A stretch of DNA of 48,900 nt from Rhodospirillales bacterium (GTDB taxonomy: Bacteria; Pseudomonadota; Alphaproteobacteria; Bin95): the NCBI GenBank assembly GCA_008081395.1, contig VMCJ01000040.1, positions 1 through 48,900 of the forward strand. The letters are read 5' to 3'. Position numbers and translations under genes: made by a program. Within the stretch, counting starts at the first letter, position 1; the number at the start of each line of letters is the position of its first letter. This document shows positions 1-48,900 of this stretch, piece after piece. The notes below the pieces were generated by a model. It was not told the DNA's origin. It did not search any database and saw only the letters and a program-made list of their open reading frames with translations.

Positions 1-829
1 GCTTCTGAAATGGCATAACATCATATGTCAAGATATTACGGACAAAAGCTTGCTGCGTTTCATCAAGACGATTGAGCCACTGCTTCGACGCTCCAATCCA
101 ATAATAATCCCCGACAATGCCGTTCAAGCCGGCGATCGTGAAAAATGGCGCTTGATCCTTCGTGGTGTTAAACCCACCAAGAGATGTCAAAAGACCATCA
201 ATAACACCAGTCTGGAGTGCCGGAGGAACATCACCGAACGCCATAGTGGTTGGGTTTGAACCAAGAGCAGCAAGCAGAGCATTCTCAGCTGGTCCCATGG
301 AACGAATCTTCTTTCCTTGGAAATCCTCTGGCTTCATCAAGCGGCTTCCAGACCCTGCTCCCATGTACATGGATAAGTGTCCAGCAGCAAAAACTTCGAT
401 ATCGTGAACTTTATCAAAGCGATCTATTAAGAATTTATATGTTGAGGTAGTCTCAAGACCATTAATTGCCCCTGCTGTAGTCAGTAGTTGAGGCCCAACG
501 ACAAGGTTCATGTAGGGATCTACAGCTGCGGTTTTACCGAACTGACCCCAGGTCATTTCAAGGTTGCCCTCTGTCATTGCCTCAACAGCTTCTGGAATGC
601 GATAAAGCGCTCCAGCAAAATAAAGCCGAACCTCACTTCCAGGCACGAGAGCTTCGAGCCTTTCTTTGAAGTAAGTCATTGCAATTCCAGCCGGATGAGG
701 TGGTCCGGTCAGGTCCGCCGCGATACGGATTGTCATTGGCTTTACGTCGGCCGTTGCAGCCGAAGCGCCAAACACCGTCAGTGCGGCGGCGGCAACTGCA
801 GAAAGCAGGCCTTTTTTGCCAAACTGCAT
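1..829 (-). CDS. dctP: TRAP transporter substrate-binding protein, DctP family (C-terminus cut by window edge)
   Basis: Reverse-strand reading from ATG at 829 gives MQFGKKGLLSAVAAAALTVFGASAATADVKPMTIRIAADLTGPPHPAGIAMTYFKERLEALVPGSEVRLYFAG...; signal peptide and DctP-like body; GGGAG RBS upstream. The ORF track missed it because it runs off the edge. Confidence 0.85.
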   Translation of the reverse strand, partial: MQFGKKGLLSAVAAAALTVFGASAATADVKPMTIRIAADLTGPPHPAGIAMTYFKERLEALVPGSEVRLYFAGALYRIPEAVEAMTEGNLEMTWGQFGKTAAVDPYMNLVVGPQLLTTAGAINGLETTSTYKFLIDRFDKVHDIEVFAAGHLSMYMGAGSGSRLMKPEDFQGKKIRSMGPAENALLAALGSNPTTMAFGDVPPALQTGVIDGLLTSLGGFNTTKDQAPFFTIAGLNGIVGDYYWIGASKQWLNRLDETQQAFVRNILTYDVMPFQK

Positions 830-965
830 ATTGATAATCTCCCTGATTTATTGCTTTTAAAACTTTAAACGGCATCTAAAACGATTTTTTAGATAGCAGT
901 CTTTACAATAACCCGTCTTTGAGTTTCGCGCGAGTCAATTATTCATTGCCGCCAGTTTGATAAAT

Positions 966-1904
966 TTAAGAAATAACTCTGACAGGATTACCAGCGATCC
1001 AGCTCCGTACACACTCAACTGATTCCCGATAGAAAATATCAAGCGTGTCCTCAGTCACATACCCAAGATGAGGAGTTAGAATGGCATTGTCTAAAGTACG
1101 AATAGGATGGTCTGCTGGTAAAGGTTCAACTCCATAGACATCCAACCCTGCCCCACCAATAGATCTAGCCTGGAGAGCAGAAAGTAAGGCCTCTTCGTCG
1201 ATTATCGGACCACGAGAAGTATTTACGATACACGCCGTTGCCTTCATTTTTGCAAGGTCGTCACCTCCAACTAGACCTCTTGTTCTATCGCTTAACACCA
1301 AATGAACCGAAATAAAGTCTGACTCTCTGAACAAAGTATCCTTATCTACCAACTTTGCTCCATGATCCTTGCATGTCTCCTCAGTTAAATTTTGGCTCCA
1401 GGCAATCAAATTCATATTAAATGCGCGTGCATATACTGCGAGTTGTTGGCCAAGCTTTCCGAGGCCAAGAAGCCCGAGCGTTGCACCATTTAGGCTTTTA
1501 CCAATCGTCGTCTGCCACTCGCCTCGGCGCATCCTCCGTCCCTCTTGGGGAATGGAGCGCGCAAGTGAAAGGATCAACCCCATAGCAAGCTCTGGTGTGG
1601 GGGTAGAGCTACCTCTTGTGCCTGTTACCACGACATTTCGTTCTCGGGCTGCATCCATATCGATGGAAGCATTCCTCATACCTGTGGTGACAATTAATTT
1701 CAGATTTGGCAATGCTTCTATCACCGACTTAGGGAAAGCAGTCCTCTCTCTCATCAAACAAACAACTTCAAAGGGCTTCAGACGCTCAATTACTCGACTT
1801 TGGTCTGCTTGATGATCCCGAAAAACTGTTACATCTAGGCCGCTCCAATCCGCAGCAGATAGAGCCACTCCCTGATAATCATCCATTATTGCTATTTTGG
1901 TCAT
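966..1904 (-). CDS. D-2-hydroxyacid dehydrogenase (NAD-binding)
   Basis: 312 aa; GLLGLGKLGQQLA Rossmann motif, NTSRGPIIDEEALLSAL, GAGLDVYGVEPLPADHPIR, TPHLGYVTEDT. Confidence 0.93.
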   Translation of the reverse strand: MTKIAIMDDYQGVALSAADWSGLDVTVFRDHQADQSRVIERLKPFEVVCLMRERTAFPKSVIEALPNLKLIVTTGMRNASIDMDAARERNVVVTGTRGSSTPTPELAMGLILSLARSIPQEGRRMRRGEWQTTIGKSLNGATLGLLGLGKLGQQLAVYARAFNMNLIAWSQNLTEETCKDHGAKLVDKDTLFRESDFISVHLVLSDRTRGLVGGDDLAKMKATACIVNTSRGPIIDEEALLSALQARSIGGAGLDVYGVEPLPADHPIRTLDNAILTPHLGYVTEDTLDIFYRESVECVRSWIAGNPVRVIS

Positions 1905-2016
1905 TTGCCTTTGCGTCCTTAATTTCGCCTAGTTCTTGCTATTACGATTGCGCCGAAGTTTTATGCTTGTCTAGTAGAGAGTAAATCAATCGTTCGCGCA
2001 TGTTTGGAGAAGCTAT

Positions 2017-3507
2017 TTGTTGAAAAACATGGTTTTTCATTGGGGAAGTACCTTCCGCACGGTTTCCGCGGCCTTGATTATTTTTTCTCTGGCTGCTTGC
2101 CAGACTAATCAAACAGGTCCTCTCACACCTAACCAAACGACTAATAAATCATCTTCAAAAGAGATATTCGCAGCACCAGAAAAATCAGCCCAAGCACCAA
2201 GTGCGAATATCAAACCATTGCCATTAGTCCGCTCTCGTCCAGTCAAAATTGCGTTACTCGCTCCATTTTCTGGAGCAAACGAAATTGCTGGTAAGGAAAT
2301 CACTAACGGCGCCGCCATGGCATTACTAGACACACCTGATGTGGTGGCGGAATTGGTTTCTTTTGACACTGCAAGTGACATTCTAAAGGCAGCCACCGAA
2401 GCTTCTGCGTCTAAAACAGATATTATCGTTGGTCCACTTTTTGGCCATGACGCTACGGCTATATCTCCCATCCTTACAAATTCAGGATTGATGGCTCTAT
2501 CTTTTTCAAAAGACAGCCGGATTATCAGCTCTAATATCTTTTTAATGGGCCAAGCCGTTGAGCTAGAAACATCACGAATTTTGAGGCATGCTGCTCGTTC
2601 AGGAGCAAAAACCGTTGCCATTTTTGGTCGCCAAGGCCCCTTTTCTGCAGCAAGCGTAAAACAAGCGCAAAGAGAAGCCAATTTCTCCGATCAGCTCAGG
2701 GTGCAGCTTGCTGTCTATGATGAGGACGAGGATTATACTTCGGTTGCCCGAAGGGTTCGGGATCTAACGAGAAATGAATTTCGGCAGAGCAACCGAAAAA
2801 TTAACGCCATCCAGCTCAAATCCCAACTCATTGAGGCAAACACTCCCGACGGTATTTTAAATTCCATGGCATCTCAGTATTCTGGTCGGGAGAAAGAATT
2901 GCTGGAGAGCTTAGCTCAGTCTTACAGACGGATGACAACTACCGGCATTCCTAAAATTTCGGCAATTAACTCTGTTATCAATCGCTACACTGCTGCTGGT
3001 GGCCTCGGCCAAAGTCCGATCGATACATTTCTATTAACGGTCAGCGGTGCAGAGCTCTCTACCGTAGCTCCAATGTTTCAGCTTTACGATGCAAAAGCGG
3101 CGGGCGTTCAATTGGTTGGCTTATCCCGCTGGAAAGAAATGGACCCCAAGCGTGCACGAGAATTGCATGGGGGAAAATTTGCAGCGCAGCCATCAGATGA
3201 TATTTTCAACAATCGTTACAAATCTATTTTTGGAACTCCTCCTACAGAACTCGTTGGAATAGCATATGACGCCATGAAGCTAGCACTTGAAGCTAGCCGC
3301 GAAGGGTCGCGCCCCCTAAAATCAATTGAACTCAGAAAAATCGGTTCCATAAGAGGCGCTCATGGTTCGGTACGTATGTCCAATGGTGGTATGGCTTTGC
3401 GCCCTTTAGAAATTCTTGAAGTAAGGTCAAGAGGATTTCAGGTCATAGAGCCAGCTCGCATAATTGATCCATTGGCAATCGCTGAAACATCTGCAAGCTC
3501 GAAGTGA
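2017..3507 (+). CDS. Penicillin-binding protein activator / periplasmic-binding-protein-like lipoprotein (LpoA/LivJ-type fold)
   Basis: TTG start; lipobox LAAC after hydrophobic signal; VKIALLAPFSGANEIAGKEITNGAAMAL typical of type I periplasmic binding fold. Confidence 0.75.
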   Translation: MLKNMVFHWGSTFRTVSAALIIFSLAACQTNQTGPLTPNQTTNKSSSKEIFAAPEKSAQAPSANIKPLPLVRSRPVKIALLAPFSGANEIAGKEITNGAAMALLDTPDVVAELVSFDTASDILKAATEASASKTDIIVGPLFGHDATAISPILTNSGLMALSFSKDSRIISSNIFLMGQAVELETSRILRHAARSGAKTVAIFGRQGPFSAASVKQAQREANFSDQLRVQLAVYDEDEDYTSVARRVRDLTRNEFRQSNRKINAIQLKSQLIEANTPDGILNSMASQYSGREKELLESLAQSYRRMTTTGIPKISAINSVINRYTAAGGLGQSPIDTFLLTVSGAELSTVAPMFQLYDAKAAGVQLVGLSRWKEMDPKRARELHGGKFAAQPSDDIFNNRYKSIFGTPPTELVGIAYDAMKLALEASREGSRPLKSIELRKIGSIRGAHGSVRMSNGGMALRPLEILEVRSRGFQVIEPARIIDPLAIAETSASSK

Positions 3508-3525
3508 CGCTCCAGGGCTAAATAC

Positions 3526-4203
3526 ATGGAATATTTAACTGAACTCTGGCCAGTAATTTCGCTCACCTTAAAGCTAGCTTCTGTAACTACAGTGCTACTG
3601 TTATTGATAGGATCCCCAATTGCATGGTTCTTAGCGCGCTGCAAATCTGGTTGGAAAGAACCTCTTGCCGCGTTGATCGCGATGCCATTGGTACTGCCAC
3701 CCACAGCTCTTGGTTTTTATTTGCTTTTGGCTTTAGGTCCAGATGGACCCGGCGGATGGCTTGCAAATCTTTGGGGTGGGCGCAGCCTCGCCTTTTCATT
3801 CACCGGCCTTGTAATTGGCTCGATGGTCTATTCGCTGCCGTTTGTCGTGCAGCCCATTCGCAACGCATTTGAGGCAATTCGCGAGCCAACATTGGAAGCA
3901 GCTCGGACCCTTGGCGCCACCCCAACGGACATCTTTTTTCGCTTAGCCTTACCACTGGCGCAGCGAGGAATTCTCACTGGCGCTATCCTGGCTTTCGCCC
4001 ATACCATAGGAGAATTCGGCGTTATTCTGATGATAGGCGGCGATATTCCTGGAGAAACTCGCGTTGCCTCAGTGGCGTTGTACGACTTCGTCGAAGCATT
4101 GGAATGGGGCAAAGCTCATATCCTCGCCGCAGGCATGATTGCATTTTCCTTTCTGGTAGTTCTCACCGCTCTTATGCTCAGCAAAACTCAGCGGACATCC
4201 TAA
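3526..4203 (+). CDS. modB: Molybdate ABC transporter permease ModB
   Basis: 225 aa integral membrane protein; EAARTLGATPTDIFFRLALPLAQRGILTGAILAFAHTIGEFGVILMIGGDIPGETR is a ModB EAA-loop signature. Confidence 0.93.
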   Translation: MEYLTELWPVISLTLKLASVTTVLLLLIGSPIAWFLARCKSGWKEPLAALIAMPLVLPPTALGFYLLLALGPDGPGGWLANLWGGRSLAFSFTGLVIGSMVYSLPFVVQPIRNAFEAIREPTLEAARTLGATPTDIFFRLALPLAQRGILTGAILAFAHTIGEFGVILMIGGDIPGETRVASVALYDFVEALEWGKAHILAAGMIAFSFLVVLTALMLSKTQRTS

Positions 4204-4205
4204 GC

Positions 4206-5297
4206 ATGAACACTGATAGGATCATTGCACAATTTAAAGGAAAGGTAGGCGGCTTTTCAGTCGACGCAAACTTTGAAATTCCTCTATCTGGTGTGACTGC
4301 ACTTTTTGGGCCGTCAGGATCAGGAAAAACAACCATCCTCCGTTGCCTTGCTGGTCTTACAAAACTTCCAGGCTCGCTAAGTGTTGGGAATTTAGCATGG
4401 CAGACACCTAACCATTTCACTCCGCCCCATCTAAGACCCATTGGTTTTGCATTTCAGCAAGCCGAATTATTTCCCCATTTATCGGTGAACAAAAATCTGG
4501 ATTTTGCGGAAAAACGGTCTGCAAGACGCCAGGGTGCAGGCACACCAATAGATAGATCGGTGATTGTTGAATTATTGGGTCTCACGCATTTATTGAGACG
4601 CATGCCAACCAACCTCTCTGGAGGTGAACGACAGCGCGTTGGCATCGCGCGAGCCTTATTATCACGCCCCCGCTTACTTCTTTTAGATGAGCCGCTGGCC
4701 GGTCTTGATCAGTTGGCAAAAGAGGAAATCCTCCCATACCTTGACAATCTCACTACAGCATCAAACGTCCCTATAATTTATGTAAGTCACGATATTGGTG
4801 AGGTGGCACGTTTATCAGACCTTATTCTCCAAATATCCAAAGGCCGGGTCGTGGGAATAGGGCCGGCGAACGAAATGGTCGAGCGCCTTGGCCTTGATGC
4901 GGGAGTATCATTATTCGAAGAGAGTGTTCTTTTGACTGGCCATATTACTAGCCATGATAAAGCGAACAGAATGACACAAATCAGTATGGCAAATGGCCAG
5001 CTGGCATCACCTATTATTGATCTCCCTATTGCACACAAGGTTAGAATTCGGGTCAGAGCACGTGATGTGGCCATTGCATTGGAGGCACCAAAAGCCATCA
5101 GTATTCGCAATATATTGCCTGCGACCGTGGTTATTTGTGAGATTGACCAAGCAACTGGATCAGCCAATGTGTCACTTGATCTTGGGGGACAAAGCCTGCG
5201 TGCACGAATTACGCTTGCTTCGCTGAATGAACTTGATTTGCGACCAGGTAATCAGGTGTTCGCGTTGATCAAAAGCGTAACGTTTGATGGGCGCTAA
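4206..5297 (+). CDS. modC: Molybdate ABC transporter ATP-binding protein ModC
   Basis: ATG at 4206, just downstream of modB; Walker A GPSGSGKTT, signature NLSGGERQRVGIARAL, Walker B LLLLDEPLAGLD, C-terminal TOBE/Mop-like domain. Confidence 0.92.
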   Translation: MNTDRIIAQFKGKVGGFSVDANFEIPLSGVTALFGPSGSGKTTILRCLAGLTKLPGSLSVGNLAWQTPNHFTPPHLRPIGFAFQQAELFPHLSVNKNLDFAEKRSARRQGAGTPIDRSVIVELLGLTHLLRRMPTNLSGGERQRVGIARALLSRPRLLLLDEPLAGLDQLAKEEILPYLDNLTTASNVPIIYVSHDIGEVARLSDLILQISKGRVVGIGPANEMVERLGLDAGVSLFEESVLLTGHITSHDKANRMTQISMANGQLASPIIDLPIAHKVRIRVRARDVAIALEAPKAISIRNILPATVVICEIDQATGSANVSLDLGGQSLRARITLASLNELDLRPGNQVFALIKSVTFDGR

Positions 5298-6490
5298 TTA
5301 CGATCAAGGAACACCGTTAATCTTTGCATAGCCTTATTCAGATTTTCTTTTGACGATGCAAAACAGAGACGTATCCAGCCTTCACCTTCCGGGCCAAATG
5401 CTCTGCCAGGAGCAACTCCGACTTTTGTTTCTTGGAACAACTGCTTAGCCCAGTCCAAGCTATCGTTCATCCCCTGCACTTGAAAGAATGCATAGAAAGC
5501 CGCTTGAGGTTTTGAAACCGCAACTTTTGGATGCTCAAGTAAAGCTGACATCACAATGTCTCTTCCTTGGCGACATCTCTCACGGATTTCTTGAACAAGG
5601 TGTTCGCCTTCTGTCACGGCAACCAAAGCCGCCTTTTGCAAAAAGGGGGGAACAGAACTGACGCTGTACTCAATCAACTCATTAAAAGCATGATTTAACC
5701 AAGCTGGATGCGTAAGCCAGCCCACTCGCCAGCCCGTCATAGCCCAGCTTTTTGAGAAGCTGTTAACGACAATAACAGCATCCTCTGGCTCTGCTATATC
5801 AAGGAATGAAGGTGCTACTTGTCTTTCATACACTAACCGAGTGTAGACCTCATCTGACATAATCCAGATGCCATGCTTGCGTGAAAATTCCAAAATTTCC
5901 TGTTGCTGTTCCCTTTCCATCATCCAGCCGGTTGGATTCCCCGGTGAATTGATGAAAATCATTCGAGTGTTTTGGTCGCAAGAAGCAAAGAGGGCATCAA
6001 GGTCAAGATTCCAAACACCATTTTCGGCCTGGAGGGCAACCAATCTAACCTCAGCTCCGGCCACCTCTGCCGCCGCCTGAGCATTAGGCCAAACTGGTCC
6101 AACAATCACACAATTATCCCCAGCTTGCAGAATTGCCTGCATTGCAGTCAAAATTCCGTGCATCCCCGAAGCGGTTACGGTCACTCGTTCTGGGCCGACG
6201 TCTCGGTCATAGAGATTGGTCATATATTCCGAAAGTGCGCTCCTAAGCTCAGGAAGACCCCGCTTATGACTGTAGAAAGTCTCTCCAGCAACCATAGCCT
6301 GATGAGCGGCATCGCAGATAAAGTGCGGAGTTGGAATGTCCCCTTCCCCGTACCATAGTGGTATAGCGTCCGCATCGCCCAAGCCGAGGCGAGCAACCTC
6401 ACCAATCAATTGTGGGGTTGCCTCAGCTACTCGCGAACGTATCCGGGCACGACCTGGAGCGTTGGCAGGCCCCCTAGCCGAATTTACCAA
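5294..6490 (-). CDS. Pyridoxal phosphate-dependent aminotransferase (class I/II)
   Basis: 398 aa; INSPGNPTGWMM, DEVYTRLVYE, VNSFSKSWAMTGWRVGW (PLP lysine). Confidence 0.94.
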   Translation of the reverse strand: MVNSARGPANAPGRARIRSRVAEATPQLIGEVARLGLGDADAIPLWYGEGDIPTPHFICDAAHQAMVAGETFYSHKRGLPELRSALSEYMTNLYDRDVGPERVTVTASGMHGILTAMQAILQAGDNCVIVGPVWPNAQAAAEVAGAEVRLVALQAENGVWNLDLDALFASCDQNTRMIFINSPGNPTGWMMEREQQQEILEFSRKHGIWIMSDEVYTRLVYERQVAPSFLDIAEPEDAVIVVNSFSKSWAMTGWRVGWLTHPAWLNHAFNELIEYSVSSVPPFLQKAALVAVTEGEHLVQEIRERCRQGRDIVMSALLEHPKVAVSKPQAAFYAFFQVQGMNDSLDWAKQLFQETKVGVAPGRAFGPEGEGWIRLCFASSKENLNKAMQRLTVFLDRN

Positions 6491-6516
6491 GGATCAAACT
6501 CCGACTGTTATCGCTG

Positions 6517-7290
6517 TTAGGTGCGATAGCTAGGATCCTGACGGTCCAACCCACGTAGAAGCCCTGGCCAGGCCCGTTCGCCTTTAGGCTCTGAACCAAT
6601 AGCGCCATATTTAGCTAAACTAGCGAGCGCATCATCATCAGGAACGATATAGTCTTTTCCAGAAGCTAATACGTCTACTTGGATCTTACAGCTCATTTCC
6701 ATGTAATAAAGAAAGTGAAATGCTTCTGCTGCGGAACGCCCACATGCAAGCAATCCGTGGTTTCTGAGCACCATAAGGTACTTGTCGCCAATATCTCGCT
6801 GTAAGCGATCACACTCATCTTCATCAGACGTGACCTGCGCATAATCGTGATAGGCCACCTGATCAAGGATAAGATTTGAGTGTTGAGATAATGGGAGCAA
6901 ACCACATTCCATCGCCGAGACAGCCGTTCCCGCACGTGAATGGGTGTGTAGGACGAAATTCACTTCGGGGCGCGCTTTTAAAACAGCGGTATGGATTAGA
7001 TGGCCCGCCTCATTATATTCACCTCCAGGAGGATCAATCACGTTACCATCCCAGTCCGCCTTTATCAGGGAGGACGCCGTTATTTCATCAAAAAACAGGC
7101 CATAAGGGTTGATCAAGTACGCGTTATCTTCACCCGGAACTCGGGCAGAGATATGAGTGTAGATCAGATCTGTCCATCCATATTTGACAAAGAGACGGTA
7201 CAAAGCTGCAAGATCAACACGTGCCTTCCATTCGGCTTCGGAATATTTTGAGTCTACAGCCCTAAGAGCTGGTTGTGCAGGAGGGTTCAT
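6517..7290 (-). CDS. Class II aldolase/adducin family protein
   Basis: 257 aa; IYTHISARVPGEDNAYLINPYGLFFDEIT, HTHSRAGTAVSAM, LRNHGLLACGRSAAEAF. Confidence 0.92.
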   Translation of the reverse strand: MNPPAQPALRAVDSKYSEAEWKARVDLAALYRLFVKYGWTDLIYTHISARVPGEDNAYLINPYGLFFDEITASSLIKADWDGNVIDPPGGEYNEAGHLIHTAVLKARPEVNFVLHTHSRAGTAVSAMECGLLPLSQHSNLILDQVAYHDYAQVTSDEDECDRLQRDIGDKYLMVLRNHGLLACGRSAAEAFHFLYYMEMSCKIQVDVLASGKDYIVPDDDALASLAKYGAIGSEPKGERAWPGLLRGLDRQDPSYRT

Positions 7291-7301
7291 GGCCTCTCTC
7301 C

Positions 7302-7607
7302 TTAAAGTTTTTGTTTAATTTCTATGACTTCGCGGGTGCGGGTTACTTTGCCGTCCCATAGACGATCAAATTCCGCTATCAGCGTTTTAATCGCCTCAGA
7401 GGAGGCAATAGCACGAGCTCGCTCTAGATTTGGAAATTTGTAAAGAGCGATATGGATACCTGGGGTGACATCACTCCAGCCGCGCTCAGCTCCCTCTGCT
7501 CCAAATGCTTTGATAGCGTCGGGCAAGTGCTCTTTTTCATACCAAAGGTCAAAGGCCTCACGGCTTTCTTCTTCTACCTCTGCTTCAACAATCAGATAAG
7601 CGGCCAT
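7302..7607 (-). CDS. Small putative dimeric alpha/beta-barrel protein
   Basis: About 101 aa from MAAYLIVEAEVEEESREAFDLWYEKEHLPDAIKAFGAEGAERGW; FDLWYEKEHLPD resembles EthD/DUF-type ferredoxin-fold proteins. Confidence 0.65.
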   Translation of the reverse strand: MAAYLIVEAEVEEESREAFDLWYEKEHLPDAIKAFGAEGAERGWSDVTPGIHIALYKFPNLERARAIASSEAIKTLIAEFDRLWDGKVTRTREVIEIKQKL

Positions 7608-7757
7608 TTTCGGTTTCACTCCCAAAACAGAGCCGAAATAGAAGCAGTTCCTGAAAGATCTTGCAATCTTTTAAAGCATCCAATTTTCTTCGCTCTGCGC
7701 GAAACAGTCAAAGATCCCCGGTCTGAAAACCCGCAAGCAAAAATCAGTTTTTCAAGA

Positions 7758-9191
7758 TCAGAAGAACACGAAGGTCACTAGCACGAAGATAGGAACCAAA
7801 ATCAGCCCAGACCACGCCATGTAGCCAAAGAAGCTAGGCATGCGGATACCACCTTCTTCAGCAATCGCACGGACCATAAAGTTTGGAGCGTTACCAATGT
7901 AAGTATTAGCACCCATGAATACGGCACCCGCAGAAATAGCAAGTAGTGTTTGGGCCATTGGTCCCATCAATGCTTGTGGATCGCCGCCTGCGGTATTGAA
8001 AAATACCAAATAAGTAGGCGCATTATCAAGAAAACTGGACAAAATCCCTGTTAACCAGAAATAGGTTTGATTAATTGGTTCGCCTTCTGGCGTAGAGACC
8101 ATCGAGACCAGACCACTAAGTGCACCGGAACTTCCAGCTTTAAGGATGGCAATAGCTGGAACAATAGTAAGGAAAATACCAATAAATAATTTCCCTACTT
8201 CCATGATTGGGAACCAAGTAAATCCGTTTGCCGTCCTGTTTTGCATAGGGGTGATTTTCCAGGACAAGTATGCAATCAGCAGTAAAAGGATATCACGGGC
8301 TATGTTCTGCAGTTCCCAGTGTACGTGATAAATAACAAATTCAAGGTGTGGCTTCCAAATACCACTCATCAGAACAGCTGCGACGATCCCTGCAAGGAAT
8401 AAAAAATTTACTTTCCCATCAATACCAATGGCCTCATGAGCTTCATTAGGGTCTGGTTCCGGCACCCCACCTTCTTTCTTAACGAGCGCGGAGTCTATCG
8501 CGAAGTAGAGGGCCAATAGGATAAGAGACACCATTAGCATTGGCATGAACATGTGTGTTGTAGGCCAGAAGAACTCAACTCCTTTGAGGAATCCTAAAAA
8601 CAATGGCGGATCGCCTAACGGAGTCAGTGATCCCCCGATATTCGCAACCAAGAAAATAAAAAATACAATCGTGTGAACGCGATATTTACGCTTCTCATTC
8701 GCACGCATCAAAGGTCGGATTAACAACATGGCCGCGCCCGTCGTGCCCATCCAACTTGCCAGTACTGTTCCCAAAAGAAGAAATCCAGTGTTCAGGATTG
8801 GCGTGCCAACCAGACGTCCCCGAACCCGCACGCCTCCAGCTACGGTAAAGAGTGATAACAATAAAATGATAAAAGGGATGTACTCTAAGAGAAGGACATG
8901 GATCACTTCATAAACCGCGATGGATGCACCAAAAACAACGGTAAATGGGACCAAAAAAGCGGCCGCCCAAAATGCTGAAATTTTCCCAAAATGGTGGTGC
9001 CAGAAATCTGGCGCCACAAGGGGAAAAATTGCGATAGAAAGAAGTATTCCCGCAAAGGGCACGATCCATAGAAGCCCCAACTCTCCACCATCTAAATGCG
9101 GCGCTCCTGCCCCTGCAGCAAGGACAGGCGATGCTACTGAGAAAGTTATCAAAGCAAGAAGAGCACTAAAGATCCGAAATTTCATCCTCAT
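7758..9191 (-). CDS. Sodium:proton antiporter / ArsB-NhaD-type (ion transporter superfamily)
   Basis: Long polytopic protein; start placed at MRMKFRIF (signal-like). Motifs LASWMGTTGAAMLLIRPLMRANEKRKYRVHTIVFFIFLVANIGGSLTPLGDPPLFLGFLKG and MGANTYIGNAPNFMVRAIAEE. Confidence 0.88.
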   Translation of the reverse strand: MRMKFRIFSALLALITFSVASPVLAAGAGAPHLDGGELGLLWIVPFAGILLSIAIFPLVAPDFWHHHFGKISAFWAAAFLVPFTVVFGASIAVYEVIHVLLLEYIPFIILLLSLFTVAGGVRVRGRLVGTPILNTGFLLLGTVLASWMGTTGAAMLLIRPLMRANEKRKYRVHTIVFFIFLVANIGGSLTPLGDPPLFLGFLKGVEFFWPTTHMFMPMLMVSLILLALYFAIDSALVKKEGGVPEPDPNEAHEAIGIDGKVNFLFLAGIVAAVLMSGIWKPHLEFVIYHVHWELQNIARDILLLLIAYLSWKITPMQNRTANGFTWFPIMEVGKLFIGIFLTIVPAIAILKAGSSGALSGLVSMVSTPEGEPINQTYFWLTGILSSFLDNAPTYLVFFNTAGGDPQALMGPMAQTLLAISAGAVFMGANTYIGNAPNFMVRAIAEEGGIRMPSFFGYMAWSGLILVPIFVLVTFVFF

Positions 9192-9417
9192 CCCCTGCGG
9201 TTTAATCGGTTGGCTATCTCTGAGCGCCAAAACTTTTCTTGGACAGAGTATGCATAAGCTCGTGCGGAACGCCAAGCTCTCTTGGCATTAAAAGATGGGT
9301 GAAAGAAGTATCAATGGAGATTGAATCATCGTATGTGGACTCATATCTTGGTGAGTAATGTTGAAAATTCGCGAGCAGCGCTGCGCGATACCGCTAATCT
9401 CTAAAGGCAATTTTATT

Positions 9418-10062
9418 ATGGAAATGCAAGGCGAAGCCCAAATTCCCGCACCAAAGCAGGTAGTCTGGGACGCATTGAACAACCCCTCAGTTCTGCGTGA
9501 GTCAATTCCTGGTTGTGAAGAGTTAAACCAGGAAGGTGATGATAGCTTTACCGCAAAGGTTAAAGCGAAAGTAGGGCCTGTCAGCGCTAGGTTTTCAGGA
9601 AAAGTCCACTTGTCAGATATTGATCCCCCAAACGGTTATCGCATTCATGGAGAAGGTTCGGGCGGAGCGGCTGGTTTTGCTAAAGGCGGCGCAACTGTAA
9701 ACCTCGAAGATGATGGCGCTGGCGGAACTGTTTTGAAATATAGTGTGGATGCTAGCGTGGGTGGCAAGCTAGCACAGATCGGTTCTCGGTTGATTGACGG
9801 AGCCGCCCGCAAACTTGCCGACGAATTTTTTGAAAAATTTGCCAAACTTGCGGCAGAACAGAGCTCGGCCGCAGAGACTGACGTTGATAATGAAACAGTG
9901 ATACAAAAAACATCAACTTCAGACCAAACATCTACTACCGAAGGTAACGTATCAAATAGCTCGGAGCCGGGAAAAACCTCTCCTGAAAAAGGTATTTCTC
10001 TGCCTATATGGCTGTTAGGCTTAGCGATTATCCTAGGGGTTTTGCTTTACGCTTTCTTTTAA
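9418..10062 (+). CDS. CoxG-like SRPBCC-domain protein with C-terminal membrane anchor
   Basis: MEMQGEAQIPAPKQVVWDALNNPSVLRESIPGCEEL...; Ser/Thr-rich linker then PIWLLGLAIILGVLLYAFF transmembrane segment. Confidence 0.9.
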   Translation: MEMQGEAQIPAPKQVVWDALNNPSVLRESIPGCEELNQEGDDSFTAKVKAKVGPVSARFSGKVHLSDIDPPNGYRIHGEGSGGAAGFAKGGATVNLEDDGAGGTVLKYSVDASVGGKLAQIGSRLIDGAARKLADEFFEKFAKLAAEQSSAAETDVDNETVIQKTSTSDQTSTTEGNVSNSSEPGKTSPEKGISLPIWLLGLAIILGVLLYAFF

Positions 10063-10162
10063 AAAGAATGTTTTGAAGTTGACCGTAGGCTTCAAGAGTA
10101 AGATTATTTTCACATAACGAATATCAGCAAGAGTTGCTGGGGCGTTCATTGCGGAGAGTGCG

Positions 10163-10627
10163 ATGCCAAGCGTATCAATGACAATTAATGGCAAGCAAGT
10201 TGCAGGTGAGGTCGAGGAGCGCACACTGCTCGTCGACTTTATTCGTGAAGACCAACGTCTCACAGGAACACATGTTGGATGTGACACCAGTCAATGCGGC
10301 GCTTGTGTTATCCATGTGAATGGTGAGGCAGTAAAAGCATGTACAATGCTCGCTGTTCAAGCGAACAATTCTGAAATAACCACGATCGAAGGCCTCGCGA
10401 ATGGCGACGATCTACATCCAATGCAAGAGGCCTTTCGAGACAACCACGGCCTGCAATGTGGCTTCTGTACTCCTGGAATGATTATGAGTGCCGTTGCTCT
10501 CGCTAAAAGAAATTCTGCGCCCTCCGAAGCAGAAGTGCGTCACTACTTGGAAGGCAATCTCTGCCGTTGCACCGGCTACCATAACATCGTCAAATCAGTG
10601 ATGGCCGGCGCAAGGGCTATGACCTAA
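10163..10627 (+). CDS. (2Fe-2S)-binding small subunit of a xanthine dehydrogenase/CO dehydrogenase-family molybdenum hydroxylase
   Basis: [22 protein letters not shown]...[14 protein letters not shown]...[16 protein letters not shown]: both 2Fe-2S clusters present. Confidence 0.96.
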
Positions 10628-10650
10628 GTCAGAGATCAAAAGAGGAAATA

Positions 10651-11442
10651 ATGTATAATTTCAAATACCAAGTTGCTTCCTCAGCTGAAGACGCAACATC
10701 GAAAATAAATGCGTCGGACGAAGGTAAACTTCTTGCAGGTGGCATGACACTTTTGCCAACTATGAAACAGCGGCTGGCAATGCCCAGTGATCTTATTGAT
10801 CTATCTGGGGCCTCACTGACCGGGATAACCGCATCAGAGAAAACAGTATCTATCGGCGCCATGACTACCCATGACACGGTTGCCAACTCCAAAGAAGTAT
10901 CAACAGCCATACCTGCACTGGCAAAATTGGCCGGTGGAATTGGGGACCCAGCAGTGCGAAACCGTGGTACCATTGGGGGTTCAATTGCTAATAATGATCC
11001 AGCAGCGGATTATCCTGCCGCTGTGCTTGGACTGGGTGCAACAGTTATAACTAACAGGCGGTCGATCAGCGGCGATGACTTTTTTAAAGGTATGTTCGAA
11101 ACGGCTCTGGAAGAAGATGAGGTAATCGTTAAAGTTGATTTCCCAACTCCTCTCACAGCTTCCTACGTAAAATTCCCCAATCCTGCATCAAGATACGCCA
11201 TTGTCGGCGTGTTTGTAGCGAAAACAATTTCGGGTGTGAGAGTAGCCGTGACTGGTGCAGGTGCGTGTGTATTCCGAGCAACAGAGATGGAAGCTGCACT
11301 AACGAAAGATTTTTCCCCTGCCGCGTTGAACGATTCATCGATCTCCGAGGATGGGCTTAATGCTGATATTCACGCAAGTGCCGAGTATCGTGCACATCTG
11401 GTTGGAGTAATGGCCAGACGTGCCGTAGCTGCTTGCGAATAA
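10651..11442 (+). CDS. FAD-binding medium subunit of a xanthine dehydrogenase/CO dehydrogenase-family hydroxylase
   Basis: LLAGGMTLLPTMKQRLA, RNRGTIGGSIANNDPAADYPAAVL signature. Confidence 0.94.
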   Translation: MYNFKYQVASSAEDATSKINASDEGKLLAGGMTLLPTMKQRLAMPSDLIDLSGASLTGITASEKTVSIGAMTTHDTVANSKEVSTAIPALAKLAGGIGDPAVRNRGTIGGSIANNDPAADYPAAVLGLGATVITNRRSISGDDFFKGMFETALEEDEVIVKVDFPTPLTASYVKFPNPASRYAIVGVFVAKTISGVRVAVTGAGACVFRATEMEAALTKDFSPAALNDSSISEDGLNADIHASAEYRAHLVGVMARRAVAACE

Positions 11443-11482
11443 TTCAGCAGAACAGCTTTAGAGTAAGGTGGAAAAAGATCAA

Positions 11483-12475
11483 TTAATTCCCCCAATAGCC
11501 TGGAGTAGCCTTTTTCCAACTCAGAAAAGACTGAGCCGACTCAGTTGGATCTAGCCAGAGGTTTATTCCAAATTCAGCAGAAAATCTGTCTATAGATAAG
11601 GGTCTACGGTCACTAAGGCCGTGCAAATTCACATTTGATTCCTCATCATTCTCTGCAAGTCTCCAGCACAGTTCTGGTCTCACCGAAGTAAGGGCGTCCA
11701 ACCAATCGGCAACTGCCCAGCTTTTACCTGCTGAAATATTGTAAAGACTATGCTTCCGCGATTTTGCTTTTAATAAAATTGCGACAGCTTCTGCCACTTT
11801 CCTGCTATCAGTCCAATCTCTAGCACACCTTCGAGGAAGAACTGCGACCTCGCCTTTAAGCATCAGTATCGCTGCTTGCAAATGTGGAGAAAGCGTATCA
11901 CGACGCCCTGTATCTCGCTCCCATCGACCATAAACAGCTGATAGTCTTAAATTAATGATATCGGTGGCCCAAAGTTCAGAAAGACGAGCCGCGATCCCCT
12001 CCGAAGCAAGTTTTGATACTCCGTATAGGGTATTTGGCTTTGGCCACGTTCCCTCTTCCGTGATACTTCCATCTCCCTCAAAACCAGAAATTCCATAGGC
12101 CGAAGCTGAGGAAAGGTTGATAATACGCTTAACTCCTACTCCTCGGGCAGCTTGAAGAAGATTTGTAAAACCAAGAATGTTGGTCTCCAACGTCTCCGTT
12201 GGTCGCTCTCGTTCTCTTGCATCTGCTGACGTTACTGCCGCCGCACAAACTAAAGCATCAATGCCTCTAAGGGCCTGCGCCGCCTCACCAGCATCGGTAA
12301 CATCGGCAACCTGAATTTCAAGAGCGCCTGGACCGCTATGGGCACCAAGAAATTTTAACGCTGCTTCTGGAGGTTGGTTGATATCAACAAGAAGCACATG
12401 GGCTCCTTGTTGCAAAAGTACCTCCGCAATCGCCAATCCCACAAAACCTGAGCCACCAGCAATCCCAACAAGCAT
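11483..12475 (-). CDS. NAD-dependent epimerase/dehydratase
   Basis: GIAGGSGFVGLAIAEVLL Rossmann start, YGVSKLASEG catalytic YxxxK. Confidence 0.9.
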   Translation of the reverse strand: MLVGIAGGSGFVGLAIAEVLLQQGAHVLLVDINQPPEAALKFLGAHSGPGALEIQVADVTDAGEAAQALRGIDALVCAAAVTSADARERERPTETLETNILGFTNLLQAARGVGVKRIINLSSASAYGISGFEGDGSITEEGTWPKPNTLYGVSKLASEGIAARLSELWATDIINLRLSAVYGRWERDTGRRDTLSPHLQAAILMLKGEVAVLPRRCARDWTDSRKVAEAVAILLKAKSRKHSLYNISAGKSWAVADWLDALTSVRPELCWRLAENDEESNVNLHGLSDRRPLSIDRFSAEFGINLWLDPTESAQSFLSWKKATPGYWGN

Positions 12476-12652
12476 CAGTGCCTCCCAAACAATTTAACGG
12501 ATAATCGCAGCGGTAGCCCAAACGATGCAATACGCATTAATTTTGAAAACGGTTAATAATTTGACAAACCACATGTTAGTATCTTCGTGTTTTTTCTAAG
12601 TCTGAAAAATAATTGCCTGTAGCGCACACTCATTGAATTAGGGTCACCGAAA

Positions 12653-13873
12653 ATGGCTTTAGTCTCAGAAGCTCCACCAAGCCAAGCCCGAGTGCTATCA
12701 CTGATCGGCGTTGGGCATTTTTTGAGTCATTTCTACATACTATGCCTGCCCCCGATGTTACCGCTATTCGCTAGAGAATTCGACGTGGGCTTCGCAATAT
12801 TGGGAGGAGCGCTCACAGGATACGCCTGGATCGGAGGCATCCTTCAAGCGCCAGCCGGAGCAGCACTAGAGAAAATTGATGCCCGCAAAATGCTTGCTGC
12901 AGGCCTCGCACTAAACGCCACTGCAATTGGGCTTATTGGGTTAGCTGAGAGCTTTTGGCAATTTGCTGCTTTGGCTGTGATCGCAGGAGTTGGGAACGCA
13001 GTATTTCATCCAGTTGACTACGCTATCATTGCGGCAAAGGTCACCGAAAAGCATCTTGGCCGAGCATATTCATTACACACTTTTTCTGGGTTTTTTGGTG
13101 GGGGTGTAGCACCGGTAGCTATGCTCACCCTAAGCGGTATTTTTGACTGGCGAACAGCCTTTATCCTCGTTGGCATTTTCGGAGTTTGCGCAGCAGGAGT
13201 AATCTTAGCGCAAGGAGATGCCCTCGCCGGGGAAGAAAAAGCTAATACAACACAAAAAGAAAAATTAGGTGCATCAAAGTCAGTTTTATACTCAGCGCCA
13301 GTGCTTCTCTATTTCCTCTTTCTCGCAACCTATGGCTTGGCAACGGGCGGGATCAGCTCTCAAGGTGTTGTTGTTATGGTCAAACTGGGTTTGGCAGATG
13401 AAGTTGGGGCTGCTCAGGTTTTATCTACCTACCAATTCTCAGTCGCTGGCGGGATCTTATTAGGAGGAGTAATCGCCGAAAAATTTGGTCGCCATGGTTT
13501 AACCGCAGCCATCTGCTTGCTAACCACAGCGGCGTTGATGCTAACCCCCTCTGGACTTCGCCTCGACGGAGCATGGCTTTACTTAGTCTTCGCAGCTGCA
13601 GGATTCGGTTTTGGCGCCGTGCTACCGGCGCGAGATCTAATGGTTAGAGCAATTACACCTGCCGGCGAAAACGGGCGAATTTTTGGGTTTGTGTTTGTTG
13701 GCCTTTCAATTGGCTCAGGACTAGCGGGCATTTTATTTGGTGCACTAGTCGACGCTGGTTTTGATATGTGGGTATTCCCGATCGTCAGCATTCTTCTGAC
13801 TTCAGCGGTAATCATCACAACCTTGGCTCAATTGGCAGCCGGTAAAGCACAGTCACTGGAACAAAGAAACTAA
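12653..13873 (+). CDS. MFS transporter
   Basis: 406 aa, about 12 hydrophobic segments; MLPLFAREFDVGFAILGGALTGYAW, GRAYSLHTFSGFFGGGVAPV. Confidence 0.9.
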   Translation: MALVSEAPPSQARVLSLIGVGHFLSHFYILCLPPMLPLFAREFDVGFAILGGALTGYAWIGGILQAPAGAALEKIDARKMLAAGLALNATAIGLIGLAESFWQFAALAVIAGVGNAVFHPVDYAIIAAKVTEKHLGRAYSLHTFSGFFGGGVAPVAMLTLSGIFDWRTAFILVGIFGVCAAGVILAQGDALAGEEKANTTQKEKLGASKSVLYSAPVLLYFLFLATYGLATGGISSQGVVVMVKLGLADEVGAAQVLSTYQFSVAGGILLGGVIAEKFGRHGLTAAICLLTTAALMLTPSGLRLDGAWLYLVFAAAGFGFGAVLPARDLMVRAITPAGENGRIFGFVFVGLSIGSGLAGILFGALVDAGFDMWVFPIVSILLTSAVIITTLAQLAAGKAQSLEQRN

Positions 13874-13878
13874 CCGCG

Positions 13879-14808
13879 ATGAGCTTTGCTATATATCTTG
13901 ATGACGCCTCACTTAGTCACAACCCGACGCCAGGCCACCCTGAACGCCCTGCACGCTTTGAAACAGCAGTTCTCAGGCTTTCTGAACCAGACCTGAAAAA
14001 TCTACCACGCCGAACAGCAAGCTTAGCAAAGCCAGAGCAAATCAAATTGGCTCACGCTGAGAATTATGTCGACTTCATATTAGGGGCCGAACGAGACGAT
14101 GCCATAATTATGCTAGATGGCGACACTTCTATAGGCCCTGGGTCAACTCAAGCTATTTTAAAAGCAGTTGGAGCAGGCATTGACGCTGTAGATGACATTC
14201 TCTCCGATAATATTACACGGGCATTTGTGCTTGCTCGACCGCCTGGCCATCATGCTGAAGTCGATCGCGCCATGGGGTTTTGTTTTTTTAACTCTATCGC
14301 AATAGCTGCCCAACACGCTCGTAAAACGCATCACCTAAAGAGAGTAGCGATCCTCGACTTCGATGTGCATCACGGCAATGGAACCCAATCTATTTTCTGT
14401 GATGAGCCAGACGTAATCTTCGCCTCCACCCATCAAATGCCTCTTTTCCCAGGAACAGGCGCTGTCTCCGAACGAGGGGTTGGCAATATCTGGAATAGGC
14501 CTCTTGCTCCGGGCGACACCGGCAATGACTTACGCACTGCTTGGGAAAAACACTTGTTTCCTGCGATAGATGAATTTGAGCCAGAGCTAATCCTAGTATC
14601 CGCCGGTTTTGACGCTCATATTCGTGACCCTTTAGGCAACATCGAAGCTGAGGCCTCAGACTTTGGTTGGATTACTGATAGAATAGTAGAGCTTGCCAAC
14701 GCACACGCCTCAGGCAGAATTATTGGGTTCCTTGAAGGAGGGTATGACCTCCAGGGCCTATCAGAATCCCTAGCGGCCCATCTGACTAGTCTTACAAAAG
14801 GACTTTGA
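13879..14808 (+). CDS. Histone deacetylase family protein (acetylpolyamine amidohydrolase-like)
   Basis: RPPGHHAEVDRAMGFCFFNSIAIAA, LDFDVHHGNGTQSIF, SAGFDAHIRDPLG, EGGYDL. Confidence 0.94.
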   Translation: MSFAIYLDDASLSHNPTPGHPERPARFETAVLRLSEPDLKNLPRRTASLAKPEQIKLAHAENYVDFILGAERDDAIIMLDGDTSIGPGSTQAILKAVGAGIDAVDDILSDNITRAFVLARPPGHHAEVDRAMGFCFFNSIAIAAQHARKTHHLKRVAILDFDVHHGNGTQSIFCDEPDVIFASTHQMPLFPGTGAVSERGVGNIWNRPLAPGDTGNDLRTAWEKHLFPAIDEFEPELILVSAGFDAHIRDPLGNIEAEASDFGWITDRIVELANAHASGRIIGFLEGGYDLQGLSESLAAHLTSLTKGL

Positions 14809-14822
14809 AGTAGAGATATCGA

Positions 14823-15707
14823 GTGGAGTATTTTTTTCATCTCCTTATCAGTGGGCTCTTATCTGGTCCCGTTTATGCGGTGGTTGGGGTGGCTTTTGTT
14901 GTTCTTTATCGCGCTTCATCGGTTTTAAATTTCTCTCTCGGAGCTTGGGTAAATCTTGGAGCGAAATTAACTGGTATAGGCACCTCAACGATTGGACTCC
15001 CCCTATTTATAGCGATCCCAGGAGCACTAGCTGCACTCTCTGGTTTGGCCGTAATTTTTAACAAACTGGTCGTCGACAAGCTTTCAAATCGTCCTATCAC
15101 ATCCATGGTGATGGCCACGCTTGCACTCGGTGTTCTTATGCGTGCAGGTTCAGCTTGGACACTAACTGGACTACCAAGCGAAATTGTCTTGCCTTTTGGC
15201 AACGAGCTACTTTGGTGGGGAGATATTCCCCTTCCACCTTCTCGCTTACTAGCAAGCTCAGCCGCAGTTGGAATAATCGCTGGGCTTTGGGTTTTCTTTG
15301 AGTTCACTCGAGCTGGTATTGCTCTAAGAGCAATTGCTGACGATACCGCAGCCGCTGCTTCAGTTGGTATCCCATCTATGCATTATCTATCCTTAGCTTG
15401 GGCATTATCTGCAGTGGCAGCTGTCGCCGGGGGAATACTATGGACGGTAGATGGGCTCGGTGGCTTTTCCATGACGTTGGTACTTGCAAAAGTTTTACCG
15501 GTAGTGGTCATAGGAGGCCTTACAAGTTTTGCAGGGACAATAGTTGCTGCAATGCTAATTGGCGTTACGGAAAATATGGCTGCGGGTTATCTTGATCCTG
15601 TAATTGGGACAGGGTCCGGCGCACTTGTATCAGGCCTTTTAATCTTCATAACTCTCGCCATTAGTCCTAATGGTCTATTTGGTAAAGCAAGTGTGCAAAG
15701 AATTTGA
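14823..15707 (+). CDS. Branched-chain amino acid ABC transporter permease, LivH family
   Basis: GTG start; LLSGPVYAVVGVAFVVLYRASSVLNFSLGAWVNLG, RAIADDTAAAASVGIPSMHYLSLAWALSAVAAVAGG. Confidence 0.9.
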   Translation: MEYFFHLLISGLLSGPVYAVVGVAFVVLYRASSVLNFSLGAWVNLGAKLTGIGTSTIGLPLFIAIPGALAALSGLAVIFNKLVVDKLSNRPITSMVMATLALGVLMRAGSAWTLTGLPSEIVLPFGNELLWWGDIPLPPSRLLASSAAVGIIAGLWVFFEFTRAGIALRAIADDTAAAASVGIPSMHYLSLAWALSAVAAVAGGILWTVDGLGGFSMTLVLAKVLPVVVIGGLTSFAGTIVAAMLIGVTENMAAGYLDPVIGTGSGALVSGLLIFITLAISPNGLFGKASVQRI

Positions 15708-15908
15708 CCATCACACCAGTTGCTAACGATTTAATGTGAAATTACGTCCATGTTTAAATTGGTCGCATAAATTTTTTATTTTCTTGGCCCAAAGAAAAAA
15801 CAATAAATTCTCGACACATCTAAATATTTTTAACAGAAGGCTCAGGGAACGGGTCGCATAAACTTGTATCCTATATATGATCTGTATGCCGCCTCGAAGG
15901 ATACCCAT

Positions 15909-18197
15909 ATGCCGCATCCTGCGCCCGGCCATGGCCGGCTAGAAGACCATCGATTTTTGACAGGCCAAGGCTTGTATACTGCCAACCTTCAAAGATTTGG
16001 TATGGCTCATCTTGCGGTCGTGCGTTCTCCTCATGCACACGCTGACATAATTTCCATAAATGTAGATCACGCGAAACGTTTTCCTGGCGTCTTACTCGTC
16101 ATGACAGGTCCAGACTGGACTGCTGCTGGTTACGGTGACTTGCAGAACACCTCTCAAATTCCAAGCGACCCTCCCCTAGTACGCCCTCCCCGTCCTGTAC
16201 TTGCTAGAGACCGGGTCCGACACCAAGGAGAGCCAGTCGCCTTTGTTGTTGCAAAAACTCGTGTAGCCGCAACCGATGCAGCAGAAGCGATAGCAATTGA
16301 CTACGCACCTCTGCCCTCAGTCGTTACTCCTGAGGATGCAGTTAAAGAAAATGCAATCCAAATTTGGGACGACGCTCCGGGTAATATTTGCGCACTCTTT
16401 TCCGCAGGGGATTGGGAAAAGGCTACAGCCAACATCAATGCTTCCACGCACATTCTCGAATTTACTTGCGATAACCATAGAGTTTCAGCTTTACCTCTCG
16501 AAACTAGAGCAGCAATTGGCGAGTACGACAGAAATTCGGACAGCCTGCTTTTGACAGCATCCACCCAAGGTGTGCACACGATAAAAAATGGCCTTCTTCC
16601 CGTCTTTAATATCTCGAAAGAAAAACTGCATGTAGCAGCTGAGGATGTAGGAGGAGGCTTCGGGGCGAAAAACTTTGTGTATCCTGAGTGGGCAATGGTG
16701 CTGGCTGCGGCTAAGAAATTAAATATTCCTGTTCGATGGATCGGCGATCGAAGCGAAGACGTCACATCTGGTGCTCACGGTCGCGCAGTTAAGACTTACG
16801 CCCGTTTAGGCCTTGATGCAGAGGGACATTTTACAGGCCTCGCCGCTGAACTCGTGGCCGATATTGGCGGACACCTTTCAACAGGTGCTCCAGGTAGTGG
16901 CACAGTATCGGTTACCCGTTCCATCCATGGCATTTATGATATTCCAGCCGTGGCAATGAAGGCGCAAGCGGTGTTTACGAATACCGCTCCAGTTGACGCT
17001 TATCGAGGAGCAGGAAAACCAGAAGGCAATTATATGATGGAGCGTCTGGTTGATGAGGCGGCCCGACAGTTTGGGTTCGATCCAATAGACTTACGCCGCA
17101 AGAACGCAATACAAACGTTCCCCTACAAAACTCCACTTGGTTTTGATATCGACATTGGCAGGTTTAAAGAAAATATTGAAGATGCGGTAAAAATAGCCCA
17201 TCGCAACGATTTCAAAACACGACGGCAGGAAAGTGCTGAAAGGGGTCGCTTAAGAGGTCAAGGCTTTGCCTGCTTCCTAGAAAGTGCCAGAGGTGCCCCA
17301 TCTGAAGCTGCAGCACTAAGCTTCTCCGACGATGGAATGATCGAAATACGTGTAGGGACTGAGTCGAACGGCCAAGGCCATGAGACAACATTTAAGCGTC
17401 TCACAGCAGATCGCCTTGGCGTTGAAATAGAAGTAATCCGATATATCCAAGCCGATACTCGCGAGACAACAATGGGTAATGGCCATGGGGGCGCTCGCTC
17501 GATGCATATGGGCGGCACTGCAATTTACCACACAATTGAATCTGCTCTAGAAAAAGGACGGGCCGTAGCCTCCCAACTATTGCAAGCAAACCCTGAGACC
17601 ATTTTCTTTCGTAGTGGTGATTTCATTGCTGGAGATGGGCGTGCAGTTTCCCTATTCGATGTAGCATCAGCTGCTAAGCAATCTGAATTTGGCTTTGAAT
17701 CTGGCCTCGACAGCTCATGGCATTGGGATAACGCTCCAATAACATGGCCTGCTGGATGTCACGTAGCAGAAGTTGAAATTGATCCAGAGACCGGAATGGT
17801 GGAGCTTCTCTCATACAACGCGGTAGATGATTATGGCACTCTACTGGACCGCCAACTTACCGAAGGCCAAGTGCAGGGCGGACTCGCTCAAGGGATTGGT
17901 CAGGCACTTAGTGAGAGGATTGTGTATGACAAGAATGGCCAATGCCTTTCAGCAACTTTAATGGATTATGCGCCCCCCTATGCTGCCTCTATTCCAAATT
18001 TAGAAGTCCACTTCGAGTCAACCATAAGTGAAGCTAACCCATTGGGGGTAAAGGGCTCAGGGCAAGCTGGAGCTATAGCGGCATCACAAACCGTTATGAA
18101 TGCTGTTGTTGATGCTCTTACCTCTGCGGGCGCTCAGCCAATCGACATGCCGGCAACCCCAGAGAAAGTTTGGTTAGCATTGAGGGACGCAAAATAG
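15909..18197 (+). CDS. Molybdopterin-binding large subunit, xanthine dehydrogenase/CoxL family (form II-like)
   Basis: Start MPHPAPGHGRLEDHRFLTGQGLYTANL; EDVGGGFGAKNFVYPEW; AYRGAGKPEGNYMMERLVDEAARQ; GTESNGQGHETTFKRL; GVKGSGQAGAIAA. Confidence 0.95.
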   Translation: MPHPAPGHGRLEDHRFLTGQGLYTANLQRFGMAHLAVVRSPHAHADIISINVDHAKRFPGVLLVMTGPDWTAAGYGDLQNTSQIPSDPPLVRPPRPVLARDRVRHQGEPVAFVVAKTRVAATDAAEAIAIDYAPLPSVVTPEDAVKENAIQIWDDAPGNICALFSAGDWEKATANINASTHILEFTCDNHRVSALPLETRAAIGEYDRNSDSLLLTASTQGVHTIKNGLLPVFNISKEKLHVAAEDVGGGFGAKNFVYPEWAMVLAAAKKLNIPVRWIGDRSEDVTSGAHGRAVKTYARLGLDAEGHFTGLAAELVADIGGHLSTGAPGSGTVSVTRSIHGIYDIPAVAMKAQAVFTNTAPVDAYRGAGKPEGNYMMERLVDEAARQFGFDPIDLRRKNAIQTFPYKTPLGFDIDIGRFKENIEDAVKIAHRNDFKTRRQESAERGRLRGQGFACFLESARGAPSEAAALSFSDDGMIEIRVGTESNGQGHETTFKRLTADRLGVEIEVIRYIQADTRETTMGNGHGGARSMHMGGTAIYHTIESALEKGRAVASQLLQANPETIFFRSGDFIAGDGRAVSLFDVASAAKQSEFGFESGLDSSWHWDNAPITWPAGCHVAEVEIDPETGMVELLSYNAVDDYGTLLDRQLTEGQVQGGLAQGIGQALSERIVYDKNGQCLSATLMDYAPPYAASIPNLEVHFESTISEANPLGVKGSGQAGAIAASQTVMNAVVDALTSAGAQPIDMPATPEKVWLALRDAK

Positions 18198-18201
18198 GTC
18201 C

Positions 18202-19530
18202 ATGAAAAAAAAGCAACTATGTCTTGGTGCTTTCATGCGCCCTGTCTCGATCCATACTGCTGCTTGGCGTTTTCCCGGTGGATCACCAGATGCAAATTTT
18301 AGTCTCAAGACGATTGTTTCCCTCGCCAAAAAACTAGAAGCCGCGAAGTTCGATGCGTTTTTCATGGCAGATCATCTAGCTGTATTGAACATGCCTATGG
18401 ACGCCTTGAAGCGCTCAGCTACCGTCACCTCTTTTGATCCTCTAACGCTCCTTCCCGCAATCGCAATGGTTACTAATCGCCTTGGATTGATTGCAACTGC
18501 TTCTACTACTTTTGAAAGTCCGTACTTAATAGCACGGCGATTTGCATCACTAGATCATATTTCAGATGGCAGAGCTGGATGGAACATCGTTACAACTTCC
18601 AATCCTGACGCAGCAAAAAATTTTGGCATGGATGATCAAATGCCCCATGCGCAGCGTTATGCCCGTGCCAGAGAATTCTTCGACGTGGTAACCGGCCTGT
18701 GGGACAGTTGGGCCGATGATGCCTTCGTGCGCGACGTAGAAAAGGGAATATTTTTTGATCCAGACCGACTGCATATCCTAGACCACGAAGGTGAGTACCT
18801 AAAAGTCAGAGGCCCTTTAAATATCGCCCGCCCTATCCAAGGATGGCCTTTGATTGTTCAAGCAGGCGCTTCAGATGCTGGCCGTCAATTAGCAGCTGAA
18901 ACCGCTGAAATGGTTTTTTCTTCCGCTCGTAACATCCCTGACGCTCAAGAATATTTCCAAGACATTAAGTCACGAGCAGAAAACGCAGGCCGAAACCCAG
19001 ACCATCTTAAAATTCTTCCTGGCGCCCTGGTAATAGTTGGAGAAACGGAGTCAGAAGCTCGTGAAAAAAGAGACCTTCTCGATAGCCTTGTTCATTACGA
19101 CAGTGGCATTGCGTCACTATCCATAGCTCTAGGACATGACGCCTCAAAATTTGACCCAGATGCTCCGTTACCGAACGTTCCAGAGACTGAAGCCTCAAAA
19201 AGTGGCCAAGCTCGAGTAAAAAGCCTAGCACAAGCGGAAAACCTAACCGTTCGCCAACTCGCAGGACGTTTTGGTGGATATGCTGGCAATGCGTTTGTAG
19301 GAACGCCTAAAAGTATAGCGGACGAAATGGAAGCATGGATCGACGAGGACGCCTCTGATGGTTTCAACATCATGATGCCGTACCTACCGATGGGCCTTGA
19401 CGACGTATGTGAAAAAGTTGTGCCGGAACTTCAGCGAAGAGGAAGATTCCGGACTGAATATTCGGGCCGAACTTTAAGGGAAAATCTTGGTGTACCACGA
19501 CCCAAAAACAAATTCTTTCAGACACAGTAG
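18202..19530 (+). CDS. LLM-class flavin-dependent monooxygenase, NtaA/SnaA/DszA type
   Basis: MKKKQLCLGAFMRPVSIHTAAWRFPG; LGLIATASTTFESPYLIARRFASLDHISDGRAGWNIVTTSNPDAAKNFG; WDSWADDAFVRDVEKGIFFDP. Confidence 0.94.
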   Translation: MKKKQLCLGAFMRPVSIHTAAWRFPGGSPDANFSLKTIVSLAKKLEAAKFDAFFMADHLAVLNMPMDALKRSATVTSFDPLTLLPAIAMVTNRLGLIATASTTFESPYLIARRFASLDHISDGRAGWNIVTTSNPDAAKNFGMDDQMPHAQRYARAREFFDVVTGLWDSWADDAFVRDVEKGIFFDPDRLHILDHEGEYLKVRGPLNIARPIQGWPLIVQAGASDAGRQLAAETAEMVFSSARNIPDAQEYFQDIKSRAENAGRNPDHLKILPGALVIVGETESEAREKRDLLDSLVHYDSGIASLSIALGHDASKFDPDAPLPNVPETEASKSGQARVKSLAQAENLTVRQLAGRFGGYAGNAFVGTPKSIADEMEAWIDEDASDGFNIMMPYLPMGLDDVCEKVVPELQRRGRFRTEYSGRTLRENLGVPRPKNKFFQTQ

Positions 19531-19689
19531 AAACGATTTAGTGCAGAGACGGAGAGTAAATTTTTCCATCCCACCCAGTTGGTGTAATTAGAAGCAAGCT
19601 TCGATATTCACTGAATCGCGGGCTAGACACTCTTAACGGGCCGCGGCACATTCAAGATGAGAACTAAACATGCAAAGGCACAATATTCC

Positions 19690-20691
19690 ATGCGAATTCT
19701 TATCACGGACAGACATCTCCTTGCCGACGGCCTCGAACAGGAAGCCGCCGGTCCTGATATCGAAATCGAAGCTTTTGCTAATCCAGAAGAGGTGACTGAC
19801 GACGCATGGGCACGAGCCGATGGGATAGTTACTTATCGCGGAGCCAAAGTCGTGATGGCAAATTTGGCAAAGATGCAAAAAGCCCGCATTGTAGTTCGCG
19901 GTGGTGTGGGCTTTGATGGACTAGACCTCAAAGCTCTGGGAGAGAGAGGCATCGCTGTTTGCACGGTGCCCGACTACGGCACAACAGAAGTGGCCGACCA
20001 TGCTATTGCATTAATGCTTGCTCTTCGTCGCGGACTTGATCGCTATGATGAGCGCATGCGAACGGATCCAAAAGGTCTTTGGCGTTATGTAGATAGCCCT
20101 TGCATCGACCGCCTGAAAGGAAAGACTTTTGGCGTATTTGGGATGGGGCGGATAGGCCTGGCAGCGGCTAGAAGAGCTGCTGGTTTCGACATGAATATTG
20201 TCTTCTACGACCCCTTTCAACCCGACGGATATGAACTTGCCACCGGATACACTCGCCTTAAATCAGCTGAAGAGTTATTCGAATTATCTGATACAGTTTC
20301 CATCCATTCCCCTCTGAATGAAGGTACTAGAGGAGCAATTAATGGAGACTTGCTTGGACGGATGAAGGAAAGGGCAATTGTGATTAATACGGCGCGTGGA
20401 CCAATTGTAGATCTAGATGCAATGTATAACGCTTTAAAAGCTGGAACCCCATCTGGCGCTGGCTTAGACGTCTTGCCTGAGGAACCCGCAAATACCGATC
20501 ATCCTCTGATTAAGGCCTACATGGCGAAGGAAGAATGGCTGCAAGGGCGATTGATGATCTCCCCCCATGCTGCATTTTACAGCCCACCTGGCCTACGCGA
20601 CTTGCGGTTCAAAGCTGTCGCGACTGTAGCTCAACGTCTTCGTGACGGTTCGGTTAGAAACTGTCAAAACCTTGAATATTTGGTGGATTGA
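19690..20691 (+). CDS. C-terminal binding protein-like D-2-hydroxyacid dehydrogenase
   Basis: VVRGGVGFDGLDLKALGERGIAVCTVPDYGTTEVADHAIALMLAL, FGVFGMGRIGLAAARRA, NTARGPIVDLDAMYNAL. Confidence 0.92.
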   Translation: MRILITDRHLLADGLEQEAAGPDIEIEAFANPEEVTDDAWARADGIVTYRGAKVVMANLAKMQKARIVVRGGVGFDGLDLKALGERGIAVCTVPDYGTTEVADHAIALMLALRRGLDRYDERMRTDPKGLWRYVDSPCIDRLKGKTFGVFGMGRIGLAAARRAAGFDMNIVFYDPFQPDGYELATGYTRLKSAEELFELSDTVSIHSPLNEGTRGAINGDLLGRMKERAIVINTARGPIVDLDAMYNALKAGTPSGAGLDVLPEEPANTDHPLIKAYMAKEEWLQGRLMISPHAAFYSPPGLRDLRFKAVATVAQRLRDGSVRNCQNLEYLVD

Positions 20692-23603
20692 TGCCTGACG
20701 GTTTCCGACACTCATCACAAACACTCATAACAGGTCAGCGTGTTGGCGACCCAAAGCTTGCCAATCGACTGTCACGAGCTGTAGAAGGCGACGTTTTCTT
20801 TGATGCCCCATCTCGTGGCCGTTACTCCACCGATGCCTCCATATATCAAATCGAACCTATTGGCATTGTTAGGCCGAAATCGATTACGGATGTAGAAGCT
20901 GTTTTAAAAATAGCTGCGGAAGAAGGTTTGCCAGTCCTTCCACGTGGCGGCGGGACGAGCCAATGCGGGCAGACTGTTGCTGAAGCAATTGTGCTTGATA
21001 CGTCCACCTATATGAATTCGATTTATGACATCAATACCGAAAGTAAGACCGCGAAAGTTGCTCCCGGCGTTGTGCTAGCCCAGTTAAACGCCCAATTAGC
21101 CAGCGAAAAACTCTTCTTTCCAGTTGATCCATCTACAGCAAGTAGATGCACAATTGGTGGCATGGCCGCCAATAACTCCTCTGGTGCGCGCTCGATCCGC
21201 TACGGCATAATGGCGGATAATGTTTTGAGCATCGATGCAATGCTTGCAAATGGTTCAACCCATTACTTTGGATGGGTTGACGGTGATGCGGAAAATGAGC
21301 TCGGTAAATTTCTTCAAGGATTAGCGCATCGCGAGCAAGAAGAAATAAATAAACGCGTGCCGAAGGTTCTAAGACATGTAGCTGGCTATAACCTGCATCG
21401 GATACAGCCACCAGGCTCAGGTGGCTTTAATATGGCCGACATTCTAGTCGGGTCAGAGGGCACACTTGGATTTTTCAAAGAGATAGAACTGAAACTGCAG
21501 CCTCTACCGGCAAAAAAGGCAATTGGCATATGCCAATTTCCAACCTTTAGAGCAGCAATGGAAGCAACCCAGCATCTGGTCACTCTTGATCCGGATGCTG
21601 TAGAGCTCGTGGACCGAACAATTATTGAACGCTCGCGTGCAATGCCCGCGTTTGCAGATATTGCGAAAATAATGTCTCCAGGAGAACCTCAGGCTCTATT
21701 GATAGTTGAGTTTTCTGGTGAAACTGAAACTGAACTTCTGCCCCGTCTCCAAGATCTAGAAGTCCTTATGGGGGATATTGGATGGCCTAACGCGGTTGTG
21801 AAGGTTACAGACCCACTCACTCAGCGCAGGGTTTGGGGCGTAAGAGAGGCCGGATTAAATATAGTGATGGCGATGACTGGAGATGCGAAACCAGTCTCTG
21901 TCATAGAAGACTGCGCCATCCCTCTAGAACACTTGGCTGACTTCACAGACAGGCTGACAGGCCTATTCGAACGGTACGATTCAAGTGGCACTTGGTATGC
22001 ACACGCCAGCGTTGGGCTTCTGCATGTTCGACCAATTCTAAATATGAAAACCTCAGAGGGCGCTGCCAAGCTGAGGTCTATAGCGGAAGAAGCCTTCGAA
22101 ATAGTAGCGGAATATGAAGGATCACATTCAGGCGAGCATGGTGATGGGAAAATTCGGTCAGAATTCATTGAAACCATGCAAGGTCCAAGACTTGCTCGAA
22201 CATTCGAAGAAATTAAGGAAAAATTTGACCCTGCAGATCGATTTAATCCAGGCAATATAGTCCGGCCGCCTAAGTTAGATGATCGCGGTTTGATGCGTTT
22301 CAAACCAGGTTACGGTGCCCGACCTATTCAAACTGGCTTAGATTGGTCAGTCTGGGGAGGTTTCCTTGGTGCTACCGAAATGTGCAACAACAACGGAACT
22401 TGCCGATCTCTCCAAGCGGGCGTCATGTGTCCAAGTTTTAAGGCCACTCGGGATGAAACACACGTCACCCGTGGAAGGGCTAATACGCTCAGATTAGCGC
22501 TTTCGGGTCAGTTAGGCGAAGAAGATGCAGCCTCTGCAGCAATGTCGGAAGCCATGGAACTTTGTGTGGGTTGCAAAGGGTGCAGGCGGGAATGCCCAAC
22601 GGGTGTAGATATGGCGCGTATGAAAATTGAGGTCGCGCATCAAGAATTAAAAAGAGGAAACAAGCCTGCTCTTGGCGATCGTATAACGTCATTCTTACCA
22701 CGAATTGCCCACAAGCTTTCTAAGTTGGGAAACATCTTAAACCTCCGGGATAGAATACCCGGGCTCGCATGGATTTCGGAAAAGACAACCGGTCTTGCAG
22801 CCCAGCGCAAATTACCAACCTGGTCACCAGATCCTTTTAAAGAAGAAGTAGGGGGCTCACCAATCGGAGACGGACTGGATGTCGTCCTTTTCGCTGACAC
22901 ATTCACCACGTGGTTTGAGCCAGAAAAGCCGCGAGCAGCAGTTCGCGTATTAAAAGCAGCTGGTTTTCGCCCCCACGTTATTCGTGGACCTGATGGCAGA
23001 GGACCATGTTGCGGGCGCACTTTCTTAGCAAATGGCATGATTGATCAGGCAAGGGAAGAAGCACTCAGAACACTTGACCTTCTGGAGCCATTTTTAAAGA
23101 TAGGCGCCCCAGTTCTTGGGCTAGAACCAGCATGCCTCTTTACGTTTAAAGATGAGTTTGTAGCTCTCAAGCTAGACGAAAGAGTTCAGGCGTTGGGAGA
23201 AGCCGCGCAACTCATTGATGAATTTCTTGTCTCGAAAACAACTGAAGACTTCAGAGCTAAGTTAAAAAATGGCCCTAAGAAAATATTGGTTCACGGTCAC
23301 TGCCATCAAAAAGCCTTCGGTGTTGCAGAAAAAACATTAGACGCTCTGCGGCTGATACCCGATGCAGAAGTTTCGATGGTAGAAAGCTCGTGCTGCGGAA
23401 TGGCTGGGTCATTTGGATATCAGAAGAAAAATCTTTCTGTCTCACTTGCAATGGCAGAGCTCAACCTTCTACCTGCTGTTCGTAAAGCAGATCCCGATAC
23501 TATCATCGTTGCAGATGGGACAAGTTGTCGACACCAAATAGAAGATGGAACCGGACGTCGAGCTTTGCATGCGGTTGAGGTACTAGCTAATTCGCTGCGC
23601 TGA
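20691..23603 (+). CDS. FAD-binding / Fe-S oxidoreductase fusion (YdiJ / D-2-hydroxyacid dehydrogenase-like)
   Basis: About 970 aa; FAD PCMH region LPRGGGTSQCGQTVAEAIVLD, CxxC-type clusters MCNNNGTCRSLQAGVMCPS and LCVGCKGCRRECPTGVDMARMK, CCG motifs GPCCGRTF and SSCCGMAGSFG. Confidence 0.92.
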   Translation: MPDGFRHSSQTLITGQRVGDPKLANRLSRAVEGDVFFDAPSRGRYSTDASIYQIEPIGIVRPKSITDVEAVLKIAAEEGLPVLPRGGGTSQCGQTVAEAIVLDTSTYMNSIYDINTESKTAKVAPGVVLAQLNAQLASEKLFFPVDPSTASRCTIGGMAANNSSGARSIRYGIMADNVLSIDAMLANGSTHYFGWVDGDAENELGKFLQGLAHREQEEINKRVPKVLRHVAGYNLHRIQPPGSGGFNMADILVGSEGTLGFFKEIELKLQPLPAKKAIGICQFPTFRAAMEATQHLVTLDPDAVELVDRTIIERSRAMPAFADIAKIMSPGEPQALLIVEFSGETETELLPRLQDLEVLMGDIGWPNAVVKVTDPLTQRRVWGVREAGLNIVMAMTGDAKPVSVIEDCAIPLEHLADFTDRLTGLFERYDSSGTWYAHASVGLLHVRPILNMKTSEGAAKLRSIAEEAFEIVAEYEGSHSGEHGDGKIRSEFIETMQGPRLARTFEEIKEKFDPADRFNPGNIVRPPKLDDRGLMRFKPGYGARPIQTGLDWSVWGGFLGATEMCNNNGTCRSLQAGVMCPSFKATRDETHVTRGRANTLRLALSGQLGEEDAASAAMSEAMELCVGCKGCRRECPTGVDMARMKIEVAHQELKRGNKPALGDRITSFLPRIAHKLSKLGNILNLRDRIPGLAWISEKTTGLAAQRKLPTWSPDPFKEEVGGSPIGDGLDVVLFADTFTTWFEPEKPRAAVRVLKAAGFRPHVIRGPDGRGPCCGRTFLANGMIDQAREEALRTLDLLEPFLKIGAPVLGLEPACLFTFKDEFVALKLDERVQALGEAAQLIDEFLVSKTTEDFRAKLKNGPKKILVHGHCHQKAFGVAEKTLDALRLIPDAEVSMVESSCCGMAGSFGYQKKNLSVSLAMAELNLLPAVRKADPDTIIVADGTSCRHQIEDGTGRRALHAVEVLANSLR

Positions 23604-23670
23604 AGAAGACCTTAATTTTCCGTTAGTCCCATTATTATGGCATTGTTGCAGCCTTAGTAACTCAAAAGCA

Positions 23671-24039
23671 TTGAACAACAACAATTTAGATGGGATTGAA
23701 AAATTGAAAGCCATAAGAAATTTGATGGCAATAATTCTGATATTAGCCCCCTCGACAGCGCATCTATCCGAGGTCAAAAATCCTGAAATTCAAGACGCAA
23801 GTTTCGTAAAACAGATTAATGCTCTGGAACAAGAACTAGAGCTCACAAAAAAGGCACTTGCAGAAGCCCAGGAGAAAGCAAAAACCGCGCTCGATGCCGA
23901 GGCTCAGGCTAAGAATTTAATTCAAGCCCAGATCAGTGACTTAGAAGATCAGCGCACTTATGCAATTATCGCTGCAGTCATAATGTTTTTATTAACTATG
24001 TTTGCATTATTTCGGAAACCAAGGCCAACCACATCATGA
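23671..24039 (+). CDS. Small hypothetical coiled-coil membrane protein
   Basis: 122 aa; N-terminal hydrophobic segment, heptad-like QINALEQELELTKKALAEAQEKAKTALDAEAQAKNLIQAQISDLEDQ, C-terminal TM IIAAVIMFLLTMFALF; stop overlaps the hyuA start (ATGA at 24036). Confidence 0.6.
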   Translation: MNNNNLDGIEKLKAIRNLMAIILILAPSTAHLSEVKNPEIQDASFVKQINALEQELELTKKALAEAQEKAKTALDAEAQAKNLIQAQISDLEDQRTYAIIAAVIMFLLTMFALFRKPRPTTS

Positions 24040-26099
24040 CATGGACAATTGGCGTAGACGTTGGTGGAACTTTTACAGATTTCCACGCCCGTAACGATGT
24101 TTCGGGAAAAGAATTGGTCTTCAAACGGCCATCAACACCACATGACCCAGGTGAAGCAATTCTCAAAGGCCTAGAAGAATTAGAAAAGGCACATAATCTG
24201 CCACTAACTGAAATCGCTAGGATTGCGCACGGAACAACAGTAGCAACTAATGCTCTGATACAGCGGAAGGGCGCATTAATAGCTGCTGTTGCAACCAAAG
24301 GCTTCCGGGACCTTCTCGAGATTGGCCGTCAAGTTCGTCCTCATATGTACGATCTCAATCTCGATAAACCAGATCCTCTTGCAAGCGAAGCAATGCGTTT
24401 TGAGGTTGCTGAAAGACTTAACTGGCAGGGTGAAGTAGTTACCCCTTTGACCGATGCAGAAGCGTCAAGGGTCGCGAAACAGGTAGTCGAAAGCGGAGCC
24501 GAAGCCGTAGCAATTTGCTTTCTTTTTGCCTACCTAAATCCCCAGCATGAGCAAAAATTAAGGGACGCAATACTTTCTCTAAAACCAGAAATGCGTGTTT
24601 CGATTGCTTCTGACGTACAACCAGAATTTCGCGAATACGAGCGTTTCCAAACAACTGCCATTAACGCCTATCTGCAACCTCGGTTGGCCAGTTATGTAGA
24701 ACACTTAGCGTCGGGCCTAAATCATCGCGTTGGCTCAGCGACGCTTGGCATCAATCAATCGTCTGGCGGCCTAATGTCCGCCACGAAGACTGCCGCATTT
24801 CCGGTGCGCACAGCTTTATCTGGTCCTGCGGCAGGCGCAGTAGGAGCTGCCTATGTTGCACGTAACGCGGACCGCCCTTTTGTTATTACCTTAGACATGG
24901 GTGGAACGTCAGCTGATGTCGCTCTTATCGCTAATGCTGATACAGAAATTACATTCCAACGAGACGTAGCCGGGTTTCCTATCAGGCTGGCCATGGTGGA
25001 CATCGATACGGTCGGAGCCGGAGGAGGTTCAATCGCTTGGTTTGAACGAGATGGATTGTTGAAGGTAGGCCCAATTAGTGCAGGTGCTGCACCTGGTCCT
25101 GCATGTTACGGCCAAGGCGGTACAGAGCCTACGGTAACAGATGCAAACCTCGTTCTGGGCCGCCTATCCGCCACAGGCTTACTGGATGGTGCACTTCCGT
25201 TAAACACAGAGTCTGCTGTGTCCGCTTTAAAGCCAATTGCGGACCGCATCGGCATATCTGTAGAGGAAGCGTCTCTTGGAATTTTGGCAATTGCCGTATC
25301 AAATATGAGTCGTTCAGTGCGTCGAATGTCGGTTGAGAGAGGTCACGACCCCCGTAATTTCACTTTAATGGCCTTCGGAGGAGCAGGCCCCTTACACGCT
25401 CGAGATGTTGCTGCAGAATTAGGAATGTCTGAGGTACTTGTGCCGCCTGCACCCGGCATTGTATGTGCCCAGGGCTTACTCGTCTCAGATCAAAAAGAAG
25501 ATTTTGTCGCAAGTGTGCGGCTTCCACTATCACAAACCGCAATGGCGGAAGCAGCTAAAATGATTGGGAATTTGGCTGAACTTGCCCATTCATGGTTTGA
25601 GTCCGAACGCCTTCCAGATGAAGGAAGGTCAATGGAGTTATCCCTTGATCTCCGCTATGTCGGACAAAACTTCGAGCTAATCGTACCTGCCGCCTCGGGG
25701 GCCAATCTAACTGCACAAGATTTGCCTGATGCAGAGACGCTAGCAAATCTATTTTTTGATGCACATGACCGCGCCTATGGCTTCCACGATGCAAGCGCAC
25801 CAATCGAAATTATAAACTTTAGAATGACAGCTCGGGGAAGACTTTACGAACAAACGCAGAAAAATGAGCGAAAAGAAAACTCTGGCCCACCTGAACCCGA
25901 GAGTACGCGAACCGTTTGGTTCGATAGTAACGCTGGGATTGAAACACCCGTATATCGCAGAGAAAAGCTCTACCCAGGACTTCAGTTTGAGGGGCCGGCA
26001 GTAGTTGACCAATTAGATGCAACTACGCCCATATTTCCAGGCGATCGGGTAGAGGTTTTGGCAGACGGTTCCATTCTAATTCGACTTCAAGGAGCCTGA
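24036..26099 (+). CDS. hyuA: Hydantoinase A/oxoprolinase family protein
   Basis: MTWTIGVDVGGTFTDFHARND; HGTTVATNALIQRKGA; FVITLDMGGTSADVALI; AFGGAGPLHARDVAAELGM. Confidence 0.96.
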   Translation: MTWTIGVDVGGTFTDFHARNDVSGKELVFKRPSTPHDPGEAILKGLEELEKAHNLPLTEIARIAHGTTVATNALIQRKGALIAAVATKGFRDLLEIGRQVRPHMYDLNLDKPDPLASEAMRFEVAERLNWQGEVVTPLTDAEASRVAKQVVESGAEAVAICFLFAYLNPQHEQKLRDAILSLKPEMRVSIASDVQPEFREYERFQTTAINAYLQPRLASYVEHLASGLNHRVGSATLGINQSSGGLMSATKTAAFPVRTALSGPAAGAVGAAYVARNADRPFVITLDMGGTSADVALIANADTEITFQRDVAGFPIRLAMVDIDTVGAGGGSIAWFERDGLLKVGPISAGAAPGPACYGQGGTEPTVTDANLVLGRLSATGLLDGALPLNTESAVSALKPIADRIGISVEEASLGILAIAVSNMSRSVRRMSVERGHDPRNFTLMAFGGAGPLHARDVAAELGMSEVLVPPAPGIVCAQGLLVSDQKEDFVASVRLPLSQTAMAEAAKMIGNLAELAHSWFESERLPDEGRSMELSLDLRYVGQNFELIVPAASGANLTAQDLPDAETLANLFFDAHDRAYGFHDASAPIEIINFRMTARGRLYEQTQKNERKENSGPPEPESTRTVWFDSNAGIETPVYRREKLYPGLQFEGPAVVDQLDATTPIFPGDRVEVLADGSILIRLQGA

Positions 26100-26102
26100 G
26101 GG

Positions 26103-27683
26103 ATGCCTACTCTAGACTCAATTGGCTTAGAAATTCTCTCCAATGCTCTCAAGTCCATAAACGATGAGTGTTTTGTGGCCCTCATGAAGGCCAGTTATTC
26201 AACAAACATTAAAGAACGACATGACCATTCAACCGCAATAATGAGTGCAAATGGTGATTTGATTGCTCAGGCTGATATGAGCTTACCAATTCATGTTGCA
26301 TCCATGAGTGGTCTGATGCGTTGCGTTCTTGAAAAATATGGTGGCGATATTCACGCCGGTGATATTTTCGTTGCAAACGATCCTCACACTGCTGGCGGCA
26401 CCCATCTACCTGACGTTAACTTTGCAGCGCCTGTCTTTATACATGACGAGCTTATTGGTTTTGTGTGCAACATAGCGCACCATGCAGATATTGGTGGAAT
26501 GGCTGCTGGTTCTATGTCGGGAGGCATGACCGAGATCTATCAGGAAGGGCTTCGAATACCAGTAACTCGAATTGCTCAGCGGGATGAAATTAAGCAAGAG
26601 ATTCTGGATATTTTTCTACTTAATGCTCGCGCCCCTCAAGAGCGCCGCGGGGATTACTACGCCCAGATAGCGGCCGCCAAGTTAGGTGTTCGCCGGCTTC
26701 ATGAGCTAGGAAGCCGCCATGGTGCAGAAACACTGAAAGAGGGATTTCAACAACTACTTAAACGCTCGGCTGACCGGATGGCACTTGCTTTAAAAGAAGT
26801 TCCAGATGGCGTCTATGAATTCGAAGACTTTATGGATGATGATGGCGTCAAAACAATCGATGTACTTCTTAAGGTCCGAATTGAGGCCAAAGCTGGAAAA
26901 CTCAGTTTTGATTTTACCGGCACAGCACCTCAAACAGCCGGCAATATCAATATGACATTGAATGCAACACAGTCTGCAGTCATTTTTGCCATTAAATCTC
27001 TGCTCGACCCTGAGGCGCCTAACACCCAAGCCGTTATTGATTGCGTTGATATACAAATTCCAAAAGGTACAGTTGCCAGTGCGGTGTTCCCAGCGTCCGT
27101 TGCTGGTCGTGCTCACACCTGCCAACGGGTAATAGATGTTGTGATGGGCGCGCTTGCTCCTGCTCTACCTACTCTTGTGCCCGCGGCACCAAATGGAGCC
27201 AATACAATGGCAGTTTTCTCTGGGATCGATCCTAGGTCTGGAGATCCATATGTTTACCTCGAAACAATTGGTGGAGGCGCAGGGGGCCGACCAACAAAAC
27301 CAGGTAAAGATGGGGTACAAACCGGCATAACCAATACATCCAATCTGCCAGTTGAAGCCATTGAAAATGAATATCCGCTTATGGTTCTAGAGTATGGGCT
27401 TGCGCCTAATTCAGGAGGTAAAGGCAAGCATTCTGGAGGCCGTGGAATTAGAAGAATTGTAAAACCTATTGGGCATCAGTGCATTTTTAATGGCGTAGGC
27501 GAACGATTCCGAAACCCACCCTGGGGACTTGCCGGCGGCGAAGATGGCGGAAGAGGCCGTTTTGCGATGATCAACGACAAAGGTGAGGAAGCACCTCTTC
27601 CAGGCAAAACAGGAGATAGAATTATCGAGCAAGGTGGTTCTGTATTGATGGACTCACCAGGCGCTGGTGGTTGGGGCAAGTGA
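26103..27683 (+). CDS. hyuB: Hydantoinase B/oxoprolinase family protein
   Basis: NIKERHDHSTAIMSANGDLIAQADMSLPIHVASM; NDPHTAGGTHLPDVNFAAPVF; AGRAHTCQRVIDVVMGAL; C-terminal DSPGAGGWGK. Confidence 0.96.
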   Translation: MPTLDSIGLEILSNALKSINDECFVALMKASYSTNIKERHDHSTAIMSANGDLIAQADMSLPIHVASMSGLMRCVLEKYGGDIHAGDIFVANDPHTAGGTHLPDVNFAAPVFIHDELIGFVCNIAHHADIGGMAAGSMSGGMTEIYQEGLRIPVTRIAQRDEIKQEILDIFLLNARAPQERRGDYYAQIAAAKLGVRRLHELGSRHGAETLKEGFQQLLKRSADRMALALKEVPDGVYEFEDFMDDDGVKTIDVLLKVRIEAKAGKLSFDFTGTAPQTAGNINMTLNATQSAVIFAIKSLLDPEAPNTQAVIDCVDIQIPKGTVASAVFPASVAGRAHTCQRVIDVVMGALAPALPTLVPAAPNGANTMAVFSGIDPRSGDPYVYLETIGGGAGGRPTKPGKDGVQTGITNTSNLPVEAIENEYPLMVLEYGLAPNSGGKGKHSGGRGIRRIVKPIGHQCIFNGVGERFRNPPWGLAGGEDGGRGRFAMINDKGEEAPLPGKTGDRIIEQGGSVLMDSPGAGGWGK

Positions 27684-27767
27684 AAACCAAGCAACCATCA
27701 AGCAAAAGCATAGCTCTCCGAAGCATATTATCTGATATTCAACCACATCAATGATCGGAGCATAAAA

Positions 27768-28256
27768 ATGTCTCAGCGATATTTTCCTATTTCATGGGAT
27801 GAGCTGCATCGTGATGCTCGCGCTCTTGCTTGGCGCCTTATGGAATTAGGTCCTTTTGATCGCATTGTCGCTATAGCCAGAGGAGGATTGGCACCCGCAG
27901 CAATAATAGCGAGGGAGCTCGACATTCGTCTTGTTGATACGATTTGCATCGTCTCCTACAGAGAAATTCAAGGAGAGAAGGCGGAAGAACGAGGGGCATT
28001 AGATATTTTAAAGGGGTTAGATGGAGATGGCACAGGGGTACTAATAATTGACGACCTGGTTGATAGTGGCGAAACAGCTAAGGCTGTAAAAGCTATGCTT
28101 CCAAAGGCTCACATAGCTACGGTTTACGCTAAACCTGCTGGCGTTCCACTTGCCGACTCCTACGTCACTTTAGTTAGCCAGGACACGTGGATAATTTTTC
28201 CTTGGGACGAAGGAGAAACCATCGCAAAAGCGCATGCGGCGGGTAAGCGAGCATGA
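27768..28256 (+). CDS. gpt: Xanthine-guanine phosphoribosyltransferase
   Basis: [40 protein letters not shown] loop [25 protein letters not shown]. Confidence 0.94.
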
Positions 28257-28263
28257 CCATTAT

Positions 28264-28512
28264 TTAATATCTTTTTGCTCCCACGTAGATGCAGGAGATA
28301 ATCTCATCTCCTAAGGCTCGCATGGCCTCAAGCCTATGCAGCCCTTCTACAAGAATTGTTTTTTCCCCATCCTGCCGAACCTGAATAGGCACCTTAAGTC
28401 CATCTTCTAAAATGCTCTCCGCCAGTTGATCAACATTAGCTTGATCTAACGTACGCTTGCGCTTCGCGGGGATATAAACATCTGCGATAGCAATGGACTT
28501 AGTTTCCATCAT
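28264..28512 (-). CDS. Stand-alone ParB/Srx N-terminal domain protein
   Basis: IADVYIPAKRKRTLDQANVDQLAESILEDGLKVPIQVRQDGEKTILVEGLHRLEAMRALGDEIISC; AGGAGG RBS before ATGATG (28512/28509). Confidence 0.8.
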   Translation of the reverse strand: MMETKSIAIADVYIPAKRKRTLDQANVDQLAESILEDGLKVPIQVRQDGEKTILVEGLHRLEAMRALGDEIISCIYVGAKRY

Positions 28513-28563
28513 TACCTCCTGTTGAGAGGACATGGTAACGCTCATTTAGCGAAGAGGCGACTG

Positions 28564-29595
28564 TTAAGTTTCTCCAAAATCTGAAGATAAACCTATCGCT
28601 TTGAGTACGCGCTCCACACCCTGAGGGGCTGTTATATCAGCAGCACAGACAGCTGCATTAACCTCCTGAAGCATCACTTGCACTCCATCTTTGTCTAGAT
28701 AGCCCCGAAGAAGGCGATCCTCTAGCATTGCTCGCATCCAACCTCCCTGTTGGTCTTGGCGACGCCTGTCGAATTCTCCGTTTGCCTGCATAACCTCTCT
28801 ATGCCGATCAATCTCTGCCCAAAGATCGTCGAGCCCCTCGCCCGATAAACCGCTACATTTCACAACAGGAGGCGACCAATACTGCGATGCTGGGACCATG
28901 ATATGAAGTGCGGCTGAATACTCCCTCCTCGCGGCTTCTGCCCTAGCCGCGTTTTCACCGTCGGCTTTATTGACAGCTATCATGTCCGCTATTTCTAACA
29001 ATCCTTTCTTGATACCCTGGAGTTCATCGCCAGCGCCAGGCAACATCAATGCCAAAAAGAAGTCTGTCATTTCCGCAACAGTAACCTCTGATTGACCAAC
29101 GCCTACGGTCTCTACTAACAAAACATCGTAGCCCGCCGCTTCCATCACCACCATTGTCTCACGTGTTGCCCGGGCTACACCTCCGAGGGTGCCAGATGAT
29201 GGTGAAGGTCGGATAAAGGCTCTAGAATCCGCCGCGAGATTGGCCATCCTAGTTTTATCGCCAAGAATACTACCTTGTGTTCTTGATGAGGTTGGGTCCA
29301 CAGCCAAAACAGCTACTTTTCTTCCATCACCTATCAATCGTTGTCCCAACGCCTCAATAAAGGTGCTTTTGCCTACGCCTGGGACACCCGTAATACCTAC
29401 TCTGTAGGACTGACCTGAGTGAGGTAACAGGCATTGCAGCATCTCCTGTGCTGCCTTTCGTCGAGAGCTATTATTACTTTCAACCAAAGTAATAGCTCGA
29501 CCAATTGCAGCCCTATCGCCTGCCAGCACACCATCCGCCAGCTCTTTGACAGTCTTCTGATACCGTTGAGAGGATGTGTTTGGTTCGGAGGTCAT
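28564..29595 (-). CDS. meaB: Methylmalonyl-CoA mutase-associated G-protein MeaB (ArgK family)
   Basis: GITGVPGVGKSTFIEALGQRLI; VLAVDPTSSRTQGSILGDKTRM; VLLVETVGVGQSE; MIAVNKADG. Confidence 0.96.
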   Translation of the reverse strand: MTSEPNTSSQRYQKTVKELADGVLAGDRAAIGRAITLVESNNSSRRKAAQEMLQCLLPHSGQSYRVGITGVPGVGKSTFIEALGQRLIGDGRKVAVLAVDPTSSRTQGSILGDKTRMANLAADSRAFIRPSPSSGTLGGVARATRETMVVMEAAGYDVLLVETVGVGQSEVTVAEMTDFFLALMLPGAGDELQGIKKGLLEIADMIAVNKADGENAARAEAARREYSAALHIMVPASQYWSPPVVKCSGLSGEGLDDLWAEIDRHREVMQANGEFDRRRQDQQGGWMRAMLEDRLLRGYLDKDGVQVMLQEVNAAVCAADITAPQGVERVLKAIGLSSDFGET

Positions 29596-29854
29596 CGCCT
29601 TAAACTAACTTTAAAGGTGTCGATGGTAGGTACAACTGGTATTGAACCAGTGCACCCCGCCGTCCAAAATCATTGACTGCACGCTGAATTACGAGCCAAC
29701 AAGGTTTCGGAAATTGCTGTTGCAGGTATGTCATTCGAATGCGCACTGTTAATCCTGATTAGAACGACTAAGTTCTTGATACTGGCAGATTTAAGGCATG
29801 CAGCCCAAATAAAAAATGTCAAAATGAGTCCACTCTTCTCTGGGGATCTAACTC

Positions 29855-30703
29855 ATGGTGCGCTGGAAAGTAGTTCTTATTGCCATTCTTTTGGCAGTCC
29901 CCTCCCATTCAAGGGCCTCACAGTTCAAGACAGAAGGAGGAGAGTTTTCCTATGTTGGATATATGGGTGGCATTAAAATCGGAAACGCAACTATAGGTGT
30001 TGCTTTAAAAACTGATGACTACTCGGTCAAACTTAACATGGAAACAGGCGGCATAGTTGGATGGTTCGTAAAATGGACTAACCTATCCGCTGTATTTGGG
30101 AAAATGAGTGCTGAAAATGAGGAGATATTTTCACCTGTCTCATACCAAAATCAGAGTGTATGGAAAGAAAAAAGGCGCTTAATTGAAATTGCTTTTGAAG
30201 CAGGAAAAACAGAAGTCCAGACCGCCATCCCGGATCCAATCAAGGATGAGGGCCGCAAGTCAATTTCAGTAACCGATTTAAAGAATGCTATTGATCCACT
30301 CACCGCTCTCATCAAAGTTGGAAAGACGATTGAGAAAACTGGTTCTTGTACATCCATACTCAAAATTTTTGATGGCAGACGACTTTTTCAGATCGAGATT
30401 GAGGACAAAGGATCAGCCGAAGTTAGCGTAACTCGCCGCGCTCCATTTGGTGGAAAAGCTCATCGGTGCGATTTTGTCTCCAAACAATTGGCTGGCTTTA
30501 AACCTAACAAGGAACCAAGTGAAAAAAGTGGAAGTTTCTATTTCAGACAGCTTGACGATAGTGCTGGCATTATGCCCGTTCAAATCAAGGCAGATTCAAG
30601 TTACGGGTCATTGATTATGCATCTAAAGCATTTCCAAAACCTAAAACCCGAAGTCATCAAACAAGCTAAACAGAAATCCCAAAACACAGGTCACGTCCAA
30701 TGA
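29855..30703 (+). CDS. DUF3108 domain-containing secreted protein
   Basis: Signal peptide then FSYVGYMGGIKIGNATIGVALKTDDYSVKLNMETGGIVGWFVKW; 282 aa; ATGA overlap with downstream gene. Confidence 0.78.
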   Translation: MVRWKVVLIAILLAVPSHSRASQFKTEGGEFSYVGYMGGIKIGNATIGVALKTDDYSVKLNMETGGIVGWFVKWTNLSAVFGKMSAENEEIFSPVSYQNQSVWKEKRRLIEIAFEAGKTEVQTAIPDPIKDEGRKSISVTDLKNAIDPLTALIKVGKTIEKTGSCTSILKIFDGRRLFQIEIEDKGSAEVSVTRRAPFGGKAHRCDFVSKQLAGFKPNKEPSEKSGSFYFRQLDDSAGIMPVQIKADSSYGSLIMHLKHFQNLKPEVIKQAKQKSQNTGHVQ

Positions 30704-31722
30704 TAAACCTTTTCAGTGACACACAAACCAAGCCCTCAGATGCTATGCGGAAAGCTATGGCTGCCGCGGAAGTTGGAGATGAACAACGAGGTGAAGATCC
30801 AACAGTTAACCTCCTCTGCGAACGTGTTGCAGAGTTACTTGGAAAGGAGGCTGCTATATTCTTACCTTCGGGCACAATGTGTAACGAGATTGCGTTATTG
30901 GTCCACTGTCGGCCGGGTGATGAAATCCTTTGCGATAAGACATCTCATATTCTGAACTACGAAGCCGGAGGCCCGGCAGCGTTAGCGGGTGCTGTTATGA
31001 CACCTATCGATGGTGATCGAGGAGTATACTCAGCAGACCAACTAAAGGCATATATCCGACCAGAACACCGATATGGCCCACGCACACGTGTGGTAGAAAT
31101 TGAAAACACCGCAAACATGGGTGGTGGTCGGATATGGCCAATAGATACGCTTAATGCCGTCACAAAATTAGCAAAAGCTAAGGGTCTAATCGTACATTTA
31201 GATGGTGCGCGACTTTTGAATGCTGTTGTAGCATCGCGAATACCGGCATCGGAGTATACCGCTTCTTGTGACAGTGCTTGGATTGATTTCTCTAAAGGAT
31301 TAGGAGCTCCAGTCGGCGCTGCGCTAGCAGGGTCAAAGGCATTTATCGAAGAAACATGGCGATGGAAGCAACGTCTGGGCGGGGCGATGCGCCAAGCTGG
31401 GATTATCGCAGCAGCTGCCCTTTACGGTCTTGACCATAACATCCCACTGCTCGCGAAAGACAATGAAAACGCTGCAATGTTTGCTGGCATAATCGCTGAT
31501 AGCCCTAAATTTATTGTAGACCCTACTTCGGTGGATACAAACATTGTTATTTTTGACCTTGCTGACGGCATGGATGCACAAGCCCTTTCCAGAAAACTGG
31601 AGGCAGAAGCAGGTATACTGATAGGTGCGATTGGTCCCTCAACACTCCGCGCAGTAACTCATTTAGACGTCAATGAAGCATCAGTTCGTTCTGCTGCGGA
31701 GCACTTGCTCCGTATTGTTTGA
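30700..31722 (+). CDS. ltaE: Low-specificity L-threonine aldolase
   Basis: FSDTQTKPSDAMRKAMAAAEVGDEQRGEDPTVNLL; PSGTMCNEIALLVHCRPGDEI; HLDGARLLNAVVAS; DFSKGLGAPVGAALAG. Confidence 0.93.
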   Translation: MINLFSDTQTKPSDAMRKAMAAAEVGDEQRGEDPTVNLLCERVAELLGKEAAIFLPSGTMCNEIALLVHCRPGDEILCDKTSHILNYEAGGPAALAGAVMTPIDGDRGVYSADQLKAYIRPEHRYGPRTRVVEIENTANMGGGRIWPIDTLNAVTKLAKAKGLIVHLDGARLLNAVVASRIPASEYTASCDSAWIDFSKGLGAPVGAALAGSKAFIEETWRWKQRLGGAMRQAGIIAAAALYGLDHNIPLLAKDNENAAMFAGIIADSPKFIVDPTSVDTNIVIFDLADGMDAQALSRKLEAEAGILIGAIGPSTLRAVTHLDVNEASVRSAAEHLLRIV

Positions 31723-31874
31723 AATCATTTGGAGGCTCATACCTGAAACCTGAATATTAACCGACTGAAGGTACGTTCTACTCACCAGGCCTGTGCAAGA
31801 AAATATGATCTCAAATCGGTCGCGCAGCACCCAGCGATTTACAAACTGGCACTTAAAGCCCTATATCCCGCGGT

Positions 31875-32732
31875 ATGTCTGACGCAAACTCACCCCTAAT
31901 GATACCTTTCGTGAAAATGCACGGTCTGGGCAACGATTTTGTTGTCATAGATGCTCGCGATCGCACATTTCAGCCGGACCACGCATTAGCTGCAGCAATT
32001 GCTGACCGTAGGCAAGGCGTTGGGTTCGACCAGATGCTGGTCATGCGACCTCCAACAGACCCTCGCGCCGATGTTTTTATGTCTATTTATAATGCCGATG
32101 GAGGTGAGGTAGAGGCGTGTGGTAATGGAACGCGCTGCGTGGCTCGACGAATAATGGCAGAGAGCGGTAAGTCTCGAGCGATTGTCCAAACCGTTGCGGG
32201 GCTCCTTGATGCGCACGCGGCACCAGATGATCTAGTCGCTGTCGATATGGGATACGTTCGCACTGAATGGAATGAAATCCCAATTAAGGAAGCCTGTGAT
32301 ACTTTGCATGTCCCTATAGAGCTAGGCCCACTATCCGACCCTGTCGCTGGAAATGTTGGAAATCCGCACGTCACATTTATTGTTGACGATATAGATACCG
32401 TTATGCTGTCAGAACTTGGGCCACAATTAGAGCATCACCCAAGTTTTCCGGAACGCGCAAACATAGGAATTGCGCAGGTCATTGATAGAAATAACGCGCG
32501 CTTGCGGGTATGGGAACGGGGCGTTGGCGAGACTAAGGCGTGCGGGACAGGAGCTTGTGCTGCAGCCGTAGCTCTGGCGCGACGAAATTTAACGGAACGA
32601 GAAGTCACAATAGAGCTTTTGGGTGGACCTCTTGAACTTTCTTGGCGGCCAGATGGACATATCATCATGACTGGACCCGCATCATCTAGTTTCATTGGTG
32701 CATTTGATGCAGCTGAGCTAATGCGGCGATGA
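31875..32732 (+). CDS. dapF: Diaminopimelate epimerase
   Basis: FVKMHGLGNDFVVIDARD; YNADGGEVEACGNGTRCVA; GVGETKACGTGACAAAVA (both catalytic Cys). Confidence 0.98.
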   Translation: MSDANSPLMIPFVKMHGLGNDFVVIDARDRTFQPDHALAAAIADRRQGVGFDQMLVMRPPTDPRADVFMSIYNADGGEVEACGNGTRCVARRIMAESGKSRAIVQTVAGLLDAHAAPDDLVAVDMGYVRTEWNEIPIKEACDTLHVPIELGPLSDPVAGNVGNPHVTFIVDDIDTVMLSELGPQLEHHPSFPERANIGIAQVIDRNNARLRVWERGVGETKACGTGACAAAVALARRNLTEREVTIELLGGPLELSWRPDGHIIMTGPASSSFIGAFDAAELMRR

Positions 32733-34009
32733 ATATTTCTCAGACAGAGCATATCACCACAAAAGTAGAAACATTTGGGTGCCGCCTTAATGCATATGAG
32801 AGCCAGGTAGTGCTTGAACACCTGGAGGCCGCAGGGCAACGCAACATAATTGTGTTCAATACATGCGCAGTTACAGCTGAGTCTGAGCGGCAGGCACGCC
32901 AAGCTATTCGACGGGCCCGCCGTGAAACACCTGATGCTCAGATAATCGTTACCGGCTGCGCCGCCCAAATTTCCCCCGAAATTTGGTCCGCGATGCCTGA
33001 AGTAGACCGAGTAATCGGAAACCTGGAAAAGATGGAGGCAAGCACATGGAGCCAAAGCGCTTTAGCTAAAGAAAGCCTCGTTGTAAGTGACATTATGCAG
33101 GCAAAAGAGACTGCAAAACATCTAATCTCAGGGTTTGGCGGCAAGGCTCGCGCTTTTGTCGAAATTCAACAAGGATGCGATCACAGATGCACTTTTTGTA
33201 TAATTCCCTATGGTCGCGGTAACAGCAGAAGTGCACCGATAGGGGTAATATCTAGGCAAGTTCAAGCTCTAGTAGAGGCAGGAGTAGCTGAAATTGCTTT
33301 CACTGGAGTGGACATAACATCGTTCGGTGGAGACTTGCCTGGAAAGCCCTCACTGGGTCAATTGGCACGTCGAGTCCTCACTCAAGTTCCTGACTTAAAG
33401 CGCCTTCGTCTCTCATCTATTGATCCCGCAGAAGTTGATGATGACCTGTTAAACTTGATAGCGGAAGAGCCTCGACTCGCGGGCCACCTACACCTCTCTC
33501 TTCAGGCAGGCTCCAACCTAATCCTAAAAAGGATGAAACGCCGTCATTTAATCGAGGATGCCAAGAAACTGGTTGACTGTGTCAGGAAAGTTCGCCCTGA
33601 GATAGTATTCGGAGCAGACTTGATCGCAGGGTTTCCTACTGAAACTGATCAACTGTTTGAAGAGACGCTTAATCATGTGCACGAACTTAATTTAACTTGG
33701 CTGCATGTGTTCCCCTATTCGCCAAGGCCCGGCACTCCTGCTGCACGGATGCCACAAGTGCCCCGCGGGGTTATCAAAAACCGAGCAGCTATCTTGCGCG
33801 AATTAGGAAACTCGCAGTCGACAAAGTACCTGCAATCTCAGGTGGGAAAAAAGTTCAAACCTATTATGGAGACAGCCCATAGAGGACGTGCTGAGAGCTT
33901 CGCCGAAATAGAAATAGAAGAAGCCCAAAAGATTGGTGAAATGCCAATGGTTCATATAACAGGCATTAAAGATGGTCGCCTGCTTGGGACTGTGGAGAAC
34001 TCCGTATGA
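32729..34009 (+). CDS. mtaB: tRNA (N6-L-threonylcarbamoyladenosine(37)-C(2))-methylthiotransferase MtaB
   Basis: TFGCRLNAYES; FNTCAVTAESERQARQAIRR; radical SAM QQGCDHRCTFCIIPYGRGNSRS. Confidence 0.96.
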   Translation: MNISQTEHITTKVETFGCRLNAYESQVVLEHLEAAGQRNIIVFNTCAVTAESERQARQAIRRARRETPDAQIIVTGCAAQISPEIWSAMPEVDRVIGNLEKMEASTWSQSALAKESLVVSDIMQAKETAKHLISGFGGKARAFVEIQQGCDHRCTFCIIPYGRGNSRSAPIGVISRQVQALVEAGVAEIAFTGVDITSFGGDLPGKPSLGQLARRVLTQVPDLKRLRLSSIDPAEVDDDLLNLIAEEPRLAGHLHLSLQAGSNLILKRMKRRHLIEDAKKLVDCVRKVRPEIVFGADLIAGFPTETDQLFEETLNHVHELNLTWLHVFPYSPRPGTPAARMPQVPRGVIKNRAAILRELGNSQSTKYLQSQVGKKFKPIMETAHRGRAESFAEIEIEEAQKIGEMPMVHITGIKDGRLLGTVENSV

Positions 34010-34914
34010 GTTGGTTTGAACGGCTTAAAAAAGGCTTAACAAAAACTTCATCTAAACTAACACAGAATGTCGTAGCCGCAGTTGATGGTCGCAAGCTTGA
34101 TCAAGAAGCGATCGAGCAACTCGAAGACGCCCTAATTATGTCGGATATGGGGCCATCGGTAGCAGCCCAGCTGATCGAAAGCTTGGATGATATGCGCGGA
34201 AGAACCGTGAGCGATACTGAGGTTCGCGAGCGGATTTCTCAAGAAGTGACCCGCATTTTAGAGAGGGTCGCTGAGCCTATTGATCTCTCCCAAAACAAGA
34301 AACCATTTGTCATTCTTGTCATTGGAGTCAACGGCACTGGAAAAACTACAACAATTGGAAAACTAGCTTCAGCATTAAAAAATTCCGGCGAAAAAGTAAT
34401 GATCGCAGCGGGCGATACATTCAGAGCTGCCGCGGTGGAACAACTTCAAATATGGGGAGAAAGAGCTGGAGTTCCTGTCGTAACCCAAGATAACGGATCA
34501 GATGCTGCGAGCCTTGCCTTCGAAGCAATACAAAAGGCGAAAGACGAAAACATCGACGTGCTGTTAATTGATACTGCAGGACGGCTGCACAATAAATCCA
34601 ACTTAATGGATGAACTAAAAAAGATCGTCAGAGTTATTAAGAAAATAGACCCATCGGCACCTCATGAGACTTTACTCACACTGGATGCAACCACAGGTCA
34701 AAACGCTCTTAGCCAAGTAAAAGTTTTTGGAGAGATGGCTAACGTAACAGGCCTAGCTCTTACAAAACTCGATGGCACGGCAAAAGGCGGCGTCGTAATA
34801 TCCCTGGCCAAGGCTTACGACATACCGGTTCGCTTGATAGGAGTTGGTGAGGGTCAAGAGGACATGCAGCCATTCCAACCCAGGGAATTCGCGAGAGGAC
34901 TTTTAGGCCTTTAA
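34006..34914 (+). CDS. ftsY: Signal recognition particle receptor FtsY
   Basis: GVNGTGKTTTIGKLA; AGDTFRAAAVEQLQIWGER; DTAGRLHNKSNLMDELKK; TKLDGTAKGGVV; C-terminal PFQPREFARGLLGL. Confidence 0.97.
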   Translation: MSWFERLKKGLTKTSSKLTQNVVAAVDGRKLDQEAIEQLEDALIMSDMGPSVAAQLIESLDDMRGRTVSDTEVRERISQEVTRILERVAEPIDLSQNKKPFVILVIGVNGTGKTTTIGKLASALKNSGEKVMIAAGDTFRAAAVEQLQIWGERAGVPVVTQDNGSDAASLAFEAIQKAKDENIDVLLIDTAGRLHNKSNLMDELKKIVRVIKKIDPSAPHETLLTLDATTGQNALSQVKVFGEMANVTGLALTKLDGTAKGGVVISLAKAYDIPVRLIGVGEGQEDMQPFQPREFARGLLGL

Positions 34915-34951
34915 CTATCTCGTGGATCTCAGTTAATGGATCATAGATAGC
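34914..34951. terminator. Imperfect inverted repeat between convergent ftsY and epimerase genes, possible bidirectional terminator
   Basis: ACTATCT...AGATAGCT arms with inner GATC/GATC pairing; no clear U-tract. Confidence 0.3.
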
Positions 34952-34979
34952 TAAAAAGGTCCCTCTATTGGTCGCACCG

Positions 34980-35933
34980 TTAGTCAGCTTGCTTGTAGTT
35001 AGTGTACTGACCCTGATTTCTGAAACGTACAAGATAGTCAGGAACTTCGGCGGCTATCGCTGTTGCGTCTAGGCCTAAGTCTGCGAGTGTAAGCGCCCCC
35101 TCATTAACCACATTATGTTTGCGCAACAAAATAAGTTGGTCCCGAGTCAACGGAGGAGCTGGGAGAAACTCCATGATAGCAGCCAAAGGCTTTAAAAAAG
35201 GCGCAGGCACAGGAACAAGCGCACGCGAACGCCCAGTCTCTGAAAGAATGTATTCAAGAAGCGCCTTGAAACTTAAGACTTCAGGTCCCCCCAACTCATA
35301 GGTTTTCCCTGAAGCCCCTTCATTTTCGAGTGCTGCCATTACAGCATCAGCAACATCTCCAACATATACAGGTTGGAATTTAGTTCTGCCTCCATCCACA
35401 AGTGGTAACGCAGGAGCCATACGCGCCATTGCTGCAAACCTATTGAAAAAGTCGTCTTCGGGACCGAAGACTACACTTGGGCGAAGAATTACACTCTCAG
35501 GGATTGCAGAGCGAACAGCCTCCTCTCCTAGAAACTTGCTTCTTGCATAGGCACTTGCACTGTCCCCATCAGCGCCAATCGCCGAAACATGGACCATATT
35601 CTGAATTCCTGCAGCAGATGCAGCATTAGCAATATTTTCCGGTCCCTGAACATGAGCCATCCGAAAGCTCTGGCGTCCGCCTTCAGAGAGAATTCCAACC
35701 AAATTCACCACTGCATCAGAGCCTTCAACAGCAACCCGAATTGAGTCGGCATTACCAATGGAAACTTTGAATGGAGCAACCTGTCCTACAGCACCCATTG
35801 GCTTGAGAAATTTTGCACCCTCTGGATCGCGGGTGGCCACCCGGACGCGGGCGCCCTTAGCCGCTAATCTTTTTACAACGTATCGACCGATAAAACCCGA
35901 CCCACCAAATACTGTAACCAGTCGTCCCTGCAT
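34980..35933 (-). CDS. NAD(P)-binding protein, complex I NDUFA9 subunit family
   Basis: VTVFGGSGFIGRYVVKRLAAKGARVRVATRDPEGAKFLKPMGAVGQV; RPSVVFGPEDDFFNRFAAMA; YELGGPEVLSFKALLEYIL. Confidence 0.92.
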   Translation of the reverse strand: MQGRLVTVFGGSGFIGRYVVKRLAAKGARVRVATRDPEGAKFLKPMGAVGQVAPFKVSIGNADSIRVAVEGSDAVVNLVGILSEGGRQSFRMAHVQGPENIANAASAAGIQNMVHVSAIGADGDSASAYARSKFLGEEAVRSAIPESVILRPSVVFGPEDDFFNRFAAMARMAPALPLVDGGRTKFQPVYVGDVADAVMAALENEGASGKTYELGGPEVLSFKALLEYILSETGRSRALVPVPAPFLKPLAAIMEFLPAPPLTRDQLILLRKHNVVNEGALTLADLGLDATAIAAEVPDYLVRFRNQGQYTNYKQAD

Positions 35934-36042
35934 TCCGTCTCAACCCTCAGCCAGAAATAAATTTAACCACTTATATACATCGATAAGCATCTTATTGGCG
36001 ACTACTCTTGCGATGCTTTCAATAAGCTTCTATCCGAAACTC

Positions 36043-37236
36043 ATGACTAATGCACCCATTCCTCAAATTCGCCTTCTCCCAAAACGCCACCGGCGCGTAA
36101 AAATGGGACACCCTTGGATTTACTCTAACGAAATTGAGATGACCTCGGAGGCCAAAAGTTTAACCCCAGGTAGTGTTGTAAATTTTAAGAATGCTTCAAA
36201 CGATCTATTCGGAACTGGGTTCTTTAACCCAAAACCATTGGTGGTAGGAAGAATTCTCTCAAATGAGGTCAATGTACCTATTGATGAGCAATTCATACTT
36301 GAACGACTAACCCAAGCTTGCACTTTGCGAGATAGGTTATTTAGAGAGCCATTTTATCGATTGATACATGCCGAGGCCGATGGAATGCCCGGAGTAATCA
36401 TGGACCGATATGATGACACGATAGTTGTACAGATAAACTCTGCTGGCTTTAATTTGTTAGAAAGCGAAATTCAAAGTGCTTTAAAGCGACTACTTAATCC
36501 CAAGACAATCATTATTCAGAAAAGTTCAGCTGCAAGATCGTTGGAAGGGCTGTCTTCAGAAACAGATAAAGTTTTGGGAAAAGTTTCAGAACACACTGAG
36601 TTAATGGAAAACGGGCTGGTTTTTATAACGGACCTAAAAAATGGGCAGAAGACTGGATGGTTTTATGACCAGCGCGGCAACCGAGCTGCTGTAGCTGCCA
36701 TCGCATCAGGAGCTCGCGTACTAGATTGTTATTGTTATCTGGGTGGCTTCGGGATTAACGCTGCAGCCGCAGGCGCTGAATCGGTGACAATGGTAGATCG
36801 CTCTGAAAGTGCGCTTTCTCTGGCAGAAGCTGCAGCGGACCGAAACGGGCTAGGCAGAATATGCAATTTTGAACGTGATGAGGCATTTACTTTTCTTGAA
36901 AAAGCTCTGTCACAAGGGAAACGTTGGGATGTTGTCATTGTAGACCCCCCAGCGTTTGTAAAAAGTCGTAAAGACTTAGCTGCGGGCCTCCGTGGTTATC
37001 GCAAACTCTTACGCCTCGCAGCTCTACTGGTAGAACCAGGAGGCTTTCTTTTTGCAGCCTCATGCTCACATAACGTTGATGAAAAGGCATTCAGCGAGCA
37101 AGTGCGCCATGGGTTAGCCGATGCAGGACGCAACGGTCGCCTACTGCGCACCGGTGGCGCTGCACCCGATCATCCAATACACCCTTTTCTGGCTGAAAGT
37201 GCTTATCTTTGCAGTGAACTACTGCAGCTTGATTGA
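36043..37236 (+). CDS. Class I SAM-dependent rRNA methyltransferase, RlmI-like
   Basis: Start MTNAPIPQIRLLPKRHRRVKMGHPWIYSNEIE (PUA region); VLDCYCYLGGFGINAAAAGAESVTMVDRSE; VIVDPPAFVKSRKDLAAGLRGYRKL. Confidence 0.92.
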   Translation: MTNAPIPQIRLLPKRHRRVKMGHPWIYSNEIEMTSEAKSLTPGSVVNFKNASNDLFGTGFFNPKPLVVGRILSNEVNVPIDEQFILERLTQACTLRDRLFREPFYRLIHAEADGMPGVIMDRYDDTIVVQINSAGFNLLESEIQSALKRLLNPKTIIIQKSSAARSLEGLSSETDKVLGKVSEHTELMENGLVFITDLKNGQKTGWFYDQRGNRAAVAAIASGARVLDCYCYLGGFGINAAAAGAESVTMVDRSESALSLAEAAADRNGLGRICNFERDEAFTFLEKALSQGKRWDVVIVDPPAFVKSRKDLAAGLRGYRKLLRLAALLVEPGGFLFAASCSHNVDEKAFSEQVRHGLADAGRNGRLLRTGGAAPDHPIHPFLAESAYLCSELLQLD

Positions 37237-37311
37237 TGCCCGAACTGTTGCGCAAGCGCAAAAACCTGCCTAGCGTTTATTCCAGCGGAAGTAGAAATAG
37301 GGTTTTGCGCC

Positions 37312-39027
37312 ATGCATGATATCGTTATTCGCAATGGAACAATAATCGATGGAACCGGTGCACCGAGCTATGTCGGTGATATTGCTATCAGTGGTGATCA
37401 GATAGCCCAGGTTGGAGGAGAAATCGGACCTGGAAAGCGAGAGATAGATGCAAATGGAAAATTAGTAACACCTGGTTTCGTTGATGTGCATACCCACTAT
37501 GACGGCCAAGCCACATGGGATCCTATGCTAACGCCCTCTTCTTGGCATGGCGTTACCACAATCCTTTTTGGCAATTGTGGCGTAGGCTTTGCACCTTGCC
37601 GCCCCCAAGATCATGAAGCTTTGATCGACCTCATGGAAGGTGTCGAAGACATTCCTGGCATTGTACTGTCCGAAGGACTTAAATGGGATTGGGAAAGTTT
37701 TCCCGAGTATTTAGATGCACTGGAGAAACAGGAGCGTGTAATCGATATCGGTGCTCAGATGCCCCATCATCCTTTACGGGTTTACGTAATGGGGGAGCGT
37801 GCAATTAATTTTGAAGATGCAACGGCAGATGATATTGCCGAAATGCGAAAACTTACGGAAGAAGCATTGCAAGCTGGAGCCTTCGGCTTCACTACCTCGC
37901 GAACCGAGTCCCACCGAACTACAAAAGGCGAACGAGTCCCTGGCCGATATGCTGCTGCCGATGAGCTCATTGGCATTGGTGAAGCATTCAAGAGCGTCGA
38001 CCACGGCGCATATGGCATGCTAAATGATTTTGAGGACGAAGAAGCTGAATTCCAATGGATCGAAACTATTGGAAAAGAAACAGGCCGGCCTCTCTGGTTC
38101 CTTCTGACAGACCGATATTCGGACCCTGAACGCTGGCGTCGTCTCATGAAAGGAGCTCACAAAGCTCGTGACGGCGGGGCCAATGTAACCGCTCAGATTG
38201 CTGGGCGTGCTGTTGGTATTATTTTGGGTTTCTCTACCTCACTGACGCCGTTCAGTGGACGTCCAACTTTTGCTGCACTCGATGGAGTGCCTCAAGCTGA
38301 GAGACTACAAAAGCTAAAAGATCCCGGGGTTCGGGCTCAAATTCTTTCAGAGGAAAATTCAGACGAACTTCTTTCGCGGCTTCCTCCTCTGCAAAGAGCT
38401 ATCGCAAATCGATGGGACCGTATGTACATTCTGAATGACCCGCCAGAATATGAACCCAAACCTGAGGCTGCAGTTCAGGAAGCAGCAAAGATTGCAGGGA
38501 AGTCACCACAAGAATTTGTTTATGACTTTATGGCAGAGGGTGATGGAGGTGGGATGGTGCTTTTTCCCGTTACTAATTTTGTCACCGGGGATTTAGAGCC
38601 AGTTCACGAAATGATGCAGGATGAAGCAACAATCGTGGGTTTAGGTGATGGAGGTGCCCATTGCGGTCAAATATGCGACGCTTCAATGCCCACGTTTATG
38701 CTTACTCACTGGACACGAGACCGAACTCGAGGAGGAAAATTCCCCATTGAATGGGCAGTCCGCCGCCTTACCAGCGAAACCGCTGATTTTTTTGGTTTCA
38801 AGGACCGAGGACGTCTTGCGAAGGGTTTGAAGGCGGACGTCAACATTATTGACTACGATGCTCTTCAAATCCGTCGGCCAGAAGTCATTTTTGATCTTCC
38901 AGCAGGTGGGCGCAGGCTAGTTCAAAAAGCCGAGGGCTATGAAATGACAATCGTATCTGGAGTGCCAGTGTTCGAAAACGGCAAACATACTGGGGCTCTA
39001 CCCGGCAAGCTGGTTCGAGCTGGCTAA
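37312..39027 (+). CDS. N-acyl-D-amino-acid deacylase / amidohydrolase family protein
   Basis: HDIVIRNGTIIDGTGAPSYVGDIAISGDQIAQVG; GFVDVHTHYDGQATWDP; VTTILFGNCGVGFAPC; GDGGAHCGQICDASMPTFMLTHW. Confidence 0.93.
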   Translation: MHDIVIRNGTIIDGTGAPSYVGDIAISGDQIAQVGGEIGPGKREIDANGKLVTPGFVDVHTHYDGQATWDPMLTPSSWHGVTTILFGNCGVGFAPCRPQDHEALIDLMEGVEDIPGIVLSEGLKWDWESFPEYLDALEKQERVIDIGAQMPHHPLRVYVMGERAINFEDATADDIAEMRKLTEEALQAGAFGFTTSRTESHRTTKGERVPGRYAAADELIGIGEAFKSVDHGAYGMLNDFEDEEAEFQWIETIGKETGRPLWFLLTDRYSDPERWRRLMKGAHKARDGGANVTAQIAGRAVGIILGFSTSLTPFSGRPTFAALDGVPQAERLQKLKDPGVRAQILSEENSDELLSRLPPLQRAIANRWDRMYILNDPPEYEPKPEAAVQEAAKIAGKSPQEFVYDFMAEGDGGGMVLFPVTNFVTGDLEPVHEMMQDEATIVGLGDGGAHCGQICDASMPTFMLTHWTRDRTRGGKFPIEWAVRRLTSETADFFGFKDRGRLAKGLKADVNIIDYDALQIRRPEVIFDLPAGGRRLVQKAEGYEMTIVSGVPVFENGKHTGALPGKLVRAG

Positions 39028-39041
39028 CTTGTCATCCCGCA

Positions 39042-40799
39042 ATGGTTAATCAGCCCGATGAAAATGATAAGGCGGTATTAGCTGAACAGAGCCCCATTGA
39101 CGCTATAGCACTTGAAGTCTTTTCTAACCGCCTACTTGCTATAGCGGAAGAAATGGGCAGACGTCTTGTCCGATCATCATTTTCTCCAAATATCAAGGAA
39201 CGACGGGATTGCTCGACCGCATTATTTACGGCTGACGGCAGGTTAATAGCTCAGGCGGCGCATATACCAATCCATCTAGGCTCTCTATTCGGAGCTGTTG
39301 ATGCGATTATTGACAGATATCCAATAGAAAACATGAAGCCTGGGGACGCATTTATCGCCAACGATGCATATCTATGTGGCGGAACACACTTGAATGACAT
39401 TTCGATTATCGAGCCCGTTTTTGTAGATGGACACGTGCACTATTTCGCCGCCTGCATTGGTCACCACACTGATGTAGGCGGTCCAACCCCAGGCTCGATC
39501 GCTCCAGATGCGAGTTCTATTTTTGAGGAAGGAATTAGAATTCCAGCCATCCAAATTTCACGAAATGGTGAAATCGATGCAGGACTATTAGATCTTATAG
39601 CTCATAACACCCGAGAACCCGAAGTACGCAAACTCGACCTGGAAGTGCAATCAGCTGTATCGCACTTTGGGGCAATACGTCTTGCCGAACTAGCTTCTCG
39701 TGAGGGTATTCAGCGCATGAATTTCCTCACCGACGAACTTATCAGGTATGCCAAGCGCCGACTTGCAGGACGCATTAATGAACTTCCAGATGGCGAATAC
39801 ACTCATACGGTATGGATGGATGACGATGGCCTCGGAGGTGATCCATTACCGATTTGCGCAAAGCTAATAATCAAAGGCCAACAGCTAATTTTTGACTTTG
39901 CAGGAACTGGAAATCAATCCCGAGGCGGATTTAACCTGCTACCTTCGGGCGTGAAGGCTACGGTCGGATATGCAGTAAAAGCCCTACTCGATCCAGAACT
40001 TCCACCTAACACAGGGCTTTTCGAGGCATTGGAACTTCATATTCCTGAAGGAACAATACTAAATCCGAGATTTCCCGCAGCAGTTGGCGCAAGAACCACC
40101 ACTTGTCAGAAGCTCTCGAGTGCTATTTTCGGAGCATTGCAGCCAGTTCTACCTGAAGAAAGAACGATGGCTTCAAGTCACGATATACTTGCCTCTATGG
40201 TATTCGGAGGCGAAACCGTGGCTGGGACTCCCTATGTGTATTTAGAGACAATAGGTGGTGGGAATGGGGCTCTTTCCAACATGGACGGTATGGATGGTGC
40301 TCACTGCCATATCACGAATTCCTTAAACACGCCCGCAGAGGCGGTCGAAAGCAGCTATCCACTTCGCGTTATCGAATATTCTTTGATTGAAGGATCAGGA
40401 GGAATAGGTCGTATGCGGGGTGGCATGGGGCTTGCACGAGAAATTGAGGTTGTTGGCCAACACGCTAGTTTTTCCAGTCGCGGAGATAATTTTAAAACAT
40501 CACCCAAGGGTGCAAACGGTGGAGGTGATGGTGGAAGAGCTCGCGTTATCGTGAAACCTAAAAATGGACCTCAGAGAATTATAGACGTTAAACAGCGTAG
40601 GTTGATGATGGCTCCAGGTGATAGAGTGCGGATGGAAACGCCTGGAGGAGGTGGCTTCGGAGAACCTCATTCACGATCGCCTGATCACTTAGCAGCTGAT
40701 ATCGCAGATGATCGTCTTTCAAGTGATGTCACAGAGATATACCCAGCCGCGCTTGCTCAGGATGCTAAAAGGCGCAGTTCGCTTTTAAAATCACGTTGA
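39042..40799 (+). CDS. Hydantoinase B/oxoprolinase family protein (second paralog, no adjacent hyuA)
   Basis: NIKERRDCSTALFTADGRLIAQAAHIPIHLGSLFGAV; NDAYLCGGTHLNDISIIEPVF; GHHTDVGGPTPGS; METPGGGGFGEP. Confidence 0.95.
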   Translation: MVNQPDENDKAVLAEQSPIDAIALEVFSNRLLAIAEEMGRRLVRSSFSPNIKERRDCSTALFTADGRLIAQAAHIPIHLGSLFGAVDAIIDRYPIENMKPGDAFIANDAYLCGGTHLNDISIIEPVFVDGHVHYFAACIGHHTDVGGPTPGSIAPDASSIFEEGIRIPAIQISRNGEIDAGLLDLIAHNTREPEVRKLDLEVQSAVSHFGAIRLAELASREGIQRMNFLTDELIRYAKRRLAGRINELPDGEYTHTVWMDDDGLGGDPLPICAKLIIKGQQLIFDFAGTGNQSRGGFNLLPSGVKATVGYAVKALLDPELPPNTGLFEALELHIPEGTILNPRFPAAVGARTTTCQKLSSAIFGALQPVLPEERTMASSHDILASMVFGGETVAGTPYVYLETIGGGNGALSNMDGMDGAHCHITNSLNTPAEAVESSYPLRVIEYSLIEGSGGIGRMRGGMGLAREIEVVGQHASFSSRGDNFKTSPKGANGGGDGGRARVIVKPKNGPQRIIDVKQRRLMMAPGDRVRMETPGGGGFGEPHSRSPDHLAADIADDRLSSDVTEIYPAALAQDAKRRSSLLKSR

Positions 40800-40839
40800 G
40801 CAAATTCAAAATCAGCAAGAAGAAAGAGGGCTACTGATA

Positions 40840-41337
40840 ATGTCTGCTGAGAATTTTTCTGATCGTCCTTGGCGGGGACCACGCGTACCAGAACAGCGAT
40901 ATTTTGAAGATTTCAAGTTAGGGGAACGCTTCATTTCGCCATCTAGGACTCAGACCGATGCTCTCTTTGCCGCATTCCAGATGGCGAGTGGAGATAATCA
41001 TCCAATTCATTATGATATCGAGTATTGCCGAAATCTCGGTTTCCCCGGCCTCCTCGCCCATGGAATGCAAGTATTAATCCAGGCAGCCCCAGGTGCGGGA
41101 GACTTTCCATTCATTGTGCAAGACAGCCTCAAAGCTATAGTAGAGCTGACCGCTCGTTTTAAAGCACCTGTTTTTTCCGGTGACACAACTTATCCAATGC
41201 TCGAAGTGGTTGATTTAGAACCAGGCCGAACAACTGGAGTAGTTGTACTTCGAGCAACAGTACACAATCAGCGAGACGCGCTTTGCATGGAGGGTGAAAT
41301 TAAGACACTCATTAAAAAACGAAATGCAGAAAACTGA
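40840..41337 (+). CDS. MaoC family dehydratase
   Basis: YFEDFKLGERFISPSRTQTDALFAAFQMASGDNHPIHYDIEYCRNLGFPGLLAHGMQVL hot-dog hydratase motif. Confidence 0.92.
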   Translation: MSAENFSDRPWRGPRVPEQRYFEDFKLGERFISPSRTQTDALFAAFQMASGDNHPIHYDIEYCRNLGFPGLLAHGMQVLIQAAPGAGDFPFIVQDSLKAIVELTARFKAPVFSGDTTYPMLEVVDLEPGRTTGVVVLRATVHNQRDALCMEGEIKTLIKKRNAEN

Positions 41338-41439
41338 TTCTTATCAGGCTCAGGAATAATTGGTTTTTGAAGATCATAAATTCTTTTGGGAAATAATAAT
41401 TAACCTAAGCCATCAGAGGGTCTGAGACAGAAACTCATC

Positions 41440-42090
41440 ATGCCGCCATTCAACCTCAAAGAAACTGATAAATTATTAACTACAACCAGGGCTGTTAGAA
41501 GACGCCTTGACTTTAAAAAGCCCGTACCTCGCGAAGTTATTCTAGAGTGCCTCGATATTTCCCAGCAGGCTCCCACAGGAAGCAATCGACAGGGATGGCG
41601 TTGGATTATCGTAACCAGCTCGGAAAAACGTGAAGCTCTTGCTGATATTTATCGGAGAGGTGCTGGAGAGTACTTGGTTAAGTCCCAAGATGAAGCTGCT
41701 GCCAATGGCGACAATCAAACAGAGAGAGTTTATTCTTCCGCACAGTATTTGGCAGAAAATCTTGAAAAAGTGCCTGTTCATGTAATTCCACTCATCAAAG
41801 TGGATCATATGGCAAAAAACCCACCAGTTACGGCGTGGGCAGGGTTGATGGGCTCGATCATGCCTGCAGTTTGGAGTTTTCAACTTGCTCTTCGCGCTCG
41901 TGGACTGGGTTCTACTTTGACCACTCTTCACCTTCACAACGCGAATGAAGCTCAGGATTTACTCTGCATTCCATCAGAGTTCATGCAAGTAGGTCTTCTA
42001 CCTGTTGCTTACACTATTGGTAAGGACTTCAAACCCGCCAAGCGGCCTCCAATCCAGAATATCGTGTCCTGGGACCAGTGGCAGGATTGA
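41440..42090 (+). CDS. Nitroreductase family protein
   Basis: TTRAVRRRLDFKKPVPREVILECLDISQQAPTGSNRQGWRWIIV; ALRARGLGSTLTTLHLHNANEAQDLLCIP. Confidence 0.93.
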   Translation: MPPFNLKETDKLLTTTRAVRRRLDFKKPVPREVILECLDISQQAPTGSNRQGWRWIIVTSSEKREALADIYRRGAGEYLVKSQDEAAANGDNQTERVYSSAQYLAENLEKVPVHVIPLIKVDHMAKNPPVTAWAGLMGSIMPAVWSFQLALRARGLGSTLTTLHLHNANEAQDLLCIPSEFMQVGLLPVAYTIGKDFKPAKRPPIQNIVSWDQWQD

Positions 42091-42118
42091 CGGCCATTAA
42101 AATCAGAAGTTCTACAAT

Positions 42119-43243
42119 CTAGTTTGTCTGTGCAATCAGCTCATCCAAACTACGGTGAAAATTACAAATAACCTGTTCATATTTTCCAAAAGTGAAATAT
42201 TCATTAGCCTCACTAGAAATGCCGTCCTGGATACTTTTTGCGGCTGCTCGGTCTTCAAGCAGCCCAGTGTCCTGTACAAAGTTGGCATCGCGTCGAGCAA
42301 TCTCTAAACTTTCTTCGGTGGCCGCCTCCCCTTCATTTGTTAATTGATAAACCACCCAGCGTGTTGATGTCGGAGTCAGAGGCTCCAAAATTATAAAAAG
42401 GGTGTGGTTAGACAAGACTGACGTATGAGCGTGGGGAAAGATTTGAAACACTTGGGTGAATCGTCCTGCATAGTTCCGATCCTCTGGTAACTTTTCTCTG
42501 AGTCTCTCTATTCTATTGAACGGGAACACGATCAGCGCATTTCGCTTATACAGCTCTATTATGTTTAAATTATCATACCCGTAGGGATAGAATGATTTAT
42601 TGTGTAGTGCCCGTATGTGGTACCCTTCCATTGAGGTTTCACCGATAAGCTTCCAATTTGCCTCGTCAACAAACTCCAGCGAGTTAAAAACCTTCTGTTC
42701 GGGCTTTATAATTTCTGGAAGGCACTCAAGAGCACCATCAGAAACCGGCTTTTCTTGCGTAACAAAAACGATACCAGATTTTTCTTCAGCGGTTACTGCA
42801 ACCAGTCCATGGCTTTCCTTGTCAACTGACGGAAATCCCTCAAAGCCAGGGATGTGCTTAAGCGCACCATCCAAACTATAAGTCCAAGCGTGATACGGAC
42901 AAACAAAGCTCTTAGCGCAGCCTGAACCTTCTTTTAGCGCCATTCCTCTATGCCTACATGCATTACGAAATGCCCGCACAACACCATCGTCACCACGGAC
43001 GACCAGCAGGGGCGTCCCGGCAGCCGCTCGCGCGATGTAAGACCCAGCCTCAGGTAAGGCCGCCGAAGGACAGAAGGGCAGAGGGATGCGGCGCATCATT
43101 TTTAACTCTGCCTGAAAACGCTCCATAGACTGATAATTCTCAACTGGCTCCCGCCAAATTCCTTCGCCAACATCAGTTGTTTTATTATCGACATGCCTAA
43201 TAACCCGTTCGTAAATTTCCTGCGGGGTCGGTAATTTCGCCAT
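42119..43243 (-). CDS. Rieske aromatic ring-hydroxylating dioxygenase alpha subunit (alpha')
   Basis: ACRHRGMALKEGSGCAKSFVCPYHAWTYSLDG Rieske motif; catalytic region NWKLIGETSMEGYHIRALH; start set at MAKLPTPQEIYERV. Confidence 0.92.
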   Translation of the reverse strand: MAKLPTPQEIYERVIRHVDNKTTDVGEGIWREPVENYQSMERFQAELKMMRRIPLPFCPSAALPEAGSYIARAAAGTPLLVVRGDDGVVRAFRNACRHRGMALKEGSGCAKSFVCPYHAWTYSLDGALKHIPGFEGFPSVDKESHGLVAVTAEEKSGIVFVTQEKPVSDGALECLPEIIKPEQKVFNSLEFVDEANWKLIGETSMEGYHIRALHNKSFYPYGYDNLNIIELYKRNALIVFPFNRIERLREKLPEDRNYAGRFTQVFQIFPHAHTSVLSNHTLFIILEPLTPTSTRWVVYQLTNEGEAATEESLEIARRDANFVQDTGLLEDRAAAKSIQDGISSEANEYFTFGKYEQVICNFHRSLDELIAQTN

Positions 43244-43253
43244 TATAAACTCT

Positions 43254-43769
43254 TCACACATTATAAATGTCGATTGGTATATCGACGCGGTCATTTAAAA
43301 AAGTGATATGCTTACGCGCAATTTTTAAATCGCCGTTTTCATGACGGCTGAACGTGTAATCATAACGACCACCATGAATGCGAGCTCCCTTCCTGTCACC
43401 GTATTGATGCACAGTCCAGCTGCAGGAAGCTTCTATAGTGGTCTCAGAAGCTGCTATCAGCAAAACATTACCAACCACATGGGTACTCCTAGGCATCGGT
43501 GTAGAGGCGTAACTATCACGAGTGTTGATACGATAAACTCTATCATCCAAGCCTGTCTTATTATGAAAATAGATAAGGAAGAGCTCCTTAGTTGGGTCGG
43601 TAGCAAGAGTTGTTTCGTTAATCCATGCGGGAATTAGGTACTCGGCATCTTCACTGTACAAGTTTAGCCACTCATCAAATCGGCGCATATCGAGCAAGTA
43701 CGCTTCTCTGTAGATCAGCTGCTCAACTTCATGCTGCAAGCAAAGATCCGCGTTAGTAACGTTACTCAT
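43254..43769 (-). CDS. Aromatic ring-hydroxylating dioxygenase beta subunit
   Basis: EVEQLIYREAYLLDMRRFDEWLNLYSEDAEYLIPAW; RINTRDSYASTPMPRSTHVVGNVLL; 171 aa. Confidence 0.9.
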   Translation of the reverse strand: MSNVTNADLCLQHEVEQLIYREAYLLDMRRFDEWLNLYSEDAEYLIPAWINETTLATDPTKELFLIYFHNKTGLDDRVYRINTRDSYASTPMPRSTHVVGNVLLIAASETTIEASCSWTVHQYGDRKGARIHGGRYDYTFSRHENGDLKIARKHITFLNDRVDIPIDIYNV

Positions 43770-45097
43770 TTATCCGCAGCCATTAGTTCGGCCCAACGGC
43801 GATATTGCCCAATATAAATTGTTTCCATATCCCAAGGTTTATTGTGGCCTTTCGGCTCGATCTTAAGTTCACGAATGTCTTTATCAGCTCCAACGCCAGC
43901 AGAGGCTATGCCTCGATCAAACGGGGACCACTTGGCGAGCTTGCCCCCAACACCAGTCTGAGTATCCTCTAGTGCAACGGAGTCATCCGGGGTAGCAAGC
44001 CCACTTGTCAAAAAGAAATCTCGGAATTTGTCCAGTCGGGCTCGTCGAGCTTCGGAACTCTCACCTTTAGGCGCTATACAAAATACTTGTATTTCTGTTC
44101 TGCTGGGACCCAAAGGTCGGATAATTCTGATTTGTGTTGATGACTGGTCCATTAAAAATACGTTTGGATAGATGAGCAAATTACGTCCACGCCCCACCAT
44201 CCAATTCCATTTTTCCTCACCAACTGTCGGAAGCAGTTTATCCCTCGCTTCGTATAATGGCGCTGCTTCGGGAGCTCCTCGATCCGACCAAATAACATTA
44301 TGTCCGCGACCTAAGTCATAACATCCAGTTTCAACATTACCCGAGTCAAAACGAGCATTTTCGGTCAGTTTCATTCCGGAAGCATTATTCAGTTCATTTC
44401 TACGTCTAACTGTTTGTGCAAAATTACGATGCACAACTCCTACATGATAGCCATCGACACCGTTTTCTATTTGTAGCTTCCAGTTACATTCAACAATGTA
44501 TGTTGAAGATCCTGGCAGCACCTCTAATCCATCAGGCGATTGGTCTGCCATCATATCAATGAAAGGTTTGGTATTATCTAAATGCTCTGAGAGCGGAGGC
44601 ACTTCTGCGTTAAGACTTGCAAAAATAAACCCTCTGTAATTCTCAACTCGTGGCAGTCGCGTAAGACTAAAGCACGATTTATCAACACCATTAGGATAGC
44701 CTATCTCTTCATCCTTAATGCGAATGCAATCACCATCAGACTTAAATGTCCAACCGTGGTAACGGCAAACAAAAACACGAGCGTTGCCTTGTCGGGTTGG
44801 TGTAAGAAGCGCTCCCCTATGAGAACATGCGTTAATAAGGCCACCAATTTCGCCATTATCCAGACGGTTAATTATTACGGGTTGGCGCCCAATTTCTGTC
44901 CAGAGATAATCCCCCTGCTTTGGTATTTGACTTTCATGGGCGACATAAATCCAGGTCTTCTCGAATATTAGGGATATCTCGTCTTCGAAAATGCCTGGGT
45001 CATCGTAAATGGACCGATTGATGCTAAAATTACCGTCAGCTGTCCGGTCATCGACCATGCTAGAATAGTCTAATGTAGATCGACGCATGTCTGGCAT
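43766..45097 (-). CDS. Rieske aromatic ring-hydroxylating dioxygenase alpha subunit
   Basis: ACSHRGALLTPTRQGNARVFVCRYHGWTFKSDGDC; CNWKLQIENGVDGYHVGVVHRNF (DxxHx4H iron site); ATG overlaps nothing upstream; GGAGGC RBS. Confidence 0.94.
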   Translation of the reverse strand: MPDMRRSTLDYSSMVDDRTADGNFSINRSIYDDPGIFEDEISLIFEKTWIYVAHESQIPKQGDYLWTEIGRQPVIINRLDNGEIGGLINACSHRGALLTPTRQGNARVFVCRYHGWTFKSDGDCIRIKDEEIGYPNGVDKSCFSLTRLPRVENYRGFIFASLNAEVPPLSEHLDNTKPFIDMMADQSPDGLEVLPGSSTYIVECNWKLQIENGVDGYHVGVVHRNFAQTVRRRNELNNASGMKLTENARFDSGNVETGCYDLGRGHNVIWSDRGAPEAAPLYEARDKLLPTVGEEKWNWMVGRGRNLLIYPNVFLMDQSSTQIRIIRPLGPSRTEIQVFCIAPKGESSEARRARLDKFRDFFLTSGLATPDDSVALEDTQTGVGGKLAKWSPFDRGIASAGVGADKDIRELKIEPKGHNKPWDMETIYIGQYRRWAELMAADK

Positions 45098-45186
45098 GGG
45101 AGTGCCTCCTGCAAGATGAGTACAAATATTGCAAACTTTTTGGGGATGCCTCCAGACCGTATAAAAATATTTTTAAGGATGCGTAA

Positions 45187-46368
45187 ATGGCCGAAGACAC
45201 AACCTGGCTAGTAACTCCCGTTGGCCAACGCGCAGATGGCAGCTGGATTACCGACGTGCTTGCCGAAAGAGCTAGAGAAAATGGACTTCTATGGCGTTAT
45301 GCGGAGGCCACTAACTTTTCCAGGGAACGAATAGAAGTAGTTCGCGGCTTAACTGTTGATCAGTTGAAGGAGTTGTACTACCGGCGCGGTTGGACAGATG
45401 GCTTACCTATCATCCTACCCACCAGATCTCGCGTCAGAACTTTTCTACGCCATGCAAAACAAAGTGGCGATAAACATATTGGAGAGGCGGAACCTCTCTT
45501 TGGACAGGTTACGATGGAAAAAGCGGCTGCCAATGCGGTAATGGCTGGCTGTGATCCAAAACACTTTTGTTTTGTCATTGCGGCACTGGAAGCAGTTCTC
45601 GAGCCTTCTTTTAACCTTCGTGGCGTTCAAACGACCGACGAGAATGTGACGCCACTTCTCTTGCTTTCAGGGCCAGATTTAGAGCGCTTAGATCTTCATG
45701 GAGGTGTAGGTGCTTTGGGACCTGGCTGGCGAGGAAATATGGTTATCGGCCGAGCTCTTCGGCTCGCAATTCAGAACATTGGGGGAGGGTGGCCCGGGAC
45801 CACAAATCTGGCTGGCCTTGGCCAACCGGGCCGCCTATCGCTTGTTCTGCCAGAAAATGAAACTGATTCTCCTTGGCCGAGCTTGAGGGAACGGCTTGGT
45901 TATTGCGAGAATGACACACTTCTTATGGCTCTGCGAGCTGAAGCAACTGTTACGTGCACGGGTAGGATAGATGACCTAGGAAGCTTGCTGCGTTCCTCTC
46001 TATCAGCTTTCAGTCGCCTGCATGGAGGAACATGTGCCGTAGCTATTGCTCCATTTATTGCTCAGACATTGGCCCAAGATGGTTGGACGGAGCAGGATGT
46101 TAGAAAACACCTCTGGCAACTATCTCATGCCGATCCGGAAGAATATAATCGAAGTTGGATTATGAAGGATCTTCAACCACGAACGGGGATAGCAGATTGG
46201 GCAATTGCAGCCCTGAAAGCAGGGAATGGACCACCTGCTGTAGAAACACCAGACCATATTGTTCTTGTCGTTTCAGGAGCAAACGCGGCAATTCCACAAC
46301 ACGCGTACTTCCCAACTTGGGGATTTCCTGAAGCTCGAATCACAAAAAAGATTCAACGGATCGATTGA
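45187..46368 (+). CDS. Conserved-looking protein of unknown function (393 aa)
   Basis: Full-length ORF with good coding character: AAANAVMAGCDPKHFCFVIAALEAVLEPSFNLRGVQTTDENVTPLLLLSGPD...GALGPGWRGNMVIGRALRLAIQNIGGGWPGTTNLAGLGQPGRLSLVLPENE. I do not recognise a characterised family. Confidence 0.75.
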   Translation: MAEDTTWLVTPVGQRADGSWITDVLAERARENGLLWRYAEATNFSRERIEVVRGLTVDQLKELYYRRGWTDGLPIILPTRSRVRTFLRHAKQSGDKHIGEAEPLFGQVTMEKAAANAVMAGCDPKHFCFVIAALEAVLEPSFNLRGVQTTDENVTPLLLLSGPDLERLDLHGGVGALGPGWRGNMVIGRALRLAIQNIGGGWPGTTNLAGLGQPGRLSLVLPENETDSPWPSLRERLGYCENDTLLMALRAEATVTCTGRIDDLGSLLRSSLSAFSRLHGGTCAVAIAPFIAQTLAQDGWTEQDVRKHLWQLSHADPEEYNRSWIMKDLQPRTGIADWAIAALKAGNGPPAVETPDHIVLVVSGANAAIPQHAYFPTWGFPEARITKKIQRID

Positions 46369-46479
46369 TATCTTCGACGCTATCAAAATGCGTTTTGAAA
46401 CTGATAGACGTAAGCCACAGTTTGCCCTAATTTCTGGATCATCGCATCCGAAGGGCGGGTGCTTAGTTGGATACCCTCA

Positions 46480-47634
46480 ATGCGTTATCTAATTTCTTGC
46501 TTATTGGCAGTTATAACTTTCTCCTTATCCATTACGCCCACAATCGCACAGCAGCGTGGAAATCGCCCTCCTCCAACCCTCGTTGGAGACCAAATACGGC
46601 AAGAAACAGCTAGCGAAACAACGGCAATCGTAGGGCGCTTTGTATCAACGCGGAGTGGGCCCATAGCCACCCGAGTTGCTGGTGCTATTGATAATGTTTT
46701 GGTCGAAGTGGGAGACAGAGTTAAAGCTGGGCAAATTATTGCCGAGCTAGCAACTGATCGGTTGTCAGCGGAGGTCCAGCGTCGGAAAGCGTTATTAGAG
46801 CTCAGCAACGCCCGCATTAAAACAGCTAAGGCATCTCTAAAGCTTGCGGAACAATCATTAAATCGCCTAGAGCGACTTCGGAACTCAGCTGCCTTTTCTG
46901 AGGCTTTGCTTGCGGACAAACAACGAGAGGTGGAGAGATCGGCAGCGCAGGTAAAAGAAGTAGAAGCAGACAACGCCCGCGCCCTTGCTGAGCTAAAATT
47001 AGCCCAGGTTGATTTAGATTATAGTCAAGTTAAAGCGCCCTACCCGGGCGTCGTAGCTGAAAGGCACGTGGAAATTGGCGGATTTGTAGGACTGGGCGCT
47101 CCTATTGTTACCCTGATTGGGGACAAGGCACTTGAGATTGAAGCAGAGGCTCCAACAGACCGCATGGGTGGAGTACAACCCGGTGCTACTGCATCTGTTA
47201 TGTTGGGCGCTGCCTCGAGTTCAATAAAAGTCCGAGCTGTATTGCCTCGCGAAACCGGTGTATCCCGCACTCGCACTGTGCGCTTTGGACCGCTACCCGC
47301 AGAGTTGGAAAAGTTAGCCATCGCAAATGCTGCAGTAACAATTCATATACCAATAGCCGCCCCTGAAACGGTCGTCACGATCCACAAGGATGCGATAATT
47401 CGTCGACCTGCAGGCGCAGTTGCGGTATTCGCCAAGCCTGACCAAGAACAAGAGGGGCTATTCAAAGCCGAAATCAAGTCAGTCGACTTAGGCTCTGCTG
47501 TTGGGCGTCGTTTTATATTGAAGGAAGGGGCCTCGCCTGGCGATATAGCAGTGATCCGAGGCAATGAAACGCTTCGCCCCAATCAAGCATTCAAACTCGT
47601 TGGCAACCAGCCTACAGGAATGTCCAAACGATGA
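46480..47634 (+). CDS. Efflux RND transporter periplasmic adaptor subunit
   Basis: Signal peptide MRYLISCLLAVITFSLSITPTIAQ; IDNVLVEVGDRVKAGQIIAELATDRLSAEVQRRKALLELSNARIKTAKASLKLAEQ; DLDYSQVKAPYPGVVAERHVEIGGFVGLGAPIVTL. Confidence 0.93.
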   Translation: MRYLISCLLAVITFSLSITPTIAQQRGNRPPPTLVGDQIRQETASETTAIVGRFVSTRSGPIATRVAGAIDNVLVEVGDRVKAGQIIAELATDRLSAEVQRRKALLELSNARIKTAKASLKLAEQSLNRLERLRNSAAFSEALLADKQREVERSAAQVKEVEADNARALAELKLAQVDLDYSQVKAPYPGVVAERHVEIGGFVGLGAPIVTLIGDKALEIEAEAPTDRMGGVQPGATASVMLGAASSSIKVRAVLPRETGVSRTRTVRFGPLPAELEKLAIANAAVTIHIPIAAPETVVTIHKDAIIRRPAGAVAVFAKPDQEQEGLFKAEIKSVDLGSAVGRRFILKEGASPGDIAVIRGNETLRPNQAFKLVGNQPTGMSKR

Positions 47635-48806
47635 ACCTCATCCGTGCTGCGATCGAACGGCCTGTCGCCACAGTTTCGGCTGTTCTGATGATCGTTCTAT
47701 TTGGAGGGCTTGCTCTAACGACAATCCCAATCCAGCTAATTCCTGAGGTCAATAAACCTCAAGTTACGGTTCAAACCTTATGGCCCGGAGCTGCCCCCGC
47801 AGAAGTGGAGCGGGAGATAGTCAATCGTCAGGAAGAAGTCCTCCGTGGTGTCGAAAATCTCGAAAATATGGAGAGTCAGTCCAGTACTGGAAGGGCTCGT
47901 GTAAAACTTACATTTGCCGTTGGCACAGATATGGATAAGTCACTGTTGCTAGTTGCAAATCGACTCGATCGGGTTAACGGTTATCCAGAGGAAGCCGATG
48001 AACCTACGCTTAAGACGGCGAGTTCTGACGACAATGCTATTGCATGGTTCTCCATTCAACGTCTCCCAGGGAATGAGAAACCAATCCACACATATCGAGA
48101 TTTTGTGGAAGATTTTGTCCAAGACCGATTTGAACGTGTGCCTGGAGTTGCTTTAACCAACCTTTATGGTGGGGGAAGTCGCGAACTCCAAATAATCATA
48201 GATCCTGAAAAACTTGCACAATACCGCCTCACGATCAGTGAAGTTGTAAATCGTATTCGCACAGAGCATGCCTCCTTCTCAGCAGGAGAGTTAGACGAAG
48301 GAAAACGAAGTTATGTAACGCGCATGGAAGGCAACTTAGATCGCCCTTCAGCCGTGGAAGACGTTGTTTTGAGATCTGAAGTTGACAGATCTACAGGAGC
48401 TGTTTCGCGCGTAACCGTTCGAGATATCGCCAAGGTTGAATTTGGTTATTCCGAACCCACAGCACGGATTAGAAGAAATGGCGCCCCAGGTATTGCTGTA
48501 AATGCTGTTCGTGAAACCGGGGCTAATGTCATCAAAGTGATGGAAGGCTTAAGAGAGGCGACCGCCGATCTAAATGATACTGTGCTTAAGCAGAACGGCC
48601 TGACTATCAAACAAGTATATGATGAGACAGTTTATATAGAGTCAGCCATTGATCTGGTGCAATCCAACATAATCATCGGTGGCTTATTAGCCTCTTTGGT
48701 ACTTCTGTTGTTTCTTCGCTCATGGAGACCAACCGTAATCGTTGCGATTGCTATCCCTGTATCCGTAATTGGCTCTTTCGTAGCCATGGCAGCGCTTGGG
48801 CGCTCA
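47631..48806 (+). CDS. Efflux RND transporter permease (AcrB/HAE family), N-terminal part only; homology ends at about 48806
   Basis: MNLIRAAIERPVATVSAVLMIVLFGGLALTTIPIQLIPEVNKPQVTVQTLWPGAAPAEVEREIVNRQEEVLRGVENLENMES...IIIGGLLASLVLLLFLRSWRPTVIVAIAIPVSVIGSFVAMAALGRS; ATGA overlap with adaptor gene. Confidence 0.93.
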
Positions 48807-48900
48807 CCCGTCCCCATCCAGACCCAGAACGGGCCGAGCACCATCTCCAGCAACATGAACAGGCTGACAATGGTGGGGCTGGTATGGCGCGGTGCCAGTG
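48790..48900 (-). CDS. Fragment of an EamA/DMT-family transporter (C-terminal repeat), both ends lost
   Basis: Reverse-strand translation LAPRHTSPTIVSLFMLLEMVLGPFWVWMGTGERPSAA matches the EamA helix pattern (SLFMLLE.VLGP.WVW...GE.PS); sequence is visibly more GC-rich than the preceding RND gene. Confidence 0.65.

Follow-up and report, generated by a model that had tools for sequence, protein, structure and literature searches.

A contig end that joins an RND pump gene to an antisense EamA transporter fragment is very probably an inter-organism assembly chimera

Introduction

Why does a gene that begins as an ordinary RND efflux permease turn, a short distance before the sequence stops, into a fragment of an unrelated transporter read from the opposite strand? 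The stretch of DNA in which this occurs, hereafter the window, is 48,900 nucleotides long and comes from the draft genome of a Rhodospirillales bacterium (2.57 Mb, 176 contigs, 96% complete), hereafter the host. An earlier note on this sequence had proposed that the switch is an assembly chimera and had named a genuine inversion or deletion as the alternative. The window spans the whole of its contig (C6, 1-48900), so the junction lies where the contig itself stops, which the earlier note, made from the letters only, did not know. The opposite end also cuts a gene, where window positions 1-829 (- strand) hold an open ORF of 276 aa that by eye resembles a TRAP-type solute-binding protein.

Paths that correspond to no real genome can arise in de Bruijn assembly, and the chimeric sequence of one mock community lay at contig ends in every case (PMC8172020). 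Joins across organisms have been described as rare, and as recognisable by a lack of paired reads, by coverage or by phylogenetic profile (PMC7111523).

Results

The features of the contig end, with the evidence for each, are as follows.

46459..47634, + strand: RND membrane-fusion (HlyD-type) subunit gene, genuine host (Pfam HlyD_3 1.3e-13, HlyD_D23 3e-13)
47631..48805, + strand: RND efflux permease, N-terminal ~392 residues, genuine host, cut at the junction (ACR_tran, homology of relatives)
48785..48805, no strand: 21-bp joining stretch CATGGCAGCGCTTGGGCGCTC, which fits both genes (per-segment identities)
48806..48900, - strand: foreign tail, EamA/DMT-family transporter fragment, running to the physical contig end (DNA identity, GC)

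We compared the pump ORF (47631-48899, + strand) with protein profiles and with the same gene in other genomes, and both comparisons break at the same place. The ACR_tran profile (PF00873) matches residues 4-392 with E=1.4e-88, covering only profile positions 2-382 of 1021; the ORF thus gives no full-length match (~1020 positions), as the junction cuts it. The ORF was matched in 142 of the 143 genomes searched, host included, and in the close relatives the protein alignments extend over residues 1-393 with none going beyond, which bears out the earlier claim that the + strand reads as an RND permease only up to the junction. Over these residues the protein is 95% identical to that of the same-genus genome G002, 78-81% identical to those of the other three genomes of the genus (G001, G003 and G004) and 62-65% identical within the family, and the DNA similarity of the gene to its relatives likewise stops at about 48805 (48805/6). 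G002 encodes a complete permease of 1068 aa that continues as ...AMAALGRS-INVISLAGIAFAVGMVVD past the junction point, so that the host part amounts to about 37% of a protein of ~1068 aa. All four relatives in the genus (G001 to G004) carry the gene beyond this point, with frames of 1069-1085 aa in three and a frame cut by the contig end in the fourth. The RND/anti-EamA junction, sought in these homologous genomes, is absent from all four.

The neighbourhood of the pump gene is also that of the genus. The HlyD-type gene at 46459-47634 lies directly upstream of the permease, as does its G002 counterpart (L066 1346-2500), and the two genes preceding the G002 permease have their equivalents in window ORFs 45187-46368 and 46459-47634. 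The first of these (+ strand, 393 aa) has its counterpart at L066 49-1230 in a conserved neighbourhood. Beside this operon, at 42119-45097 on the - strand, translations read by eye show two ORFs like the large subunits of Rieske-type ring-hydroxylating dioxygenases, clustered with an ORF like a small subunit. Downstream the picture changes, as searches of the host bin for the two thirds that the pump gene lacks and for the gene that comes next in G002, an ORF labelled FAD-dependent oxidoreductase-like from its sequence only, returned no orthologue of either, with only 25-31% matches. The absence of both from the bin indicates that the host assembly has a gap here, which is expected where an assembler lost its path.

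One way to read the end of the contig is as a true, divergent continuation of the permease with no junction at all, and the + frame does stay open up to the last bases. Beyond residue 392, however, relatives read as SINV-type sequence, and not one of them aligns to the tail; a match in the + frame would have removed the claim of a switch entirely. The residues beyond the junction, PVPIQTQNGPST..., have no expected match, the closest relative reading S-INVISLAGIAFAVGMVVD there, in line with the earlier observation that they are unlike an RND protein. The opposite strand, moreover, is 90-91% identical in DNA to EamA genes. This DNA match refutes a divergent continuation, and we regard its probability as practically nil.

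The tail, which is antisense to the pump gene, was identified as EamA by DNA and protein comparison. It holds only about 38 EamA residues, and Pfam and NCBIfam scans of its 43- and 88-residue peptides, which are too short for this purpose, gave no match. With the 88-residue antisense ORF as query, a scan of the genome collection found relatives in two metagenome-assembled genomes (MAGs): Rhodospirillaceae bacterium PL36323bin_1 (L098) is 91% identical in DNA to window 48785-48898 over 114 bases, and Alphaproteobacteria bacterium MOX_bin66 (L099) is 90% identical over the same 114 bases, each with E about 1e-40, which is far more than chance would give. The minus-strand reading, LAPRHTSPTIVSLFMLLEMVLGPFWVWMGTGERPSAAM, differs from the L098 protein by one mismatch (N for I) in 38 residues, giving 37/38 identical, and the full-length L098 protein is itself an EamA transporter by Pfam (PF00892, E=3.8e-15). 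The EamA signature that the earlier note had read on the minus strand is thus confirmed. Its suggestion that base composition be compared also proved informative, as GC is 63% in the last 95 bases vs 48% in the window; the L098 and L099 MAGs have GC of 60-62%.

A third MAG, Alphaproteobacteria bacterium WB5_5_028, matches the tail exactly. Specifically, its contig RFZL01000071.1 (L138) shows 100% DNA identity to 48852-48900, a stretch of 49 bases (L138 2999-3047) that corresponds to bases 1-49 of RFZL01000071.1, where that contig cuts its own EamA gene. An exact match covers 49 of the tail's 95 bases, at which point RFZL01000071.1 ends. An overlap of this kind, with 49 bases common to the ends of two organisms' contigs, would be seen between neighbours in a single assembly graph. 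Because the identity is 100% over 49 contig-end bases, the tail probably belongs to the species of WB5_5_028 or to a very near one, as judged from sequence. Our literature search found no paper that names the WB5_5_028 MAG. Matches to plasmid pTM3 of Tistrella mobilis, in a record without annotation, and to a plasmid of Rhizobium sp. CB3090, inside a cation diffusion facilitator gene, were rejected as sources of the tail since they are weak (38-55 bases at 84-87%), and a scan of viral contigs gave no relative of the tail.

The two sides of the junction thus come from different organisms, the pump side being 95% identical in protein to same-genus G002 and the tail 90-91% identical in DNA to other alphaproteobacterial MAGs, and they meet in a stretch that suits both. 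CATGGCAGCGCTTGGGCGCTC reads MAALGRS of the pump on the + strand and ERPSAAM of the EamA protein on the - strand, and its identities are 17-19/21 to the RND relatives and 18-19/21 to the EamA genes of L098 and L099, with one of the two homologies collapsing on either side of 48785-48805. The earlier estimate of ~20 shared bp is accordingly refined to 21 bp, an upper bound set by homologues rather than by the true source sequences. CATGGCAGCGCTTGGGCGCTC occurs once in the host genome. A word of 21 bases is close to the lower limit of the k values that multi-k assemblers commonly apply.

A rearrangement inside the host genome, in which an inversion or deletion joined one of its own EamA genes to the pump gene, could draw on many such genes, as the genome has 37 EamA domain matches. 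The tail DNA, however, is found nowhere else in this genome, its GC is 15 points off, and the full EamA protein finds at best 28% protein identity in the host outside the tail and at most 36% over its full length in the host genus and family. As the tail has no source in the host genome, an intragenomic inversion or deletion, the alternative raised in the earlier note, is disfavoured, and we consider it extremely unlikely. Three further host contigs also end within EamA genes (C10, 13-162; C38, 26-406; C176, 3-314), and contig breaks inside EamA genes seem frequent in this genome. We considered these ends and several internal host EamA genes as partners of the tail and rejected them, as none has a DNA match to it.

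A real recombination with foreign DNA would require that an EamA-bearing alphaproteobacterial fragment was acquired and inserted in reverse at a microhomology of about 21 bp, disrupting the pump gene in this strain specifically. Microhomology-mediated joins do occur in nature, and an assembled sequence by itself cannot tell rearrangement from error. Against such an event, contig and tail break off together after only 95 bases of the tail, and the final 49 of these are the same, base for base, as the contig end of another MAG. No other genome of the genus has the tail, and reading the sequence at the junction showed no sign of a mobile element. We therefore give this event a slight chance, and its route, transfer followed by illegitimate recombination into the RND gene, is very unlikely.

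Discussion

The end of this contig is, with high confidence, an assembly chimera between two organisms rather than a biological feature. This reading is favoured by the foreign GC of the tail, by the lack of such an EamA gene in the host genome and genus, by its DNA identity of 90-91% to sequence in other organisms, by the 49 bp that it shares exactly with the contig end of another organism, by the 21-bp word that both sources seem to share and by the position at a contig end. The proposal of the earlier note is thus strongly supported. We infer that both organisms were present in the same sample and that the assembler acted as follows. The host permease gene is genuine up to about 48805, where an assembler using short words may have followed the 21-base stretch that the pump gene has in common with an EamA gene from a co-sampled alphaproteobacterium; it would then have run about 95 bases into the opposite strand of the EamA gene and stopped. 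The correct host gene would instead be expected to go on as SINVISLAGIAFAVGMVVD-like sequence.

The junction resembles the chimeric contigs of short-read metagenomes (PMC8172020, PMC7111523) in that two organisms are joined, at what looks like a short shared word, at a contig end, with phylogenetic profile and GC both changing abruptly there, although here it was recognised from sequence and not from reads. Each half is like a known transporter and yet incomplete. The host part matches an RND efflux permease (ACR_tran, PF00873) over its first 392 residues and has a membrane-fusion gene directly upstream, but it lacks the remaining two thirds at the contig end. The tail is like an EamA/DMT transporter (PF00892), sharing 37/38 residues with an EamA-family protein that a Rhodospirillaceae MAG encodes, but unlike a complete one it has only about 38 residues, placed antisense to the pump gene.

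The significance of this finding is one of data quality only. The last 95-116 bases of the contig should be left out of use, and neither the 423-residue 'RND protein' nor the 88-residue antisense ORF that gene callers would report belongs in databases as a fusion protein. Even without reads, a chimera of about 100 bases at a contig end can be recognised from homology, GC and an overlap of about k-mer size.
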